DNA of 64,000 bases from Bradyrhizobium sp. AUGA SZCCT0283 (lineage in GTDB: Bacteria; Pseudomonadota; Alphaproteobacteria; Rhizobiales; Xanthobacteraceae): NCBI RefSeq assembly GCF_018130385.1, contig NZ_JAFCLU010000002.1, positions 248,001-312,000 on the forward strand, read 5' to 3'. The stretch's first letter is position 1, and each line of letters begins with the position of its first letter. Position numbers and translations under genes: made by a program. This document shows positions 1-64,000 of the stretch, piece by piece. Below the pieces are notes generated by a model. The model saw only the letters and a program-made list of their open reading frames with translations, was not told where the DNA came from and did not search any database.

Positions 1-186
1 CCGCACAAGCGCGGCTGAGCATTTCCTTATTAAAGTCACAGCGCCATGTCCCGGTATTCCGGACGTGGCGCTTGCTCGTTTCGGCCTCCCGTGACAACAA
101 ACGCCGGCGTTCATTTCGCATTCAGCCAGGAGAGGCTGAAATCGCAAAGCTTCGCTCCCTGCCTCCCCCTACCCGGAATTCCCCCG

Positions 187-1653
187 ATGCAGCGCCAATT
201 GTGTTTCGCGCTCATGCTGTTGGCCTGCAGCACGACGATCGGAGCGACCAATGCTGCCGCGGCTTCGTCCGACCTGACGCAGCTGGCACAGGCGCAGACC
301 GAGCCCTCGCAGCCCGCCGCACCGGCAGCCGCCGCGCCCGATCCCGCCACGCCTGACGCAACCGCTGCGGACGCGCCGGAGGAGCCGATCGGCAACGTCG
401 CGACCGTGACCGGCAGCGCCAGCGTGGTCCGCAACGACAAGACCACGCCGCTCAAGGTCAAGGACGACATCTATCTCAACGACGTGGTGCAGACGGCGGC
501 GAATTCCGCGCTCGGCATCACCTTCATCGACGCCACCACCTTCAATCTCAAAGCCAGCACCCGGATCACCATCGACAATTACGTCTACGAGGACGGCGGC
601 AAGAGCAACGCCGCGATCTTCGACGTCGCCAAGGGTACCGCCGCTTTCGTTGCGGCGTCGGTGGCAAAAACCGGCGACATGAAGATCACGACGCCGACGG
701 CCACCCTCGGCATTCGCGGCACCACCGGCCTCGTCGAAGTGCCGGAGGGTGCCGCCGCCAACAATCCGAACAATGTCGCGGTCAAGCTTTATCCCGATGC
801 CGACGGGCGCGTCGGCCGCATCGAGGTCAACGACCGCGCCGGCGCGCGGCTCGGCTTTCTCACGCAGGGCGCCAGCGGCTTCACCATCCGCCCGGGCGCG
901 GGCGGCGCGCGCTTCGCCGCGGTGCCGCTGGTGATTCCGCAAGCGGTGATGCTGCGCGACCAGGGATTTGTGCGCCAGCTTCACTCGACGCAGAATGTCG
1001 GCCGGCAGCTCGTGTTCCAGCAGCGCGAATTCCGCCGCGCCAATCCCGGCTTCGTCAATCCGAACCGGCCGATCCGGCAATTGCAACCTGGCCAGCAGCG
1101 GCCAAATGGATTGCCCGGACAGAACAGGCCCGGACAACAACAGCCCGGCCAGCTCAATCGTCCCGGCCAGCCGCGGCAGAACGGCCTGCCCGGGCAACCC
1201 GGTCAGCCGCCACTGCCGGCCGTACCCAACCGCCAGGGACAGCAGCCTGATCGGCTCAATCGTCCCGGACAACCGCAGCAGCCGGGTCAATTGAACCGGC
1301 CCGGTCAGCAGCAACAGCCGGGCACGCCGAACCGACAGGGACAACAGCAACCCGGCTCGCCCAATCAACCCGGCGTGCCGCCACGGGCCGGACAACCGCC
1401 GCGAACCGATCTGCCACCGCAGCCCGGCCTGCCGCCACGCGCAGGCCAACCGCAACAGCCCTCAGTGCCGGCGCAGCCCGGCGCGCCGCTGACGCGGCCG
1501 GGATTGCCGAACAGGTTCGGCGTGCCCGGAGTGCAGCGCGTGCCCGGCGTTCAGGGCGCGCCCACCGTGCAGCGTCCGGGACTGCCCGCCGCACCGCGGC
1601 GGCCTGCGCCCGCGCCGCAACGCGGCAAGCCGCCGCCGAAGGAATTGCGGTAA
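187..1653 (+). CDS. Secreted FecR-domain protein with Pro/Gly/Gln-rich tail
   Basis: 488 aa. I start at the ATG at 187 because a hydrophobic signal peptide (about residues 1-26, ending in an Ala run) begins there; the open frame reaches back to 46 but that stretch is basic and unlike a leader. Residues ~65-190 form a FecR domain (GNVATVTG..., later ITTPTATLGIRGTTG). From about residue 300 to the end the protein is low complexity, built from RPGQ, QQPG, LPGQ and NRPGQ units, so extended and probably disordered or collagen-like. No fecI sigma gene or TonB receptor gene lies nearby, so a role in iron signalling is not supported; an envelope or surface role is inference. It converges on the NUDIX gene, only 19 bases apart. 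Confidence 0.8.
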   Translation: MQRQLCFALMLLACSTTIGATNAAAASSDLTQLAQAQTEPSQPAAPAAAAPDPATPDATAADAPEEPIGNVATVTGSASVVRNDKTTPLKVKDDIYLNDVVQTAANSALGITFIDATTFNLKASTRITIDNYVYEDGGKSNAAIFDVAKGTAAFVAASVAKTGDMKITTPTATLGIRGTTGLVEVPEGAAANNPNNVAVKLYPDADGRVGRIEVNDRAGARLGFLTQGASGFTIRPGAGGARFAAVPLVIPQAVMLRDQGFVRQLHSTQNVGRQLVFQQREFRRANPGFVNPNRPIRQLQPGQQRPNGLPGQNRPGQQQPGQLNRPGQPRQNGLPGQPGQPPLPAVPNRQGQQPDRLNRPGQPQQPGQLNRPGQQQQPGTPNRQGQQQPGSPNQPGVPPRAGQPPRTDLPPQPGLPPRAGQPQQPSVPAQPGAPLTRPGLPNRFGVPGVQRVPGVQGAPTVQRPGLPAAPRRPAPAPQRGKPPPKELR

Positions 1654-1672
1654 AGGTGACGCTCGGCGTGCA

Positions 1673-2215
1673 TCACACCGCGCGCCGCAGCCAGTCTCGC
1701 ATCCGCTGCATGAGGCTCCGCGGCCACGGCTGGAAGTCCCTCGACGTCTCGACGCGGCGCGGCTCCGCCGCACGGTCGATCGAAACGTCGACTTGCGCCA
1801 GGCCGTTCGCCGCAGCCATCGCCATCGGCCCGACCTGTTGCAGAAACGCGCGCTCATAGCCGCGCGACAGCCGCTCGACGGCTTCCCCCAGCGGCAGCCA
1901 GTCCACCGCCTTCACGTCGCGCATCAATTCCCGCACCGGCGTGTGCCCTGCCTCCATGCGCCAGTAGTGCACGACCTTGGGGCCGCCGCGTGTCTCATAG
2001 GCCAGCGTGCCCAGAAATTCGTGCACGGCGACATCGTGCCCGGTTTCCTCCATCACCTCGCGTTCGGCGGCGGCGCGCGGCGTCTCGCCGTGATCGAGCT
2101 TGCCCTTGGGCAGGCACCATTCGTTGCCCTTGCGCAAACGTACCACCGCGACCAGCGGCGGCTCCGCCTGCCGCAGCACAATGCCTCCCGCCGCCAGCAC
2201 CGGCGTCCGCGCCAT
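1673..2215 (-). CDS. NUDIX hydrolase
   Basis: 180 aa. The NUDIX box is complete: G-x5-E-x7-REVMEETG around residues 40-65 (GKLDHGE ... REVMEETGHD), the metal-binding and catalytic helix for hydrolysing nucleoside diphosphates linked to another group. The spacing and the preceding LPKGK resemble diadenosine-polyphosphate or house-cleaning NUDIX enzymes, but the substrate cannot be read from the sequence. I use the ATG at 2215 (MARTPVLAAGG), which opens the beta-strand of the fold; the frame is open to 2356 but would overlap the end of psd. It lies downstream of psd on the same strand, with 70 bases between. Confidence 0.82.
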   Translation of the reverse strand: MARTPVLAAGGIVLRQAEPPLVAVVRLRKGNEWCLPKGKLDHGETPRAAAEREVMEETGHDVAVHEFLGTLAYETRGGPKVVHYWRMEAGHTPVRELMRDVKAVDWLPLGEAVERLSRGYERAFLQQVGPMAMAAANGLAQVDVSIDRAAEPRRVETSRDFQPWPRSLMQRMRDWLRRAV

Positions 2216-2285
2216 CTCGCTTCCCGCGTTCCGATTTCGGATTCCGCGACCATAGAGACAAGCGGCTGCGAAATCGAGCCAGCGA

Positions 2286-3185
2286 TCACGGTTTTCGCAA
2301 CAGCGGCTCGCCCGCGCGGATGCGAACGCCGTCCGCGACGTTGTCGCAGAACTCAAAATGCTCCGGCGTCAGCACGATGATGGTCGAGCCGTGCTCGAAC
2401 CAGCCGAGTTCGTCGCCCTTGCTGACGCTCGCATCGCAGGGAAACACGGTTGGCCCCCTGCTCTGCGCGTTGAGCGTGACGTCGAGGAAATGCAGCCGGA
2501 TGCTGGCCACCAGAATGGCCGCGACCGGCACCAGCGTCAGCGCTTCGCCCGACGGCAGGCGCATCTCGAGCACCGCCCGCTCGTTCTTGCAGAACAGACG
2601 CTCGACCCGTTTCAGCGCGATCGGATTGACGTTCCAGACGTCGCCATGGATGAACGTCACCCGTTCGATCTTGCCGTCATACGGCGCGTGAAAGCGGTGA
2701 TACATGCTCGACGTCAGCCGCAGCGTGAGGAAGCAGCCGTTGCGGTGGCTCTCCACCAGCGCGGGATCGCCGAGCAGATCCAGCAGCGAATAAGGCGCGC
2801 CCTTGATCTGGAACAGTTCGGTATCCGCGATCTTGCCGAAGGCGCCGATGATGCCGTCGGAGGGGCTAGCCACGACGGATGGATCGGGATCGGCCGGGCG
2901 CAGGCCGGGACGCAGCTCGCGCGTAAAACAATCGTGCAGGCTCCGGAATTCGGTCTTCTTCGCCTCCGACAGATCGAGATCGGAAAACAGCCGCCAGCAC
3001 GCGATCGAGACATCCCGCACCAAAGTGTTCTCGATCTTGCTGAACCAGCCCATGAAGCGCGTCAGCGCCGCCCGCGGGATGCGGTTGGTCAGCAGGAAAT
3101 TCAGATCCTCCTGCTGCGTGAAGCGGGCGATCAGGCCCCGGATTGTCATCAATCTGTCAGCAGGATTGGCTAGCGCTTCAGGCAT
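2286..3185 (-). CDS. psd: Phosphatidylserine decarboxylase proenzyme
   Basis: 299 aa, colinear with the E. coli-type membrane-bound enzyme. Psd decarboxylates phosphatidylserine to phosphatidylethanolamine at the inner membrane. Family landmarks are visible: SPSDGIIGAFGKI, an FxxxL-MYHRFHAP block, the GDVWNVNP block, and the self-cleavage site GST near residue 267 (here HGST rather than the usual LGST). Cleavage before this Ser gives a pyruvoyl alpha chain of about 33 residues. The ATG at 3185 has a good ribosome-binding site (GGAAGGGA, 3188-3202 region); the frame continues to 3323 without support. The start codon overlaps that of the divergent aminotransferase gene. Nearby lipid genes (methyltransferase, glycosyltransferase) fit phospholipid synthesis. 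Confidence 0.9.
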   Translation of the reverse strand: MPEALANPADRLMTIRGLIARFTQQEDLNFLLTNRIPRAALTRFMGWFSKIENTLVRDVSIACWRLFSDLDLSEAKKTEFRSLHDCFTRELRPGLRPADPDPSVVASPSDGIIGAFGKIADTELFQIKGAPYSLLDLLGDPALVESHRNGCFLTLRLTSSMYHRFHAPYDGKIERVTFIHGDVWNVNPIALKRVERLFCKNERAVLEMRLPSGEALTLVPVAAILVASIRLHFLDVTLNAQSRGPTVFPCDASVSKGDELGWFEHGSTIIVLTPEHFEFCDNVADGVRIRAGEPLLRKP

Positions 3186-4848
3186 GGATTCGTCCCTTCC
3201 GATTCTTTCGCTGTCCGCCGCTGCGGTCGCTAGCGCCGCGGCAGTCTTCCCCAAATTGCAGGCGCGGCTGGCGCTGTCGCGCGCCAAGCACCGCTCGCTG
3301 ACCGGACATTCCAAAATGTCCAAAATGGTCGCGCGGCTGATGCCGCACTACGAATTCGATATCGACGGCTTCTTCCGTTCCGACGGCGCGCCCGCCGACG
3401 TCGCCATGCAGCGCCAGGACGCCTTCTTTCGCCTCGCCTGCCTCTATCAGCAGCGCTATGCCAAGGGCCGACAGATGACGGCCGAGGCAGCTGCGCGCAT
3501 CTCCGACCTGCAGTTCACGGAAAACTACCGGGTGCCGTTTCAGTACAGCCGACTGGTGCGGGAAAATCTCGGCACCGGCGCCTTCATGCAGTCCTCCGCC
3601 GGCGTCACCGTCACCGATGTCGACGGCAACCTGTTCTACGACCTGACCGGCTCCTACGGCGTCAACATTTTCGGCAACGACTTCTACAAGGAATGCATCA
3701 CGGAAGCCGAAAAGCGCGCGAATGCGCTCGGGCCCGTGCTCGGTCCCTATCATCCCGTCATCACCGACAACGTCCGCCGGTTGTGCGAGATTTCCGGGCT
3801 CGACGAAGTCTCGTTCCACATGTCCGGCACCGAAGCGGTCATGCAGGCGGTGCGGCTCGCGCGCTACCACACCAAACGCTCGCACCTGGTTCGCTTTGCC
3901 GGCGCCTATCACGGCTGGTGGGGCGACGTGCAGCCCGGCGTCGGCAATCCGGTGTCGCCGCACGAGACCTATACGCTGGCCGACATGTCGGAGCGAACCC
4001 TGCATGTGCTGCGCACGCGCAAGGACATTGCCTGCGTGCTGGTCAATCCGCTGCAGGCGCTGCACCCCAACGCCAACGCACCCGGCGATTCCGCTCTCGT
4101 CGACAGTTCGCGCAAAGGATATTTCGATCGCGCGGCCTACGCCGAATGGCTGAAGAAACTGCGCGAGGTCTGCAACCAGCGCGGCATCGTGCTGATCTTT
4201 GACGAAGTGTTCGTCGGCTTCCGCCTCGCCGCCGGCGGCGCCCAGGAATATTTCGGCGTCCGCGCCGACATGGTCACTTACGGCAAGAGCCTCGCCGGCG
4301 GACTTCCGGTCGGCGTGGTCTGCGGCGCTAAGGACCTGATGCGTCGCTTCCGCGATGACCGCCCCGCCGACGTCTGCTTCGCCCGCGGCACTTTCAATTC
4401 GCACCCCTACGTGATGACGGCGATGGATGCATTCCTCAGCCGCCTCGCCAGCCCGAACTTCAACGCCGTCTATCAGGGACTCGACGAAACCTGGAACGGC
4501 CGCGCCGAGGCGCTGAACGCGCGGCTGGCGGCGAACGATTTGCCCGTCCGCGTCAGCAATCTCTCCTCGATCTGGATGGTGCAATATACCGAGCCGTCCC
4601 GCTACAACTGGATGCTTCAGTATTATCTGCGCGCCGAGGGGCTGGCGCTGAGCTGGGTCGGGACCGGCCGGCTGATCTTCAGCCTCAACTACACCGATGC
4701 GGACTTCACTGAAGTGGCCGATCGCTTTGTCGCGGCGGCCGAGAAGATGAAGCGCGACGGCTGGTGGTGGCACGATGCTTCGCTGACCAACAAGAACATC
4801 AAGCGGCAGTTTTTGAAAGAAATGCTTGCCAAGAAGTTGGGGCGCTAG
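3184..4848 (+). CDS. Class III PLP-dependent aminotransferase
   Basis: 554 aa. Fold-type I, class III aminotransferase related to glutamate-1-semialdehyde aminomutases. Visible landmarks: SGTEAVMQAVRLAR (cofactor phosphate region), AYHGWWG, the cofactor-binding Asp in LIFDEVFVGFR, and the Schiff-base Lys in YGKSLAGGLPVG. It is longer than the 420-450 aa norm because of ~120 extra N-terminal residues: a small hydrophobic Ala/Ser stretch (residues 5-22), then a basic segment. The start is uncertain: ATG 3184 keeps the hydrophobic start but has no clear ribosome-binding site and shares bases with the psd start; the next ATG is at 3316. The substrate is unknown. A role in making an amino head group or aminosugar for the nearby lipid genes is only a guess. 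Confidence 0.8.
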   Translation: MDSSLPILSLSAAAVASAAAVFPKLQARLALSRAKHRSLTGHSKMSKMVARLMPHYEFDIDGFFRSDGAPADVAMQRQDAFFRLACLYQQRYAKGRQMTAEAAARISDLQFTENYRVPFQYSRLVRENLGTGAFMQSSAGVTVTDVDGNLFYDLTGSYGVNIFGNDFYKECITEAEKRANALGPVLGPYHPVITDNVRRLCEISGLDEVSFHMSGTEAVMQAVRLARYHTKRSHLVRFAGAYHGWWGDVQPGVGNPVSPHETYTLADMSERTLHVLRTRKDIACVLVNPLQALHPNANAPGDSALVDSSRKGYFDRAAYAEWLKKLREVCNQRGIVLIFDEVFVGFRLAAGGAQEYFGVRADMVTYGKSLAGGLPVGVVCGAKDLMRRFRDDRPADVCFARGTFNSHPYVMTAMDAFLSRLASPNFNAVYQGLDETWNGRAEALNARLAANDLPVRVSNLSSIWMVQYTEPSRYNWMLQYYLRAEGLALSWVGTGRLIFSLNYTDADFTEVADRFVAAAEKMKRDGWWWHDASLTNKNIKRQFLKEMLAKKLGR

Positions 4849-4866
4849 GGGCGCTCCACCGCTTGT

Positions 4867-5090
4867 CGTCAGGGCCGGGCTTGTCCCGGCCATCCACGTC
4901 TTTCTTGTTGCTGACATTGCCGGGCTATCTCCACGTCATTGCGAGGAGCGTAGCGACGAAGCAATCCGTCCCCCGCGCGGAGAGGTGGATTGCTTCGCTT
5001 CGCTCGCAATGACGATCGCACGACTGCTGCTTAAGAACGTGGATGGCCGGCGCGAAGACGCGCTTCGCGCTTTTGCCCGGCCATGACGGT
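4867..5090. repeat. Nested palindromic repeats (families A and B)
   Basis: The gap after the aminotransferase gene holds two nested inverted repeats. The inner one (4935-5013) is a family-A element: GTCATTGCGAGGAGCG ... GCAATCC, mirrored by GGATTGCTTCGC ... CTCGCAATGAC. The outer one has arms GGCCATCCACGTCTT (near 4889-4904) and its complement AACGTGGATGGCC (near 5037-5049), plus GGCCGGGCTTGTCCC and GCCCGGCCATGAC at the edges. Family A recurs at 27706, 33153, 35419 and 61061. Confidence 0.8.
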
Positions 5091-5107
5091 GGTTGATGCA
5101 GCAACGC

Positions 5108-5725
5108 TCACGCGTGCTTGACGTGCTTCTCGAGGCCCGGATCGATCAGTTCACCCTTCATCAGGTACAGCGGCGCCTTGTAGTACAGCTTGAGATCGCT
5201 GAAGGGGTCGGTGAGGATTTTCGTCATCCAGACCAGACCGGTCTCGACGTCGCGGATGAAGAACAGGTGCACGGTACGGAACAACAGCCCGCCGATGCCG
5301 ACCGCCAGCCAGATCTTCGCCACCTGGCGCATGAAGTCCGCCGTCGAGGTCCAGGGCTCGAACAAGCCGAACAGCGTCGGATCGAGATACAGCACCAGTG
5401 GCGACAGCGCCCAGATCGTCATCAACACGACCTTGCGCTGCAAATTGTAACCGACCTTGATCTCTTCCTTGTGCTCGTGGGTCGCGTGGTTGACGTGGTC
5501 GTAGCCGCGCGGCTCGAAGAAGAAGTGACCGGCCTGCCGCGTCGTCATCGACACCAGCCAGCCGACCAGCGCCGACACCACGGGATCGAAGAACAGCATC
5601 ACATAGGCGAACAGAAAACTCGCGGCGCTGACGAAGTGCAGCGACTGGTTGATGCGGCTGTGGTGATAATAGCGATGGTCGTCCCAGCGCTGGGTTCGCA
5701 GTTCCTGCAGAAAATTCCTGATCAT
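5108..5725 (-). CDS. Mpo1-like (DUF962-related) integral membrane protein
   Basis: 205 aa, with about four hydrophobic segments (residues ~30-60 as a helical pair, ~95-120, ~135-155). An N-terminal HHSRINQSLHF and a GHFFFEPRGYDHVNH motif resemble the conserved His/Asn and GHFF(I/V)E motifs of Mpo1/YGL010w (DUF962) proteins, whose yeast member is an Fe-dependent dioxygenase that alpha-oxidises 2-hydroxy fatty acids. The match is by eye and partial, so the function is uncertain. I chose the ATG at 5725, preceded by GGGGGTAGAG; the ATG at 5737 is possible. It lies downstream of, and on the same strand as, the PmtA-like methyltransferase gene, among lipid genes. Confidence 0.65.
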   Translation of the reverse strand: MIRNFLQELRTQRWDDHRYYHHSRINQSLHFVSAASFLFAYVMLFFDPVVSALVGWLVSMTTRQAGHFFFEPRGYDHVNHATHEHKEEIKVGYNLQRKVVLMTIWALSPLVLYLDPTLFGLFEPWTSTADFMRQVAKIWLAVGIGGLLFRTVHLFFIRDVETGLVWMTKILTDPFSDLKLYYKAPLYLMKGELIDPGLEKHVKHA

Positions 5726-5774
5726 CTCTACCCCCATTCTTTCGGGTTTGTGTTTATCGAGATTCGATGTCCGG

Positions 5775-5803
5775 CATGTGACATCATGATGTTGACATGT
5801 GAC
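5775..5803. promoter_or_regulatory. Symmetric candidate operator upstream of the Mpo1-like gene
   Basis: A perfect 12-base palindrome ACATCATGATGT (5781-5792) is flanked by two direct copies of CATGTGAC (5775-5782 and 5796-5803). It lies 50-78 bases upstream of the start at 5725, a normal place for a regulator site. No regulator can be assigned. Confidence 0.3.
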
Positions 5804-5844
5804 TGGTCGCAGCGACGCGGTGACGCAACATCAACAGCCGCGCA

Positions 5845-6534
5845 TTACGCGGCGGCGGCTACGTCGACCTTGCGAAAACGCACCAGGGAGAAATGGCCGA
5901 GCGGCGGCACCAGGCGGCGTTCCGCCAGTTCGATGCCGCGCGCGCCGGCCAGCCATTGCGCATAGCGCGACCAGGCGAATTCGGCGGTGCGGAAACCGAG
6001 CGGGCGCACCACCGGCTGCAGCCGCTGCTCGATGAAGCGGCGCATGCCGGCATCGGCGCTCACACGAGTCAGAATGATGAGCTCGCCGCCCGGCCGCAGC
6101 ACACGGGCGAATTCGTCGAGCGCCTTTTCCGGGTTCGGCACCGCGGTGACGACATATTGCGCCATCACGACGTCGAACGAATCGTCGGGGAATTCGAGGT
6201 TTTCGGCGTCCATCACCGCAAGCCCCTCGACGTTTTTCAGACCGAGTTCGTCGACGCGCTTCTTCGCCTTCTCCAACATCAACTCCGAAATGTCGGTGCC
6301 GAAGATGCGCAGATGCGGCGCGTATAGCGGCAGCGAAATGCCGGTGCCGACGCCGACTTCGAGCACGCGGCCGCCGATCTTGTTGGTTGCCGCGATCGCC
6401 GCCTTGCGGCCCTTGCTGAACACGCCCCCGAACACGAGGTCGTAAACCGGCGCCCAGCGATCATAGGCCTGCTCGACCATTTCGCGGTCGAAATCGAGCT
6501 GCCTGGTACCGTCAAGCTTGATGATGTCTGCCAT
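5845..6534 (-). CDS. Class I SAM methyltransferase, Rhodobacter-type PmtA-like
   Basis: 229 aa. The Rossmann motif I is LEVGVGTGISLPLY (about residues 58-71), followed by the acidic loop FGTDIS and the post-motif VMDAENLEFPDDSFDVV. The N-terminus YDRWAPVYDLVFGGVFSKGR is characteristic of Rhodobacter-type phosphatidylethanolamine N-methyltransferases, which convert PE to phosphatidylcholine using S-adenosylmethionine. With psd nearby supplying PE this is the most likely role; a ubiquinone or other lipid methyltransferase (UbiE-like) is the alternative. The ATG at 6534 has only a weak site (GAGA). It lies 55 bases downstream of the GT4 gene on the same strand. Confidence 0.75.
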   Translation of the reverse strand: MADIIKLDGTRQLDFDREMVEQAYDRWAPVYDLVFGGVFSKGRKAAIAATNKIGGRVLEVGVGTGISLPLYAPHLRIFGTDISELMLEKAKKRVDELGLKNVEGLAVMDAENLEFPDDSFDVVMAQYVVTAVPNPEKALDEFARVLRPGGELIILTRVSADAGMRRFIEQRLQPVVRPLGFRTAEFAWSRYAQWLAGARGIELAERRLVPPLGHFSLVRFRKVDVAAAA

Positions 6535-6589
6535 GGTTGGTTCTCTGCCTTCTCGTCTTACGCATATGACTGGTTTATGGTCTTTGCAC

Positions 6590-7645
6590 TCAGCCCTGCA
6601 CGGCGCTCGCGGCGGGCGCCCGGCGCACCGGCCGCAGCGCGCGGCTCGGCTGCAGCGCCGTCAGATTGCCGATGAACTGCCGGGCGCTGTTTTCCCAGGA
6701 ACGCGAAAGCGCAAAATTCCGGCAGGCCTCGCGCGACATCGTCAGCGCGCGCAGGCACGCGCTGCGCAGATCTGTGTCGATGGCGCCGATCGGATGATCA
6801 GCGATGACATCCTTCGGACCGGTGACCGGAAACGCCGCGACCGGCGTACCGCAAGCCAGCGCCTCGAGCTGCACGACGCCAAAAGTGTCGGTCAGGCTCG
6901 GAAACACGAAAACGTCGGCGGCAGCGAGATGCGCGGTCAGGTCCGCGCCCTTCTTCTCGCCGAGGAAGATCGCGTCGGGATATTGCTTTGCCAACTGCGC
7001 CTTCTGCGGTCCGTCGCCGACCACCACTTTCGAGCCCGGCAGGTCAAGCGACAGAAACGCCTCGAGATTCTTCTCCACCGCGACGCGGCCCATGGTCATG
7101 AAAATCGGCCGCGGCAGATCGAGCGTCGCCGGCGTATGCGGGTTGAACAGTTCGGTGTCGACTCCGCGCGTCCAGAAGCCGAGCTTGCGGAACCCCCGCG
7201 CGCCGAGTTCCTGCCGCAGCGAGTCGGTCGCGACCATGGTCGTGGTGGACGCGGCGTGAAAGTGCCGCAGCACCGCATAGCCGACGCTCACCGGCAGCCC
7301 GGTGCGGACGGCGATATATTCGGGAAAGCGCGTCGTATAGGACGTGGTAAACGCAAGCTTGCGGTGGCGGCAATAGGCGCGCACCACCCAGCCGATCGGC
7401 CCCTCGGTCGCGATGTGGATGGCGTCCGGCGCGGCCTGCTCGATCCGCCGCGCGATCTCGCGCCGGTTCGGCAGCGCGATGCGCAGTCCAGGATAGGTCG
7501 GCAACGCCATCGAGGGAAATCCGTCCGGGGTCAGGAAGCCGATGTCGGCGCCAAGCGCGGAGGCGCTCTGCGCCAGCGACGTCAGCGTACGGACGACGCC
7601 GTTCACCTGCGGATGCCACGCATCGGTCGCTATCAATATCTTCAT
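6590..7645 (-). CDS. GT4 family glycosyltransferase
   Basis: 351 aa with a GT-B fold. The N-terminus MKILIATDAWHPQVNGVVRT has the G-G-V acceptor-side loop typical of lipid glycosyltransferases such as SqdX, DgdA and MgtA. The C-terminal nucleotide-sugar domain shows GRVAVEKNLEAFL, VVVGDGPQ and the E-x7-E motif (FGVVQLEALACG). No transmembrane span; such enzymes act at the inner membrane face. Diacylglycerol or phosphatidylinositol-type glycosylation is plausible given the adjoining psd and methyltransferase genes, but the substrate is inferred from context only. It is probably first in a short operon with the methyltransferase and Mpo1-like genes. It is divergent from the TAXI gene. Confidence 0.78.
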   Translation of the reverse strand: MKILIATDAWHPQVNGVVRTLTSLAQSASALGADIGFLTPDGFPSMALPTYPGLRIALPNRREIARRIEQAAPDAIHIATEGPIGWVVRAYCRHRKLAFTTSYTTRFPEYIAVRTGLPVSVGYAVLRHFHAASTTTMVATDSLRQELGARGFRKLGFWTRGVDTELFNPHTPATLDLPRPIFMTMGRVAVEKNLEAFLSLDLPGSKVVVGDGPQKAQLAKQYPDAIFLGEKKGADLTAHLAAADVFVFPSLTDTFGVVQLEALACGTPVAAFPVTGPKDVIADHPIGAIDTDLRSACLRALTMSREACRNFALSRSWENSARQFIGNLTALQPSRALRPVRRAPAASAVQG

Positions 7646-7779
7646 GTCCCGGACCCGAGATTTCGTGAACGATTCTCAAATCCGACGTTCGGCCATGGAT
7701 ATTTCAGGCGTATGACGTCATCGATATGTAAGGATGTTTTTTAAGCCCCTCTCCACGCATTTTCGTGTAATTTGACAGA

Positions 7780-9174
7780 ATGATGTCAGACCCGAACGAC
7801 AACAATGCGCGATCCCGCCGGCGGCGAAAGCGGAAGAGCTATGCGCTTCTGATCCTTGCCGCCGGCATGCTCGCATTCGGCGTCGCCGCCGGCACGCTGT
7901 ATTACGTGCTGCGGCCGACGACGCTGCGGATCGCGGTCGGGCCTGCCGGCAGCGAAGACCAGAAACTCATCCAGCTGATGGCGCAGACTTTTGCGCGCGA
8001 AGGCGGCTCGGTGCGGCTGGCGCCGATCACGACAGAAGGAACGGCGCAGAGCATCGCCTTGTTCACGGCCGGCAAGGCCGATCTCGCGGTCGCACGTGGC
8101 GACCTGAACCTGCCGGCCAATGCTGAAGCGGTCGCCATCCTGCGCAAGAATGTCGTCGTGCTGTGGTCGGCGCCCGGACTTCCAACGAAGGGCAAGAAAC
8201 AGTCGACGCCGAGGGTCAAGACGCTGGACGCTTTGCCGGGTCACCGCGTCGGCGTGATCGGACGGACAGAGGCCAACGTGAAGCTGCTGCGCGGAATCCT
8301 GAAGGAGTCCGGCATTGATCCCGACAAGGTGGCGGTCAGTCAATTCGCCACCAACCAGACCAGCGAAATGGCGCGCGACCCGACGATCGATGCGTTCATG
8401 GCGGTCGGTCCGCTCAAGAGCAAGATCACAGTAGATGCCATCGCGGCAACGGCTGTGGCGCGCGGCGAACCCAAATTCCTGCCGATCGACGTCGCCGACG
8501 CAATCGCCAAGAAAAACCCGATCTACGAATCCGAGGAAATCCCCGGCAGTATTTTCAACTCTTCGCCCGCGCGCCCGGAGGACAAGATCGACACGGTTGC
8601 CGTCAGCCATCTGATCATCGCGCCGAAGTCGTTGTCGGAGACGGCGGTCGCCGCCTTCGCCCGCCAGCTCTTCACCAACCGCCAGCAACTGGCGCGTGAA
8701 ATGCCGACCGCCTCGCAGATCGAAAAGCCTGATACCGACAAGGATGCAGCGCTGCCGGCGCATGCGGGAGCTGCGGCCTATATCGACGGCAATGAGCGAA
8801 CTTTCCTCGAAAAATACACCGACTACATCTGGTTCGCGGTCCTGATCGTCTCGGGCCTGGGATCGGCCGGCGCCTGGCTGAGGCATTACTGGAACAAGGA
8901 CGAGCGCGAGCAGTACATCGTCCATCGCGATCATTTGCTCGAGCTGATTTCCAGGGTGCGCACCGCCGAAACACCGGGCGAACTGGCGGAAATGCAGGGG
9001 GCCGCCGACGGCATGCTGCGGGAGGCGCTCGATTGCTATGATGACGGCACCATCGAGGACGGCGACCTGTCGGTGATCGGACTAGCGCTTGAGCAGTTCC
9101 ATCACGCGGTCACCGACCGCCGCGTTGTGCTCGGCGCCGGCGAGGCCGGCATGCCGCGAATGCGCGCCAGCTAG
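7780..9174 (+). CDS. Membrane-anchored TAXI-family solute-binding protein
   Basis: 464 aa. An Arg/Lys-rich start (residues 10-20) precedes a transmembrane helix (~22-46), then a TAXI (TRAP-associated extracytoplasmic immunogenic) ligand-binding domain (~48-330: LRIAVGPAGSEDQKLIQLMA, GKADLAVARGD). A second helix (~347-369, YIWFAVLIVSGLGSAGAWL) returns the chain to the cytoplasm, leaving a ~95-residue acidic tail. Ordinary TAXI proteins are free periplasmic proteins of ~320 aa beside a TRAP permease; here there is no TRAP permease within the window. This suggests a tethered sensor or a partner of a distant transporter, which is inference. Two in-frame ATGs (7780, 7783) start it. Confidence 0.8.
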   Translation: MMSDPNDNNARSRRRRKRKSYALLILAAGMLAFGVAAGTLYYVLRPTTLRIAVGPAGSEDQKLIQLMAQTFAREGGSVRLAPITTEGTAQSIALFTAGKADLAVARGDLNLPANAEAVAILRKNVVVLWSAPGLPTKGKKQSTPRVKTLDALPGHRVGVIGRTEANVKLLRGILKESGIDPDKVAVSQFATNQTSEMARDPTIDAFMAVGPLKSKITVDAIAATAVARGEPKFLPIDVADAIAKKNPIYESEEIPGSIFNSSPARPEDKIDTVAVSHLIIAPKSLSETAVAAFARQLFTNRQQLAREMPTASQIEKPDTDKDAALPAHAGAAAYIDGNERTFLEKYTDYIWFAVLIVSGLGSAGAWLRHYWNKDEREQYIVHRDHLLELISRVRTAETPGELAEMQGAADGMLREALDCYDDGTIEDGDLSVIGLALEQFHHAVTDRRVVLGAGEAGMPRMRAS

Positions 9175-9469
9175 ACCTGATTGGTTCGGTTGGCTTTCTC
9201 CCTCGATTAAGTAGATCTGCCCGCCACGGCGCAACGCCGGTGCAACCGGAGGCGCTTCCTTCTCCCCTTGTGGAAGAGGGAAACGCCCCCTCAGTCCGGT
9301 CGGCCGCGCGGCCCACCGTCCGTCAACGAAACCTTAATGAAACAATTCCCTAACTGGACGAAACCATTTTGGCGATTTCGTGCAAATGTCGTGAAACGGT
9401 TCACCTGTACATGTTTCCCCAACGACGCGCCGAAAACGGCGCGACTGGGCGTAGAACAGGGGACGACCA

Positions 9470-10153
9470 ATGTTTAATTCATTCAGGCTGAACACCCGAT
9501 TTGCTGCCGCCGCTTTTGGTGCGCTGGCGATCGGCGCGACCGCATTTTCCGTACCCGCCGCCGCGGCTCCGCTGCCGCTGTTTCCGTTTTTCCTGCCGCA
9601 GTTCGAAGCAGCCCCGCCGCCGGTGCAGGCTGTGCCCCAGGATGAAGAAGACCGGACGGTCGATCTGCCGGCGCGCCTGCGCCGCCAGGTCGTGAGCTAC
9701 GCCACCCGCGAGGCGCCGGGCACGATCATCATCGATACCCCGAACACCTATCTCTATCTCGTGCTCGGCAACGGCCAGGCGATGCGCTATGGCATCGGCA
9801 TCGGCCGCGACGGTTTTACCTGGTCGGGCACGCAGACCATCACCCGCAAGGCCGAATGGCCGGCCTGGACCCCGCCCCCGGAAATGATCGCCCGCCAGCC
9901 CTATCTGCCGCGCCACATGGCCGGCGGCCCCGGCAACCCGCTCGGCGCCCGCGCGATGTATCTCGGCGGCACCATCTATCGCATCCACGGCACCAACGCG
10001 CCGGAGACGATCGGCACCCGCGTTTCCTCCGGCTGCCTCCGCCTCACCAACGAAGACGTCTCTGACCTCTATTCGCGGGTCAGCGTCGGCACCAAGGTGA
10101 TCGTGCTGCCGATGACGGATCGCCGCGCCGATCTCGGCCGCACCATCCGCTGA
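9470..10153 (+). CDS. L,D-transpeptidase (YkuD domain), periplasmic
   Basis: 227 aa. The signal peptide is residues 1-34 (basic start, Ala-rich core, AAA cleavage area). The YkuD catalytic domain occupies about 75-215 and ends with the active-site signature HGTNAPETIGTRVSSGCLRL, containing the catalytic His and the nucleophilic Cys in SSGCLR. These enzymes form 3-3 peptidoglycan cross-links or attach proteins to meso-DAP. Starts at an ATG with AGGGGACG upstream. Single gene: a 295-base gap before it holds only degenerate repeats, and a strong terminator follows at 10176. A second family member lies at 57128. Confidence 0.9.
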   Translation: MFNSFRLNTRFAAAAFGALAIGATAFSVPAAAAPLPLFPFFLPQFEAAPPPVQAVPQDEEDRTVDLPARLRRQVVSYATREAPGTIIIDTPNTYLYLVLGNGQAMRYGIGIGRDGFTWSGTQTITRKAEWPAWTPPPEMIARQPYLPRHMAGGPGNPLGARAMYLGGTIYRIHGTNAPETIGTRVSSGCLRLTNEDVSDLYSRVSVGTKVIVLPMTDRRADLGRTIR

Positions 10154-10175
10154 CCGCAAGACAAAACCCACGCTG

Positions 10176-10207
10176 AAAGCGGCCCCGGCATTGCCGGGGC
10201 CGCTTTT
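10176..10207 (+). terminator. Rho-independent terminator of the L,D-transpeptidase gene
   Basis: Perfect stem AAAGCGGCCCCGGC / GCCGGGGCCGCTTT with a short ATT loop and a T run, 23 bases after the stop codon. The A-rich left arm would also serve transcripts arriving from the other side. Confidence 0.9.
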
Positions 10208-10224
10208 CGTATTCAGCACGCGAT

Positions 10225-10277
10225 AGAGCGTTTTCCAGCGAAGTGGAGCCCGGTTCGCGTCAAGAAAACGCGTCAAA
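10225..10277. repeat. Dispersed repeat family G, copy 1
   Basis: 52-base motif starting AGCGTTTTCCAGCGAAGTGG and ending GAAAACGCGTCAAAC, largely self-complementary at its ends (GCGTTTTC / GAAAACGC). Nearly the same sequence, inverted, forms the 3' end of glpS at 40681-40732. An interrupted copy lies at 10675-10735. Confidence 0.8.
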
Positions 10278-10359
10278 CCAAAAATCTAGAGCCCGCCGGC
10301 CCTTGCAAGCCGGCGGGCGAGGTCAATCCATTAATTCGTCATGAAATCAGCACTTGAAA

Positions 10360-10494
10360 TCAGCACTTGCGCAGGCCGCTCTTGCAATCGGAGCGCATGC
10401 GATCGCCGTGCTTATCGGCGGAGGCCGGAGCTATCGCGGCAAAGGTGCCCGCAATGAAGGTGAGCAGAGCCGTAACGAGAATGAAGCGCTTCAT
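10360..10494 (-). CDS. Small secreted cationic peptide, 44 aa
   Basis: The ATG at 10494 is preceded by GAGGGAAAATCAG, a good ribosome-binding site, so I take this as the start rather than 10596. Residues 1-25 are a typical signal peptide (MKRF, then a Leu/Ala/Ile core ending APASA). The mature part is only about 19 residues, rich in Lys/Arg/Asp with two Cys (DCKSGLRKC) that could form a disulfide. No known family recognised. The stop codon lies within a 13-base tandem duplication (GAAATCAGCACTT at 10343 and 10356), so the C-terminus may have been altered. Confidence 0.6.
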   Translation of the reverse strand: MKRFILVTALLTFIAGTFAAIAPASADKHGDRMRSDCKSGLRKC

Positions 10495-11196
10495 CTGATT
10501 TTCCCTCTTCGCATCCGCCGCGCTGGCGGCCCGGATGCTGACGATTGACGGCTTCCGAGGTGGAAAGCCGGTGACACGAACGGTCACGCGCGACATTGAG
10601 GGCTACCGCGAGGGGCGTCATCCTCCATATTGATGAAGACGCCGACAGATGAGGTCACGTGGATTCGGCGCTATCGCGTTTTCGAGCGAATGCCTGCATC
10701 GCACTTCATGCCGGGTGGATACCGGTTCGCGTGAGGCCGATGCTCTGGGCCGTGAACCCGTAAATCCGCCCGGACGGACGGCTTGCCAGAGTCCGCTATG
10801 CCCCCCGATAGCAGACCAAATTCTGCCGCGCCGCGAAATGACGCGATGGGCCATCTTCCGGAATCATGCATCGCAGCAATGGCGTCTTTGCGGTAGGGAC
10901 GCGAGTTACCTCGCGCTCCCCGCACCAGGTCTCTGGGCGGCTCGGGGTGAAATCCCCGGGCCGACTCGGCATCCCGAGAGATCGAGGCCCTCGTCGCGAC
11001 AGCGCATACACTCGATAGCGGAAGAAGCGCTCGGTGCCAGTTGCAAAACGTCGCGCGGTACGGACTTGTGCCGGCAGTCGCGTCCCGCCCCCTAAGAGTT
11101 AATTGTACAGTTCTGGATTCCGCTATGATGACCCGCTATGCTGGCGCGCGCAAAAAGGCTCTGGGAGACAGTCCGACCTCTGAGAGGGTGAATGCC
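10495..11196. other. 702-base gap with repeat scars, no convincing gene
   Basis: No open frame here has a leader, family motif or good ribosome-binding site. It contains a family-G repeat interrupted by ~25 bases (10675-10735), then two neat hairpins: GCGAG-TTAC-CTCGC (10901-10914) and CGGGG-TGAAAT-CCCCG (10943-10958). Read on the minus strand the first stem has a GUAA (GNRA) loop and the surrounding bases remind me of the 3' part of group II introns, but I cannot confirm this. The last ~100 bases presumably carry the promoter of the GlcG-like gene. Confidence 0.5.
10675..10735. repeat. Dispersed repeat family G, copy 2, interrupted
   Basis: The left half CGCGTTTTCGAGCGAA (10675-10690) and the right half TGGATACCGGTTCGCGTGAG (10716-10735) match the family-G repeat, but about 25 unrelated bases separate them. 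The right end of the repeat (GAAAACGCGTCAAA) is missing. Confidence 0.6.
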
Positions 11197-11685
11197 ATGA
11201 CCACATTCAGGAAGCTCGCTGTCGCAGCGAATATTGCCGTCATGACTAGCATTCCGGCAATGGCCCAACAGGCGACGCCGCCCTATGGCACGCCGATCTC
11301 GCTTGAACAAGCCAAGAAGGTGATGGCAGCGGGCGAGGCCGAAGCCCAAAAAAACAATTTGTTCGTCGTCATTACAGTCGTCGATACTGGTGGGTACGTG
11401 GTAGCTACGCATCGGCTCGACAACACCCAACTTGGATCGATTCCTGTCGCCGAGGGCAAGGCGCGCACGGCGGTGTTGTTCCGCCGCTCATCCAAAGCAT
11501 TTGAAGATGCTATCGCGGCGGGTGGAATTGGGTTGAGAGTTCTCGGGCTTCAGGGAGCTGTTCCTTACGAGGGCGGCGTCCCGATTGTGGTCGACGGCAA
11601 GATTATTGGTGCAGTCGGTGTTTCGGGTATGCTTCCTCAACAGGATGGACAGGTCGCCAATGCCGCCGCCGGTGCGGTGAAATAA
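11197..11685 (+). CDS. Secreted GlcG/HbpS-family heme-binding-like protein
   Basis: 162 aa. Starts at an ATG preceded by GAGAGGGTGAATGCC; residues 1-24 are a signal peptide ending in AMAQ. The rest is one GlcG/HbpS (DUF336) domain: ISLEQAKKVMAAGEAEA, VVDTGGYVVATHRLD, the segment KARTAVLFRRSSKAFED, and the closing GGVPIVVDGKIIGAVGVSG. HbpS in Streptomyces binds heme and senses redox stress; GlcG members sit in glycolate operons. No heme-ligand residue can be assigned here, so the function is by family only. It converges on the LuxR gene; the frameshifted LuxR frame overlaps its 3' end by 49 bases. Confidence 0.82.
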   Translation: MTTFRKLAVAANIAVMTSIPAMAQQATPPYGTPISLEQAKKVMAAGEAEAQKNNLFVVITVVDTGGYVVATHRLDNTQLGSIPVAEGKARTAVLFRRSSKAFEDAIAAGGIGLRVLGLQGAVPYEGGVPIVVDGKIIGAVGVSGMLPQQDGQVANAAAGAVK

Positions 11686-12971
11686 TTCCATCCCGCATTT
11701 CGGTGCACTTGATCGTCACCCCTTGTCCAAGAAGCAGCAAGCCGGCAAGTTCGGCGCTGCCCGCCATGCTGCCGAAAGCGGCGTCGCGACCCGGTACGAC
11801 AAACTCGCGGCCAGCCATCCGGCGTTCGCCACACTCGCATCAATCCGGGTTTGGCTGCGTGCTGATGAGTCCACGCTCTAGTTTTTGGCGCCGCTTCGAT
11901 CGAGCGTGACGTTGGCCAGCAGCGAAACCACTTCAGCCTGGCGGGTGCATCCGGTCTTTTCAGCACCTGACGCAGTTGCGAGCGCACGGTGGTGATGGCG
12001 ACCCCGCCGGCGGAGGCAATCTCTTCCAGGGTTTCGCCGACCGCGAGGCCGCGGGCCACCCGTGCCTCCGACGGCGTCAGGTCGAACAGCGACCGCATCA
12101 ATTCGACGGGCGGAGCCGGCGGCGCCGCCACTGGCGTCAGCACCAACAGCGCGTAGCTGCCGGTGAAGATGTCGTGGGCCGAACGCCGAACCGGAATCAG
12201 GTGAACGACCATCGACGTCCTGTCGTCGCTATCGCGCAGCGGAAATGAGCGCACGGCCGAGCCGGGATCCTTGCCGAGCGCCGCCAGTGCCGCCCACAAC
12301 AGTTCGTTGGCGCGTCCATCCGTCAGCGCGACGCGGTTTCGCGCCCGCCAGTGCAAATGTTCGCCCATCTCCTCGATCAGGCGATTGGCTTCGACGACCG
12401 TGCCGCTTTCGTCCAACAGCAGCGCCGGCAATCCCATCGAAGTGAGCGCGTCATTGGCGCCCTTGGCGCGCTGCAGGCCGAGCCTTGCCGACACGAAGGC
12501 GCTGCGCGCCAGATGGGAACGCAATTCGTTCAGCGCCTCGACCCGCTCCTTTTCGATCGGCCCGCGGCTGTGGTCGCGCTCGACGCTGAAAACGATGTGA
12601 TCTCCGGTCGGCATCTGCAGGCCGGTGCCCGCCGACCATCCGAGCCCGTGCGGACGAAAGAAGTCGCGATAGATCGCTTTGCTTTCGAGTTGGTCCGGGG
12701 TCCAGAAATCATGTTCGACGAAAAATCCCGGCATCGACTGGCCGAACAGGCAGACCCGGCGCGGACAGCGCGAAAACCATCCATCCTCGACGTAGGACCG
12801 GAAGATGTCCTTCAAATTGGCCGAGGCGGTCCACTTCAGCACCCCGTCGCGGGCCGAGAACAGCAGGCCGCCGCGCGAGTCGGCCAGTTCGGCGAGATCA
12901 TCCAGCACACCAGGCCAGAGATCGGGGACAAAGGAGCATTCGTAGATGCGGTCGATCAAATCTGTCTTCAC
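11637..12971 (-). CDS. LuxR-family regulator with frameshifted C-terminus
   Basis: Open frame of 444 aa from a GTG at 12971 (MKTDLIDRIYE; a TTG at 12995 is also possible). Residues ~1-170 form a sensory region; ~185-300 a PAS-like region (LLLDESGTVVEANRLIEEM); ~320-360 the start of a LuxR helix-turn-helix (LTPSEARVARGLAVGETLEEIA ... TTVRSQLRQVLK). After LRQVLK the frame turns to nonsense for ~80 residues. Adding one T to the TTTT run at 11957-11960 restores KTGCTRQAEVVSLLANVTL and stops at 11878, matching the second family member at 52751 (NRTGTHRQGELVALLNRL). So a one-base deletion in a homopolymer, or a sequencing error, has replaced the last DNA-binding helix. If real, the regulator is probably inactive. 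Ligand unknown. Confidence 0.75.
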   Translation of the reverse strand: MKTDLIDRIYECSFVPDLWPGVLDDLAELADSRGGLLFSARDGVLKWTASANLKDIFRSYVEDGWFSRCPRRVCLFGQSMPGFFVEHDFWTPDQLESKAIYRDFFRPHGLGWSAGTGLQMPTGDHIVFSVERDHSRGPIEKERVEALNELRSHLARSAFVSARLGLQRAKGANDALTSMGLPALLLDESGTVVEANRLIEEMGEHLHWRARNRVALTDGRANELLWAALAALGKDPGSAVRSFPLRDSDDRTSMVVHLIPVRRSAHDIFTGSYALLVLTPVAAPPAPPVELMRSLFDLTPSEARVARGLAVGETLEEIASAGGVAITTVRSQLRQVLKRPDAPARLKWFRCWPTSRSIEAAPKTRAWTHQHAAKPGLMRVWRTPDGWPRVCRTGSRRRFRQHGGQRRTCRLAASWTRGDDQVHRNAGWNYFTAPAAALATCPSC

Positions 12972-13172
12972 GAAAAACCCGGCCGGAGGCAGCAATCATT
13001 TACGGCACCGCAAAGCGGCTCGGCACCGCTGCGGCTAATCCGGCGATCATGCAATTATTCCTTCGTCGGGCCAAGCGGTTCCCCGCGCTCATCGAACACC
13101 CACCCACACTGGCGTACCACCCCGCTTCGCTGTAAAACGCTTCGGGGCGATTCAATGGGATCCGGGGGCACG

Positions 13173-14741
13173 ATGCGTCTGCCGATGCATCTGAAGACGA
13201 TTTCGATCGCGCTCGCGGTCGTCGTCGTCTCGTTTGCGGCGAGCCTGAAGGTGATGGACTTCGTCGCGCCGCGCGCCACGAACCGGCCGCCCGCGCTCGC
13301 CGAATTGCCGCCGCTGCCGCCGGTGCCGCGCGCCTCCACCGTGATGGCGCCGATTGCGGTTGCGCTCTCGGCGATCCGCGACGCCGCCGATCGCGGCGCG
13401 CCGCGCAACTTCACCGGCAAGGCCGACAATCCGATCTCACAGATCCTGCAGAATGCCGATATCGGCTGGACCGCCTCGCGCGGGCCGATCAACGCGACCG
13501 GCGCGCAGGACGTGCTGTCGCTGGCGACACCGCTGACGGGAACACTCAACGTCACGGGCTCGCTGTCGGCGAAGGCGACGGGCGCGGTCGGCGACGCGCT
13601 CGGCGGCCTGCTCGGCGGCAATGTCGCGAAACAAATCGGCAGCGTAAACATCAAGAACCTCAACGCCAGCGCCGAGATCAAGGGCAACGTCGTCATCACG
13701 GCGCGGCCGAAGATCGCCACGAACTGGCGCATCGAGCCCAACCTCGCAGCGCAGGTCAATCTCAGCGACTCGAGCCTCAGCGTGGCGGGCGCGCGCGTCA
13801 ACGTACCCGCGCAGGTGAAGCCGTTGATCGACAAGAACGTCGCCGAGCAGATCGCGCTGGTGCAGGCGCGCATGCGCAACGATCCGGCCTTCGAACAGAA
13901 CGCGCGGGCGCAATGGGCCAAGGCCTGCCGCTCGATCCCGCTGCAGGGCACGACGGCCGGTTCGACGATGCCGACGCTGTGGCTGGAGTTGCGCCCCATA
14001 CGGGCGATTGCCGCGCAGCCGCGCATCGACGCTTCCAACCTTACGCTGACGCTCGGCATCGAGGCGGAGACCCGGATCACGCCGGCCGAGACCAAGCCGT
14101 CCTGCCCGTTCCCCGCCACGATCGCCATCGTGCCGCCGACGCCGGGACGGGTCGCGATCGGCGTTCCCATCGACATGCCCTTCACCGAGCTCAACAGAAT
14201 CGTGGAAGCGCAGTTCGCCGGAAAGACTTTTCCGGAAGATGGTTCCGGCTCGGTCGATGTCACCGTCAAGCGCGCCAGCGTCGCGGCGTCGGGCAACCGC
14301 CTCTTGATTTCGCTGCTGGTGAGCGCCAAGGAAAAGAAGAGCTTCCTGGGGCTGGGCGGCGAAGCCAATGTGCATATCTGGGGAAGGCCGGTGCTCGATC
14401 AGGCCGAGCAGACGCTGCGGCTGACCGATATCGAACTCGCCGTCGAGTCGGAGGCCGCCTTCGGGCTATTGGGTGCAGCGGCGCGCGCGGCCATCCCGCA
14501 CTTGCAGAAGACGCTGGCGGAAAAGGCAACCGTCGACCTCAAGCCGTTCGCCGCCAACGCCCAGAAAAAGATTGCGGCCGTGATCGCCGATTTCCAGAAG
14601 AACGAGGAAGGCCTGCGGGTCTCGGCCGAGATCAGCAAGCTGCGGCTTGCCGACATCGCCTTCGATTCCAAAACGCTGCGCGTGATCGCGGAAGCCGAAG
14701 GCGCAATCAACGTCTATGTGAGCGCGCTGCCGGGATTGTGA
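13173..14741 (+). CDS. DUF4403 family envelope protein
   Basis: 522 aa. I start at ATG 13173 because GGGGGCACG precedes it; another ATG lies at 13155. Residues 7-26 are hydrophobic (ISIALAVVVVSFAASL), a signal anchor or signal peptide, followed by a Pro-rich linker (~38-55). The rest matches the DUF4403 layout: a long series of beta-rich repeats with the motifs VPAQVKPLIDKNVAEQI, LRPIRAIAAQPRIDASNLTLTLGIEAETRI, and a C-terminal pair (LRLTDIELAVESEAAFGLLG, LRVSAEISKLRLADIAFDSKTLRV) recalling lipid-binding BPI/SMP-like folds. No enzyme residues seen. It lies 104 bases upstream of an export operon on the same strand, so a role in envelope lipid or export is possible but unproved. Confidence 0.75.
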   Translation: MRLPMHLKTISIALAVVVVSFAASLKVMDFVAPRATNRPPALAELPPLPPVPRASTVMAPIAVALSAIRDAADRGAPRNFTGKADNPISQILQNADIGWTASRGPINATGAQDVLSLATPLTGTLNVTGSLSAKATGAVGDALGGLLGGNVAKQIGSVNIKNLNASAEIKGNVVITARPKIATNWRIEPNLAAQVNLSDSSLSVAGARVNVPAQVKPLIDKNVAEQIALVQARMRNDPAFEQNARAQWAKACRSIPLQGTTAGSTMPTLWLELRPIRAIAAQPRIDASNLTLTLGIEAETRITPAETKPSCPFPATIAIVPPTPGRVAIGVPIDMPFTELNRIVEAQFAGKTFPEDGSGSVDVTVKRASVAASGNRLLISLLVSAKEKKSFLGLGGEANVHIWGRPVLDQAEQTLRLTDIELAVESEAAFGLLGAAARAAIPHLQKTLAEKATVDLKPFAANAQKKIAAVIADFQKNEEGLRVSAEISKLRLADIAFDSKTLRVIAEAEGAINVYVSALPGL

Positions 14742-14845
14742 CGCGGCGATGGGGAACAACTTGACCTGTCTCAAACAGAGTTCAGGGCAAAGCGCTAGCT
14801 ATGATCGGCCGCTCATCGAAGCGGATTGGGCAGTAGCAGGACATC

Positions 14846-15586
14846 GTGACGCTGAACCAACCCCGGCAGCAAGGCGAACCCCGTCGCGTGGTCTTTCGGG
14901 CCCGCGATCTGTCCAAGACCTATGTGATGGGCGAAGTCGAGGTCCACGCGCTCAGGGACGTCAATCTCGATATCTATGAAGGCGAATTTGTCGTGCTGCT
15001 CGGGCCGTCCGGTTCAGGCAAGTCGACGCTGCTCAACATCCTCGGCGGGCTCGACGCACCGACCGCCGGCCAGGCGCGCTGGCGCGACCATGACCTTGTC
15101 GGCGCCGATGACGCCGAACTGACGCGCTACCGGCGCGAGCATGTCGGTTTCGTGTTTCAGTTCTACAATTTGATTCCGAGCCTGACCGTGCTCGAGAACG
15201 TGGCGCTGGTGAACGAGATCGCCGACAAGCCGCTCGATCCCCGCGAGGCGCTGGCGCTGGTCGGCCTCGAACGGCGGCTCGATCATTTTCCCTCGCAGAT
15301 TTCCGGCGGCGAGCAGCAACGCGTCGCGGTCGCCCGCGCCATCGTCAAATCACCCGATGTGCTGTTGTGCGACGAGCCGACCGGAGCGCTCGATTACGAG
15401 ACCGGCAAGGTGGTGCTGGCCGCGATCGCGCGGGTCAATGAGCGGCTCGGCACCACGACCGTGATCATCACCCACAACGCGGCGATCGCGGGCATGGCGG
15501 ATCGCGTTCTGCGCCTCGGCGGCGGACGCATCGTCGGCGAGGAGCACAATGCGCGCCGGCTTTCGCCGGAAGAGGTGCGCTGGTGA
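14846..15586 (+). CDS. ABC transporter ATP-binding protein (LolD/MacB/DevA type)
   Basis: 246 aa. GTG start with AGCAGGACATC upstream. Complete ATPase motifs: Walker [10 protein letters not shown] (residues ~52-60), Q-loop [17 protein letters not shown], signature [15 protein letters not shown], Walker [13 protein letters not shown], and H-loop ITHN. The length and the T-G-A-L-D motif place it in the LolD/MacB/DevA group that powers FtsX-like permeases (mechanotransmission rather than substrate passage). Its stop overlaps the start of the permease gene (GTGA), so the two are translationally coupled; the HlyD gene follows. Together they form an export operon of the DevBCA kind. Confidence 0.93.
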
Positions 15587-17946
15587 CCCTGCTCGATCGC
15601 AAGCTGCTGCGGGACATTTTCGCCATGCGCGGACAGGTGACGACGATCGCGCTGGTGGTCGCCGCCGGCATCGCGGTATTCGTCGCCTCGATATCGACCT
15701 ATGATTCGCTGCGCGCCGGGCGCGACCGCTTCTACGCCAGCGCGCGCTTTCCGCAGGTTTTCGTCACGCTCAAGCGGGCGCCGCTCTCGGTGGTGGCGCA
15801 GCTCAATGAAATTCCGGGCGTTGCTGCGGTCGAGCCGCGCATCGTGCGCGATGTGATTCTGGACTGGCCCTCCGCCGTGCTGCCGGTTTCGGCGCGGATG
15901 GTTTCGCTCGCGAATGCCGGCGACGAACCGCTGGCACGATTGCACGTCCGGCGAGGCACCCCGCCGGGACCGGGCGACTCCAAAGCCGTCGCCATCAACG
16001 AGGCATTTGCCGAGCAAAACGCGGTGCGACTGGGCACCGACGTACCGGTGGTGCTGAACGGGCGCGTGCAGAGCTTTCGCGTCGCCGCCGTCGCGCTGTC
16101 GCCCGAATATGTCTATGCGGTGAAACCGGGGGGGCCGATCCCGGACGACCGTTTCTACGCCGTGCTCTGGGTCGACCGCAGCGCGGCGGAGGCGGCCTTC
16201 GACATGAAAGGCGCGTTCAACGACGCCATCGTGTCGTTGACCCCGGGCACCCACCCCAGGCAGGTGATCGACGAGCTCGACCGCCTGCTCGAGCCCTACG
16301 GTTCGGTCGGAGCCATCGCCAGGCGCGATCAGCCGTCCAACCGTTTCCTCGACGACGAACTCAACCAGCAAAAGGTGATGTCGATCACCATCCCCATCAT
16401 CTTTTTCGGGGTCGCGGCGTTTCTGCTCAACGTGGTGCTCGGAAGGCTGGTGACCGCACAGCGCGAGCAGATCGCAGCCTTGAAGGCGCTCGGCTTTCCG
16501 ACGACGCCGCTGGTGTTGCACTATCTCAAGCTGGTTGCGGTCGTGGTTCTGTTCGGATCGGCGCTGGGCCTGGCCGCCGGGTTCCTGTTCGGCGAGGCGA
16601 TGGTGGCAAGCTATCATGGCTTCTTTCGTCTGCCGGCGCTGGTATTCGAACTTACGCCCTGGTCCGCGCTCGCCGGCCTCCTGATCAGCCTTGCGGCGGC
16701 TACGCTCGGCGTGGTGACGGCGCTGCGAAGCGTCGTCGCACTGGCCCCGGCGGTGGCCATGCGACCGGCCGCGCCGAGGCGATTTCGCCGATCTTGGATC
16801 GAGGGTTTGCTGTCGGCGAAGGCGCTGACGCCGCGGCGCGTGCTGGCGATCCGCAATTTTGCCGGCCGCCCGCTGCGCAGCCTGTTCACCATCGTCGGCA
16901 TCGCGCTCGCCGTGCCGATGGTCGTGCTCGGGCTGTTCTGGCGGGATGCGATCGACCAGATGATCGAGGTCCAGTTCAACCTGGTCGAACGCGGCAACGC
17001 CATGGTCACATTCCCCCATCCGCTCAACCGCACCGTCGTCGGCGACCTCGCCCGCGAGCCCGGCGTGCTCGTCGCTGAAGGTTTGCGATTTGTCCCGGTT
17101 CGCCTGCGCGCGGGGCATCGCAGCTATCTGACGTCGGTAATCGGACTGCCGTTCAACGCAGGCCTGCGGCGGCCGCATGATGCCGCGCTGCGTCCAATCG
17201 ACGTGCCGCCTGATGGCATCACGCTCACGCGCCGGCTGGCCGAGCGGATCTTGGTCGGGTCCGGAGAGATCGTAACGATCGAGGTCATGGAGGGCCGCCG
17301 CCGCAAGATCGACCTGCCGGTAAGCGCCATCGTCGACGAGACGGTCGGGATGTCGTCCTACATGGAGATCGACACGCTCAACCGCTTGACCGGCGAAGGC
17401 GCGGTGGTATCGGCCGCAGCCCTGTTCGTCGAGCCGTCGGCACTTCCGGCCCTGTCGCGACGCTTCAAGGAACTGCCCGTCATCGAGTCGGTGGCGGTGA
17501 AGAGCTACACATTAAGTTCGTTCCTTGAAAAAATCGCGGGCCTCGTTCTCGTCAGCGCCGGCATCCTCACCGCTTTTGCGGTAATCGTCGCGGTCGGCGT
17601 GGTCTACAACAGCGCCCGCATCGCGTTGCAGGAGCGCGCCTGGGAGCTCGCCAGCCTGCGCGTGCTCGGCTTTACCCGCGCCGAGGTGGCGCAGATCCTG
17701 TTCAATCAGTTCGCGGCCGAGATCGCGCTGGCGATTCCGATCGGGCTTTGGCTCTCCCAGGGCATCGTCACGCTGATCGCGCGGTTTCATTCCAACGAGA
17801 GCTTCCAGATTCCGGGAGTAGTGGGGTCGCGAACCTATGTGGTCGCTGCCGCCATTGTCGTAGCCACCGCCGCTGCCAGCGCTTACATCGTACGCCGCAG
17901 GGTCGATCATCTCGATCTGGTCGCGGTACTGAAGACGAGGGATTGA
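15583..17946 (+). CDS. FtsX-like ABC permease
   Basis: 787 aa. Two FtsX cores in one chain: an N-terminal helix (~17-38), a large periplasmic domain (~40-260), three helices (~268-400), then a second half with a helix near 430-455, another periplasmic domain (~460-640) and three helices to the end. The size fits permeases with duplicated FtsX modules rather than the ~400 aa LolC or DevC type. No passage channel is expected; it would couple ATP hydrolysis by the preceding ATPase to an adaptor protein. Substrate unknown. GTG start, overlapping the previous stop by four bases; the HlyD gene starts three bases after its stop. Confidence 0.88.
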
Positions 17947-17948
17947 CG

Positions 17949-19142
17949 ATGCGTGTCACGGCAGGTCGTGTGGGGATGGCGCTCGGCGCACTGGCTGCGG
18001 CCGCGGGCATCGTCTGGCTTCTGATGCCGAAGCCGATCCCGGTCGAGACGGTGGCCGTCACCAAGGAGCGCTTCGTCGCCAGCGTCGACGAGGACGGCAA
18101 GACCCGCATCCGTCAGCATTATGTGGTGGCAGCACCGCTCGCAGGGCGCCTGACGCGCGTGAGGTTGAAGGCAGGCGACAAGGTCGCTGCTAACGAAGTC
18201 GTTGCTGCGATCCTGCCGCCGCCGGCGCCCCTGCTCGACCCGCGCACCCGTCGCGAGGCCGAGGAACGGCTGGGCACTGCCGAGGCCGCGCTGGAGCGCG
18301 CCAAGGCGGTGGTCGAGCGCGCGCGGGCCCAGGCCGATCATACCAAAGCCGAACTCGACCGCACCCGCACGCTCGCCGGGAGCGGTGCGTCCACCGTACA
18401 GGCGCTGGAACGCGCCGAACTCGCACAGCGGGTCGCCGATCGCGACATGCGGGCCGCGGAATTCCAGAATCATGCAGCGGAGCACGAACTCGCCCAGGCC
18501 ATGGCGCTGCTCGGCCGCTACAAGGATGGCATGGATGCACCAGCCGAACCCTGGAACGTCACGGCGCCGGTTTCGGGGGTGGTGTTGCGGGTCTTGCAGG
18601 AGAGCGAGGCGGCGGTGCAGTCTGGAATGCCGCTGCTGGAGATCGGCGATCCGCGCGACCTCGAAATCGTGACCGACGTTCTCAGCACCGAGGCGGTTGA
18701 AATTCGGCCCGGCGCCGAGGTTGCGATCGAGCATTGGGGCGGCCCCGGGGCTCTCTCGGGACAGGTACGCCGGGTCGAGCCCGCGGCGTTCACCAAGGTG
18801 TCGACGCTTGGCGTCGAGGAGCAGCGGGTCAATGTGCTGATCGACGTGTTATCTCCGCCGCAGCAATGGACCGGCCTCGGCGACGGATACCAGGTGGACA
18901 CCCGGATCACCGTGTTCACGCACAACGACATCGAGATCATCCCGGCCGGCGCCCTGTTCCGCCGCGGCGACAGCTGGAGCGTCTACGTTGCCGTCGATGG
19001 CCACGCACAACCGCGAACCATCGAACTCGTGCGCCGCTCTCGCGGCTTTGCCGCGGTCCGGAAGGGGCTCACCCAGGGCGAACGCGTGATCGTCTATCCC
19101 AGCGATCAGATCAGCCCCGGCGTCCGGGTCAGCGTGAAATGA
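17949..19142 (+). CDS. HlyD-family periplasmic adaptor
   Basis: 397 aa. Starts at the ATG two bases after the permease stop. Membrane anchor ~10-30; then a split biotinyl-lipoyl domain (YVVAAPLAGRLTRVRLKAGDKV ... NVTAPVSGVVLRVLQESEAAVQSG) separated by an Ala/Arg/Glu-rich coiled coil (~100-180), then beta-barrel and membrane-proximal domains (AVEIRPGAEVAIEHWGG; IIPAGALFRRGDSWSVYV). Such adaptors bridge the inner-membrane permease to an outer-membrane channel. No outer-membrane factor gene lies in the window, so a shared TolC-like channel is likely. Third gene of the ATPase-permease-adaptor operon. Confidence 0.9.
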   Translation: MRVTAGRVGMALGALAAAAGIVWLLMPKPIPVETVAVTKERFVASVDEDGKTRIRQHYVVAAPLAGRLTRVRLKAGDKVAANEVVAAILPPPAPLLDPRTRREAEERLGTAEAALERAKAVVERARAQADHTKAELDRTRTLAGSGASTVQALERAELAQRVADRDMRAAEFQNHAAEHELAQAMALLGRYKDGMDAPAEPWNVTAPVSGVVLRVLQESEAAVQSGMPLLEIGDPRDLEIVTDVLSTEAVEIRPGAEVAIEHWGGPGALSGQVRRVEPAAFTKVSTLGVEEQRVNVLIDVLSPPQQWTGLGDGYQVDTRITVFTHNDIEIIPAGALFRRGDSWSVYVAVDGHAQPRTIELVRRSRGFAAVRKGLTQGERVIVYPSDQISPGVRVSVK

Positions 19143-19209
19143 GGCCGGATCCCCCGCCCCGCAAGCGGGACGAGGTCAGGTAAGCCGGCTCGCGCAGCTT
19201 GACGCCTCG

Positions 19210-19422
19210 TCAATCCTCGAACTTGAACGAGACGTTCACCTTGGCGCGGTACGCCTCGACCTCGCCCTTGGCGTCGAGTTGCAGATCGAGCTTGACGATC
19301 TCGGCGACACGGAGGTCGCGCAAGGATTTTCCGGCGCGGCTGACCGCCGCCGCGGCGGCCTTCTCCCAGGATTCCTTGCTGGTGCCGATCAGCTCGATGA
19401 CCTTGTAGACACTCTCAGCCAT
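19210..19422 (-). CDS. Dodecin flavin-binding protein
   Basis: 70 aa, the normal dodecin size. Family residues: VYKVIELIGTSKESWEKAAAAAV (first strand and helix), then LRDLRVAEIVKLDLQLDAKGEVEAYRAKVNVSFKFE. Dodecins assemble as hollow dodecamers that store or buffer riboflavin and FMN, stacked on a Trp (W19 here). It stands alone; a bidirectional hairpin at 19545 separates it from the PRC-barrel gene upstream on the same strand. Confidence 0.93.
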   Translation of the reverse strand: MAESVYKVIELIGTSKESWEKAAAAAVSRAGKSLRDLRVAEIVKLDLQLDAKGEVEAYRAKVNVSFKFED

Positions 19423-19544
19423 GTGGTCCTCCCGTTGATGCCAGGCAGGACGCAGGTGCTCCTGCCGCGCGACAACCTAACATCGGGACGCGCGTCGTGA
19501 ATAGGATGCGCTGCACCATTGCGTGAACATGCGTCGACAAAATC

Positions 19545-19580
19545 AAATGGCCGGGCGGCATCGCGCCGTCCGGCCATTTT
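19545..19580. terminator. Bidirectional terminator between PRC-barrel and dodecin genes
   Basis: Stem AAATGGCCGGGCGGC / GCCGTCCGGCCATTT around a short ATCGC loop, with A and T runs at the two ends. It lies 30 bases downstream of the PRC-barrel gene on the minus strand. Confidence 0.8.
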
Positions 19581-19609
19581 GAGGAAGCCTGGTCGTTGAG
19601 ACCGCGGCC

Positions 19610-20149
19610 TCAATCGGTGGAGTACTTGAACTCCGGCATCGCCTTCAGCTGATCCTTTGTCGCGCTGAGCATGGCGTGATCCGGATACCACGGATTCTTC
19701 TTAACCGCCGGGGCAGGCGCCGTCGTCGCGGCACCGGTCGTCGTCGTGCCCGTCGAAGGCCTTGCACCGCCGGTGGCGGGTGCGCTCGACGACGCGCCGG
19801 TATAGGCGATCGGCTCTTCGACGAACTTCACCTTGTCGAACGGTACCGCAACCAGATGCTCGCCGACGCCGAGGAAGCCGCCGACGCCGATCACCACGCC
19901 CTTGATGTTGCCGCTCTTGTCAGCCAAGAGATCGTTGATCGATCCGAGGCTTTCGTTGCTATCGTTGTACACGTTCAGGCCGACCAGCTTCGAGGACCGC
20001 CAGTTGCCCTTGAACGACGAGGTATCGGACGCGGCCGCAGGCGCGGCGGTGGTGGCGCGGTCAGTCGTTGCCGAAGGACTTTGCGCGAACGCGACACTCG
20101 CCAGCATCGCGGAAGCCGCGAGGCCGACAACGGCATATTTGGTTAACAT
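19610..20149 (-). CDS. Secreted PRC-barrel domain protein
   Basis: 179 aa. ATG preceded by a near-perfect AGGAGAACCGAT site. Signal peptide residues 1-22 (cleaved after AFA). The PRC-barrel is about 48-110: WRSSKLVGLNVYNDSNESLGSINDLLADKSGNIKGVVIGVGGFLGVGEHLVAVPF. A Thr/Ala/Pro-rich linker follows and then a short C-terminal segment (NPWYPDHAMLSATKDQLKAMPEF). PRC-barrel proteins of this type are common general-stress genes in rhizobia; the role of the domain in the periplasm is unknown. A likely EcfG promoter lies just upstream. The same domain is encoded at 20245. Confidence 0.88.
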   Translation of the reverse strand: MLTKYAVVGLAASAMLASVAFAQSPSATTDRATTAAPAAASDTSSFKGNWRSSKLVGLNVYNDSNESLGSINDLLADKSGNIKGVVIGVGGFLGVGEHLVAVPFDKVKFVEEPIAYTGASSSAPATGGARPSTGTTTTGAATTAPAPAVKKNPWYPDHAMLSATKDQLKAMPEFKYSTD

Positions 20150-20182
20150 ATCGGTTCTCCTCAGTTGAGAAACGCCTTGGGA

Positions 20183-20208
20183 AAACCCGTCACTTCAACA
20201 AGTGTTCC
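20183..20208 (-). promoter_or_regulatory. EcfG-like sigma promoter of the secreted PRC-barrel gene
   Basis: On the minus strand GGAAC (20208-20204) is followed after 17 bases by GTTT (20186-20183). The EcfG general-stress consensus is GGAAC-N16/17-CGTT. The -10 element ends 34 bases before the ATG at 20149. One base of the -10 differs from consensus. Confidence 0.6.
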
Positions 20209-20244
20209 ACGCATTTCGCATGGAACACGTGTGCCGCACTGCGG

Positions 20245-20622
20245 TCAGAAGCCGCCCCAGTAAGGCGGCATGCCGTAATAGCGATGCAGCTCGGCTTCCT
20301 TCGCGCGATCGCCCCAGTCGAAATCCTTGTCCGCCTGGAATGACGGGGCGCGCTTCAGCTCTTCATCGTCGATGTCGAGTTCGTAGGCTTCGAACTTCGT
20401 GTTGTAGCGAAGCCGTCCCCACGGCAACGGAATCAGATTGGCCCCGATGCCGAGAAACCCGCCGAAACTCAGGATTGCATAAGATACTTTACCGGTGACC
20501 TTGTCGATCATCAGCCGTTCGATATGGCCGATCATGTCCCCGTTCGGCCGGCGCACCGCGGTCCCCTCGATGCGGTCGCTCGCGATCAACTGATGCGGCA
20601 TGGTCATGACGTCGCTTGCCAT
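20245..20622 (-). CDS. Cytoplasmic PRC-barrel domain protein
   Basis: 125 aa. The start is ATG 20622, preceded by GGAGGGTCCA; the frame runs on to 20700 but the EcfG-like promoter lies inside that extension, which rules it out as coding. No signal peptide. The PRC-barrel spans ~10-85 (LIASDRIEGTAVRRPNGDMIGHIERLMIDKVTGKVSYAILSFGGFLGIGANLIPLPWGRL), followed by an acidic and aromatic tail ending YYGMPPYWGGF. It is the cytoplasmic counterpart of the secreted protein at 19610 and shares the FGGFLGIG/VGGFLGVG core. Probably a general-stress protein; molecular role unknown. Confidence 0.88.
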   Translation of the reverse strand: MASDVMTMPHQLIASDRIEGTAVRRPNGDMIGHIERLMIDKVTGKVSYAILSFGGFLGIGANLIPLPWGRLRYNTKFEAYELDIDDEELKRAPSFQADKDFDWGDRAKEAELHRYYGMPPYWGGF

Positions 20623-20652
20623 TGGACCCTCCACACATTTTGTAGGCGAACC

Positions 20653-20677
20653 AACGTGACAACCGCCCCCCGGTTCC
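20653..20677 (-). promoter_or_regulatory. EcfG-type sigma promoter, exact consensus
   Basis: On the minus strand GGAAC (20677-20673), a 16-base spacer, then CGTT (20656-20653): an exact match to GGAAC-N16-CGTT. It ends 30 bases before the ATG of the cytoplasmic PRC-barrel gene. Confidence 0.75.
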
Positions 20678-20768
20678 ACTGCCGAAAATGAGACAACCAC
20701 CCTTCCCTTTCGGAAAGGATGGTTGCTGCGTCGCTTTGTCCGCTTCGTGCGGAACGCGACCCGCGGGC

Positions 20769-21320
20769 TCAGCCTTGATAATCGATCAGCAACGCCGAGA
20801 AGGAACCGCTGCTGCTCGTGCTTGAACTGCCGGTCGCGCCGTAGGTCGTCGATGATGAAGCCGACAGCGATTCCTGCAGCGATTGCAGGAACTGCTTGAG
20901 AATGTCGTCGATCGACGTCGTGCTCGACGAAGAGTCGTCGCTCGGGGACGCGCCAGCCGTCGGCGGCGGACCGCCCGGAGGGGGACCGCCAGCCCCGCCG
21001 GGGCCGTTGGCGAAGGCCGCCTTGAAGATGCCCCGCAGTTCGGTGGCCTGATCGCTGGTCAGCTTGCCGCTGGAAACTTCGCCGTTGATGAGGTCGTCGA
21101 TCTTGGATTTGAGTTGGTCGGGCGACGGCCGCGTTGCGCTGGCCTGGTCGCTCGCGCGGCTCGCCTGCATCGCCGAATCGATATCGGTCAGCGCCGACGC
21201 CAGCGCGTCCTGGTCGGACGACTTGATGGCACCGGATTTTACTTCGGAGAGCAACTCATCCTGCAACTTCTGCAGTGGCGATTGATAGGTGTTGATGGAG
21301 GCCGCCGAGATCGAGGTCAT
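20769..21320 (-). CDS. Low-complexity hypothetical protein
   Basis: 183 aa; ATG with GGAGCTATC upstream. No signal peptide or membrane helix. Two related helical stretches (residues ~14-50, LQKLQDELLSEVKSGAIKSSDQDAL; ~68-105, LKSKIDDLINGEVSSGKLTSDQATEL) share the pattern L-x-S-E/G-V-x-S-G-x-I/L-x-S-x-Q, suggesting an internal duplication reminiscent of EF-hand-like pairs without the Ca ligands. Then a Gly/Pro hinge (GPGGAGGPPPGGPPP), a short amphipathic helix (IDDILKQFLQSLQESL) and a Ser/Thr/Gly-rich tail. Such a leaderless Ser-rich protein could be exported by a non-Sec route, but there is no direct evidence. Family not recognised. Confidence 0.7.
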   Translation of the reverse strand: MTSISAASINTYQSPLQKLQDELLSEVKSGAIKSSDQDALASALTDIDSAMQASRASDQASATRPSPDQLKSKIDDLINGEVSSGKLTSDQATELRGIFKAAFANGPGGAGGPPPGGPPPTAGASPSDDSSSSTTSIDDILKQFLQSLQESLSASSSTTYGATGSSSTSSSGSFSALLIDYQG

Positions 21321-21535
21321 GATAGCTCCAAGGGATCGGAGAGGGATGGTCAGTGATCGTCAGGTGATTCGTCGAGGTACGCGTGGAAGACGCATCGACC
21401 GTAGGGCTGCGGGTCTTAACGAGGTCTTTTCGCCCGCCGCCTGGCCTGTTGCCCGGTGTTGCCCGGAGTCATCCGGAAACATCTGGAAACAAAAATCCTT
21501 CGCGCGTGGGCCCGAATCACCGACAAAAGGTCGGC

Positions 21536-22288
21536 ATGGCCCAGGCAATACCCAATATCCTTGTCGTTGAGGACGATCGCGAGACGCGGTCGCTGATCGC
21601 AAAATACCTGCGCAACAACGCCTGCAACGTCGCCACCGCGGCCGACGGCCGCGAGATGGTCCGCGCCATGACCGACCGCCGGGTCGATCTCCTCATTCTC
21701 GACGTCATGCTGCCCGGCGAGGACGGCCTCACCCTCTGCCGCAAGGTGCGCGCGCAATCGCAGACCCCGATCATCATGCTGACCGCGCGCGGCGAGGACA
21801 TCGATCGCATCCTCGGCCTGGAGATGGGCGCCGACGACTATCTCGCCAAACCGTTCAACCCGCGCGAATTGCTGGCCCGGATCAACGCCGTGCTGCGCCG
21901 GCAGGCTATAGCCTATACCGCCAGCGCCGCCGAGGGCGCAACGGCGCTGGTGTTTGCGGGCTGGCGGATCGATTTCCGGCTGCGCGAATTGCGCAATCCC
22001 GAGGGCGCGCACGTCGCGATGACCAGCGCCGAGTTCGACCTGCTCCGAACATTCTGCGAGCGGCCCGGCCGCGTGCTGTCGCGCGACAGCCTGCTCGACC
22101 TGACGCAGGGCCGCAACGCCGGCTCGTTCGAGCGCTCGATCGACGTCTTGGTCAGCCGCATCCGCCGCAAGATCGAGCCCGATCCGCAGGCTGCCACCCT
22201 GATCAAGACGGTGCGCTCCGGCGGCTACATCTTCACCCCGAAAGTTGAACCAATCAGCGTCGAGGCGGTGCCCGCCGCTGGCCACTGA
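21536..22288 (+). CDS. OmpR-family response regulator
   Basis: 250 aa. I use ATG 21536 (MAQAIPNILVVEDD) with AAAAGG upstream. The receiver domain is ~7-122: acidic pair VEDD, phospho-acceptor Asp56 in LLILDVMLPGEDG, Thr in IIMLTARGED and Lys in YLAKPFNPRE. The winged-helix OmpR DNA-binding domain is ~140-235 (SAEFDLLRTFCERPGRVLSRDSLLDLTQGR ... IDVLVSRIRRKIE). Its stop overlaps the ATG of the histidine kinase gene, so this is a cognate two-component pair resembling OmpR/EnvZ. Target genes unknown. Confidence 0.93.
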   Translation: MAQAIPNILVVEDDRETRSLIAKYLRNNACNVATAADGREMVRAMTDRRVDLLILDVMLPGEDGLTLCRKVRAQSQTPIIMLTARGEDIDRILGLEMGADDYLAKPFNPRELLARINAVLRRQAIAYTASAAEGATALVFAGWRIDFRLRELRNPEGAHVAMTSAEFDLLRTFCERPGRVLSRDSLLDLTQGRNAGSFERSIDVLVSRIRRKIEPDPQAATLIKTVRSGGYIFTPKVEPISVEAVPAAGH

Positions 22289-23616
22289 TGATGAAGAGCC
22301 TTTTGAACCTGCGCGGCATCAGCGGCCAGATCGCGGCCCTCGTCGTCGTCTCGATCGCAGCGCTGCATCTGATCATCACCGCGAGTTTCCTGCTGCACCG
22401 GCCCGACCAGCCGGAGCCGGCTGAGCGCGGCCACGGCCAGCTTGCCGCCGCCGTGCAACTGCTCGGCGCGGCGCCCGCATCAGAACGGCCGCGGCTGTCC
22501 GCCGACATCGCGCGCGCCTTTCCGCAACTCGGCATCGAAATCCTCCCCACGGGGCAAATGCCTGCGGCGGGCGAGCCCGACGGGTTCAACCCACACGGCC
22601 TGCAGCGGCGCCTCGGCCATGAGTATCGCATCTTCCAGCTCACGAGCGGCGACGAGCCCCGCAAGCTCGGCATCGGCTTGCCGGACGGCATGATGATTTC
22701 AGCCAACGTCCTGCCGGACCGGCCACGGCCGCCACTTCTCGGCGGCCCCTGGATGATGACGCTGCTGTTTGCCGTCATCAGCGTCACTTTGCTCGGCCTG
22801 TGGGCGGCGCGGGCGTTGACCGCGCCGTTATCGTCGTTCGCCAAGGCCGCCGAGAGTTTTAGCCTGAACGGCGCCGCGGCGCCGCTGCCCGAACGCGGGC
22901 CGGAGGAAATCCGCTCGGTCGCGCGCGCGCTCAATCGCATGCGCCAGCGCATCACCGGACTGATCGACGACCGCACAAAGATGCTCGCCGCGATCAGTCA
23001 CGATCTGCGCACGCCGATTACAAGAATGCGTCTTCGCTCCGAATTCATCGAGAACGAAACCCATCGCAGCCGCATGCTAAGCGATCTCGATCAGATGCGC
23101 GCGATGCTGGAATCGGTGCTGTCGTTCCTGCGCAACGGCCGCAGGCTCGAAGCCATGACGCTGGCCGATATCGCCAGCACGCTGCAGCTCATCACCGACC
23201 AGTTCGCCGACATGGGACGCAAGGTCGCCTATGACGGCCCCACGCATGCCATGGCCACGGTGCGGCCCGACGACCTGCACCGCGCCGTCACCAATCTGGT
23301 GGAGAATGCCGTGAGATTCGGCGCCGAAGCGGTGATCCGCCTGCGCGTCTCGGCGGATCAGCTCACCATCAATGTCGAAGACGACGGCCCCGGCATTTCC
23401 GATGCGCTGAAGCAGAATATGCTGGAGCCGTTCGTGCGCGGCGACGAGGCCCGCAACATGGACGAAGCGGCAGGCTTCGGCCTTGGGCTTTCGATCACCA
23501 ACGCCATCGTGCTGGCGCATGGTGGCACGCTGTCGCTGCACGACCGGCAGCCGCGTGGACTGGTTGTTCGGATGCTATTGCCGGTTCGTCAGCAGAGCGA
23601 GCGCTCCGCGGCCTAG
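22288..23616 (+). CDS. EnvZ-like sensor histidine kinase
   Basis: 442 aa. TM1 at ~12-35, periplasmic sensor ~37-155 (Pro- and Arg-rich), TM2 ~157-180, HAMP ~175-228 (RALTAPLSSFAKAAESF), H-box with phospho-accepting His in AAISHDLRTPITRMRLRSE (~235-253), N-box NLVENAVRFG, G1 DDGPGI, F-box and G2 GFGLGLSITN. All catalytic motifs are intact. Architecture and the H-box sequence place it near EnvZ. Start ATG overlaps the regulator's TGA by one base. Signal not identifiable. Confidence 0.92.
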   Translation: MMKSLLNLRGISGQIAALVVVSIAALHLIITASFLLHRPDQPEPAERGHGQLAAAVQLLGAAPASERPRLSADIARAFPQLGIEILPTGQMPAAGEPDGFNPHGLQRRLGHEYRIFQLTSGDEPRKLGIGLPDGMMISANVLPDRPRPPLLGGPWMMTLLFAVISVTLLGLWAARALTAPLSSFAKAAESFSLNGAAAPLPERGPEEIRSVARALNRMRQRITGLIDDRTKMLAAISHDLRTPITRMRLRSEFIENETHRSRMLSDLDQMRAMLESVLSFLRNGRRLEAMTLADIASTLQLITDQFADMGRKVAYDGPTHAMATVRPDDLHRAVTNLVENAVRFGAEAVIRLRVSADQLTINVEDDGPGISDALKQNMLEPFVRGDEARNMDEAAGFGLGLSITNAIVLAHGGTLSLHDRQPRGLVVRMLLPVRQQSERSAA

Positions 23617-23625
23617 ATCATTGCG

Positions 23626-23820
23626 TCAGGCTGCGAGCGCGTCGGGATCGGCTTCCTCGTAGATCGCGATCGCCTCGAAGCGATAATCGCAGGCGCGGCA
23701 GAACCAGAGGAAGGACGTGCGGCCCGGACTGCTCTCGACCCAATCGGGTTTTGGAATCGGCTTGCCACACTGGGCACAGGGATTACCGCGAGGCAGATTG
23801 CTGGAATCAAGTCGAGCCAT
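23626..23820 (-). CDS. Small zinc-ribbon protein
   Basis: 64 aa; ATG preceded by GGGAGATGCGCC. Two Cys pairs, CAQCGKP (residues ~15-20) and CRAC (~41-44), spaced like a treble-clef or rubredoxin-type zinc ribbon, around an aromatic stretch (TSFLWFCRACDYRFEAI). Seen commonly as a conserved hypothetical in Bradyrhizobium. Function unknown; RNA, DNA or protein binding are all possible. It converges on the histidine kinase gene with 9 bases between. Confidence 0.75.
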   Translation of the reverse strand: MARLDSSNLPRGNPCAQCGKPIPKPDWVESSPGRTSFLWFCRACDYRFEAIAIYEEADPDALAA

Positions 23821-24187
23821 GGCGCATCTCCCTAGACTTCGGACGCCGTAATGACGTCTCGCTTTTTTAAATGTTGTTGAATGGGACAGGTTTGCTGTCG
23901 GAATGAATTGGTATTTGTCGCGGCGTCTCCTTTACACCTTGACTGCGACTTTTGCACGACATTCCTGCGCGTCCGCATGACGCAGATTCGCGTCGACAGA
24001 AGCGATGCATCGCACACACAACGTTAACGTCACGCGGGCCGCGTTCGTTAAGCCGCGTTCGTTAACACGTGTCTCAGTGCAGACATCTCGCCGCGATGTC
24101 GTCCGTTTTTCGCCACATCTTGGCCCGCTGACGGAACTAACCGGAGGCAACAATTGTTCACGCGTCCATCCACCGAGATCATTTTTT
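23821..24187. other. 367-base divergent promoter region
   Basis: Separates the zinc-ribbon gene (minus) from the transglycosylase gene (plus). It is less GC-rich than its surroundings. It holds three GTTAA(C) words, two of them in a perfect tandem copy of GCCGCGTTCGTTAA (24038-24051 and 24052-24065), and GGAAC-N18-GTTC (24133-24159), one base off EcfG spacing. No gene is seen. Confidence 0.5.
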
Positions 24188-24715
24188 ATGAAAAGCTTTC
24201 CGAAATTCGTCTGGCTCGCCGCCATCACGGCGCTGTTCGTCTCGTCAGGCGCAGGCGCGCAGAGCCGCGCAGCGTATGAGAGCATGGTCGCAGCGCACGC
24301 CGCCGCCAACAGCGTGCCGGAAGCGCTGGTGCACCGGGTGATCGTGCGCGAGAGCAAATATCATCCTGGTCTCGTCGGGCGCGGCGGCACCATCGGGCTG
24401 ATGCAGATCAAGCTGCCGACTGCGCGCGGCCTCGGCTACACCGGCGACGCCGCCGGCCTGCGCGATCCCGACACCAACCTCGCCTGGGGCGTCAAATATC
24501 TCGCCGGCGCCTACCGTGCCGCCAACGGCGATCACAGCCGTGCCATGCGTTATTATGCGAGCGGCTATTATTATGCTGCAAAGCGCCGGCGGCAGCGGCC
24601 CTTGGTGGCCGCGCCGGTGCTTGCGAGTGGCGGGCCGCCGAAAATCGTCGCCAAGCCGGCCGAAACGGCGAAAACAGCCGCCAACGCCAATGCGCTGCAG
24701 GTTCCCGCCCGATAG
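24188..24715 (+). CDS. Lytic transglycosylase (SLT domain)
   Basis: 175 aa. ATG 24188 begins a signal peptide (MKSFPKFVWLAAITALFVSSGAGAQS). Residues ~30-135 are a soluble-lytic-transglycosylase fold: the catalytic Glu is in VHRVIVRESKYHP, followed by GLMQIKLPTARGLGY and LAWGVKYLAGAYRAANGDHSRAMRYYASGYY, all classic SLT motifs. It cleaves the MurNAc-GlcNAc bond in periplasmic peptidoglycan. The short Ala/Lys tail is disordered. The size suits a stand-alone Slt or VirB1-like enzyme, but no secretion genes are near. Confidence 0.88.
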   Translation: MKSFPKFVWLAAITALFVSSGAGAQSRAAYESMVAAHAAANSVPEALVHRVIVRESKYHPGLVGRGGTIGLMQIKLPTARGLGYTGDAAGLRDPDTNLAWGVKYLAGAYRAANGDHSRAMRYYASGYYYAAKRRRQRPLVAAPVLASGGPPKIVAKPAETAKTAANANALQVPAR

Positions 24716-24788
24716 TCGTCATGCCGGGCATGACGGGGTGGTGGGGCGTCACTGTCCGTTGACACCCCCGCCCAACTGCCTACATTAG

Positions 24789-24905
24789 CCCTGTTCCGAG
24801 GGGTGCTCCGATGAGGAGCTGAGATACCGCAAGCTTGGGCAGTTCAGCCCGAGACCGCGGTGACCCTTTGAACCTGATCCGGGTCATGCCGGCGAAGGGA
24901 CAGGG
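24789..24905 (+). ncRNA. TPP riboswitch (THI element)
   Basis: The conserved core is clear: GGGGTGC (near 24799-24805), CTGAGATACC (24819-24828, pyrimidine pocket), then ACCCTTTGAACCTGATC and GGGTCATGCCGGCGAAGGGA (24863-24900, pyrophosphate arm). P1 is formed by CCCTGTTCC (24789-24797) and GGGACAGGG (24897-24905). The 3' strand of P1 ends at the base before the thiO ATG and contains the only ribosome-binding site, so thiamine pyrophosphate binding should block translation of thiO directly, with no terminator needed. It controls the thiOSGE-C operon. Confidence 0.95.
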
Positions 24906-25919
24906 ATGTACCAGAAGTCAGATCCGCGGGGGGATTCCCCCGTTTCCATCATCGGCGCGGGCATTGCCGGCGCATGGCAGGCGCTGCTGTTTGCACAGGC
25001 CGGCCATGCCGTCACGCTGTATGAGCGCAGTGACGCCGATATGACGCTTTCCACCAGCCGCTGGGCCGGCGGCATGCTCGCGCCTTATTGCGAGGCCGAG
25101 ACCTCCGAGCCCGTGATCGGCCGGCTCGGCATCCGCTCGCTCGATCTGTGGCGCGAGCTTTTTCCCAACACCCCGTTCAACGGTTCGCTGGTCGTGGCGC
25201 ATGCGCGCGACCGCGCCGATTTCGAGCGGTTTGCGAAACTGACCACCGGCCATGTCAGGCTCGACGCGCAGGGGTTAAGCGACCTCGAACCGTCGCTGGA
25301 TGGCCGTTTCCGCGACGGCCTGTTCTATGCCGACGAGGGCCATGTCGAGCCGCGAAAAGTGCTCCCCGAACTGCATGCCCGCATCGAAGCCGCCGGCGGC
25401 ACCGTCAAGTTCGACTGCGATGCGAAGGCGGAAGATCTCGACGGCATCGTGATCGACTGCCGCGGCTTGTCCGCGCGCGACGAGCAGCCTGAATTGCGCG
25501 GCGTCAAGGGCGAGATGATCATCGTCGAGACATCAGAGGTCGAACTGTCGCGACCGGTGCGGCTGATCCATCCGCGCTGGCCGCTCTACGTCATCCCGCG
25601 CGGCGACAACAAATTCATGCTGGGCGCGACTTCGATCGAGGCCGAGGACACCGGCGTCAGCGTGCGCTCGGCGCTGGAGCTGCTCGGCGCGGCCTACTCC
25701 GTGCATCCGGCTTTTGCCGAAGCGCGCATCGTCGAGTTCGGCTCGGGGCTTCGCCCGGCCTTCCCCGACAATCTGCCGCGGATCATGGTCGGCAAGAACA
25801 GGATCGCCGTGAACGGACTCTATCGCCACGGTTTTCTGCTGGCCCCCGCGCTGGCCGAGCTGACGCTTAACTATGTGCAGCGCGGCGCGATCGACAATGA
25901 GGTGATGCGATGCGTGTGA
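24906..25919 (+). CDS. thiO: Glycine oxidase ThiO (FAD)
   Basis: 337 aa. FAD-binding GAGIAGAWQALLFAQAGHAVTLYE at ~17-40 and the DAO fold (SRWAGGMLAPYCEAE; YVIPRGDNKFMLGATSIE; GLRPAFPDNLPRI; NGLYRHGFLLAPA). ThiO oxidises glycine to dehydroglycine, the imine needed for the thiazole ring, in the cytoplasm. First gene of the thiamine operon, starting directly at the foot of the riboswitch. Its 3' end overlaps thiS by ten bases, showing translational coupling. Confidence 0.93.
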   Translation: MYQKSDPRGDSPVSIIGAGIAGAWQALLFAQAGHAVTLYERSDADMTLSTSRWAGGMLAPYCEAETSEPVIGRLGIRSLDLWRELFPNTPFNGSLVVAHARDRADFERFAKLTTGHVRLDAQGLSDLEPSLDGRFRDGLFYADEGHVEPRKVLPELHARIEAAGGTVKFDCDAKAEDLDGIVIDCRGLSARDEQPELRGVKGEMIIVETSEVELSRPVRLIHPRWPLYVIPRGDNKFMLGATSIEAEDTGVSVRSALELLGAAYSVHPAFAEARIVEFGSGLRPAFPDNLPRIMVGKNRIAVNGLYRHGFLLAPALAELTLNYVQRGAIDNEVMRCV

Positions 25920-26107
25920 CCGTCAACGGGGAGCAGCGGGAGATCACCTCTGCCAGCGTCGACGCCCTGCTTAGCGAGCTCGAATACGAGGGCACGCATT
26001 TCGCGATCGCCGTGAATTACGACGTGCTGCCGAAAAGCCGCTGGGCCGAGACGGTGCTCAAAAGCGGCGACGAGATCGAGATCATCACGCCGCGGCAGGG
26101 AGGGTGA
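25910..26107 (+). CDS. thiS: Sulfur carrier protein ThiS
   Basis: 65 aa ubiquitin-like protein ending in the essential Gly-Gly (TPRQGG), which is adenylylated and thiocarboxylated to deliver sulfur to ThiG. Beta-grasp pattern MRVTVNGEQREI ... VAVNYDVLPKSRW ... LKSGDEIEIITPRQGG is typical. It overlaps the end of thiO and is followed by a repeat element before thiG. The ThiF/MoeB-type activating enzyme is not in the window. Confidence 0.93.
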   Translation: MRVTVNGEQREITSASVDALLSELEYEGTHFAIAVNYDVLPKSRWAETVLKSGDEIEIITPRQGG

Positions 26108-26131
26108 TGATGTTGGGCGCAAACTCTCTCC

Positions 26132-26284
26132 CCCCGTCGTCCCTGCGAACGCAGGGACCCATAGGCACCGGCGTTCGTAGTGAAGAAAAGTCTCTGCCAC
26201 CGTGCCCACAATTAAGATCACGCGGCCGCGATGAGCGCAATCGCGCTCACGCGAGGGGTCCCTGCGTTCGCAGGGACGACGGGG
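26132..26284. mobile_element. MITE-like element with 29-base perfect terminal inverted repeats
   Basis: The left end 26132-26160 (CCCCGTCGTCCCTGCG...) is the exact reverse complement of the right end 26256-26284 over 29 bases, and each arm is itself palindromic (CCCTGCGAACGCAGGG). 153 bases in total, no coding capacity of its own. It sits between thiS and thiG inside one operon. A decayed single arm lies at 30601-30625. No obvious target duplication seen. I cannot tell whether it moves; it could also act as an RNA hairpin affecting thiG expression. Confidence 0.6.
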
Positions 26285-26305
26285 AAAGAAGGGGATACTG
26301 ACACC

Positions 26306-27088
26306 ATGCTGAACTTCTACGGCAAAACCTTCTCCTCCCGCCTCCTGATCGGCAGCGCGCTCTATCCCTCGCCCGCGATCATGCAGGATGCGATCCGAGC
26401 TTCCGGCGCCAACATCGTCACGGTGTCGCTGCGGCGCGAATCCGCCGGCGGCAAGACCGGGGACGCGTTCTGGTCGCTGATCCGCGAGCTCGATGTGACG
26501 GTGCTGCCGAACACCGCCGGCTGCCGCAGCGTGCGCGAGGCGGTGACCACGGCAAAGCTGGCGCGCGAATTGTTCGGCACGCCCTGGATCAAGCTCGAAG
26601 TGATCGCCGACAACGACACGCTGCAGCCCGACGTGGTCGGCCTGGTCGAGGCCGCCGCCATCCTGATCAAGGACGGCTTTGAAGTGTTCCCCTATTGCAC
26701 CGAAGACCTTTCGGTCGCGATGCGGCTGGTCGATGCGGGCTGCAAGGTCGTGATGCCCTGGGCCGCGCCGATAGGAAGTGCAAAAGGCATCACCAACCGC
26801 GATGCGCTGAAGCTGATGCGCGAGCGCTTAGCCGATGTAACGCTGGTGGTCGACGCCGGCCTCGGCGCGCCATCGCATGCCGCCCACGCCCTCGAACTCG
26901 GCTACGACGCCGTGCTGCTCAACACCGCCGTTGCCAAGGCCGCCGACCCCATAGCTATGGCCAAGGCGTTCCGCCTCGGCGTCGAAGCCGGCCGCACTGC
27001 CTACGAGGCCGGGCTGATGGAAGCCCGCGACTTCGCCTCGCCCTCAACCCCTGTGATCGGGACACCGTTCTGGCATGCCGTATCCTGA
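26306..27088 (+). CDS. thiG: Thiazole synthase ThiG
   Basis: 260 aa. Starts at ATG 26306 ([22 protein letters not shown]); the frame extends to 26231 but that part is repeat-derived. (beta/alpha)8 enzyme that joins 1-deoxyxylulose 5-phosphate, dehydroglycine and ThiS-thiocarboxylate into the thiazole. Family landmarks: [22 protein letters not shown], the active-site Lys in [21 protein letters not shown] and the phosphate site [30 protein letters not shown]. Its stop overlaps thiE by 14 bases. Confidence 0.93.
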
Positions 27089-27683
27089 TAAATTCTATCC
27101 CGTCGTTCACAACGTCGCCTGGGTGACGCGGCTGGCGCTGCTCGGCGCCGGCACCATCCAGTTGCGCGCCAAGGACCTCAATGAGTCAGAGGCGCTGCAG
27201 ATCGTGACCGACGCGCTGGAGGCCATCAAGGGCACGGATGCCAAACTCGTGGTCAACGATTACTGGCGCGCGGCGATCGTCGCCGGCGCAAAACATCTGC
27301 ATCTCGGCCAGGAAGACCTCGCCGATGCCGACCTCGGCGAAATCCGCAAAGCGGGATTGACGCTCGGCGTCTCCACCCATGACGACGAGGAACTGGCGAC
27401 CGCCCTGCGCGCCAAACCGGACTACATCGCGCTCGGTCCGATTTTTCCGACCACGCTGAAATCGATGCGCTTCGCGCCGCAGGGCATTCCAAAGATCACC
27501 GAGTGGAAAAAGCGCATCGGCGACATCCCGCTGGTCGCGATCGGCGGCATCAAGTTCGAACAGGCGGCCGAAATTTTTGCAGCCGGCGCCGACTCCATCG
27601 CCGTCGTCAGCGATGTCACGCAGAACGCCGACCCCGACGCGCGGGTGCGGCAATGGCTCGGCCACAGCGCGGAGGCCGCGTGA
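27075..27683 (+). CDS. thiE: Thiamine phosphate synthase ThiE
   Basis: 202 aa. TIM-barrel enzyme that joins the pyrimidine diphosphate and thiazole phosphate. Visible: [17 protein letters not shown] (pyrophosphate loop), [51 protein letters not shown] and [30 protein letters not shown]. It overlaps thiG by 14 bases and is followed by a family-A palindrome and then thiC. No thiD gene (pyrimidine kinase) is present in the window. Confidence 0.93.
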
Positions 27684-29726
<2,043 letters not shown>

Positions 29727-29751
29727 GGCAGACGCATTCACCTAGACCGCA

Positions 29752-30150
29752 ATGACCCACGATCTGACGGGTGTCTGGGACGGCACCTTCGTTCAGCCGC
29801 AGGTTGGAATGGTCACGTTTCTGGCGACGCTCATCGAGTCCGGTGGCGCGCTTGCAGGGAACGTGACCGAACCCTGCATCACGCCCGGTTGCCCGATGAG
29901 CACTCACAACGCTTCGATTGCCGGTGATCGGTCCGGCAGCGCGGTCTCGTTCGTCAAACGTTACGAGCCGCCCGGCTACGGCTATGACACGGTCTTTTAT
30001 AGAGGCGTGGTCAACGCCGAGGCGACGGAAATCGATGGCCGCTGGAGCGTGCCCGGCACGACGGCCTCCGGAACGTTTCTGATGGTGCGTTCGAGCAAGC
30101 CTGCAGAAGCGGTTGCAGCGGAAGAACGGACCAAGGAGCCGGCGCGGTAG
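29752..30150 (+). CDS. Small hypothetical protein, beta-rich
   Basis: 132 aa. No signal peptide or membrane span. The sequence reads as alternating strands with a calycin/lipocalin-like rhythm: LTGVWDGTFVQPQVGMVTFLATLIESGGALAGNVTEP at the N-terminus and later VNAEATEIDGRWSVPGTTASGTFLMVRSS. Similar TGxWxGxF ... GxW...GTF proteins are common conserved hypotheticals in rhizobia; function unknown. It starts 25 bases after thiC with a weak ribosome-binding site. It lies between thiC and the thiC relic, so it may have arrived with the event that left the relic. Confidence 0.65.
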   Translation: MTHDLTGVWDGTFVQPQVGMVTFLATLIESGGALAGNVTEPCITPGCPMSTHNASIAGDRSGSAVSFVKRYEPPGYGYDTVFYRGVVNAEATEIDGRWSVPGTTASGTFLMVRSSKPAEAVAAEERTKEPAR

Positions 30151-30152
30151 CG

Positions 30153-30325
30153 TGTGGCCGGGATGCGCAGAGCGGCGACGCTGAGCGATCCTGCTGGCAT
30201 CGGAATGTCGGTAAGCGGCCCATCGAAGGCGGCGGCATGGCGGCGATGAGCGCCAAGTTCAAGGAGATGAGGTCGAGCGTGTATCTGGATACGAAGCAGG
30301 TAAAGCAGGGCAATCGGGTGTTGTG
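30153..30325 (+). pseudogene. Relic of a thiC 3' end
   Basis: The bases match the last ~150 bases of thiC (29573-29726) along their whole length, including the endings GCAATCGGGTGTTGT plus stop. In translation: ATLSDPAGIGMSVSG, one missing base, then IEGGGMAAMSAKFKEM and SSVYLDTKQVKQGNRVL, against thi[32 protein letters not shown]...[17 protein letters not shown]. Many amino-acid differences and a frameshift show it is not a recent copy. No start codon or upstream part survives. Confidence 0.85.
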
Positions 30326-30440
30326 AGAGACTGCTAAGACGCACTGCAAGCCGACCGCGCACCTTCATGCGGATGGTTAGAATCTACTCACCTTCACGAC
30401 ACCGATGGGAGCGCGCTCCAGCGTAGCCGCTAAATAGCAA

Positions 30441-30513
30441 GCGTAGCCCGGATGAGCGCAGCGACATCCGGGGTCAAACCGTCCCGCATATCGCTACGCT
30501 CATGCGGGCTACG
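30441..30513. repeat. Family-C palindromic repeat, copy 1
   Basis: GCGTAGCCCGGATGAGCGCAGCGACATCCGGG on the left and its mirror CGCTCATGCGGGCTACG on the right. Other copies lie at 31214, 33191 (partial) and 60294. Confidence 0.8.
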
Positions 30514-30720
30514 GCTCTGAGCTGGCTGCGTCGCTCCCCGCGCACAAATCTCGATACGTGCCCGCTACGGATCCCATCAACAACGAAGCGCGGTGCTATG
30601 GCCCCCTGCGTTCGCAGCGACGACTAGAAACTGCAAGGTCGCGCCGACACATCTATCTGCCTGCTGTCGGGCATATACTTCAGGGTGTGGCAAACCGCCG
30701 CCAAAACCTTTCCGTGCCTT

Positions 30721-30736
30721 TTAACCTTTCATTAAC
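30721..30736. promoter_or_regulatory. Perfect CtrA-binding box
   Basis: TTAACCTTTCATTAAC equals the CtrA consensus TTAA-N7-TTAAC exactly. It lies 94 bases upstream of the Fis-type gene start at 30830, where CtrA could act as activator or repressor. Confidence 0.7.
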
Positions 30737-30829
30737 CAAACGCGCCCACCCTCCCTCTGCGGCAGGGGGCCGTTGATTCCTGATGTTTCTGCTCCGCGTT
30801 TCGGAGCAAGCGTCGATCGGGAGGTGTTG

Positions 30830-31114
30830 ATGCCCCAAGAGTATCTTGGTGACGTGTACCTTGGCGCGGACTGTGTTCCCGTGCCCGAGATTCCGCTGTC
30901 GGATTCTCAAGCCCTTTCACCCCACCAGATCGTGCCGATGCTGATCGGCTCCACGGTCGAGGCGATCGAGCGCGAACTCGTGCTGCAGACGCTGGCGCGC
31001 TGCCACGGCAATCGCACCCACGCCGCGCGCGTGCTGGGACTTTCGGTGCGCACGATGCGGAACAAGATCCGGCAGTATGCGACTGACGGCGTCGACATTC
31101 CCGCGCACAGCTAG
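30830..31114 (+). CDS. Fis-type helix-turn-helix protein
   Basis: 94 aa. ATG 30830 is preceded by CGGGAGGTGTTG; the frame goes back to 30773 without a better site. The C-terminal half is a Fis/NtrC-type HTH_8 domain: IERELVLQTLARCHGNRTHAARVLGLSVRTMRNKIRQYATDG (residues ~45-88), closely like the DNA-binding end of NtrC-family activators, but with no receiver or ATPase domain. The N-terminus (MPQEYLGDVYLGADCVPVPEIPLSD) is unrecognised. Probably a small DNA-binding regulator. A perfect CtrA box upstream suggests cell-cycle or motility control; targets unknown. Confidence 0.82.
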   Translation: MPQEYLGDVYLGADCVPVPEIPLSDSQALSPHQIVPMLIGSTVEAIERELVLQTLARCHGNRTHAARVLGLSVRTMRNKIRQYATDGVDIPAHS

Positions 31115-31213
31115 GTCGAGCACGTTTCGCGGTCACTTGGGTTGCGCGTTCGCGCAAGCCATCGGCTTTGCTTGCGCTGGCGCGGCTGCGGCACCATCAA
31201 CTCAACGAAGCAA

Positions 31214-31249
31214 GCGTAGCCCGGATGAGCGCAGCGACATCCGGGACTA
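31214..31249. repeat. Family-C repeat, copy 2
   Basis: GCGTAGCCCGGATGAGCGCAGCGACATCCGGGACTA, the first ~32 bases identical to copy 1 at 30441; the mirror half is missing. Confidence 0.8.
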
Positions 31250-31318
31250 TGTCGAGAAAATCTCCCGCTACGAATGGCTGAAATGGTGACGAGCCAGTTG
31301 TCGACAACCAGCACATAG

Positions 31319-31344
31319 GGCGGATTAGCGAAGCGTAATCCGCC
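31319..31344. repeat. Family-D palindrome
   Basis: GGCGGATTAGCGAAGCGTAATCCGCC: GGCGGATTA pairs with TAATCCGCC around GCGAAGCG, itself partly palindromic. A half-like sequence (GGCGGGTTACGCGGAG) follows at about 31364. Confidence 0.7.
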
Positions 31345-31503
31345 GTTGTCGCGCAATAAAAATGGCGGGTTACGCGGAGCCTGTCATCGGGCGCGCATTC
31401 GCGCGACCCGCTGGCTGAGCCATCCTACAAATTCCAGCGCTTGAGCAAAGCTCTTTCCCGCGCCTATTCTCTGGCGCAGCAGCAAGCGTAAGTGAGGTTC
31501 GAG

Positions 31504-31962
31504 ATGGCCGGAACGGATACTTTCATTTTTCGGGCGGCGCTCCAGGGCAGCGCGTCGATCTATCGGGACATCGAACTCGACCCTGCAAAGTCGCTGTACG
31601 TGCTGGCCGAAGCCATCGTCTCCTCGTTCAATTTCGATTTCGATCACGCCTTCGGCTTCTATACCGGGCTCACTCTCGCCAAGATGCATAAGACATTTCC
31701 CAAATACGAGCTGTTCGCGGATATGGGCGATGCCGCTCCAGGGGTGCTCGGCGTCAAGAAGACCAGAATATCGCAGGCTTTCCCGGAAGTCGGGCACACA
31801 ATGCTGTTTCTGTTCGACTATGGCGACGATTGGCTGTTCCGGGTCACCCTGCGCACAACCGGAAACAAGAGCGCCAAGGCCCGGTACCCGCGCATCGTTG
31901 CAACGCGTGGCGAGGCTCCTGAGCAATACCCTGCCGATGATGACGACCCGGACGAGCTTTAG
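31504..31962 (+). CDS. Plasmid pRiA4b ORF-3 family protein
   Basis: 152 aa. ATG 31504 has GAGGTTCGAG before it (a GTG at 31492 is also open). The fold is recognisable from FIFRAALQGSASIYRDIELDPAKSLYVLAEAIVSSFNFDFDHAFGF and the later GHTMLFLFDYGDDWLFRVTL, the hallmark FxYDxGDxWxhxV motif of pRiA4b ORF-3 / IS1096 TnpR-like proteins. The family is carried by plasmids and insertion elements as well as chromosomes; its function is unknown. No transposase gene is near. The tail is acidic (DDDDPDEL). It stands alone in a repeat-rich region. Confidence 0.8.
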   Translation: MAGTDTFIFRAALQGSASIYRDIELDPAKSLYVLAEAIVSSFNFDFDHAFGFYTGLTLAKMHKTFPKYELFADMGDAAPGVLGVKKTRISQAFPEVGHTMLFLFDYGDDWLFRVTLRTTGNKSAKARYPRIVATRGEAPEQYPADDDDPDEL

Positions 31963-32132
31963 GATCAATCCCCTCACGGGCGAAAAAATATGATTTGAAA
32001 AACAGCGAAATCGCAGGATGGGTCATCGACGCGTCCGCCGTGACTCCAGGCCCGAGGCGGAACGCAACCCACGCTTGGCAACCGGAAAGATGATGGGTTT
32101 CGCTTCGCTCTACCCATCCTACCCCTCGCCGC

Positions 32133-32357
32133 CTATTCCTCGAACATCTCCTTGAACAGCCGCTTCGCCCGCTCCAATCCTTCATCCGTGAAAACCACTG
32201 ACTTCACCTTGCCGACGGGATCGTCGATCATCCCTTTTTCGTGCAGGCGGCCGAGCACGTCCCAGTCAAAGCCTTTCCATGCCCGGTAGCCGTGGTGCAG
32301 GGTCAAATAGAGCAGAGCCAATGCCGTGTCGTCGATCTTGTCCTTGTTGATGGTCAT
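32133..32357 (-). CDS. DUF6429 family small protein
   Basis: 74 aa. ATG 32357 preceded by GAGGTTCACG; the frame to 32495 is repeat-derived. The sequence KIDDTALALLYLTLHH, RAWKGFDWDVLGRLHEKGMI, DPVGKVKSVVFTDEGLERAKRLFKEMF fits the DUF6429 pattern: a small winged-helix-like protein with 'GL..A..LF' C-terminal helix. Function unknown. Flanked on both sides by gene-free repeat DNA. Confidence 0.8.
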   Translation of the reverse strand: MTINKDKIDDTALALLYLTLHHGYRAWKGFDWDVLGRLHEKGMIDDPVGKVKSVVFTDEGLERAKRLFKEMFEE

Positions 32358-32452
32358 CGTGAACCTCTTATCACGTGATGTTCGCGGCATCCTATTCCGG
32401 CGTGCGCGAGAGGCAATGGTGTGGCGCGGTCCGATGCCGACAAGGCTTCGCA

Positions 32453-32572
32453 GGGTGGGCAAAGGCGCAATTGCGCCATGCCCACCATTTGGCACCGTGT
32501 CGCGATGGTGGGCACGCTTCCGCCTTCGCTCTTCGAGCTACGGCGAGACAAGTTCGCTTTGCCCACCCTACG
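32453..32572. repeat. Family-H inverted repeats
   Basis: Two hairpins: GTGGGC-AAAGGCGCAATTGCGCCA-TGCCCAC (32455-32485; the centre GGCGCAATTGCGCC is a perfect palindrome) and GTGGGCA ... TGCCCAC from about 32507 to 32567. All four arms share GTGGGCA or its complement. Confidence 0.7.
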
Positions 32573-32835
32573 CGCCCGCGCGCTGCGGGCTGATTTGCTT
32601 GCCGCACAAGCGCAAATCCTGTGCACGGTCTGCGACCAATTGGCACGACGGGCAAATCACCCAAAACCTGTCCAGCCCTTCGCGCAAAAATATTCCGCTT
32701 AACGCGCAGGCCAAATCAGCCGCATAACTCCGCCGTCTCACCCGATGAGAGGGGCGGCTCGCGATCGTCACGAACGCGCGGTGGGATGCGGTGGACGCAA
32801 GAGCTGCGACTGACGTGTGTGGCTCGAGCGTACGG

Positions 32836-33090
32836 TGAAGTCGTGTGGTCCTGATGTCGCGGTGCTGGCATTAAGTTCGCGGGAGGCCAAGCTTCTCGCG
32901 GGTGACGGTGGCAAAAGAGCCGTTCGCCGGGGAGAGCACGAAGTAAGCCGTAAAGCCACTGCGCAGGGAAGGCCGGGATGCTCCGCCTGTACCTGTACGC
33001 TCGTGTGCGCGTTCCTTGTGCGCAATTGCACACGAGACCGCGGGTGCAGCGTGCACCCGGTCTTCCCTGCGCCCTCTGTTCTCCAGGAGG
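32836..33090. repeat. Large dispersed repeat with multi-stem structure
   Basis: From GAAGTCGTGTGGTCCTGATG through GGGGAGAGCACGAAGTAAGC to the CTGCGCCCTC end, this sequence is one I recognise as a common intergenic element of Bradyrhizobium/Rhodopseudomonas genomes (from memory, not searched). A 17-base arm GCGCAGGGAAGGCCGGG (32961-32977) pairs with 33056-33072 with one mismatch, enclosing two more stems: TCGTGTGC/GCACACGA (33001-33008, 33028-33035) and CGGGTGC/GCACCCG near 33041-33059. It could be a structured RNA or a DNA element. Confidence 0.6.
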
Positions 33091-33152
33091 GACAAACGAA
33101 GATGCAAACCTCGGGCGATCAGCGTCGCGAGCATGCGCAGGCTTGTTCAGCC

Positions 33153-33177
33153 GTCATTGCGAGTGGCTCGCAATGAC
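33153..33177. repeat. Minimal family-A palindrome
   Basis: GTCATTGCGAG-TGG-CTCGCAATGAC: the two outer arms of family A joined directly by three bases, an 11-base perfect stem. The longer copies have ~60-85 bases between these arms. Confidence 0.8.
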
Positions 33178-33190
33178 GAGCAGAAAGTTT

Positions 33191-33213
33191 GTAGCCCGGA
33201 TGAGCCGCGGGGG
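33191..33213. repeat. Family-C repeat, partial copy
   Basis: GTAGCCCGGATGAGCCGCGGGGG matches the first ~15 bases of the family-C repeat and then diverges. Confidence 0.55.
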
Positions 33214-33449
33214 ACGTCGGTCAACGGGCCCAAACCGCCCCTCCCGAAAGCCGCGGGCGAAGGAGAACAATCGGGCATCCCAATGGCTCTATTTAAAATG
33301 CAAATGACTGTGCACAGCGCGATTATTTTTTTGCTTACCCGTTCTGATTGAAATGCGGATGACTTAATTTCGACGTACGATCGGCCAAGGAATAGCTGGC
33401 ATCGCGGCGTCGCCAACGAGATAAAAAACATGGCGGGGGAAGGGAAAAC

Positions 33450-34052
33450 GTGGGTGAACTTCTGGGATCAATAGCATTTTCCTTGATCGTCATCGCCGTG
33501 ATCGCTGGTGCCTGGGCCTGGATTTCGACGCTGTTCAGGAAGGGGATCATGGCGCTGATCGGCTTCGATCGGGTCTGTGTGCAGCAGTTCGAAACCGTCC
33601 TGCTCTACCGGAACGGCCGGTTTGAAAAAGCCCTGCCCCCCGGCCGGCACCGGATCCGCGCCGGCAGCCGCCAACTGGCGCGGGTCGACAGGCGCCCCGA
33701 GGTGTTTCGATTTACGCAAGGCGCCGTTTCCGCCGACCGGATTGCGGTCAACCTCGTCTATGTCATCAGGACTCAAATCATCGACCCCAGGGCCTCCTTC
33801 GAAAGCACCCAGAACTATCGCGACGAGATATCCGTCCGGCTGCAATCGGTCGTGAAGGCGGTATGCAGCCGCAAACCTCGCCTCGAAATTCAATTGGACC
33901 ACCAAAACTTCAGCAACGGCGCGCAGAAGGCCGCCAGCCAGGTGCTGCGCGCCATCGGTTGCGAATGCCTGACATTTGAACTGCTGCAGGTCGATTCCGC
34001 TGGGCCCATCGTGGAAATGGACAACAGGCGAATGGGATTTGCGGCGGAATAG
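33450..34052 (+). CDS. SPFH/stomatin-like membrane protein
   Basis: 200 aa. GTG start with AGGGAAAAC upstream. A hydrophobic helix (residues ~6-27, IAFSLIVIAVIAGAWAWI) is followed by an SPFH/Band-7 domain: VCVQQFETVLLYRNGRFEKALPPGRHRI, then VDRRPEVFRFTQGAVSADRIAVNLVYVIRTQIIDPRASFESTQNYRDEI. The usual C-terminal coiled coil is short or absent; total length is below the 250-300 aa of slipins. SPFH proteins organise membrane microdomains. No NfeD or protease partner gene is adjacent, though slipins usually have one. Confidence 0.75.
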   Translation: MGELLGSIAFSLIVIAVIAGAWAWISTLFRKGIMALIGFDRVCVQQFETVLLYRNGRFEKALPPGRHRIRAGSRQLARVDRRPEVFRFTQGAVSADRIAVNLVYVIRTQIIDPRASFESTQNYRDEISVRLQSVVKAVCSRKPRLEIQLDHQNFSNGAQKAASQVLRAIGCECLTFELLQVDSAGPIVEMDNRRMGFAAE

Positions 34053-34297
34053 TTTCTGGCGCGGCAACGGTGCCATTCGGCTGCCAGCGCGCCGGCCGGC
34101 AGGCCGCCCATGCCACGCTGCGCCTGATTGACGAATGAATCATCCTGCGTCACGCGCCTGCGCCATGGCTCGACACCGCCCGCATCGCCGGGATCGGGCG
34201 CAGCTCCTCTGCGCAAGCCGAATGGCTTCCGGGATTGCGAGAATTGCCCGCAATGCCCAACTGTCCCCCTATCGTCATCCATCCGGACATATCAGAC

Positions 34298-35398
34298 ATG
34301 AGCCAGACCAAACTGTTCGAGCCCTTCAAGCTTGGCCCGATCACGCTTCCGAACCGCCTCGTGATGGCGCCGCTGACCCGCAACCGCGCGGTGCCGCCCG
34401 GCATGGTGCCGAGCCCGCTGGCGGTCGACTATTACGGCCAGCGCGCCTCGGCAGGGCTTCTGATCACCGAAGCCAGTCAGGTTTCGCAGCAGGGCCAGGG
34501 CTATCAGGATACGCCCGGCATCTATTCGAAAGAGCAGGTCGCAGGCTGGCGCAAGGTCACCGACCGCGTGCACGAAAAAGGCGGGCGCATCTTCATCCAG
34601 ATCTGGCATGTCGGCCGCATCTCGCACGTTACGCTGCAGCCCGGCGGCGGCAAGCCGGTGGCGCCATCCGCGATCCGCGCCAAGGGCAAGACGTTCGTCA
34701 ACGGCACCTTCACCGATATCTCCGAGCCGCGCGCGCTGGAGCTGTCGGAGATTCCTGGGATCATCGAGGATTTCAAGCGCGGCACCGAGAACGCGCTGGC
34801 GGCCGGTTTCGACGGCATCGAGATCCACGGCGCCAACGGCTATCTGCTCGACCAGTTCGCCAAGGACGGCACCAACAAGCGCACCGATGCCTACGGCGGA
34901 TCGATCGAGAACCGCGCCAAGCTGATGCTGGAAGTGTCCAAGGTGGTGGCCGCCGTCGCCGGCCCCGAGCGCACCGGCATCCGCATCTCGCCGGTGACGC
35001 CCGCCAATGACGTCTCCGATTCAAATCCGCAGCCGCTGTTCGATTACATCGTGGACGGGCTCAACGCGCTGAAGCTGACCTATATCCACGTCATTGAAGG
35101 CGCCACCGGCGGCCCGCGCGACAACGCGCCGTTCGACTATGCCAGCCTGCGCAAGCGCTTCAGCGGCGCCTATGTCGCCAACAACGGCTATGATCTCGAT
35201 CTCGCAACAACAGTGCTCGAGGCCAACGCCGCCGACCTGATCGCATTCGGAAAGCCGTTCATCTCCAACCCCGACCTGGTCGAACGCCTGAAGAAGGGCG
35301 CACCGCTCAACCCGTTCGACAAAGCGACGTTCTACGGCGGCGGCGCGAAGGGATATACGGACTATCCGACGCTCGAGGCTGCGCAGGCGGCGGAGTGA
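34298..35398 (+). CDS. Alkene reductase, Old Yellow Enzyme family
   Basis: 366 aa, starting at ATG 34298 (MSQTKLFEPFKLGPITLPNRLVMAPLTRNRA). FMN-dependent TIM barrel of the OYE/NemA class that reduces activated C=C bonds, nitrate esters or N-ethylmaleimide with NADPH. Landmarks: APLTRNRA, FIQIWHVGRISH (substrate His), GFDGIEIHGANGYLLDQFAKDGTNKRTDAYGGS, the proton-donor and FMN region, and AFGKPFISNPDLVERL. Cytoplasmic. A two-way terminator (35536) separates it from the converging glp cluster; a family-A repeat follows its stop. Confidence 0.92.
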   Translation: MSQTKLFEPFKLGPITLPNRLVMAPLTRNRAVPPGMVPSPLAVDYYGQRASAGLLITEASQVSQQGQGYQDTPGIYSKEQVAGWRKVTDRVHEKGGRIFIQIWHVGRISHVTLQPGGGKPVAPSAIRAKGKTFVNGTFTDISEPRALELSEIPGIIEDFKRGTENALAAGFDGIEIHGANGYLLDQFAKDGTNKRTDAYGGSIENRAKLMLEVSKVVAAVAGPERTGIRISPVTPANDVSDSNPQPLFDYIVDGLNALKLTYIHVIEGATGGPRDNAPFDYASLRKRFSGAYVANNGYDLDLATTVLEANAADLIAFGKPFISNPDLVERLKKGAPLNPFDKATFYGGGAKGYTDYPTLEAAQAAE

Positions 35399-35418
35399 GA
35401 GCGCGACGTCCTCTCCCC

Positions 35419-35527
35419 GTCATTGCCTGCGACAAACGCAAAGCGTTTGCGCAAGGGAGCAAAGCGACGAAGCAATCCATGCCTCAGCAAGCGGCGAGAT
35501 GGATTGCTTCGCTCCGCTCGCAATGAC
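35419..35527. repeat. Family-A repeat with an inner hairpin insertion
   Basis: Arms GTCATTGC ... GACGAAGCAATCC and GGATTGCTTCG ... CTCGCAATGAC as in other copies, but the left half carries extra bases around 35427-35457 that form their own small stem (CGCAAA-GCG-TTTGCG). Confidence 0.8.
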
Positions 35528-35535
35528 GGCAAGAA

Positions 35536-35562
35536 AAAAGGCCGGGATCGCTCCCGGCCTTT
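35536..35562. terminator. Bidirectional terminator between alkene reductase gene and glpV
   Basis: Stem AAAAGGCCGGGA / TCCCGGCCTTT around a short loop, with A run on one side and T run on the other, 32 bases from the glpV stop. Confidence 0.9.
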
Positions 35563-35593
35563 CGTTGTTTTGCATCACTCGTAATCGCGAAGC

Positions 35594-37390
35594 CTATTTC
35601 GCCTCGGCCCGCTTCGGCGGGGTGGCCGGCCACGACTTCACCAGCGTGTCGTAGTCGACGGTTTCGCCCTTCGGCTTTTCGTTCGCCAGCTTGCGCTGGG
35701 GAGCGATGTTGCCGTCCTTCGCGGACTTGGCGAACCAGAACTCGGCCGTCTCCTTCTTGTTCAGCTTCGGCCCGCAGGCACCCTGCACGCCGGACTTCTC
35801 AAGACGTTCGAGCACCGAGTCCTGCGCTGCTGCCAGCGCATCCATCGCCGCCTGCGGCGTCTTCGCACCGGACGACGCATCGCCGATGTTCTGCCACCAC
35901 AATTGCGCGAGCTTCGGATAGTCAGGCACGTTGTTGCCGGTCGGGGTCCACTGCACGCGCGCGGGCGAACGGTAGAACTCGATCAGGCCGCCGAGCTTCG
36001 GCGCACGCTCGGTGAACGACTTGTCCCAGATGTCGGATTCACGCACGAAGGTGAGACCGACATGGCTCTTCTTCAAGCTGACCGTCTTGGAGTTGATGAA
36101 CTGCAGATAGAGCCAGGCCGCCTTGCGGCGATCGGGCGGGGTCGACTTCAGGAGCGTGGCCGAGCCGGCGTCCTGGTAGCCGAGCTTCATGCCCTCTTTC
36201 CAGTACGAGCCGTGCGGCGACGGCGCCATGCGCCACTTCGGCGTACCGTCCGCGTTCACGACTGCGATGCCCGGCTTCACCATGTCGGCGGTGAAGGCGG
36301 TGTACCAGAAGATCTGCTGGGCGATGGCGCCTTGCGCCGGCACCGGACCTGCTTCGGAGAAGGTCATGCCTTGCGCCTGCGGCGGGGCATACTTCTTCAT
36401 CCAGTCGAGATATTTGACGATCGAATAGACCGCCGCCGGGCCGTTGGTGTCACCGCCGCGCTCGACGGACGAACCGACGGGACGGCAGCCTTCCATGCGG
36501 ATGCCCCATTCGTCGACCGGCTTGCCGTTCGGGATGCCCTTGTCGCCGTTGCCGGCCATCGACAGCCAGGCGTCGGTGAAACGCCAGCCGAGCGAGGGAT
36601 CCTTCTTGCCGTAGTCCATGTGGCCGTAGATCTTGACGCCGTTGATCTCCTTGATGTCGTTGGTGAAGAACTCGGCGATGTCTTCATAAGCCGACCAGTT
36701 CACGGGAACGCCGAGGTCGTAGCCGTACTTGGCCTTGAACTTGGCCTTGTAGTCCGGATTGGAGAACCAGTCGTAGCGGAACCAATAGAGGTTCGCGAAC
36801 TGCTGGTCGGGCAGCTGATAGAGCTTGCCGTCCGGGCCGGTGGTGAAGGATTTTCCGATGAAGTCGTTGACGTCGAGCTGTGGGTTGGTGACGTCCTTGC
36901 CCTCGCCGGTCATGTAATCCGACAGGATCACGGTCTGGCCGTACCGGAAGTGCGTTCCGATCAGGTCGGAATCGTTGATCCAGCCGTCATAGACGTTCTT
37001 GCCGGACTGCATCTGGGTCTGCAGCTTTTCAACGACGTCACCTTCCTGGATCAGATCGTGCTTGACCTTGATGCCGGTGATTTCGGTGAAGGCTTTCGCC
37101 AGCGTCCGGGATTCATACTCGTGCGTCGTGATCGTTTCCGACACGACGTTGATTTCCATGCCCTTGAACGGCGCTGCGGCTTTTTCGAACCACTGCAGCT
37201 CCTTCAACTGGTCGGCCTTCGACAGTGTCGAGGGCTGGAATTCGCTGTCGATCCACCTCTGATTGACGGCGTCGTCCGCACGGGCGGGTGCGGCAATCGT
37301 CACGGAAGCCGCGATCAGCGCAGCCGCGCTGGTCATCGTCAGAAAGCTCTCCTTGGTCAAGGGACCGTTTCTTCCTCTCAAGCGTCGCAT
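35594..37390 (-). CDS. glpV: Glycerol ABC transporter substrate-binding protein
   Basis: 598 aa. ATG 37390 with GGAGGATCCAAC; the frame to 37522 lies upstream of this site. Signal peptide ~1-38 (MTSAAALIAASVTIAAPARA at its end, cut before DD). Large periplasmic solute-binding protein of the extracellular family 1 kind (VKHDLIQEGDVVEKLQTQMQSGKNVYDGWI; LYWFRYDWFSNPDYKAKFK), longer than the usual ~420 aa, as known for GlpV of Rhizobium leguminosarum, which binds glycerol and some sugar alcohols. Last gene of the glpR-D-S-T-P-Q-U-V cluster, 74 bases after glpU; ends at a bidirectional terminator. Confidence 0.9.
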   Translation of the reverse strand: MRRLRGRNGPLTKESFLTMTSAAALIAASVTIAAPARADDAVNQRWIDSEFQPSTLSKADQLKELQWFEKAAAPFKGMEINVVSETITTHEYESRTLAKAFTEITGIKVKHDLIQEGDVVEKLQTQMQSGKNVYDGWINDSDLIGTHFRYGQTVILSDYMTGEGKDVTNPQLDVNDFIGKSFTTGPDGKLYQLPDQQFANLYWFRYDWFSNPDYKAKFKAKYGYDLGVPVNWSAYEDIAEFFTNDIKEINGVKIYGHMDYGKKDPSLGWRFTDAWLSMAGNGDKGIPNGKPVDEWGIRMEGCRPVGSSVERGGDTNGPAAVYSIVKYLDWMKKYAPPQAQGMTFSEAGPVPAQGAIAQQIFWYTAFTADMVKPGIAVVNADGTPKWRMAPSPHGSYWKEGMKLGYQDAGSATLLKSTPPDRRKAAWLYLQFINSKTVSLKKSHVGLTFVRESDIWDKSFTERAPKLGGLIEFYRSPARVQWTPTGNNVPDYPKLAQLWWQNIGDASSGAKTPQAAMDALAAAQDSVLERLEKSGVQGACGPKLNKKETAEFWFAKSAKDGNIAPQRKLANEKPKGETVDYDTLVKSWPATPPKRAEAK

Positions 37391-37464
37391 GTTGGATCCT
37401 CCGGTTGCAGCGACAAAAACAAACTCAGGCCCGGGTTGATCCCGGATCTGCTCTTTTTCGCTTC

Positions 37465-37791
37465 CTAGACGGTGCGGAAAATCGCAACGGCCGATAGAAG
37501 CGAAATCACGGTTGCGAGCCACAGGCTCGATATTTCAACGCCCTCTCCGATCGGAAGCGTCAGAAGCGGGTCGATGCCGACAAATGCGATCCACAACAGA
37601 TGGATAACGGCGGCGAGCACCAGCGAAATGAACAGCCGGTCGCCGCGCGTGGTCGGAATGCGCAGCACGCCGACGCGTTCGGCTTCGGGATAGGCGACCG
37701 CAAGCCACGTCATCGCGCCGAGCGTCAGCGCCAGCATCACGAAGAAGATCGCGGTCGGGAGCGTCCAGGCCATCCATGCGATGTGTTCCAT
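37465..37791 (-). CDS. glpU: Small membrane protein of the glycerol transporter (DUF2160)
   Basis: 108 aa with three hydrophobic helices (~8-33, ~55-75, ~87-104). DUF2160 family; in rhizobia the gene lies between glpQ and glpV as here. R. leguminosarum GlpU is part of the transport operon but its job is unclear; an auxiliary or stabilising subunit is likely. A palindromic repeat (37812-37860) lies between glpQ and this gene. Confidence 0.85.
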   Translation of the reverse strand: MEHIAWMAWTLPTAIFFVMLALTLGAMTWLAVAYPEAERVGVLRIPTTRGDRLFISLVLAAVIHLLWIAFVGIDPLLTLPIGEGVEISSLWLATVISLLSAVAIFRTV

Positions 37792-37811
37792 GTGCGTTAG
37801 CCCTCACGCCT

Positions 37812-37860
37812 GCGCATGATCTCGTCCGAAAACCGGTGCCCACTTTTCGGGATCATGCGC
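37812..37860. repeat. Family-F palindromic repeat between glpQ and glpU
   Basis: GCGCATGATC ... GATCATGCGC ends pair perfectly; the centre (CCGAAAACCGGTGCCCACTT) is the well-known rhizobial repeat core. It overlaps the last base of the glpQ stop codon, so it lies inside the operon's transcript. Confidence 0.85.
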
Positions 37861-38666
37861 TACACCCGTCCCAGCGCAAAGCCGCGCGCGATGTAATTGC
37901 GGACGAACCAGATCACCAGGGCGCCGGGGATGATCGTGAGCACTCCGGCCGCGGCCAGCAGGCCCCAGTCCATCCCGGAGGCCGAGACCGTGCGCGTCAT
38001 GATGGCCGAGATCGGCTTGGCGTTGACCGAGGTCAACGTGCGCGCCAGCAGCAACTCGACCCAGGAGAACATGAAGCAGAAGAACGCGGCGACGCCGATA
38101 CCGCTCGCGATCAGCGGCACCAGGATCTTGACGAAGAAGCGCGGGAACGAATAGCCATCGAGGAACGCAGTCTCGTCGATCTCGCGCGGCACGCCGGAGA
38201 CGAAGCCTTCGAGGATCCAGACTGCCAGCGGCACATTGAAGATGCAATGCGCGAGCGCGACCGCCCATGGCGTATCGAACAGATTGATCGCCGAATAGAG
38301 ATTGAAGAACGGCAGCGCGTAGACCGCCGCCGGCGCCATGCGGTTCGACAGCAGCCAGAAGAACAGATGCTTGTCGCCGAGGAAGCGGTAGCGCGAGAAG
38401 CCGTAGGCCGCCGGCAACGCCACCGCGATCGAGATCACGGTGTTGATCAGCACATAGGTCAGCGAGTTGGTGTAGCCGGAATACCAGCTCTCGTCGGTGA
38501 AGATGCGCTTGTAGTTTTCCAGCGTCGGCTGGTGCGGCCACAGCGTCATGGTGGTGACGATCTCGGTATTGGTCTTGAAGCTCATGTTGACGAGCCAGTA
38601 GATCGGCAACAGCAGGAAGATCAGGAACAGCGAAATGATAAGGCGGCGGCCGGGAATCGAATTCAT
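37860..38666 (-). CDS. glpQ: Glycerol ABC transporter permease GlpQ
   Basis: 268 aa, starting at ATG 38666 inside the TGATG overlap with the glpP stop (the open frame to 39074 is a shadow). MalG-like permease with six helices (first ~8-28). The EAA loop is EIDETAFLDGYSFPRFFVKILVPLI, which docks to the ATPases. Forms the membrane channel with GlpP for glycerol uptake. Translation is coupled to glpP by the one-base overlap. Confidence 0.9.
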   Translation of the reverse strand: MNSIPGRRLIISLFLIFLLLPIYWLVNMSFKTNTEIVTTMTLWPHQPTLENYKRIFTDESWYSGYTNSLTYVLINTVISIAVALPAAYGFSRYRFLGDKHLFFWLLSNRMAPAAVYALPFFNLYSAINLFDTPWAVALAHCIFNVPLAVWILEGFVSGVPREIDETAFLDGYSFPRFFVKILVPLIASGIGVAAFFCFMFSWVELLLARTLTSVNAKPISAIMTRTVSASGMDWGLLAAAGVLTIIPGALVIWFVRNYIARGFALGRV

Positions 38667-39568
38667 CACGCGCCCCCTGGCTTGACGGGACGCTCGGCCC
38701 CGGCGTTGGTCATCACGGTGTAGAAGATCCAGCACACGATCAGGATGATCAGATTGTAGACCAGCGACAGTGCCGCGGCCTTGCCGAGGTCGAACTGCCC
38801 GAGCGCGATCTTGACCAGCTCGATCGAAACGAAGGTGGTCGAGTTGCCGGGGCCGCCGCCGGTCACCACGAACGGCTCGGTGTAGATCATGAAACTGTCC
38901 ATGAAACGCAGCAGCACCGCGATCAGGAGCACGCGATTCATCTTCGGCAACTGGATCGCCTTGAACACCGCCCAGCGCGAGGCGCCGTCGATCTGCGCCG
39001 CCTGGTAATAGGCGTCGGGGATCGACTTCAGCCCGGCGTAGCACAGCAGTGCCACGAGGCTGGTCCAGTGCCACACGTCCATCACGATGACGGTGGCCCA
39101 GGCATCGAACTCATTGGAGACGTAATTGTAATCGAAGCCGAGGCCGTTGAGCGTATAGCCGAGCAGGCCGATGTCGGGCCGACCGAAAATCTGCCAGATC
39201 GTTCCGACCACGTTCCACGGGATCAAGAGCGGCAGCGCCAGGATCACGAGACATACGGCGACGGTCCAGCCCTCGCGCGGCATCGACAGCGCCACCACGA
39301 TGCCGAGCGGCACCTCGATCGCCAGGATGATGGCGGAGAACAGCAGGTTGCGGCCGAGCGAGGCCAGAAAGCGCCCGCCGAGATCGGTCGAGGGATCGAG
39401 CAACTCCTTGAACCAGCCGACGCCGTTCCAGAAAAACTGGTTGTTGCCGAACGTGTCCTGCATCGAATAGTTCACGACCGTCATCAGCGGCAGGATCGCG
39501 GAGAACGCGACCACCAGGAATACCGGCAGCACCAGGAACCAGGCTTTCTGGTTGATGGTCTTGTCCAT
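38666..39568 (-). CDS. glpP: Glycerol ABC transporter permease GlpP
   Basis: 300 aa MalF-like permease with six helices (first at ~12-35, WFLVLPVFLVVAFSAILPLM). The EAA loop region is YYQAAQIDGASRWAVFKAIQLPKM. Partner of GlpQ. Its start overlaps the glpT stop by one base and its stop overlaps the glpQ start by one base, so transporter subunits are made in step. Confidence 0.9.
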   Translation of the reverse strand: MDKTINQKAWFLVLPVFLVVAFSAILPLMTVVNYSMQDTFGNNQFFWNGVGWFKELLDPSTDLGGRFLASLGRNLLFSAIILAIEVPLGIVVALSMPREGWTVAVCLVILALPLLIPWNVVGTIWQIFGRPDIGLLGYTLNGLGFDYNYVSNEFDAWATVIVMDVWHWTSLVALLCYAGLKSIPDAYYQAAQIDGASRWAVFKAIQLPKMNRVLLIAVLLRFMDSFMIYTEPFVVTGGGPGNSTTFVSIELVKIALGQFDLGKAAALSLVYNLIILIVCWIFYTVMTNAGAERPVKPGGA

Positions 39569-40653
39569 CAGGCTACCCCCTCGACCAGACGGCTGTCGGC
39601 ATAGACGTGAACATGGGCGGGATCGAACACGAGCCCGACCGAGTTGTCGGGCACGGAAAATCCCGGCGGCACGCGGGCGGCGAATTTTGCATCGCCGATG
39701 CGAACGCGGGCGAAGCGGACGCGGCCGAGATCGTCGATGCGCTCGATCGTGGCCGACAGCAGGCCGGATGCGGGAGCGGCGACGTTGACGAATTCCGGCC
39801 GTACGCCGATCTCGATCCTGGCGCCCGCCGGCAGCACGCCATAATTGCGGTGCAGGCCGATAACGTGGCCATCGATGCGCGCCTCGTGTCCGCTCACCAC
39901 GGCAGGGACGATGTTCATGCCGGGCGAACCGATGAAGTAGCCGACAAAAGTGTGCTCGGGCTTGTCGAACAGCTCCGCCGGCGTGCCGCTCTGCACCACG
40001 CGGCCGTCATGCATGACGACGACGGTGTCGGCGAAGGTCAGCGCCTCGGTCTGGTCATGGGTGACGTAGATCATCGTCAGGTCAAGCTCGCGGTGCAGCG
40101 CCTTGAGTTTTGAACGCAACTGCCATTTCAGCTCGGGATCGATTACCGTCAGCGGCTCGTCGAACAGCACCGCGGCGACGTCGGAGCGGACGAGGCCGCG
40201 GCCGAGCGAAATCTTCTGCTTGGCGTCAGCCGTCAGGCGCGTCGCTTTACGGTCGAGATAGAACGTGAGGTCGAGCAGATCGGCGATCTGCCTCACCCGC
40301 GCGTCGATCTCGTCTTTCGGCACACCGCGGTTTTTCAGCGGGAATGCGAGGTTCTGTCCGACCGTCATGGTGTCGTAGATCACCGGAAACTGGAACACCT
40401 GCGCGATGTTGCGCTTCTGGGTTGACAGCGGTGTGATGTCGGCGCCGTCGAACAGGATTTTTCCGCGCGACGGCGTAACGATGCCGGAAATAAGGTTGAG
40501 CAGCGTGGTCTTGCCGCAACCGGACGGGCCGAGCAGCGCATAGGCGCCGCCCTGCCGCCAGGTCATGGTCACCGGCTTCAGCGCAAATGATTCCACCGGC
40601 GCGTCATTGCCGCCGTAGGAGTGCGCGAGATCAACGAGGTCAATGCGGGCCAT
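39568..40653 (-). CDS. glpT: Glycerol ABC transporter ATPase GlpT, degenerate signature motif
   Basis: 361 aa, MalK-type with a C-terminal TOBE-like domain (~240-350). Walker A GPSGCGKTT (42-50), Q-loop QVFQFPVIYDTMTV, Walker B AVLFDEP (161-167) and H-loop YVTHDQTEA (His199) are intact. The LSGGQ signature is replaced by LTADAKQ (140-146): both glycines are gone. It pairs with GlpS, whose signature is intact but whose H-loop His is lost, so the heterodimer should have one working and one degenerate ATP site. Starts 12 bases after glpS; stop overlaps the glpP start. Not to be confused with the E. coli glycerol-3-phosphate antiporter GlpT. Confidence 0.9.
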   Translation of the reverse strand: MARIDLVDLAHSYGGNDAPVESFALKPVTMTWRQGGAYALLGPSGCGKTTLLNLISGIVTPSRGKILFDGADITPLSTQKRNIAQVFQFPVIYDTMTVGQNLAFPLKNRGVPKDEIDARVRQIADLLDLTFYLDRKATRLTADAKQKISLGRGLVRSDVAAVLFDEPLTVIDPELKWQLRSKLKALHRELDLTMIYVTHDQTEALTFADTVVVMHDGRVVQSGTPAELFDKPEHTFVGYFIGSPGMNIVPAVVSGHEARIDGHVIGLHRNYGVLPAGARIEIGVRPEFVNVAAPASGLLSATIERIDDLGRVRFARVRIGDAKFAARVPPGFSVPDNSVGLVFDPAHVHVYADSRLVEGVA

Positions 40654-40665
40654 GTCGCATCTCCC

Positions 40666-41805
40666 TCAATTGCTTTTATTTTTTGACGCGTTTTCTTCAC
40701 GCGAACCGCTACGCACTTCGCTTGAAAACGCTGCATTCGGCGCCGCGACCAGGCGGTCGGCGGCGTCGAACACGAAAACATTGTCGGGATCGAGCACAGC
40801 ATCGAGCACATGGCCGGGCTCGTATTCATGCACGCCCTGCAGCACCGCGACCCAATTGGAAGCGTCGCGGTTGAGATGCACGAAACTCTCGGAGCCGGTG
40901 ATCTCGGTCACCGTCACGGTGGCGTGGAACGCATGGCGGCCGGCGATGCCGTTGGCCACTTCGAGCTGATGGGCGCGGAAGCCGACGCGATAGGGGCCGT
41001 CGGCGAGCGATGCGTAGAGGCCGGTGGCCGGCGCCTGGATGCCGCCGGCATATTGTACAGAGCCGTTCTTTTTCTCGATGCCGACGATGTTGAGCGGCGG
41101 ATCGGAGAACACCTGCGCCACCCGCAGCGTATCGGGCTGGCGATAGACTTTTGACGTATCGCCCGCCTGCAAGACCTGGCCTTCCCACATGCAAACGGTA
41201 TTTCCGCCGAGCAACAAGGCTTCAGAGGGCTCCGTGGTCGCATAGACGAAGATCGCCCCCGACGCCTCGAAGATGCGCGGCAGTTCGGTACGCAACTCCT
41301 CGCGCAGCTTGTAGTCGAGATTGGCGAGCGGCTCGTCGAGCAGAACGAGGTCGGCGCCCTTGACCAGCGCACGCGCGATCGCGGTGCGCTGCTGCTGGCC
41401 GCCGGAAAGCTGCAGCGGCGTGCGCTTCAGATAGGGCTCGAGCCGCAGCAGTTTTGCGGCTTCCTGGACGCGCCGGTCGATCTCCTCGCGCGGCCTGCCC
41501 TGCACCCGCAACGGCGAGGCGATGTTCTCATAGACCGTCAGCGAGGGATAATTGATGAACTGCTGATACACCATCGCGACCGAGCGTTGTCGCACGTCCA
41601 CAGCCGTGACATCCTTGCCATCGACCAGCACGCGGCCGCTCGCAGGTTTGTCGAGACCGGCGAGCAGACGCATGATCGATGTCTTGCCCGACAGCGTCGG
41701 TCCGAGCAGCACGCTCAGCGTGCCGCGTTCGAGCGTCAGCGAGACATCGCGAATGGTCGGGATGCCGTCCACGGTTCGCGTGACATGTTCGAGCGTGACG
41801 CTCAC
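40666..41805 (-). CDS. glpS: Glycerol ABC transporter ATPase GlpS, H-loop His missing
   Basis: 379 aa MalK-type ATPase. Walker A GPTLSGKTS (35-43), Q-loop MVYQQFINYPSLTV, signature LSGGQQQRTAIARAL (133-147) and Walker B LVLLDEP are intact, but the H-loop reads YATTEPSEAL where YVTHDQTEA is usual: His is Thr191, and the D and Q are E and P. The last ~17 residues (FSSEVRSGSREENASK) are encoded by a copy of the dispersed repeat family G (40681-40732). GTG start overlaps the glpD stop by four bases (GTGA). Confidence 0.9.
   Translation of the reverse strand: MSVTLEHVTRTVDGIPTIRDVSLTLERGTLSVLLGPTLSGKTSIMRLLAGLDKPASGRVLVDGKDVTAVDVRQRSVAMVYQQFINYPSLTVYENIASPLRVQGRPREEIDRRVQEAAKLLRLEPYLKRTPLQLSGGQQQRTAIARALVKGADLVLLDEPLANLDYKLREELRTELPRIFEASGAIFVYATTEPSEALLLGGNTVCMWEGQVLQAGDTSKVYRQPDTLRVAQVFSDPPLNIVGIEKKNGSVQYAGGIQAPATGLYASLADGPYRVGFRAHQLEVANGIAGRHAFHATVTVTEITGSESFVHLNRDASNWVAVLQGVHEYEPGHVLDAVLDPDNVFVFDAADRLVAAPNAAFSSEVRSGSREENASKNKSN
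40681..40732. repeat. Family-G repeat forming the glpS 3' end
   Basis: Read on the minus strand: AGCGTTTTCAAGCGAAGTG, CGTAGCGGTTCGCGTGAAG, AAAACGCGTCAAAA, which aligns with copy 1 at 10225-10277 at all but about six of 52 positions. It is in frame with, and read as, the C-terminus of GlpS. Confidence 0.85.
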
Positions 41806-43346
41806 GGTCGCCCTCCCGCTTCACGCAAGGGACGCTCGCCGGGGGTGCGATGGGTTTTGATCCACTCGTCGAGCGCGGCAATTTCGTCTGGCGACAGCCG
41901 CAACCCGAGCTTGGACCTTCGCCATACCACATCATCGGCGGTGCAGGCCCATTCGTTCGACATCAGGTACCTGACTTCGCTCTCCGTCAAGGTGGCGCCG
42001 AACGACTGGCCGAGATCGGCCAATGATTTCGCGTTACCGAGCAATTTTGTCGCACGCGTGCCATAGGCATGCGCGAGCCGGTTGGCATGCGCCTTATCGA
42101 GGAACGGGTATTCCCGCATCAGTTCCGCCGTCAGCGCGGCGACCGCCGAAACATCCATGTCGCCGCCGGGCAGCGGTGACTTGCCGGTCCAGCCTTCCTT
42201 GGCTTTGGCGCTGCGCAAGTATGGCGAGAGCCGCTCCAGCGCTTCCTCGGCGAGCCGCCGATAGGTCGTGATCTTGCCGCCATAGATCGACAGCAACGGC
42301 GCGCCACCGGGCGTATCGAGTTCGAACACGTAATCGCGGGTCGCAGCTTTCGCTTCGCTGGCGCCGTCATCATAGAGCGGCCGCACGCCGGAATAGGTCC
42401 AGACGACATCCGCAGGCAGCACAGGCTTTTTGAGGTATTCGCTGGCCGACGCGCAGAGATATTGAATCTCCTCAGGGCTGGCTTTCACCTTGGCCGGATC
42501 GCCGTCGTAATCGCGATCGGTGGTGCCGATCAGGGTGAAATCGTCCTGATAGGGAATGACGAAGATGATGCGGCCGTCGGCGTTCTGGAACATGTAGGCG
42601 CGGTCGTGCGCATAGAGCTTGCGCACCACGATGTGGGAGCCCTGCACCAGCCGCACTTTTGCGCGCGCGTTGACGCCCGAACCCGACGAGAGCACCTGTT
42701 CGACCCAAGGGCCGCCGGCGTTGACCAACGCGCGCGAGCGAATGGTAGTACGCTCACCGCTCATGGTGTTCTCGACGGTGACCTGCCAGATACCGTCGAC
42801 CTGACGGATCTCGACCGCGCGCGAGCGGGTGTGGATTTCGGCGCCGCGATCGGCGGCGTCGCGTGCGGTGAGCACAACGAGGCGCGCGTCATCGACGAAG
42901 CAGTCGGAATATTCGAAGCCCCTGGTGTAGCGGTTGGCAATCAGAGGCTTGCCTACCTCGTCACGCGCGAGATCGACCGAGCGGGTCGGCGGCAGCAGAT
43001 GACGGCCGCCGATATGGTCATAAAGAAACAACCCCAGCCTGAGCAGCCAGGCCGGACGCAATCCGGAGTGGTGCGGCAAAACGAAACGCAACGGCCTGAT
43101 GATGTGGGGCGCGATCTGCCAGAGGATTTCGCGCTCAATCAGCGCCTCACGGACCAGCCGGAATTCGTAATATTCGAGATAGCGCAGCCCGCCATGCACC
43201 AGCTTGGTCGACCAGGACGACGTTCCGCTCGCCAAGTCATTCATTTCACAAAGGAAAACGGAATTGCCTCGGCCCACCGCATCGCGCGCGATGCCGCAGC
43301 CATTGATGCCGCCTCCGATAATGGCGAGGTCGAATACCCTGTCCAC
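41802..43346 (-). CDS. glpD: Aerobic glycerol-3-phosphate dehydrogenase
   Basis: 514 aa. I start at GTG 43346 (VDRVFDLAIIGGGINGCG), with GGGGAAG seven bases before it; a GTG at 43376 is also open. FAD-binding GGGINGCGIARDAVGRG at ~10-26; then SSWSTKLVHGGLRYLEYYEFRLVREALIERE and GGKITTYRRLAEEA typical of GlpD. It oxidises glycerol 3-phosphate to dihydroxyacetone phosphate at the inner membrane, passing electrons to ubiquinone. Second gene of the glp cluster; glycerol kinase is not in the window. Its stop overlaps glpS. Confidence 0.93.
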   Translation of the reverse strand: MDRVFDLAIIGGGINGCGIARDAVGRGNSVFLCEMNDLASGTSSWSTKLVHGGLRYLEYYEFRLVREALIEREILWQIAPHIIRPLRFVLPHHSGLRPAWLLRLGLFLYDHIGGRHLLPPTRSVDLARDEVGKPLIANRYTRGFEYSDCFVDDARLVVLTARDAADRGAEIHTRSRAVEIRQVDGIWQVTVENTMSGERTTIRSRALVNAGGPWVEQVLSSGSGVNARAKVRLVQGSHIVVRKLYAHDRAYMFQNADGRIIFVIPYQDDFTLIGTTDRDYDGDPAKVKASPEEIQYLCASASEYLKKPVLPADVVWTYSGVRPLYDDGASEAKAATRDYVFELDTPGGAPLLSIYGGKITTYRRLAEEALERLSPYLRSAKAKEGWTGKSPLPGGDMDVSAVAALTAELMREYPFLDKAHANRLAHAYGTRATKLLGNAKSLADLGQSFGATLTESEVRYLMSNEWACTADDVVWRRSKLGLRLSPDEIAALDEWIKTHRTPGERPLREAGGRP

Positions 43347-43385
43347 CAAACGCTTCCCCGGCGACCGCCTCTTCACTTCGGCGAT

Positions 43386-43437
43386 TTCGCTTTCGGTTTG
43401 GAGTTAATCACAAACAAAAACGAAAGCAAGACGAAAG
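43386..43437 (-). promoter_or_regulatory. Candidate GlpR operator and glpD promoter region
   Basis: Just upstream of glpD, CTTTCGT occurs twice with an 11-base period on the minus strand (ACGAAAG at 43420-43426 and 43431-43437 on the plus strand), followed by a CGAAAG-type copy in opposite orientation near 43387-43396. Repeats of TTTCG on one face of the helix are typical of DeoR-family GlpR operators. Confidence 0.35.
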
Positions 43438-43632
43438 AGGAGCTCGGGCGTTATTGGGGACATACTTTTGGGGGCAAATCCGCTTCGAGCCCCGGGCGTT
43501 GAGATCGTGGGGACTTTCATCCATCAAGACGGCGCCTCGCGCCTCTGAGGTCTGGCACCTTTGACGAGGACGAAATGCCGGATCTTCATGGTGAGGAGCC
43601 GCGCAGCGGTGTCTCGGCCCGTGGTCGGCGCG

Positions 43633-44463
43633 CTATTTCAACCGCACCACCGTCGAAGCCGACTCGCCGTTCGGCTCGTCGATATCCGCCGCCGGCTTGT
43701 CCATCGCCTCGACCACTTCGATGCCCCGATGGTGGCAGATGCTGGCAAGGCCCGCCGGCAGCGGCGCATCGGTCACGAAGGTCTGGATCTGGCTGAGATG
43801 GGCGATGCGCACCGGGGCGCTGCGCCGAAGTTTGGTCGAGTCCGCGACCAGCATGACGCTGCGGGCGTTGGCGATGATCGCCTGCGCGGCCTGCACCTCG
43901 CGATAATCGAAGTCGAGCAGCGCGCCCTCCTCGTCGATCGCGGATGCGCCGATGATGGCGTAATCGACCTTGAACTGGCCGATCAGGCTGATCGCGGTCG
44001 AGCCGATCACCGCGCCGTCGGCGCGGCGCACCGCGCCACCCGCCACGATCACCTCGATGCGCGGGTGCCGATACAAGAGCATCGCGACGTTGAGGTTGTT
44101 GGTGATGACGAGCAAATCCTCATGCGAGGTCAGCGCGCTCGCGACTTCTTCCGTCGTGGTGCCGATGTTGATGAACAGCGAGCAGCCGTTCGGAATCCGC
44201 GACGCCGCGGCGATGCCGATTGCCCGCTTCTCCTCCGCCGCCACGAAGCGCCGCGCCTCATAGGCGAGGTTTTCAACGCCAGAGGCGATGATGGCGCCGC
44301 CATGGATGCGGGTCAGCGAGCGCTGGTCGCAGAGGTCGTTGAGATCCTTGCGGATGGTCTGCGCCGAAACCTCGAAACGCTTGGCGAGGTCTTCCACCAT
44401 CACCCGGCCAAAGGCGCGGGCGATGTTGAGGATTTCAGTCTGGCGGTGGGACAGTCCGGCCAT
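43633..44463 (-). CDS. glpR: DeoR-family repressor GlpR
   Basis: 276 aa. N-terminal DeoR winged helix (~5-58: SHRQTEILNIARAFGRVMVEDLAKRFEVSAQTIRKDLNDLCDQRSLTRIHGGA), then the DeoR sensor domain (~75-235) with INIGTTTEEVA, VITNNLNVA, VIVAGGAVRR, and DYAIIGASAIDEEGALLDFDYREVQ. In the E. coli model glycerol 3-phosphate binding relieves repression. It heads the glp cluster, 286 bases upstream of glpD on the same strand; the gap probably holds the main glpD promoter and operator. Confidence 0.92.
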   Translation of the reverse strand: MAGLSHRQTEILNIARAFGRVMVEDLAKRFEVSAQTIRKDLNDLCDQRSLTRIHGGAIIASGVENLAYEARRFVAAEEKRAIGIAAASRIPNGCSLFINIGTTTEEVASALTSHEDLLVITNNLNVAMLLYRHPRIEVIVAGGAVRRADGAVIGSTAISLIGQFKVDYAIIGASAIDEEGALLDFDYREVQAAQAIIANARSVMLVADSTKLRRSAPVRIAHLSQIQTFVTDAPLPAGLASICHHRGIEVVEAMDKPAADIDEPNGESASTVVRLK

Positions 44464-44692
44464 GGCGGCGCCCTTGAGATATGGAGTGGGGGCACAAAGT
44501 TGCCGTTATGGTGCGGCTGATTGAGGCTGCGGTCAACGAGGGAGATCGGCCGCAGCGCAATTGGCCGGCCGAAACAACGAATCTGGTTAAGGCGACCGCG
44601 CCGGAAGCCATACGGGCCGCACCAGCGGTGCTCGACAACGCAATTTGTGGCTGCAACACTGTGATCACAACCAGAAACGAATGGAGGAAACC

Positions 44693-45148
44693 ATGAACAT
44701 CGATCGCCGCCAGCTCGCCTTGCCCGTACTCGCACTTGGGCTGACACTTGGGCTCATGAGCGTCGTCCCCGCTTTTGCCGGTGCGGACGAGGATGCCGTC
44801 GCGAAGAACGTCGAAGCCTTCCGTGCGGCGCAGGCAGCTGGCAATGCCGAGGGGGTCGCCTCACTCTGCGCGGAAGAGCTGAGCTACAGCCACTCGAACG
44901 CCAAGGTCGACACCAAGGCGTCGCTTCTCGACGGCATCACCAAGGCCAACTACAAATGGACGTCGCTCGAATACAAGGATCCCACGGTCCGTGTCGTCGG
45001 CCCGGCCGCCATCGTGCGCTTCAACTTCGTCGGCGAGCAGGAGTTCACCGACGGCAAGAAGACGCCGCAGAACCTCCACATCCTGATGAACTGGCAGAAA
45101 CAGGGCTCGGACTGGAAACTGCTGTCGCGGTCGGCCACCAAGCTTTGA
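44693..45148 (+). CDS. Secreted NTF2-like (SnoaL/DUF4440) protein
   Basis: 151 aa. ATG preceded by GGAGGAAACC. Residues 1-29 form a leader with RR at 5-6 (DRRQLALPVLALGLTLGLMSVVPAFA), Sec or possibly Tat. The mature part is an NTF2-like cone fold: VAKNVEAFRAAQAAGNAEGVASLCAEELSYSHSNAKVDTKASLLDGI ... VVGPAAIVRFNFVGEQEF ... HILMNWQKQGSDWKLLSRSATKL. Members include steroid isomerase-like enzymes and non-catalytic proteins; no ligand can be named. Divergent from glpR with 229 bases between. Confidence 0.85.
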   Translation: MNIDRRQLALPVLALGLTLGLMSVVPAFAGADEDAVAKNVEAFRAAQAAGNAEGVASLCAEELSYSHSNAKVDTKASLLDGITKANYKWTSLEYKDPTVRVVGPAAIVRFNFVGEQEFTDGKKTPQNLHILMNWQKQGSDWKLLSRSATKL

Positions 45149-45172
45149 CCGCTGAAAGACGGTCGCTGGCGG

Positions 45173-45361
45173 TCACGCCGCCAGCGGCATCCCGCTGGCA
45201 AGACGCCGGGCCGCGCGCTCGGCCTCGCGGGCGTTGCGGAATATCTGCCCTTCCAGCCGGTTGAAACGGTGCGAGGCGGCAAAGAACCGATAGCCGCCTG
45301 GAGCGCGCACAATAATCCCTGCCGGCTGCGAGCCGACTTCGATGATATAGGTGTCCGACAT
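45173..45361 (-). CDS. Small hypothetical protein
   Basis: 62 aa from ATG 45361 (MSDTYIIEVGSQPAGIIVRAPGGYRFFAASHRFNRLEGQIF, then an Arg/Ala-rich helix). The pattern (hydrophobic strand, GGYRFFA, then a basic amphipathic helix RNAREAERAARRL) recurs in small rhizobial proteins of unknown function. No strong ribosome-binding site; the frame is open to 45625, but that part overlaps the glycine-zipper gene antisense. Converges on the NTF2-like gene; a hairpin (GCTGGCGG/CCGCCAGC near 45167-45186) at their 3' ends may terminate both. Confidence 0.55.
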   Translation of the reverse strand: MSDTYIIEVGSQPAGIIVRAPGGYRFFAASHRFNRLEGQIFRNAREAERAARRLASGMPLAA

Positions 45362-45503
45362 GGCCCAGCCTGTGATTTCTTCCGGGCTTACAACGGGTTG
45401 CACGGCAAATTGTTCCTCGCCCACCGTTGCGCCGCACGGCCAACCTATGTCAAAGCTGGTTGCGGAATAGCTGGCGAATCGTTCAAATGGCCGGAGAACT
45501 GAC

Positions 45504-45935
45504 ATGATGCCGAAATTCGCGTTCTCGATGCTGGTTGCCCTTGCGGTTTGCGCACCGCTCCAGGAGGCGGCGGCGCAGGAAAGCACGCTCGGGGGCGCGC
45601 TGTTCGGCGGCGCCGCGGGCGCCATCGTCGGCGGCGCGCTCGGCGGCGGCCGCGGCGCCGCGGTCGGCGCGATCGTGGGCGCTACGACGGGAGCCGCGAT
45701 CGGCGCCCAGGGCGAGCCGCGGCCCGGTGGTTATCGCTACTATCAAGGCGGCTGCTACGTGGAACAGCCCGGCGGCTGGCAGGAAGTTCCGCCGCGCTAT
45801 TGCGGTGTCCAGGCGCAATACGCACCGCCGCCGCGGTATTATGACGACACGCCGCGCTGCATGCGCTCACCCAGCTATAATCCGCGCCGTGGCACGTTCA
45901 TTGGCCGTGACGGCTACGAGCGTCCCTGCCCGTAA
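45504..45935 (+). CDS. Secreted glycine-zipper protein
   Basis: 143 aa. Two Met at the start, then a signal peptide (to ~24, QEAAAQ). Residues ~28-70 are a glycine-zipper: LGGALFGGAAGAIVGGALGGGRGAAVGAIVGATTGAAIGAQGE, able to form a tightly packed hairpin in the outer membrane or pack against peptidoglycan. The rest is Tyr/Pro/Cys-rich (YYQGGCYVEQPGGWQEVPPRYCGVQ) with four Cys, reminiscent of rhizobial BA14K-like surface proteins. Function unknown. Confidence 0.8.
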   Translation: MMPKFAFSMLVALAVCAPLQEAAAQESTLGGALFGGAAGAIVGGALGGGRGAAVGAIVGATTGAAIGAQGEPRPGGYRYYQGGCYVEQPGGWQEVPPRYCGVQAQYAPPPRYYDDTPRCMRSPSYNPRRGTFIGRDGYERPCP

Positions 45936-45938
45936 GCT

Positions 45939-46367
45939 TCAGGTCGTTATCACGCCGTCCGGGCTCACTGGCTGCGGACGGCCGTTGTCGTCGATCGAAA
46001 CGTAGGTGAAGTTGCCGTCGGTCACCAGGATCGACTGCAACTCTTTGCGCCGCACCACCCATGCTTCGAGATGGACCGTGATCGAGGTACGCCCGACCCG
46101 CACCAGATTGGCGTAGACGGACACGAGATCACCGACGTAGACGGATTTGCGGAAATTCATCGCCTCGATCGCTACCGTTACAGTGCGCGACTTGGCGATC
46201 TTGGAAGCGAACACGCCTCCGCCGATATCCATCTGGCTCAACAGCCAGCCGCCGAAAATATCTCCATTGGCGTTGGTATCGGCCGGCATCGCCAGCGTGC
46301 GGATGCAGAGATCGCCCCGCGGCTCGGTTTCAGTTGAGACCGGCGCGTGCACTTGCGTTTCGTTCAC
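45939..46367 (-). CDS. Acyl-CoA thioesterase (hotdog fold, YciA type)
   Basis: 142 aa. Hotdog-fold pattern ADTNANGDIFGGWLLSQMDIGGGVFASKIAKSRTVTVAIEAMNFRKSVYVGDLVSVYANLVRVGRTSITVHLEAWV, with the catalytic Asn/Asp region NANGDIFGG as in YciA. It hydrolyses acyl-CoA to free CoA and fatty acid in the cytoplasm. The ATG overlaps the fadB stop by four bases (ATGA), so it is the last gene of the beta-oxidation operon and may relieve CoA sequestration. Confidence 0.88.
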   Translation of the reverse strand: MNETQVHAPVSTETEPRGDLCIRTLAMPADTNANGDIFGGWLLSQMDIGGGVFASKIAKSRTVTVAIEAMNFRKSVYVGDLVSVYANLVRVGRTSITVHLEAWVVRRKELQSILVTDGNFTYVSIDDNGRPQPVSPDGVITT

Positions 46368-48457
46368 TTGAAAGTCTCCCAGCCGGCATCCGGCGTAAAC
46401 CTGCCGCCGAACTTGTCGGTCAGGGCCTCCAGCGTCGAGACCACGTTCTCTACGCCGCGGGTTCGCGCGTAGTTCAACGGACCGCCGCGGAACGGCGCGT
46501 AGCCGGTGCCGAAGATGACGGCGCCGTCGACCACATCGGCATTGTCGACGATGCCCTCGCGCAAACAGGCGACGCAGACATTCGACATCGGCAGGATCAG
46601 CCGGTCGATCATTTCCGCCGATGGTTCCGAGATCACGGACATGCCGCCGGTGTCGGCCTTGCCGTCCCTCCAGGTGTAAAAGCCCTTGCCGGTCTTGCGG
46701 CCGAGTTCGCCGTTGGCGACCTTGTCGCGCAACCAGGCCGGCGTCGGCGGCAACATGTCGCCGAACTTCGAGCGCAGCATGTCGCCGACATCGAGGCAGA
46801 TATCGAGGCCGACCTGGTCGGCCAATTCAATAGGCCCCATCGGCATGCCGAACTTTTTCGCGGCGGCGTCGATCACCGTTTTGTCGACCTTCTCGTCCAG
46901 CATCAGCATCGCTTCCAGCATGTACGGCGTCAGCGCACGGTTGACGACGAAGCCGGGCGAGGATTTTACCGGCAGCGGGAGCCGGTCGATCGCACCGACG
47001 AAGGCCAGCGCCTCCTTCAGCAGTTGCGCGTCCGTGCCATCATGGCTGACGACCTCGACGAGTTGCAGCCGCGATACCGGATTGAAGAAGTGCAGCCCGA
47101 GCAGCCGCTCGGGCTTCTGCAGGGTGGTGCGCAGGTCCTGCAGCGGAATGCTGGAGGTGTTGGTCGCGAGGATCGCGCCCGGCTTCATCTTCGGCTCGAG
47201 GCCAGCATAGACCTTCTGCTTCAGCTCCAGCTTTTCCGGCACCGCCTCGATGATGAGGTCGGCGTTGCGGACGCCCTCGGATTGCATGTCTGGCATCAGC
47301 CGGTCCAGCGCGTCGCGCACAGAAGTACGCTTGCGCAGGATTTTGCCGTAGAGATCGGCGGCACGCTTGATCGCGCTCGCGATCGGCTCAGCCTTCATGT
47401 CGGCGAGCGTCACCCGCATGTCCTGCCCGGCGCACCAGGCGGCGATGTCGCCGCCCATCGCGCCGGCGCCGATGACGTGGACGTGCTCGATCTTATTGCC
47501 ACTGCCGGCGAGCTTCTTCATCTGCTCGCGCAGGAAGAAGACGCGGATCAGGTTTTGCGCGGTCGGCGTCACCATCAATTTGGCGAAAGACGCCTTCTCG
47601 GCGTTGAGCATCGCCGCACGGTCGCCGCCATGCTTTTCCCAGAGTTCGATCAGCGCGTAAGGCGCGGGGTAATGCGCTTCCGGCGCGGCCTTGGCGGTCT
47701 CGCCTCGCATGCGCCCGGCGAGGAAGCCCCTGACGGGACCGAGGCTAAGAACATTGTTGAGCAGCCCGGGCCGCGCGCGCTTCAGACGGCCGGATACGGC
47801 GTCCTTCACCGCATTGCGAACATGCCGCTCCTGCGTCACGGCGTCGACCAGCCCGAGCGATTTCGCTTTCCGCGCATCGATGGTCTTGCCGGTCAGCATC
47901 AGCGGCATCGCCTGCATCGGATTGACCAGCTGCGTGAACCGCACAGTGCCGCCGAGGCCGGGATGCAGGCCGAGCATCACCTCAGGGAAACCAAACCGCG
48001 CATCCTCGATCGCGATCCGCATCTGGCAGGCGAGCGCCACTTCGAGCCCGCCGCCGAGGCAGAAGCCGTGGATCACGGCCACGCTCGGAACCCGCAGGGC
48101 CTCGAGCCGGTCGATCACCGCATGCGCGCGGCCGATCTCGATCTCGACGGCGCTCGAATCGGTCGCGCCGCGAAACGCATTGACGTCGGCGCCGGCAATG
48201 AAGCCGGACTTTTTGGCGGAACGGATGACGAGGCCGGTGGGACGTTGGCTTTCCAGCTCCGCCAGCACCCTATCGAGTTCCTCGATCAGATCCGCCGAGA
48301 GCGTATTGGCGCTGGTGCCCTCGCGGTCGAACAACAGCCAGGCGACGCCGTCGGCATCACGGGTCAGTTTGAAGTTCTTGTACAGCCCATCGGCGGCGGG
48401 CTTCGGCCCCAGTTCGAGCACGCGATCGCCGAGAACGTTCATGATCTGGCTATCCAT
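46364..48457 (-). CDS. fadB: Enoyl-CoA hydratase / 3-hydroxyacyl-CoA dehydrogenase (FadB-like)
   Basis: 697 aa, starting at ATG 48457 (MDSQIMNVLG). The N-terminal crotonase half (~20-200) has SGFIAGADVNAF (oxyanion hole) and HGFCLGGGLEVALAC plus LGLHPGLGGTVRF. The NAD-binding site is VIGAGAMGGDIAAWCAG (~295-311), then NTSSIPLQDL and LLGLHFFNPVSRLQLVEVV; two C-terminal dehydrogenase domains follow. It carries out hydration and oxidation in fatty-acid beta-oxidation, with the thiolase encoded just upstream. Two bases separate it from fadA. Confidence 0.92.
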   Translation of the reverse strand: MDSQIMNVLGDRVLELGPKPAADGLYKNFKLTRDADGVAWLLFDREGTSANTLSADLIEELDRVLAELESQRPTGLVIRSAKKSGFIAGADVNAFRGATDSSAVEIEIGRAHAVIDRLEALRVPSVAVIHGFCLGGGLEVALACQMRIAIEDARFGFPEVMLGLHPGLGGTVRFTQLVNPMQAMPLMLTGKTIDARKAKSLGLVDAVTQERHVRNAVKDAVSGRLKRARPGLLNNVLSLGPVRGFLAGRMRGETAKAAPEAHYPAPYALIELWEKHGGDRAAMLNAEKASFAKLMVTPTAQNLIRVFFLREQMKKLAGSGNKIEHVHVIGAGAMGGDIAAWCAGQDMRVTLADMKAEPIASAIKRAADLYGKILRKRTSVRDALDRLMPDMQSEGVRNADLIIEAVPEKLELKQKVYAGLEPKMKPGAILATNTSSIPLQDLRTTLQKPERLLGLHFFNPVSRLQLVEVVSHDGTDAQLLKEALAFVGAIDRLPLPVKSSPGFVVNRALTPYMLEAMLMLDEKVDKTVIDAAAKKFGMPMGPIELADQVGLDICLDVGDMLRSKFGDMLPPTPAWLRDKVANGELGRKTGKGFYTWRDGKADTGGMSVISEPSAEMIDRLILPMSNVCVACLREGIVDNADVVDGAVIFGTGYAPFRGGPLNYARTRGVENVVSTLEALTDKFGGRFTPDAGWETFK

Positions 48458-48459
48458 GC

Positions 48460-49743
48460 TCACACCGTCTCTATCAGCATCGCGCCGCCCTGCCCGCCGC
48501 CGATACATTCGGTGGCGATGCCGCGCCGTGTGCCCAATCGCTTCATGGCGTTGACAAGGTGCAGCACGATACGGTTGCCGCTGCAGCCCACGGGATGGCC
48601 AAGGCTGATCGCGCCGCCATCGACATTCAACTTCGTCTGGTCGAGTTCGCCGGCCGCGCCATCGAGGCCGAGAATTTCCTTGCAGAACTTTTCGTCGTTC
48701 CAGGCGGCGAGGCAGCCCAGCACCTGCGTCGCAAATGCCTCGTTCAATTCCCAGGTCTCGATATCGGAAAGCGTCAGCTCATTGCGCTTCAACAGCTCCG
48801 TCGCGGACAACACCGGCCCGAGGCCCATGATGCCGGGATCAAGCGCCGACCACTGGCTGTCGAGAATGACCGCCTTCGGCGTCAGCCCGTGCTTCGCCAC
48901 GGCCTCTTCGGAAGCGAGGATCACCCAGGACGCGCCGTCGGTGATCTGCGAGGAATTGCCGGCGGTGACCTTGCCCCAGGGACGTTCGAACACCGGCTTC
49001 AGTTTCGCCAGGCTCTCCGGCGTCGAGTCCGGCCGCACGCCATCGTCGTGATCATAGAACTTGCCGTCGCGCGCAAACGCCGTCTCGACCTCGCCCTTGA
49101 GCCAGCCTTCTACTTGCGCTCTTGCCAGCCGCTTGTGGCTTTCGGCGGCATAGGCATCCGACTGCACGCGCGTAATGCCGAAGAGATGCCCAACCACTTC
49201 GGCGGTCTGGCCCATGTTGAGATCGGTGATGGGATCGGTGAGCCCGCGCTCGAGCCCGATGATCGGCTTGAAATAGCTCGGCTTCACCTTCAGCGCGGCC
49301 ATGATTTTTGCGCCGATGCCCTTGGCTCCCGCAAGGCCTGCGAACCAGCGCACGCCCTGTTGCGGCCATACCAGCGGTGCGTGGCTTAACGCCTCGGCGC
49401 CGCCCGCCAGAATGAGGTCTGAGACGCCTTCGCGGATGTAGCGATAGGCCGTGTCGATCGACTGCATGCCGGAGCCGCAGTTGATCTGCACGGTGAAGGC
49501 GACCATCTTCTCGCCCATGCCGAGCCGCAGCGCGGCGACGCGGGCCGGGTTCATCTCGTCGGCGATAACGTTGACGCAGCCGAGGATGACTTGATCGAAG
49601 GCGTCAGGCGCGAAAGGCTGCCGCGCCAATAGCGGCCGGCCGCATTGCACGGCGAGATCGACCGGGGTGAACGGGCCGGGACCGGAGCGTGCTTTCAGGA
49701 ACGGCGTCCGGCTGCCGTCGACGATAAAGACCGGTCGCGCCAT
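48460..49743 (-). CDS. fadA: Acetyl-CoA acyltransferase (thiolase, FadA/FadI-like)
   Basis: 427 aa. Active-site Cys in INCGSGMQSIDTAYRYI (~89), His in NEAFA region and the second Cys in GHPVGCSGNRIVLHLV near the C-terminus; ending GGGQGGAMLIE is canonical. It cleaves 3-ketoacyl-CoA to acetyl-CoA. At 427 aa it is nearer FadI than FadA in size. ATG overlaps the fadE stop by one base. Second gene of the fadE-fadA-fadB-thioesterase operon. Confidence 0.92.
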   Translation of the reverse strand: MARPVFIVDGSRTPFLKARSGPGPFTPVDLAVQCGRPLLARQPFAPDAFDQVILGCVNVIADEMNPARVAALRLGMGEKMVAFTVQINCGSGMQSIDTAYRYIREGVSDLILAGGAEALSHAPLVWPQQGVRWFAGLAGAKGIGAKIMAALKVKPSYFKPIIGLERGLTDPITDLNMGQTAEVVGHLFGITRVQSDAYAAESHKRLARAQVEGWLKGEVETAFARDGKFYDHDDGVRPDSTPESLAKLKPVFERPWGKVTAGNSSQITDGASWVILASEEAVAKHGLTPKAVILDSQWSALDPGIMGLGPVLSATELLKRNELTLSDIETWELNEAFATQVLGCLAAWNDEKFCKEILGLDGAAGELDQTKLNVDGGAISLGHPVGCSGNRIVLHLVNAMKRLGTRRGIATECIGGGQGGAMLIETV

Positions 49744-52010
49744 CAGCTTGCCGCCCTCTGTTCACCCAGTTCCTGGAAGAACTGATGCACGTCGGCAGCC
49801 TTCCTGTAAATCGGCGACAATGCTTCGGCTGCGAAATCGTCGACCTCAATCACCTTGGCAACCGCCTCATGTGCGGCCTGAAGCTTCTCGCCTTGGGCTT
49901 GCGTGATGACGCCCTTCTTGACTGCTTCCTTCCAGTCATGCAGGCGCGCCGCGCGCATCTGTTTGGAAATATCTTCTGCCGCCGTCACCAGAAGGAACGC
50001 CTTCTCCAGGCGGGCGATGCCGCCATCATCGTCGACCGCGGAAAGATCTGATGTCAACCGGTCGCGCGCCGCCGACGGCTCCAGCACGAGCTGCGCGCAG
50101 TGATGCACGACGCGGTCGGACGGACCGGTCACCCTTGCGCCGAACGGCTGGATCAGGAATTTCAGGATGACCGCCACGAACCGGTTCGGCAGGTTGGCGA
50201 GGATTTCGGCAAAGCGGTTCTCGATTGTGCGGAAGCCGCTCGCCATGCACCATTCGAGCGCGGCGAAATCGGCCCGCTGCCGTCCCTCATCCTGCCAGCG
50301 TTTTAGCGCCGCCGACAATAGATAGAGTTCGGAAAGAATGTCGCCGAACCGGGCGGAAAGCATTTCCTTGCGCTTGAGTGCACCGCCCAACGTCAGCAGC
50401 GCCATGTCGGCGCATAATGCAAACGCCGAAGAGTAACGCGAGAGCTGGCGATAGAACCGCGTCGCCTCTCCCGCATCGGGTGCCGGCGCGAACAGGCCGC
50501 CGCTCCAACTTCGTCCCCAGGCGCGGAACATGGTCTTAAAACTGTGGCCGACGTGATTCCAGAACGCCTTGTCAAAGGCATCGAGGCCCCTGGCACGGTC
50601 GGCTTCACCCAGTGCATTCATTTCGTCAAGCAGGAATGGATGAGCGCGGATCGCGCCTTGGCCAAAGACGATGAGATTGCGCGTCAGGATATTGGCGCCC
50701 TCGACGGTGATGCCGACCGGCACCGCGCGATAGAGGTTGCCCATGTAATTCTGCGGTCCGTCGATCACGGCCTTGCCACCGTGGATGTCCATGGCGTCGT
50801 CGATCACGGTCCGCATCCGCTCGGTGGCGTGCAGCTTCATGATGCCGGAAATCACGGCGGGATGATGCCCCTGATTGAGCGCGGCGCAGGTCAGCCGGCG
50901 CGCGGCGTCGAGCAGATAGGCCGTGCCGGCGATGCGGGCGAGCGGCTCCTCGATGCCTTCGAACTTGCCGATGGAAATGCCGAACTGCTCGCGGATGCGG
51001 GCGTAGGCGCCGGTGGTACGCGCCGCATAGGCGGCACCGGCGGCCGACAGCGACGGCAGCGAGATGCCGCGGCCGGCGGCCAGCGCCGTCATCAGCATCT
51101 TCCAGCCCTGCCCGAGCCGCTCCTGCCCGCCGATGACGTAGTCCATCGGAATGAAGACGTCGCGGCCCCAGTTCGGGCCGTTCTGGAACACCTGCATCGC
51201 CGGCAGATGCCTGCGGCCGATCTCGACGCCGGGCAGATGGGTCGGAATCAACGCGACGGTAATGCCGAGATTTTCCTGCTGGCCGACAAGATGATCGGGG
51301 TCATAGGCCTTGAAGGCGAGACCGAGCAGCGTCGCGACCGGGCCGAGCGTGATGTAGCGTTTGTGCCAGTTCAGCCTCAAGCCCAGCACTTCGCGGCCTT
51401 CGAAATTGCCCTTGCAGATGATGCCGGTGTCGACCATCGAGGCCGCGTCGGAGCCGGCTTCCGGGCTGGTCAGGCCGAAGCAGGGAATGTCGGTGCCCTC
51501 GGCGAGCCGCGGCAGCCACCTGTCCTGCTGCTCCTTGGTGCCGAAGCGCATCAGGAGTTCGCCGGGCCCGAGCGAGTTCGGTACCATCACGGTGACAGCC
51601 GCGGTCAGCGAGCGCGAGGAAAGTTTTCGCACCACTTCCGAATGCGCATAGGGCGAGAAGCCGAGCCCGCCAAATTCCTTGGGGATGATCATGCCGAAGA
51701 ATTTGTGGCGCTTGATGAAGGCCCACGCCTCCGGCGGCAGATCGCGCCACTCCCAATTGATCTTCCACTCGTCGAGCATGGCGCAGAGCTCGTCGACGGG
51801 GCCGTTGAGAAAGGCTTTTTCCTCTACAGTCAAAGTGGCCGGCGCGACAGCCAGCAATTTCGACCAGTCGGGATTGCCGGTGAAGAGATCGGCGTCCCAC
51901 CAGACATCGCCCGCTTCGAGCGCCTCGCGCTCGGTATCGGACATCGCGGGCATGGCGCCACGCGCGAAAGCGAAGATCGGCTTGCTGATGAAATCGCGGC
52001 GGAAGCTCAT
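49743..52010 (-). CDS. fadE: Acyl-CoA dehydrogenase FadE
   Basis: 755 aa, FadE class with the long C-terminal extension (DUF1974, ~480-755) absent from ordinary 380-aa enzymes. ATG preceded by AGGAGAGTTCGCC. Landmarks: FFGMIIPKEFGGLGFSPYAHSEV, CFGLTSPEAGSDAASM (FAD/substrate), GRDVFIPMDYVIGG, AAGRGISLP and DDAMDIHGGKAVIDGPQNYMG. It catalyses the first oxidation of beta-oxidation. First gene of the operon; no FadR or PsrA site identified upstream. Confidence 0.93.
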   Translation of the reverse strand: MSFRRDFISKPIFAFARGAMPAMSDTEREALEAGDVWWDADLFTGNPDWSKLLAVAPATLTVEEKAFLNGPVDELCAMLDEWKINWEWRDLPPEAWAFIKRHKFFGMIIPKEFGGLGFSPYAHSEVVRKLSSRSLTAAVTVMVPNSLGPGELLMRFGTKEQQDRWLPRLAEGTDIPCFGLTSPEAGSDAASMVDTGIICKGNFEGREVLGLRLNWHKRYITLGPVATLLGLAFKAYDPDHLVGQQENLGITVALIPTHLPGVEIGRRHLPAMQVFQNGPNWGRDVFIPMDYVIGGQERLGQGWKMLMTALAAGRGISLPSLSAAGAAYAARTTGAYARIREQFGISIGKFEGIEEPLARIAGTAYLLDAARRLTCAALNQGHHPAVISGIMKLHATERMRTVIDDAMDIHGGKAVIDGPQNYMGNLYRAVPVGITVEGANILTRNLIVFGQGAIRAHPFLLDEMNALGEADRARGLDAFDKAFWNHVGHSFKTMFRAWGRSWSGGLFAPAPDAGEATRFYRQLSRYSSAFALCADMALLTLGGALKRKEMLSARFGDILSELYLLSAALKRWQDEGRQRADFAALEWCMASGFRTIENRFAEILANLPNRFVAVILKFLIQPFGARVTGPSDRVVHHCAQLVLEPSAARDRLTSDLSAVDDDGGIARLEKAFLLVTAAEDISKQMRAARLHDWKEAVKKGVITQAQGEKLQAAHEAVAKVIEVDDFAAEALSPIYRKAADVHQFFQELGEQRAAS

Positions 52011-52263
52011 GGCGAACTCTCCTGGTCTGCGGCGCGACGTCGCGCCTCACCTGGGCCAAACGACGGCTTATTCTAGCTGAAACGCACGGGTTTCGGGGAT
52101 GGTTCGCACCGGGATTGAAGCGAAATTAATAAACCAGGAGAAAATGGCGGAGGCCCCGGACCGTTCCAAAACGCCTGCATTATCCGGCGTTTAGAAACTG
52201 GCGACGTTACCGGATGGTTGCCGTCTGGAGCGCCCGCCGGTTTCAACCGCGGACACACCGGCG

Positions 52264-52530
52264 TTACGAATCCCGCTTGTTGCGTCGCCGCTCATTGGGG
52301 ACGAACACGGCAAACACTTCCCTAACGCGAACGGCAGGCGTGACATCGCGGGTAAAGCGACGCTCCGCCGTCGTCCGGGTTTCCTCCACGCGAGGCGCGT
52401 AAAGCGCGCTGCCGTACAACGATCCGTCAAACCGCAAATTGCTCTCGTCGTCGGTGAGATAAGCGTTCGAAATAAACAATAATACGAGCAGCGTCGATCC
52501 TACGTAGGTAAAATATTTGAATACGGGCAT
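52264..52530 (-). CDS. Small envelope hypothetical protein
   Basis: 88 aa from ATG 52530. A hydrophobic helix (~5-22, YFTYVGSTLLVLLFISNAYL) opens a short, charged, Arg/Glu-rich remainder ending in a basic tail (NERRRNKRDS). Such single-span 80-110 aa proteins are common conserved hypotheticals in Bradyrhizobium. A possible EcfG-type promoter lies at 52679-52703, ~150 bases upstream. Ribosome-binding site unconvincing. The 253 bases between it and fadE show nothing else. Confidence 0.6.
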   Translation of the reverse strand: MPVFKYFTYVGSTLLVLLFISNAYLTDDESNLRFDGSLYGSALYAPRVEETRTTAERRFTRDVTPAVRVREVFAVFVPNERRRNKRDS

Positions 52531-52678
52531 TGATACACAAGCCTCTCCCTTTCTGGAAAAGGACGGTGCACCACGCGCCATAAAAGCCGGGTTTAGGGGC
52601 GCCCACCTTTTGCCCAAACGGTTGGCTGCCGGTTGCCACTTTGTGACGAATTTTAATGAACCGCCGCGGATTACGGTG

Positions 52679-52703
52679 AACGTCGGCGTCTGACGGAAAT
52701 TCC
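52679..52703 (-). promoter_or_regulatory. Possible EcfG-type promoter
   Basis: Minus strand GGAAT (52703-52699), a 16-base spacer, then CGTT (52682-52679): one base from the GGAAC-N16-CGTT consensus. The distance of ~150 bases to the ATG at 52530 is long, so the assignment is weak. Confidence 0.3.
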
Positions 52704-52750
52704 TTTCGAGTCCCGCCAAAGCTGACGAAGAACTCAGAATGAAAAATGGA

Positions 52751-53848
52751 CTAACGAGACAGCCTGTTAAGGAGCGCCACGAGTTCGCCCTGGCGATGCG
52801 TGCCGGTTCTGTTGAAAATTGCCTTGAGATGACTTCGGGCTGTTTCCGTGGTGACGCCCATTTCGGCCGCGGCAGTTTCCATAGAACTGCCTGTCGCGAG
52901 CTTTCCGGCGAGCTTGGCTTGCGCCGGCGTCAGCTCAAAGACTTTCCCGAACATATCCGGATTGACGGCTGCAGTGCCTTCGAGATCGTTGAGGACCAGC
53001 ACGGCGCGCGCTCCGAGAAACGGACTTCGCGCCGCCGGCGGAACGGGTAGCACCTTTAGCACCAGAGGTCGCTTGCCTTCCCGCCTCACGATCACCGGAT
53101 CGAGGCGACAGGCTTGCACGTCTGACGTCTCCTTAAGTCGATCGATGACTTCGGACAGTTCGGAATCGGCGCGGCTGTCATGAAGTACCAGCCGATTGTT
53201 TCGGACGAGGATTTCGCGACCGATATAAGCCTCCATCTGTCGGTTTACGCCAAGCGGTATTCCATGACGATCAATCGCCAATGCAGGTCGTTGCATGAGG
53301 TCAAGGGCGTTCGTCACGCTCAAGATGGCAGCCCGTCCAACCGCGGTAGAAAGCGTGGCCGCTTCGGTAAGCCTATGCGAAAGCTGCGACAGCGCCCTCA
53401 CCTCGTCGGGTTCGAACATTCCTTCCTTGGGGGTACGCTGAATCGATAGCCCCCACAGCGCCGGACCGGCCTTGAAGCCGATCGCCGCAAACCACTTCAA
53501 TCCATACCCGGCGAGATTCGCGTAAAGCGGATCGCGCAGCATCTCGGCTTCCGATCTGAACAGATCGGCATCCGTAACCACGTCAGCGCCGGCCTGAAGA
53601 AGCGGGACGCCGCGTGCGGCCCTGACGTCCGCCACATGGAGTTTGTGATGGAAGTAGTTGTCGAAAAACTCGGAGACGGCTTCGGTCCTTGGAATGTCCT
53701 CGGTTCGCACGTCGCTTTGAAGCATCGCTGCGCCCTTGGCGTCGGCAGCCTGGCATATGTCCTCCATCAGTTCGGTCCAGACCAATGGGTCCAGGACGGC
53801 ATCACCGAGGCGCTTGCCGGCGTTTTCGAGCTTTCGAACGTCAAACAA
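52751..53848 (-). CDS. LuxR-family regulator with PAS-like sensor
   Basis: 365 aa. I start at TTG 53848 (LFDVRKLENAGKRLGD), seven bases after GAGGGTGGG; the frame is open to an ATG at 53968. Central sensor region (~30-180), a PAS-like part (PALAIDRHGIPLGVNRQMEAYI), and a complete LuxR helix-turn-helix: FELTPAQAKLAGKLATGSSMETAAAEMGVTTETARSHLKAIFNRTGTHRQGELVALLNRL. The layout matches the regulator at 11637 and shows what that gene's tail should be. Neither has a LuxI synthase gene nearby. Ligand and targets unknown. Confidence 0.82.
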   Translation of the reverse strand: MFDVRKLENAGKRLGDAVLDPLVWTELMEDICQAADAKGAAMLQSDVRTEDIPRTEAVSEFFDNYFHHKLHVADVRAARGVPLLQAGADVVTDADLFRSEAEMLRDPLYANLAGYGLKWFAAIGFKAGPALWGLSIQRTPKEGMFEPDEVRALSQLSHRLTEAATLSTAVGRAAILSVTNALDLMQRPALAIDRHGIPLGVNRQMEAYIGREILVRNNRLVLHDSRADSELSEVIDRLKETSDVQACRLDPVIVRREGKRPLVLKVLPVPPAARSPFLGARAVLVLNDLEGTAAVNPDMFGKVFELTPAQAKLAGKLATGSSMETAAAEMGVTTETARSHLKAIFNRTGTHRQGELVALLNRLSR

Positions 53849-54278
53849 ATTCCCACCCTCACAAACTCTGTCGACCGGCCGAACCAGTCTGCTTGAGTTT
53901 AGCGAAGGAGCAAGCGCCGAGCCCCGTTTTGCGGCTGGAAAAGCGCGCGCCGAAAGAACGCGCAGCAAATTTTACGGTACTGAGACACCGCCACGCGCGC
54001 AGACTGGAGCTCCGCAGGAAATGAAGTACCTGGCCTCGTCAGGCGTCCCCGAGCCCTCGACCAGGGCCCTGATGATCCCCGGCTTCACCGGCCTTGGCTT
54101 CATGAGGCATCGGCGAAAGAGCAGCCGGCGCTCGAAGCGGTTTGACTGGGTCAGGCCCAGAATTGAGAAGCCGCAGGCCACGCAAGGCCCGCTGCGGACC
54201 AACCTCTCCGAATGATCGAGCGCCGGCGGGTTGCGCCGGCGCTCGATGGCTGTATCGAGATATGTGCAGAGCGAGGCG
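53849..54278. other. 430-base gap before the SMP-30 gene
   Basis: An open frame on the minus strand covers part of it (up to 115 aa, ending near 53972) with high GC at third positions, but it has no recognisable motif and no good start, so I do not call it. The right part is the hairpin at 54215. Confidence 0.5.
54215..54247. terminator. Strong hairpin after the SMP-30 gene
   Basis: Perfect 14-base stem ATCGAGCGCCGGCG / CGCCGGCGCTCGAT with a five-base loop, 32 bases downstream of the SMP-30 gene stop on the minus strand. It has no T run, so termination may be weak or it may stabilise the mRNA. Confidence 0.65.
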
Positions 54279-55517
54279 TCAGCCCGGTCCTGCACCTTGG
54301 GTGGCGGTGTACACGGCATAGAGCGACTGGCTCGCGGCCATGAACAGGCGGTTGCGCTTGGGACCGCCGAAGGTGACGTTGCCGCACACCTCGGGCAGCC
54401 GGATGCGGCCGAGCAGCTTGCCTTCCGGCGACCATACCGTCACGCCGCTGTACCCGACGGCGCGGCCGGCATTGCTCGAACACCAGACATTGCCGTTGAC
54501 GTCGCAGCGTACGCCGTCCGGTCCGCATTTCACGCCATCGACCATGAAATCGCTGAACCGCTTGTGGTTGGTGGGCTTGTTGTCGGTGCCGACATCGAAC
54601 ACGAACATGTCGCCCTTGCCGCCGGCGCCGGTATCGCCCGGTCCCTTGCCGGTCGAGGCGACGTAGAGCTTCTTGTAGTCGGGCGAGAAGCAGAGGCCGT
54701 TGGGATCCGGCACCTGATCCTCGGTCACCACGAGGTCGATGCGGCCGGAGGGATCGATGCGATAGCAATTGGTCGGCAATTCGCGCTTGCCCGGCACGAA
54801 GCCGGCCGGCTGTCCGATCCGTGGATTGAGCTTGCCGCCGGAATTGCTCGGACCGCCCGCAACGTCGGGCTCGCCCTCATAGAGCTGGCCGCCATAGGGC
54901 GGATCGGTGAACCAGTAGCTGCCGTCGGGATGGGCGACGACGTCGTTGGGTGAGTTGAGCTTCTTGCCGTTGTAGGAATCGGCCAGCACGGTCGCGGTGC
55001 CGTCATGCTCATAACGCACCACGCGGCGGGTGAGATGTTCGCAGGAGAGCTGGCGGCCCTGAAAGTCGAACGAGTTGCCGTTTGAGTTGTTCGACGGCGT
55101 GCGGAAGACGCTGACATGACCGTCATCCTCCGACCATCGCATCTGCCTGTTGTTGGGAATGTCGCTCCACAGCAGATAGCGTCCCTGCGCGCTCCAGGCC
55201 GGGCCTTCGGCCCACAACACACCGGTGTGGAGGCGCTTGATCGCCGTGTTGGGCTGGGCGAGGTCGTTGAAGGACGGGTCGACCGCGATAATGTCGGGGT
55301 CCCAGAAATAGGTGGTCGGGGCGCCGCGCGGACTGAAATCGCGCGGCGGGCTGGTGATCGTCGACGGCGGCGCCACGGGGCCGCTCTGGGCCAGCGCGCC
55401 GCTTGCTCCCGCTACGGTGGCGCCGGCGCAGGCGGCCAAGCCGTGGACAAGCGTTCGTCGCGATATCGTGGTTTCTGGATCGCGCTGTTGTGGATCGTGC
55501 CGCTCCTGGCATGTCAT
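54279..55517 (-). CDS. Exported SMP-30/gluconolactonase-family protein
   Basis: 412 aa; ATG preceded by GGGAGGATGCG. Tat signal (SRRTLVHGLAACAGATVAGASGALA, ~19-43). Six-bladed propeller of the SMP-30/gluconolactonase family with metal ligands in WAEGPAWS (Glu), LNSPNDVVAHPDGSYWFTDPPYGG (Asn, Asp) and DPNGLCFSPDYKKLYVA. It would hydrolyse sugar lactones in the periplasm; the substrate is unknown. Tat export fits a protein folded around a metal ion. Divergent from the serine hydrolase gene. Confidence 0.88.
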   Translation of the reverse strand: MTCQERHDPQQRDPETTISRRTLVHGLAACAGATVAGASGALAQSGPVAPPSTITSPPRDFSPRGAPTTYFWDPDIIAVDPSFNDLAQPNTAIKRLHTGVLWAEGPAWSAQGRYLLWSDIPNNRQMRWSEDDGHVSVFRTPSNNSNGNSFDFQGRQLSCEHLTRRVVRYEHDGTATVLADSYNGKKLNSPNDVVAHPDGSYWFTDPPYGGQLYEGEPDVAGGPSNSGGKLNPRIGQPAGFVPGKRELPTNCYRIDPSGRIDLVVTEDQVPDPNGLCFSPDYKKLYVASTGKGPGDTGAGGKGDMFVFDVGTDNKPTNHKRFSDFMVDGVKCGPDGVRCDVNGNVWCSSNAGRAVGYSGVTVWSPEGKLLGRIRLPEVCGNVTFGGPKRNRLFMAASQSLYAVYTATQGAGPG

Positions 55518-55789
55518 CGCATCCTCCCAATGTGTTCACCGGCCGTTGATCGGGCCTGGCAACCTGAGGTTAATCCGGACCGCGTCCGGTTGCGAGAGCT
55601 GCTTTCGATTCAGCTCCCGGTTCAGCTGGCAGTCGAAAATGGCATTACCTCGTCCAACGCATGTCTGAGGCTCCGCCATCGGTGCGCTTGGGGCAATTGC
55701 CCACGTGGCGACAGAGTGGGCGACATGTTAGTCACTCCCCGGCTCTCCGAGTTCTCCGCAATTCAATCTGTCCGCAGGACAAACCAGCA

Positions 55790-57100
55790 ATGAAGACGCG
55801 GACTCAACGGATATTGCATTGCACCGTGGTATCACGCGCCGGCCGACTTCTTGCGGCGGCCTTGTCATTGGCGATCTGGACCAACGCGACCGCGGCCAAC
55901 CAGGCGACCAACGTCCCCGCCCCCTTGCCGAACAAGCTCGAACGCATCACCGAATTTTTCAACAATGAGGTTGCGACCGGGAAGTTGCCCGGCGCCGTCG
56001 TGTTGATCCAGCAGCATGGCAAGCCGGTCTATCTGAAATGTTTTGGCGTTCAGGATGTCGAGACCAAGGTTGCGATGACATCAGACACGATCTTTGCGCT
56101 TCATTCGATGACGAAGCCGATCACCAGCGTCGCGGCGATGATGTTGATCGACGCAGGCAAGCTCTCGCTCGCCGATCCCGTATTCAAATTCATTCCCGGG
56201 TTTTCCGACGCGAAAGTAGGCGTCGGTTCAGGCACTCCTGACGGCCAGAACGTTCTAAAGCTTGTCCCGGCCGATCGGCCGGTGACCATTATGGACCTGC
56301 TGCGCCATACGTCAGGCATCACGTATGATTATATCGGCGGCAAGCTGATCATGAAGGCCTACTCGGAATCAGGCCTTTTCGATGGGCGTTACAACAACAA
56401 GGTGTTTGCCGATCGCATCGCCAGATTGCCTTTGGCGCGGCAACCCGGCACGCTTTGGCGTTACGGACATTCAACCGACGTCCTTGGGCGCATCATTGAG
56501 ATCGTCTCCGGACAGACGCTCTATCAATTCGAGAAGCAGCACATCTTCGATCCGCTCGGCATGACCAGCACGAAATTCGTGCTGGAAAGTGCCGACGAAC
56601 GCGCGCGGATGGCGGAGCCGCTGCCCAGCGATACCATCCTGAAACTCGCGGAGGCTCAACGTCGCGCTCATCCGGAATGGGAGTCCGGCGGCGGCGGATT
56701 GGTCTCGTCCCTGACCGACTATGCCCGTTTTGCCCAGATGGTCCTCAACGGCGGGCAACTCGATGGCAAACGGTACCTTAGCCCGGCCGCATTCAAGTCG
56801 ATGACGTCAGACCATATCGGGCCTGGATCCGGCGTTGCGCGGGATTATTACTACTTTCCCGGCGATGGCTTTGGCTACGGCTATGGCTTTGCGGTGCGCA
56901 CCGATCCCGGAAATGCCAGACCGCCGCCGCCAGGCTCGATCGGCGAACTCAAATGGGATAGCGGCAGCGGCACCTACTTCGGTGTCGATCCAAAGCTGGA
57001 CATGATTTACATCCTGCTTGAGCAGACCCAGAACGAACGTGGACGCATCACACCCGCGTTCAAGAAACTGGTCTACGACGCATTCGCCACGACCGATTGA
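55790..57100 (+). CDS. Exported serine hydrolase, beta-lactamase/EstB family
   Basis: 436 aa; I use ATG 55790 (MKTRTQRILHC), after which a signal peptide runs to ~36; GCAGGACAAACCAGCA precedes it. Class C beta-lactamase-like fold: nucleophile Ser in ALHSMTKPITSVAAMML (SxxK), Tyr in YGHSTDVLG (the YxN position reads YGHS, as in EstB esterases), and a C-terminal GTYFGVDP region in place of KTG. This pattern favours an esterase or peptidase over a true beta-lactamase. Secreted to the periplasm. Followed within 30 bases by a converging L,D-transpeptidase gene. Confidence 0.85.
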   Translation: MKTRTQRILHCTVVSRAGRLLAAALSLAIWTNATAANQATNVPAPLPNKLERITEFFNNEVATGKLPGAVVLIQQHGKPVYLKCFGVQDVETKVAMTSDTIFALHSMTKPITSVAAMMLIDAGKLSLADPVFKFIPGFSDAKVGVGSGTPDGQNVLKLVPADRPVTIMDLLRHTSGITYDYIGGKLIMKAYSESGLFDGRYNNKVFADRIARLPLARQPGTLWRYGHSTDVLGRIIEIVSGQTLYQFEKQHIFDPLGMTSTKFVLESADERARMAEPLPSDTILKLAEAQRRAHPEWESGGGGLVSSLTDYARFAQMVLNGGQLDGKRYLSPAAFKSMTSDHIGPGSGVARDYYYFPGDGFGYGYGFAVRTDPGNARPPPPGSIGELKWDSGSGTYFGVDPKLDMIYILLEQTQNERGRITPAFKKLVYDAFATTD

Positions 57101-57127
57101 TCTTGCAGCATTGCGCCTGGAAGGGAA

Positions 57128-58120
57128 TCACTTCCGGTTCGCCGCCGCGCGCTCGATGAATGACACTTCCGTGCCCTTCTTCAGAAGCTTTGCCAATTTG
57201 TCGACGTCCCAGTTGGTAAGACGGACGCAGCCGTGCGACTCCGCCTTGCTGACCTTCGACGGGTTGGAAGTCCCGTGAATGCCATATCCTTCGGCTGAGA
57301 GCCCGATCCAGTGGGAGCCTGCAGGGTTGTTGGGGCCGGGCTTGATCGTGAAGGCTTCCCTGGATTTGACGCCCTTGAACTTGTAGTCCGGATTGTAGCG
57401 GTAGTTCGGTCGCGCATCGATCGAAGTCACCTTGAGCACGCCGCTTGGGGTCGGTTTCTCGTCGCTTCCAACGCTTGCCGGGAAGAAGGCGATCAGTTCG
57501 CCGGCCTTCCCGAACGCCTTCACCGTCTGGGCGGTCTTGTCGACCTCGACACGCGCAACCGTCGGCCTGGTCTCTTTCATCAGGATGTTCGCTACCGAGA
57601 TCGTTTGACCGGCCTCAAATTTCCGGCCGGGATTGAGAGCTTCCAGGAGCGCTTCGCTCATGTGAAACTTTTCGGCGATGGCCTCGCGCGGGCTGGTGTA
57701 GTCCAGCGATTTCAGGCCCTTCATGTCTTCCATCTTGGCCGGCAACTTCGTCAGGAACGGCCCTTTGACGTCCTTCTCCGTGATCTTGTATTCGACGACA
57801 ATCGGATCCTGACCGGTGGCCAGCAAGGCGCCCCAGACTTCCGAAGTGAGGAGCTGCTTGGCCACGGCGAGGCCCTTGGATTCGACGAATGCCCTCAGGG
57901 CCTTTTCCGCGTTCTCGCCCAGCTTGCCGTCGATCTCACCGGGCGAGAAACTGGCGCGGTCGAGCAGCACCTGCGCCTTGACGATTGCGGGATTGATCCT
58001 GTCGTCGGCCGGTGGCTTGCCCTTGAATTCCGCATTGTTGACCGCCGCCGCATCGAGGCCTGCGAAGGCCGGAGGGGCGAGACAGGCGAGCACCATCATT
58101 CCGGCAAACAGGCGGATCAT
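57128..58120 (-). CDS. L,D-transpeptidase with N-terminal peptidoglycan-binding module
   Basis: 330 aa. ATG 58120 (MIRLFAGMMVLACLAPPAFAG, signal peptide) has GGAGATTGCCG before it; a TTG at 58126 is open too. N-terminal PG_binding_1-like helices (~38-90, VLLDRASFSPGEIDGKLGENAEKALRAFVESKG), a LysM-like middle (~130-175, MSEALLEALNPGRKFEAGQTI), then a YkuD domain with the active site HGTSNPSKVSKAESHGCVRLTNWD (Cys in SHGCVR). Cross-links peptidoglycan at meso-DAP. More elaborate than the enzyme at 9470. Confidence 0.92.
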   Translation of the reverse strand: MIRLFAGMMVLACLAPPAFAGLDAAAVNNAEFKGKPPADDRINPAIVKAQVLLDRASFSPGEIDGKLGENAEKALRAFVESKGLAVAKQLLTSEVWGALLATGQDPIVVEYKITEKDVKGPFLTKLPAKMEDMKGLKSLDYTSPREAIAEKFHMSEALLEALNPGRKFEAGQTISVANILMKETRPTVARVEVDKTAQTVKAFGKAGELIAFFPASVGSDEKPTPSGVLKVTSIDARPNYRYNPDYKFKGVKSREAFTIKPGPNNPAGSHWIGLSAEGYGIHGTSNPSKVSKAESHGCVRLTNWDVDKLAKLLKKGTEVSFIERAAANRK

Positions 58121-58294
58121 CGGCAATCTCCGAAATACGTTCTAATAAGGATTTGGGCGGATCGGAGTTCCGCGTTCGCAGCAGGCAGACGAAATTCCCG
58201 CCGGCGTAGTTGGACGTTTTCAAGCATCGGCCGGCCACGAACGCGAAGTTCGCGGCCGGCTGGCAGGGCTTCAAGGCGGACGAGGCAGCCGCCT

Positions 58295-58810
58295 TTACTT
58301 CGCGAGTCTGGCCTTGATCTCGGTCAAGCCGGCTTCGTAGACGCCAATCAGCGCCTCGCTGGCTGCCTTTTCCTTTCCTTCGTCCGGGGTATAGGAACCG
58401 CTCCATGTGATCGTCGAAGACCCATCACCTCTGGCCGTTACCTTGATCGTCGCCTTGTAGTTCGAGACCGGTAGCGGGCTCGAAACGAACGCATAGGAGT
58501 AACTGTGTTCATTATCGTTCCGCGCCGTTTGCGTTTCCACAAACGCGGCCTTGCCGTCCCTGGTCACGAGAACGCGGGTCGGTGGCGCCTTGCCGTCCTC
58601 GATGCATTCGCCTACCGGCGGCAACCAGTTCTTGATCGCGCAGAACGGTCCGATCACCGACCATACAGCCGCGGCGGATGCTTTCACGTCGGCGCTACGC
58701 GAAATCGTAGCCGCAAAAGCGGGTGCAATGCCGACGCTCAGAAGCACCGCTGCGCCAAGCACCGCAAGACACGTCAGCAGAACGGTCGGATCGCTCGAAA
58801 ATTTTCTCAT
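58295..58810 (-). CDS. Exported SRPBCC-family protein
   Basis: 171 aa. Signal peptide ~1-34 (LLTCLAVLGAAVLLSVGIAPAFAATI). The rest is a START/Bet v1-like (SRPBCC, polyketide cyclase 2) fold: ISRSADVKASAAAVWSVIGPFCAIKNWLPPVGECIEDG, ... NEHSYSYAFVSSPLPVSNYKATIKVTARGDGSSTITWSGSYTPD. SRPBCC proteins bind hydrophobic ligands in a deep cavity; export to the periplasm is less usual. Ligand unknown. Upstream and same strand as the L,D-transpeptidase gene but 174 bases away. Confidence 0.85.
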   Translation of the reverse strand: MRKFSSDPTVLLTCLAVLGAAVLLSVGIAPAFAATISRSADVKASAAAVWSVIGPFCAIKNWLPPVGECIEDGKAPPTRVLVTRDGKAAFVETQTARNDNEHSYSYAFVSSPLPVSNYKATIKVTARGDGSSTITWSGSYTPDEGKEKAASEALIGVYEAGLTEIKARLAK

Positions 58811-59040
58811 GGAAGGTCCTTATCATTGGGGGTTAAATCTGCGGCTCAACGCCTTTCGGCGCGAGCGGCGACGAGAGGAAGGGCCAGGTTCAGGCGAGCC
58901 CGAGCCCGCATTCCGGCGAGTTACCAAGCGGACTTGCGGGCGGCCAGTTCACGGAATGAATCTGTCCTGGTACAGAAACTGAACTGGAAACGGCGGGCTT
59001 TCCTTACTAGGCTTTGCGCATCAGCGAGAGGGAGAGAAGC

Positions 59041-59739
59041 ATGGCCGAGGGTAGCTACAGGCAGTTCTGCCCGGTGGCGATGGCTGCAGAAGTACTTTGC
59101 ACGCGTTGGACCGTTGTCTTGCTCCGCGAACTCGTCGCCGGATCGACGCGCTTCAACGAACTGCGACGCGGCGTGCCACGGATGTCGCCGGCGTTGCTGT
59201 CACGGCGGCTCAAGGATCTTGAAGCCGCAGGAATTGTCGCTCGCGAGGCGTCGCGCTCAGAGTCCGGTGCATTCGAGTATCGTCTGACGGCGTCGGGGCG
59301 AGAACTTGAACCGATCGTCGAGGCATTTGGAATCTGGGGCCAGCGCCGCATCGACGCCGACTTGTCGCTCCAGCATCTCGACGTTCAACTCCTGATGTGG
59401 GACATGCGTCGGAATCTGAACACGACGCCAATGCCGCAGGGGCGAAACGTCGTTCAGTTCGTTTATCCCGAACTGCCCGCCACGCAGAGATCCTGGTGGC
59501 TTATCGTCGACCCCAAGGACGACGTCGATCTCTGTTCAGTCGATCCCGGATTCGACGTAGACCTCTATGTGTCCGTCGACCTGCGAACCATGACCGCGAT
59601 CTGGATGGGGCTTGATACGGTCCGCGCCGCCGTGGCAAGCAAGCGCATGATTTTGACCGGCGACCGCCGCATCGCTTCCGCCATGCAGACCTGGCTCGGG
59701 CTCAGTCCGTTTGCAAAAGAGAAAAAACTCGCGAGCTGA
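59041..59739 (+). CDS. HxlR-family regulator with C-terminal extension
   Basis: 232 aa. ATG preceded by GAGAGGGAGAGAAGC. HxlR winged helix at ~8-100 (FCPVAMAAEVLCTRWTVVLLRELVAGSTRFNELRRGVPRMSPALLSRRLKDLEAAGIVARE), but the usual family is only ~110 aa; residues ~115-232 form a second domain (WWLIVDPKDDVDLCSVDPGFDVDLYVSVDLRTMTAIWMGLDTVRAAVASKRMILTGDRRIA) that looks like an SCP2 sterol-carrier fold. A lipid-like ligand is therefore possible. Divergent from the SRPBCC gene, so control of that gene is plausible but unproved. Confidence 0.85.
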   Translation: MAEGSYRQFCPVAMAAEVLCTRWTVVLLRELVAGSTRFNELRRGVPRMSPALLSRRLKDLEAAGIVAREASRSESGAFEYRLTASGRELEPIVEAFGIWGQRRIDADLSLQHLDVQLLMWDMRRNLNTTPMPQGRNVVQFVYPELPATQRSWWLIVDPKDDVDLCSVDPGFDVDLYVSVDLRTMTAIWMGLDTVRAAVASKRMILTGDRRIASAMQTWLGLSPFAKEKKLAS

Positions 59740-59822
59740 CTGCCGGTACAGTTCCGGAACTGGAGGCAGCCCAAAACTTCCTGATAGTTGAAATGATGTG
59801 TTCAACTTCGAAAGGGAAACAG

Positions 59823-60245
59823 ATGGATCACACAGGAAGCTGCTTTTGCGGAGCCGTCAGGCTCGTGGTCAGGGGTGCGCCCGAGGCCATGGGTTATTGT
59901 CACTGCCGTTCCTGTCGCTCGTGGTCTGGCGGGCCGGTCAACGCCTTCAGCCTATGGAAGCCGGATGCGGTCGAGATCGAATCAGGAGGCGAGCATATTG
60001 CGACTTTTCAGAAGACGCCGGTGAGTGAGCGCAAATACTGCAAGAAGTGCGGCGGTCACTTGATGACCAATCACCCGACGTTCGGACTGGTTGACGTGTT
60101 TGCTGCGACGATTCCGACCCTGGATTTTAAGCCGGGCGTTCACGTCAATTACGCCGAAACGATCCTGCGCATGCGGGACGGCCTCCCAAAGCTCAAGGAT
60201 TTTCCCGCCGAATTGGGTGGTTCCGGGGAAGCTGTCGCGGAATGA
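59823..60245 (+). CDS. GFA-family zinc protein
   Basis: 140 aa from ATG 59823 (MDHTGSCFCGAVRL), with GAAAGGGAAACAG before it. Three Cys pairs define the GFA (glutathione-dependent formaldehyde-activating-like) zinc fold: CFCGAV, CHCRSC and CKKCGGHL. The family's founder is glutathione-dependent, but most members have unknown substrates; a formaldehyde role cannot be claimed. Follows the HxlR gene by 83 bases and ends at a terminator (60261). Confidence 0.88.
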   Translation: MDHTGSCFCGAVRLVVRGAPEAMGYCHCRSCRSWSGGPVNAFSLWKPDAVEIESGGEHIATFQKTPVSERKYCKKCGGHLMTNHPTFGLVDVFAATIPTLDFKPGVHVNYAETILRMRDGLPKLKDFPAELGGSGEAVAE

Positions 60246-60260
60246 TCAACCGGTAAGAAG

Positions 60261-60287
60261 AAAGGCCGCCCGAGAAGGGCGGCCTTT
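60261..60287 (+). terminator. Terminator after the GFA gene
   Basis: AAAGGCCGCCC-GAGAA-GGGCGGCCTTT, a perfect stem with flanking A and T runs, 15 bases after the stop. Confidence 0.9.
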
Positions 60288-60293
60288 CAGCGG

Positions 60294-60412
60294 CGTAGCC
60301 CGGATGGAGCCAACGGGTCGGCGCAAAGCGCGGCCCGATGACAGGCTCCGCGCAATCCGGGGAAGATTCGTCTGGAGAAAGACCCCGGGTCGCTTCGCTC
60401 CACCCGGGCTAC
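60294..60412. repeat. Family-C palindromic repeat, long copy
   Basis: GTAGCCCGGATGGAGC on the left and CTCCACCCGGGCTAC on the right pair across ~90 bases of GC-rich sequence that itself contains an inner pair (GGGTCGG...CCCGATG). It ends ten bases before the flavin reductase gene. Confidence 0.75.
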
Positions 60413-60422
60413 ATTGAGGAAT

Positions 60423-61046
60423 TCAATCCGGCCGGATCATCTCGAACATGTTTTCCGGCTTGATCTCGAAATAGTCGCCGCGGCGGCCGGCGCGGACGAT
60501 CGGATGAGCCAGCCCGGTCTGGTAGACGCCGTCCCGGATAAAGGCCTTGTCGATGTGCACGGCGACGACCTCGCCCAGCGTCAGCCAAGCCTGCGCCTTG
60601 TCGCCATTGGCCCCCTGCAACTGGATGATCTGCGTCAGCTTGCATTCGAACGCGACCGGGCTTTCCGCCACGCGGGGCACGTTGACGAGCCTGCAGGGCG
60701 CGGCGGTAAGCCCCGCGAGCTTGAACTCATCGACATCACGGGCAACATGCGCTGCCGTCGCGTTCATCTGCTTGGCCAGATCCATGGTGGCGAGATTCCA
60801 GACGAATTCGCCGGTGTCCTGAATATTGCCGGCGCTGTCCTTCCAGTTCGTCGAGGAGAAGCCGATGATCGGCGGGTGATAGCAAAAGGCGTTGAAGAAG
60901 CTGTAGGGCGCCAGATTGATGTTGCCGCTGCCATCGCGCGAGGAAATCCACCCGATCGGGCGCGGGGCGATGATGGCGTTGAAGGGATCGTGCTTGAGGC
61001 CGTGGCCGTTCTTCGGCTCGTAGAAATGCAGGTCTTTGGTGGTCAC
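60423..61046 (-). CDS. Flavin reductase family protein
   Basis: 207 aa, GTG start (no strong ribosome-binding site). FMN-binding split-barrel flavin reductase: PRPIGWISSRDGSGNINLAPYSFFNAFCYHPPIIGFSS, with the FMN loop SRDxxGxxNLAPYS, then DTGEFVWNLAT and VAFECKLTQIIQLQG. Members supply reduced flavin to monooxygenases or act alone; no partner monooxygenase gene is adjacent. Cytoplasmic. Confidence 0.88.
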   Translation of the reverse strand: MTTKDLHFYEPKNGHGLKHDPFNAIIAPRPIGWISSRDGSGNINLAPYSFFNAFCYHPPIIGFSSTNWKDSAGNIQDTGEFVWNLATMDLAKQMNATAAHVARDVDEFKLAGLTAAPCRLVNVPRVAESPVAFECKLTQIIQLQGANGDKAQAWLTLGEVVAVHIDKAFIRDGVYQTGLAHPIVRAGRRGDYFEIKPENMFEMIRPD

Positions 61047-61060
61047 GCCGGGACTCTTCC

Positions 61061-61144
61061 GTCATTGCGAGGAGCGATAGCGACAAAGCAATCCATGCCG
61101 CGTCGCGCGGAGCCAATGGATTGCTTCGCTTCGCTCGCAATGAC
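61061..61144. repeat. Family-A palindromic repeat
   Basis: GTCATTGCGAGGAGCGATAG ... GCAATCC and its mirror ending CTCGCAATGAC, between the flavin reductase and TetR genes. Confidence 0.85.
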
Positions 61145-61167
61145 GATGGTGTCAAGTAGTGAACGAA

Positions 61168-61773
61168 TCAATTCGCCTTACGGGGCTCAAGGGCCCGGAA
61201 AAGGAAATCGATCATCTGGTCGATCGTTGCGCTGGGCTTGTTGATTGCCTGCGCGATCATCTGCGGGTGGAAGAAGCGGATCATGCCGGTGCAGGTGCAG
61301 AGCGCCGCCAAAGGCAGATCAGGGGCCTCGAACTCGCCGGACGCCAAGCCCTGCGCGATCACCTCGCCGATGATGCCGGTGACGCATTCGATATGGACGA
61401 CGCAGACGTCCCAATCCTCCTGCATCGCGATCTCGACCATCTCGTGCAGCTTGGAATCACCGACATAGCGCTCGGTGTTCATTCGATTGACAGTCTTGAG
61501 CAACTCGCGCAGGCGAGGCTTCGCGGGACCGGGCTGGGCCGCGATCCGACGCGCCTCGACCTCGACCTCGCCCATCAGGGTTCGCGCCACGCTCTCGTGG
61601 ATCGCCTTCTTCGAATCGAAGAAGCGATAGACGTTGGCGGGGCTCATCCGCAGTTCCTTGGCAATGTCGGCGACCGTGGTCTTCTGGTAGCCGATCTGCC
61701 GGAACAGACGCTCCGCCACCACGAGAATCCTTTCCCGGGTGTCAGTCTCGATGTGTTCCGAAATCAGCGTCAT
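61168..61773 (-). CDS. TetR-family regulator
   Basis: 201 aa from ATG 61773 (MTLISEHIETDTRERIL), after GAGAGCTGAC; a TTG at 61785 is also open. TetR helix-turn-helix: RERILVVAERLFRQIGYQKTTVADIAKELRMSPANVYRFFDSKKAIHESV (~15-65). The C-terminal ligand domain contains a Cys pair (CTCTG). It starts 19 bases after the RND pump gene on the same strand, so it is probably co-transcribed and regulates the pump. Confidence 0.92.
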   Translation of the reverse strand: MTLISEHIETDTRERILVVAERLFRQIGYQKTTVADIAKELRMSPANVYRFFDSKKAIHESVARTLMGEVEVEARRIAAQPGPAKPRLRELLKTVNRMNTERYVGDSKLHEMVEIAMQEDWDVCVVHIECVTGIIGEVIAQGLASGEFEAPDLPLAALCTCTGMIRFFHPQMIAQAINKPSATIDQMIDFLFRALEPRKAN

Positions 61774-61792
61774 GTCAGCTCTCAATGTTCAA

Positions 61793-64000
61793 TTATTCTG
61801 CGGCGTCGGCAAGCGGAATTGCGTGCGGGCCCTTGATCTGATGTTGCGGCGCAAGATCAGGCTGCTCGGCCTGGCCGCTTTCTTCCAGGCTCTTCCTGAA
61901 CCACAGGGCGTAAAGACCCGGCAGGTACAGCAAGGTCAGGAAGGTTGCAACAAACAAGCCGCCCATGATGGTGATCGCCATCGGGCCCCAGAAGGCCGAA
62001 CGCGACAGCGGAATCATGGCCAGAATCGCCGCCAGCGCGGTCAGCACCACCGGGCGGGCACGGCGGACGGTAGCCTCGACAATGGCTTCCTTGCGCGTCA
62101 GGCCCTGGGAAACGTCGGCTTCGATCTGGTCGACCAGGATCACCGCGTTGCGCATGATCATGCCGGCCAGCGCGATCAGGCCGAGCAGCGCCACGAAGCC
62201 GAACGGCTGGTTGGCGACATTGAGCCCGAGCGAGGCGCCGACGATGCCGAGCGGCGCGGTCAGGAAGACCAGGAACAGCCGCGAGAAGCTGTGGAGCTGG
62301 ATCATCAGCAGCGTCAGCATCACCATGACCATCAGCGGAAACAGCACGAAGATCGAGGCATTGCCCTTGGCGGATTCCTCGAACGCGCCGCCCGGCTCGA
62401 TCCGGTAGGCCGGCTCGAGATGGTCGCGGATTTCCTTCAGCTTGGGCCAGATCTGGTTGGTGACATCGGGCGCCTGGACGCCGTCGACCACGTCGGTGCG
62501 CACCGTGATCGCCATGTCGCGGTTGCGCCGCCACATGATCGGCTCCTCATGGGAATACTCGATCTTGGCGATCTGCTGCAGCGGCACGGCAACGCCGTTG
62601 CGTGACGTCACAGTGAGGTCGCCGACGCTCTTGAGGTCGAGCCGTTCGGACGGGACTGCGCGCGCGACCACGCCAACCTTCTCGATGCCGTCACGGATGG
62701 TCGTGACCTGCGCGCCCGAGATCAACATGGCGAGCGCCTGCGAGACATCCTGCGGGGTCAGGCCGAGCGCCCGCGCCCGGTCCTGGTCGACCACGAGCTT
62801 CAGGTAAGGCGACTGCTCGTTCCAGTCGAGCTGCGGCTCCACGACGTTGGGATTCTGCTTCATGACGTCGCGCACCTTGTAGGCGATGTCGCGCACGGTG
62901 TTGGCGTCAGGGCCGATCACGCGGAACTGCACCGGGAAACCGACCGGCGGGCCGAAATTGAAGCGGTCGACGCGCACGCGGGCTTCGGACAGATCGCCCT
63001 CGGCGACCGCCTTCTCCAGCCGCGCCTTGATCCGCTCGCGGGCTTCAACATCCCTGGAGACGATCACGATCTCGGCGAAGGCCTCGTTCGGCAGTTGCGG
63101 ATTGAGGCCGAGCCAGAAGCGCGGCGAGCCTTGGCCGACATAGGAGGTGTAGGTCGCGATATCCTTGTCGTCCTTCAGCAGCGCCTCGGCCTTCTTCACG
63201 GATTTTTCCGTGACGTTGAAGGCGGTGCCTTCCGGCAGGCGCAACTGCAGGAACAGTTCAGGCCGCTCTGACAGCGGGAAGAACTGCTGCTGCACGTGGC
63301 CGAAGCCCACGATCGAGAGCACGAACACGCCAACGGTCGCCAGCACCACCTTGACCCGGTGGTCGACGCACCACTGCACCATCGAGCGCAGGATGCGGTA
63401 GATCCGCGTCTCGTAGACCGCGTGCGGATCGTGGTTATGGTGGACGACGATGTTTGGCAGCAGCTTGACGCCGATATAGGGCGTGAAGATCACCGCCACG
63501 AACCAGGAGGCGACCAGCGCGATCGCCACGATCCAGAAAATGCCGCCGGCATATTCACCGACCGCCGAATTGGCAAAGCCGATGGGGAGGAATCCAGCGG
63601 CCGTGACCAGCGTCCCCGTGAGCATCGGAAACGCAGTTGATTCCCAGGCAAAGGACGCCGCGCGGACGCGGTCCCAGCCCTGTTCCATTTTCACCACCAT
63701 CATTTCCACGGCGATGATGGCGTCGTCGACCAATAGGCCAAGCGCGATGATCAGCGCGCCGAGCGTGATGCGATGCAGGTCGATCGACATCGCGTTCATG
63801 ACGATGAAGACGATGGCGAGCACCAGCGGCACCGACATCGCGACCACGATGCCCGTGCGCCAGCCGAGAGCCACGAACGAGACGAACAGCACGATCGCCA
63901 GGGCCTCGATGAAGGAATGCACGAACTCGCCGACCGCGCGCTCGACCACCTTCGGCTGGTCGGCGATCTGCTCCACCTCGATGCCCTGCGGCACGGCCTT
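61793..64000 (-). CDS. RND efflux transporter, AcrB family (N-terminus beyond window)
   Basis: Partial: ~735 C-terminal residues are visible; the first ~300 (including TM1 and part of the first periplasmic loop) lie beyond the right edge. Reading continues at the edge (…KAVPQGIEVEQIADQPKVVERAV), so the gene is cut by the window, not truncated. Transmembrane bundles, the TM4 proton-relay motif GLLVDDAIIAVEMM (Asp-Asp), and the second half with MIMRNAVILVDQIEADVSQG show the AcrB/D/F type. It exports drugs or other hydrophobic compounds with an adaptor and an outer-membrane channel not seen here. The adaptor gene would be expected upstream, outside the window. TetR gene downstream. Confidence 0.9.
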   Translation of the reverse strand, partial: KAVPQGIEVEQIADQPKVVERAVGEFVHSFIEALAIVLFVSFVALGWRTGIVVAMSVPLVLAIVFIVMNAMSIDLHRITLGALIIALGLLVDDAIIAVEMMVVKMEQGWDRVRAASFAWESTAFPMLTGTLVTAAGFLPIGFANSAVGEYAGGIFWIVAIALVASWFVAVIFTPYIGVKLLPNIVVHHNHDPHAVYETRIYRILRSMVQWCVDHRVKVVLATVGVFVLSIVGFGHVQQQFFPLSERPELFLQLRLPEGTAFNVTEKSVKKAEALLKDDKDIATYTSYVGQGSPRFWLGLNPQLPNEAFAEIVIVSRDVEARERIKARLEKAVAEGDLSEARVRVDRFNFGPPVGFPVQFRVIGPDANTVRDIAYKVRDVMKQNPNVVEPQLDWNEQSPYLKLVVDQDRARALGLTPQDVSQALAMLISGAQVTTIRDGIEKVGVVARAVPSERLDLKSVGDLTVTSRNGVAVPLQQIAKIEYSHEEPIMWRRNRDMAITVRTDVVDGVQAPDVTNQIWPKLKEIRDHLEPAYRIEPGGAFEESAKGNASIFVLFPLMVMVMLTLLMIQLHSFSRLFLVFLTAPLGIVGASLGLNVANQPFGFVALLGLIALAGMIMRNAVILVDQIEADVSQGLTRKEAIVEATVRRARPVVLTALAAILAMIPLSRSAFWGPMAITIMGGLFVATFLTLLYLPGLYALWFRKSLEESGQAEQPDLAPQHQIKGPHAIPLADAAE

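Follow-up and report, generated by a model that had tools for sequence, protein, structure and literature searches.

The window, a stretch of 64,000 nucleotides from Bradyrhizobium sp. AUGA SZCCT0283, carries a run of glp genes on the minus strand. glpR (43633..44463) encodes a DeoR-family regulator (Pfam DeoRC and HTH_DeoR), and glpD (41802..43376) encodes a glycerol-3-phosphate dehydrogenase (NF008899, 787.7 bits, cut-off 360). Two ATPase genes follow, both assigned by motifs and Pfam ABC_tran: glpS (40666..41805, 379 aa), whose product has LSGGQ without the H-loop His, and glpT (39568..40653, 361 aa), whose product has the His without LSGGQ. The permease subunits are encoded by glpP (38666..39568, Pfam BPD_transp_1) and glpQ (37860..38690, BPD_transp_1 on 37860–38663); glpQ is GlcU/MalG/UgpE-like, with a score below the cut-off. 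A small membrane protein (37465..37791, Pfam DUF2160) would by its position be glpU of the Rhizobium leguminosarum operon; DUF2160 was counted in 13 loci. glpV (35594..37522, ORF as listed) encodes a predicted solute-binding protein (SBP_bac_8, 25.7 bits, cut-off 27).

Two ATPases, two permeases, a DUF2160 protein, and a binding protein are thus found beside glpR and glpD. The window encodes a GlpSTPQUV system, the operon name and the gene set it denotes being those in the available text of PMC7912956. The same gene set is described there for GlpSTPQUV of Rhizobium leguminosarum and Rmet_2229–2234 of Cupriavidus metallidurans, and no difference between these and the window system was found. 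From the similarity of the operons, the substrate of the Bradyrhizobium copy is likely glycerol. The homologous Cupriavidus metallidurans transporter was dispensable for growth on glycerol (PMC7912956, available text).

GlpS and GlpT scored 107.3 and 84.8 bits against PF00005 (ABC_tran, cut-off 25). Both were below the curated cut-off of 432 bits for UgpC (NF008653), at 253.4 and 281.7 bits, respectively. GlpT passed OB_MalK and TOBE_2, and GlpS fell just under the TOBE_2 cut-off (20.2 vs 21). Single-chain models were made from alignments of the best 120 of about 8000 near relatives of each protein. The top 20 Foldseek hits were MalK-family chains throughout, with a TMq of 0.73–0.85 for GlpS and 0.77–0.88 for GlpT, and both models had the MalK fold including the C-terminal domain. 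The models indicated that GlpS and GlpT are each MalK-like. Alignment to solved MalK-family chains was gapless from the signature to the H-loop in both proteins, which fixed the motif register.

Relatives were gathered by whole-protein similarity, with motifs not used. Two GlpS loci (L154 and L184) lie at contig ends without GlpT, hence 182 GlpS and 180 GlpT sequences were compared. Two full matches (G596 and G695) and two contig-end pieces (G826 C21 and C22) were left out of the comparison.

The initial annotation stated that GlpS keeps Walker A, LSGGQ, and Walker B and has Thr for the H-loop His, and direct reading agreed. The Walker A GPTLSGKT (residues 35–42, 41680..41703) has Lys41 in 182/182, and its fourth residue is Leu in 147/182 and Gly in 16/182. 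The Q-loop Gln, Q81, is invariant in the 182 sequences. The signature LSGGQQQR (residues 133–140, 41386..41409) is identical in all 182. The Walker B LVLLDE (residues 153–158, 41332..41349) keeps Asp-Glu, including Glu158, throughout the 182, and the D-loop ANLD (residues 161–164, 41314..41325) is ANLD in 137 and VNLD in 45. The H-loop YATTEP (residues 188–193, 41227..41244) has Thr191 in place of His: the residue is Thr in 156, Ser in 22, Ala in 4, and His in none of the 182. The A-loop position carries Val12 (41770..41772) instead of an aromatic residue, with Val in 167/182 and an aromatic residue in 3 of the 180 paired rows.

GlpT has the reverse set, as the same annotation had read it: Walker A, Walker B, and the H-loop His are kept and the signature is lost. 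The A-loop Tyr13 (40615..40617) is Tyr in 180/180, the Walker A GPSGCGKT (residues 42–49, 40507..40530) has Lys48 in 180/180, and the Q-loop residue is Q88. The signature position reads LTADAKQK (residues 140–147, 40213..40236). Asp143 stands at the second signature Gly in 177/180, LSGG occurs in 0/180, and Lys145 of this LTADxKQK motif is invariant (180/180). The Walker B AVLFDE (residues 161–166, 40156..40173) has Glu166 in 179/180, the remaining residue being unread. The D-loop TVID (residues 169–172, 40138..40149) is unusual and identical in all 180, as is the H-loop YVTHDQ with His199 (residues 196–201, 40051..40068). Complete catalytic motifs, as expected of a MalK-type chain, are therefore present in neither protein, since GlpS lacks the His and GlpT lacks LSGGQ.

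The composition of the composite sites was taken from the available parts of PMC7756269 and PMC9867378. The A-loop, Walker A, Q-loop, Walker B, and H-loop of GlpT and the signature and D-loop of GlpS are all intact, and the predicted head-to-tail dimer would combine these parts into one complete site. The other site would be built from the GlpS A-loop, Walker A, Walker B, and H-loop with the GlpT signature and D-loop, and several of its motifs are non-consensus. The losses of the GlpS A-loop aromatic and Walker A Gly and the unusual TVID of GlpT, which the initial annotation did not mention, all fall on this same site. A change of the catalytic Walker B Glu, which is frequent but not universal in the degenerate sites of exporters, does not occur here, as Glu158 of GlpS shows.

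The split was the same in every one of the 180 adjacent GlpS-GlpT pairs and in 124/124 loci after thinning to <80% GlpS identity. It also occurred in 13 more pairs from other genome contigs (L213–L225), in Streptomyces (L210), in Comamonas (L211), and in L325. Two actinobacterial loci with the split have distant permeases and no glp genes. The initial annotation proposed that a canonical composite site is paired with a degenerate one, and it had named as evidence to the contrary homologues in which GlpT has LSGGQ or GlpS has the His; the counts were 0/180 and 0/182, and the proposal is well supported. The idea that both genes are decaying in the Bradyrhizobium strain only is refuted by the 180/180 pairs. 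The invariance of the non-canonical TVID and Lys145 also speaks against it, nothing in its favour was found, and its probability is negligible.

The H-loop Ser of GlpS coincided with LSPD in GlpT in 15 loci. Covariation of this Ser with a Gly-type Walker A and with LSPDNKQK of GlpT was considered and not taken as evidence, because the 15 loci may all go back to a single event in one clade.

As controls, both the His and [LM]SGG were kept, and neither loss was seen, in 23/23 other ABC ATPases of the same genome (20 stretches, among 150 matches listed), and both were kept in 71/71 readable ATPases (72 aligned, one unreadable) of the genome contigs L226–L292, which this second count covers. For control loci chosen via LSGGQQQR or DEPL[AV]NLD, the signature count is biased and the H-loop count unbiased. 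An ATPase-like frame outside the control count (L215, 14117–15529) has the non-consensus signature LGAAKRQM and keeps the His, and so degenerate signatures occur in other ATPase types.

The same genome has another pair of adjacent MalK-type ATPase genes, beside dhaK (G000 contig C53). In contrast to GlpS and GlpT, both chains of this pair keep the His and the second signature Gly (26/26 chains for each, 13/13 loci). The tandem arrangement alone was therefore ruled out as the cause of the split. One chain of the dhaK-side pair was placed beside GlpT with a value of 86 in a quick tree, which had long end branches and composition warnings, and a sister relation of the pair to GlpT was not adopted. 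Since the split is fixed in relatives, is absent from the same-genome controls, and recurs in the actinobacterial loci, the sequence comparison indicated that GlpS and GlpT are a conserved and constrained heterodimer and not a product of chance or decay.

GlpS and GlpT could instead work in different transporters or as homodimers, with no pairing. The listings of the 60 best-matching solved chains for GlpS and for GlpT contained no structure of a GlpS-GlpT complex, which leaves some room for this explanation. Against it, glpS adjoins glpT in 180/182 loci, the remaining two stopping at a contig edge. glpS lies directly before glpT on the same strand in 179/180; in the exception, L099, the stop-to-stop frames of GlpS and GlpT overlap. 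Where wider flanks were available (16 loci), GlpP was matched in 16/16 and GlpQ in 15/16, the sixteenth being cut off. In a quick tree with the motif columns removed, GlpS (21 rows) and GlpT (21 rows) each formed one group with an SH-aLRT of 100, and the distances in the two proteins were correlated (0.87). In a homodimer of GlpS the His would be missing at both sites, and in one of GlpT the signature would be, so that the losses would enforce pairing. The absence of pairing is very improbable.

The results suggested that GlpS and GlpT are a MalK-like, predicted head-to-tail pair in a likely glycerol importer, in which one site is complete and the other lacks the His, the signature, and the A-loop aromatic. 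Hydrolysis would probably occur at the complete site only, and we give this reading a probability of about three in four. The incomplete site may still bind nucleotide, as the Lys, Asp, Glu, and Q-loop Gln are kept. Its role could be that of a hinge or a closing contact during firing of the complete site, and one ATP would then be spent per cycle. In GlpT, the fixed Asp143 replaces the second signature Gly and may weaken or reshape the γ-phosphate contact.

A different explanation is that both sites hydrolyse, with Glu158, Thr191, and water replacing the His and LTADxKQK with Lys145 acting as a working alternative signature. This is consistent with the invariant Glu158, Lys41, and Lys145 and with Thr or Ser at the H-loop in 178/182 GlpS sequences. 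For a dead site, the retained Lys of Walker A and Asp-Glu of Walker B seem superfluous, and the site may hydrolyse ATP slowly. The available part of PMC6222333 considers relays through water in the absence of the His and reports an H-loop mutant of Pdr5 that retains ATPase activity; loss of the His is thus not always fatal, which counts against hydrolysis at a single site. The same source gives <2% ATPase activity left after H-loop His substitutions in MalK and HisP, which argues the other way. The His, the signature glycines, the A-loop aromatic, and the usual D-loop are moreover lost all together from one site, and hydrolysis at both sites is unlikely.

The degenerate site could also be a nucleotide-free, purely structural contact, the dimer being closed by a single ATP. 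Asp143 would face the γ-phosphate, and the lost A-loop aromatic of GlpS fits such a site; the invariant Lys, Asp-Glu, and Gln of the 182 GlpS sequences suggest that Mg-ATP binding is kept, and the nucleotide-free state is distinctly improbable. Hydrolysis at the complete site only remains the preferred reading. The conservation values count partly against it: TVID of the degenerate site (0.00 bits) is tighter than the canonical-site D-loop (0.20 bits) and the Q-loops of the two sites are equal (0.19 and 0.20 bits), so the degenerate site is not looser in every motif.

GlpS and GlpT share the fold and domain plan of E. coli MalFGK2 and the MalK/UgpC proteins of CUT1 (type I) importers, the leading Foldseek hits being MalK-family chains. 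The permease pair and binding protein are of a like general kind. MalK forms a homodimer in which both sites are complete, whereas GlpS and GlpT form a split pair below the UgpC cut-off. The exporters TAP, TM287/288, ABCC proteins, and Pdr5 likewise combine a canonical with a degenerate composite site and have the losses distributed over the two domains, and H-loop changes as in GlpS occur in some of them; GlpS and GlpT differ in being of the MalK importer type. According to the available text of PMC7756269, the signature is changed in all human degenerate sites, as in GlpT, and the Walker B Glu is the second most frequent change in exporter degenerate sites, with ABCG5/G8 as an exception. GlpS, unlike many of these sites, keeps this Glu. 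For Pdr5 and TAP, PMC7756269 reports that the silent site has a function of its own.

The initial statement that such pairs are known mainly from exporters needs a qualifier, since the available part of PMC11466899 describes the Bacillus subtilis importer ATPases RbsA and NupO with one degenerate site. RbsA and NupO are fused single chains of type II importers whose second Walker A lacks the Lys, whereas GlpS and GlpT are of the MalK type, are encoded as separate chains, and retain this Lys. A literature search that covered few subscription journals yielded no importer of the MalK type in which one site is degenerate. The available text of PMC7912956 appears not to discuss the split, because the words Walker and heterodimer are absent from it.

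GlpS and GlpT can be regarded as a naturally occurring pair of MalK-type importer ATPases in which one of the two sites was altered in all pairs compared. Tentatively, and at somewhat under even odds, this may be a family of MalK-type importers in which one ATP is hydrolysed per glycerol and the fixed Asp signature, the Thr/Ser H-loop, and TVID make a standing nucleotide hinge. The pair would have arisen once and been reused by a different actinobacterial importer. Asp143 of GlpT is at what we take to be the position of the cystic fibrosis change G551D in the LSGGQ of CFTR, and GlpT would thus normally carry a residue of the disease type; a literature search on this parallel found nothing. With GlpS and GlpT, the ATP cost of each substrate molecule and the function of the silent site could be measured.

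GlpS (window 40666-41805, minus strand) and GlpT (39568-40653, minus strand) are the two ATPases of a predicted glycerol importer. Direct reading of GlpS gave the signature LSGGQQQR, Walker B LVLLDE and H-loop YATTEP, Thr191 occupying the position of the His. In GlpT, Walker A reads GPSGCGKT, Walker B AVLFDE and the H-loop YVTHDQ, with LTADAKQK at the signature position. The motif register is secure because both chains aligned to solved MalK-family chains without gaps across the signature and H-loop. The single-chain models were MalK-like by Foldseek, with mean pLDDT of 85.0 for GlpS and 89.0 for GlpT. Each site of an ABC dimer is composite: one chain supplies the A-loop, Walker A, Walker B and H-loop, and its partner supplies the signature and D-loop (PMC9867378; similarly PMC7756269). 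By this rule, the site formed by the GlpT core and GlpS signature is complete (canonical site), and at the site formed by the GlpS core and GlpT signature (degenerate site) the His, the glycines of LSGGQ, the aromatic A-loop residue and the usual D-loop are missing.

Relatives were collected by whole-GlpS searches, which matched 45 of 385, 85 of 398 and 74 of 199 genomes in three overlapping sets, each including the genome of origin. GlpT was taken from the frames adjoining the matched GlpS loci, giving 182 GlpS (window counted) and 180 GlpT. The initial annotation had described the two proteins as complementary half-broken ATPases, and the homologues agreed: an H-loop His was found in 0/182 GlpS and LSGGQ in 0/180 GlpT. 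Since relatives were selected by overall GlpS similarity (E 1e-70 to 1e-75 or better), the GlpS count covers close relatives, and a less similar GlpS-like protein with His could have escaped. The GlpS H-loop position was Thr in 156, Ser in 22 and Ala in 4. LSGGQQQR, the Walker A Lys and the Walker B Asp-Glu, including the catalytic Glu, were present in all 182 GlpS. The A-loop position of GlpS was Val in 167/182 and aromatic in 3/180 paired rows. All 180 GlpT had YVTHDQ, the A-loop Tyr, the Walker A Lys, the D-loop TVID and Lys145. The Walker B Glu was found in 179/180 GlpT, the remaining row having an unread residue, and Asp143 in 177/180 (exceptions: one Glu, two Ala). After thinning to <80% GlpS identity, the split was kept in 124/124 loci. 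The partition of motifs between the two chains is thus conserved.

Mean column entropy was compared between the canonical and degenerate sites over the 124 thinned loci. The degenerate site was looser at four motifs: H-loop (0.00 vs 0.23 bits), signature (0.00 vs 0.62 bits), A-loop (0.36 vs 1.76 bits) and Walker A (0.19 vs 0.58 bits). The two sites were about equal at Walker B (0.06 vs 0.12 bits) and the Q-loop (0.20 vs 0.19 bits), and the degenerate site was tighter at the D-loop (0.20 vs 0.00 bits). The degenerate site is therefore changed, yet under a constraint of its own. At 15 loci (e.g., L046, L044 and L175), a GlpS H-loop Ser and a Gly-type Walker A occurred with GlpT LSPDNKQK; the two chains have changed together at the degenerate site in this group, possibly in one event.

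Other ATPases served as controls. The H-loop His and [LM]SGG were present in 23/23 other ABC ATPases encoded on 20 stretches of the window's own genome. Among 72 control ATPases at loci L226-L292, all 71 readable ones had His and SGG; the search patterns bias this signature count, and the His count is unbiased. An ATPase-like frame at L215 (14117-15529), outside the control count, had a non-consensus signature, LGAAKRQM, and kept the H-loop His; it is perhaps a fused RbsA-type sugar ATPase. A second tandem MalK-type ATPase pair lies at 4055-10659 of L293 (contig C53:1-19900 of the same genome). Its neighbours are dhaK, which scored above cut-off for TIGR02363, and a gene resembling PTS enzyme I. 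The check for dhaK as a neighbour covered this genome. The family of this pair kept His and the second signature Gly in both chains at 13/13 loci, so a tandem arrangement alone does not account for the split. Ser replaced the first signature Gly in one chain of two loci. The pair is perhaps an importer supplying dihydroxyacetone kinase.

The window, at C24:248001-312000 of a Bradyrhizobium-like genome, carries glpR, glpD, glpS, glpT, glpP and glpQ in that order on the minus strand, followed by genes for a DUF2160 protein and a binding protein. This set corresponds to glpSTPQUV, the glycerol importer of Rhizobium leguminosarum as told in PMC7912956. In Cupriavidus metallidurans, according to that source, derepressing the homologous importer increases zinc and cadmium resistance by an unexplained route, and this strain still grows on glycerol when the importer is lacking. 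The small membrane protein DUF2160 of the operon (37465-37791) had a match at 13 of the 16 loci with wider flanks, the exceptions being the actinobacterial L210 and L225 and L222, which stops early. On R. leguminosarum Ta9k plasmid pRLTa9k (L212, 7606-8148), the glpT frame was apparently interrupted, as judged from a fragment match where the CDS listing is empty.

The named near relatives of GlpS and GlpT were mostly Bradyrhizobium among the best 120 of about 8000 for each. The split was present in 13/13 pairs at L213-L225. The carriers there included Bradyrhizobium valentinum, Gemmobacter caeruleus, Rhizobium sophoriradicis, Geminicoccus harenae, Pseudomonas fluorescens HKI0874, P. laurylsulfativorans, Cupriavidus numazuensis and Comamonadaceae MAGs. 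It was also found on one plasmid each of Comamonas odontotermitis and Streptomyces. L210 and L225 had the same split, with permease matches just 28-31% identical to GlpP/GlpQ by tblastn; DUF2160, GlpD and GlpR were unmatched in the about 17 kb searched at each. A third pair (L325) had the same split. Around the phylum of L225, 2 matches occurred in 296 sampled genomes, one being L225's own, so the split pair seems rare there. In a quick, unrooted tree built without the motif columns, the 21 GlpS rows and the 21 GlpT rows each made up one side of a branch (SH-aLRT 100); some rows of the tree carried long-branch and composition warnings. GlpS and GlpT pairwise distances correlated at 0.87 over 7626 pairs, as would be expected of co-inherited partners.

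GlpS probably pairs with GlpT, given that the order is S then T in 179/180 loci (the frames overlap in the remaining one) and that a homodimer of either chain would lack a complete site. The sequences point to an obligate heterodimer in which one site would hydrolyze ATP and the other may retain nucleotide. This single-site reading is supported by H-loop His chemistry. MalK and HisP keep <2% ATPase after His substitution (PMC6222333). In ABCC1, mutation of the degenerate-site His affects transport little, whereas mutation of the canonical-site His leaves almost none, with some substitutions as exceptions (PMC6222333; PMC7756269). Against the single-site reading count the ATPase activity that Pdr5 keeps without its H-loop His (PMC6222333) and the catalytic Glu invariant in GlpS.

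Degenerate sites are common. They are reported in 21 of the 29 human ABC proteins that are full-length or heterodimeric (PMC7756269), and in RbsA and NupO, fused importer ATPases of bacteria (PMC11466899). All human degenerate sites have an altered signature, as the GlpS/GlpT pair does, and some also have an H-loop change (PMC7756269); the Walker B Glu, often changed in the human sites, is retained in GlpS. The literature searched on degenerate importer sites and on the GlpSTPQUV transporter, in which few subscription journals were covered, named no importer of the MalK type with a split of this kind.
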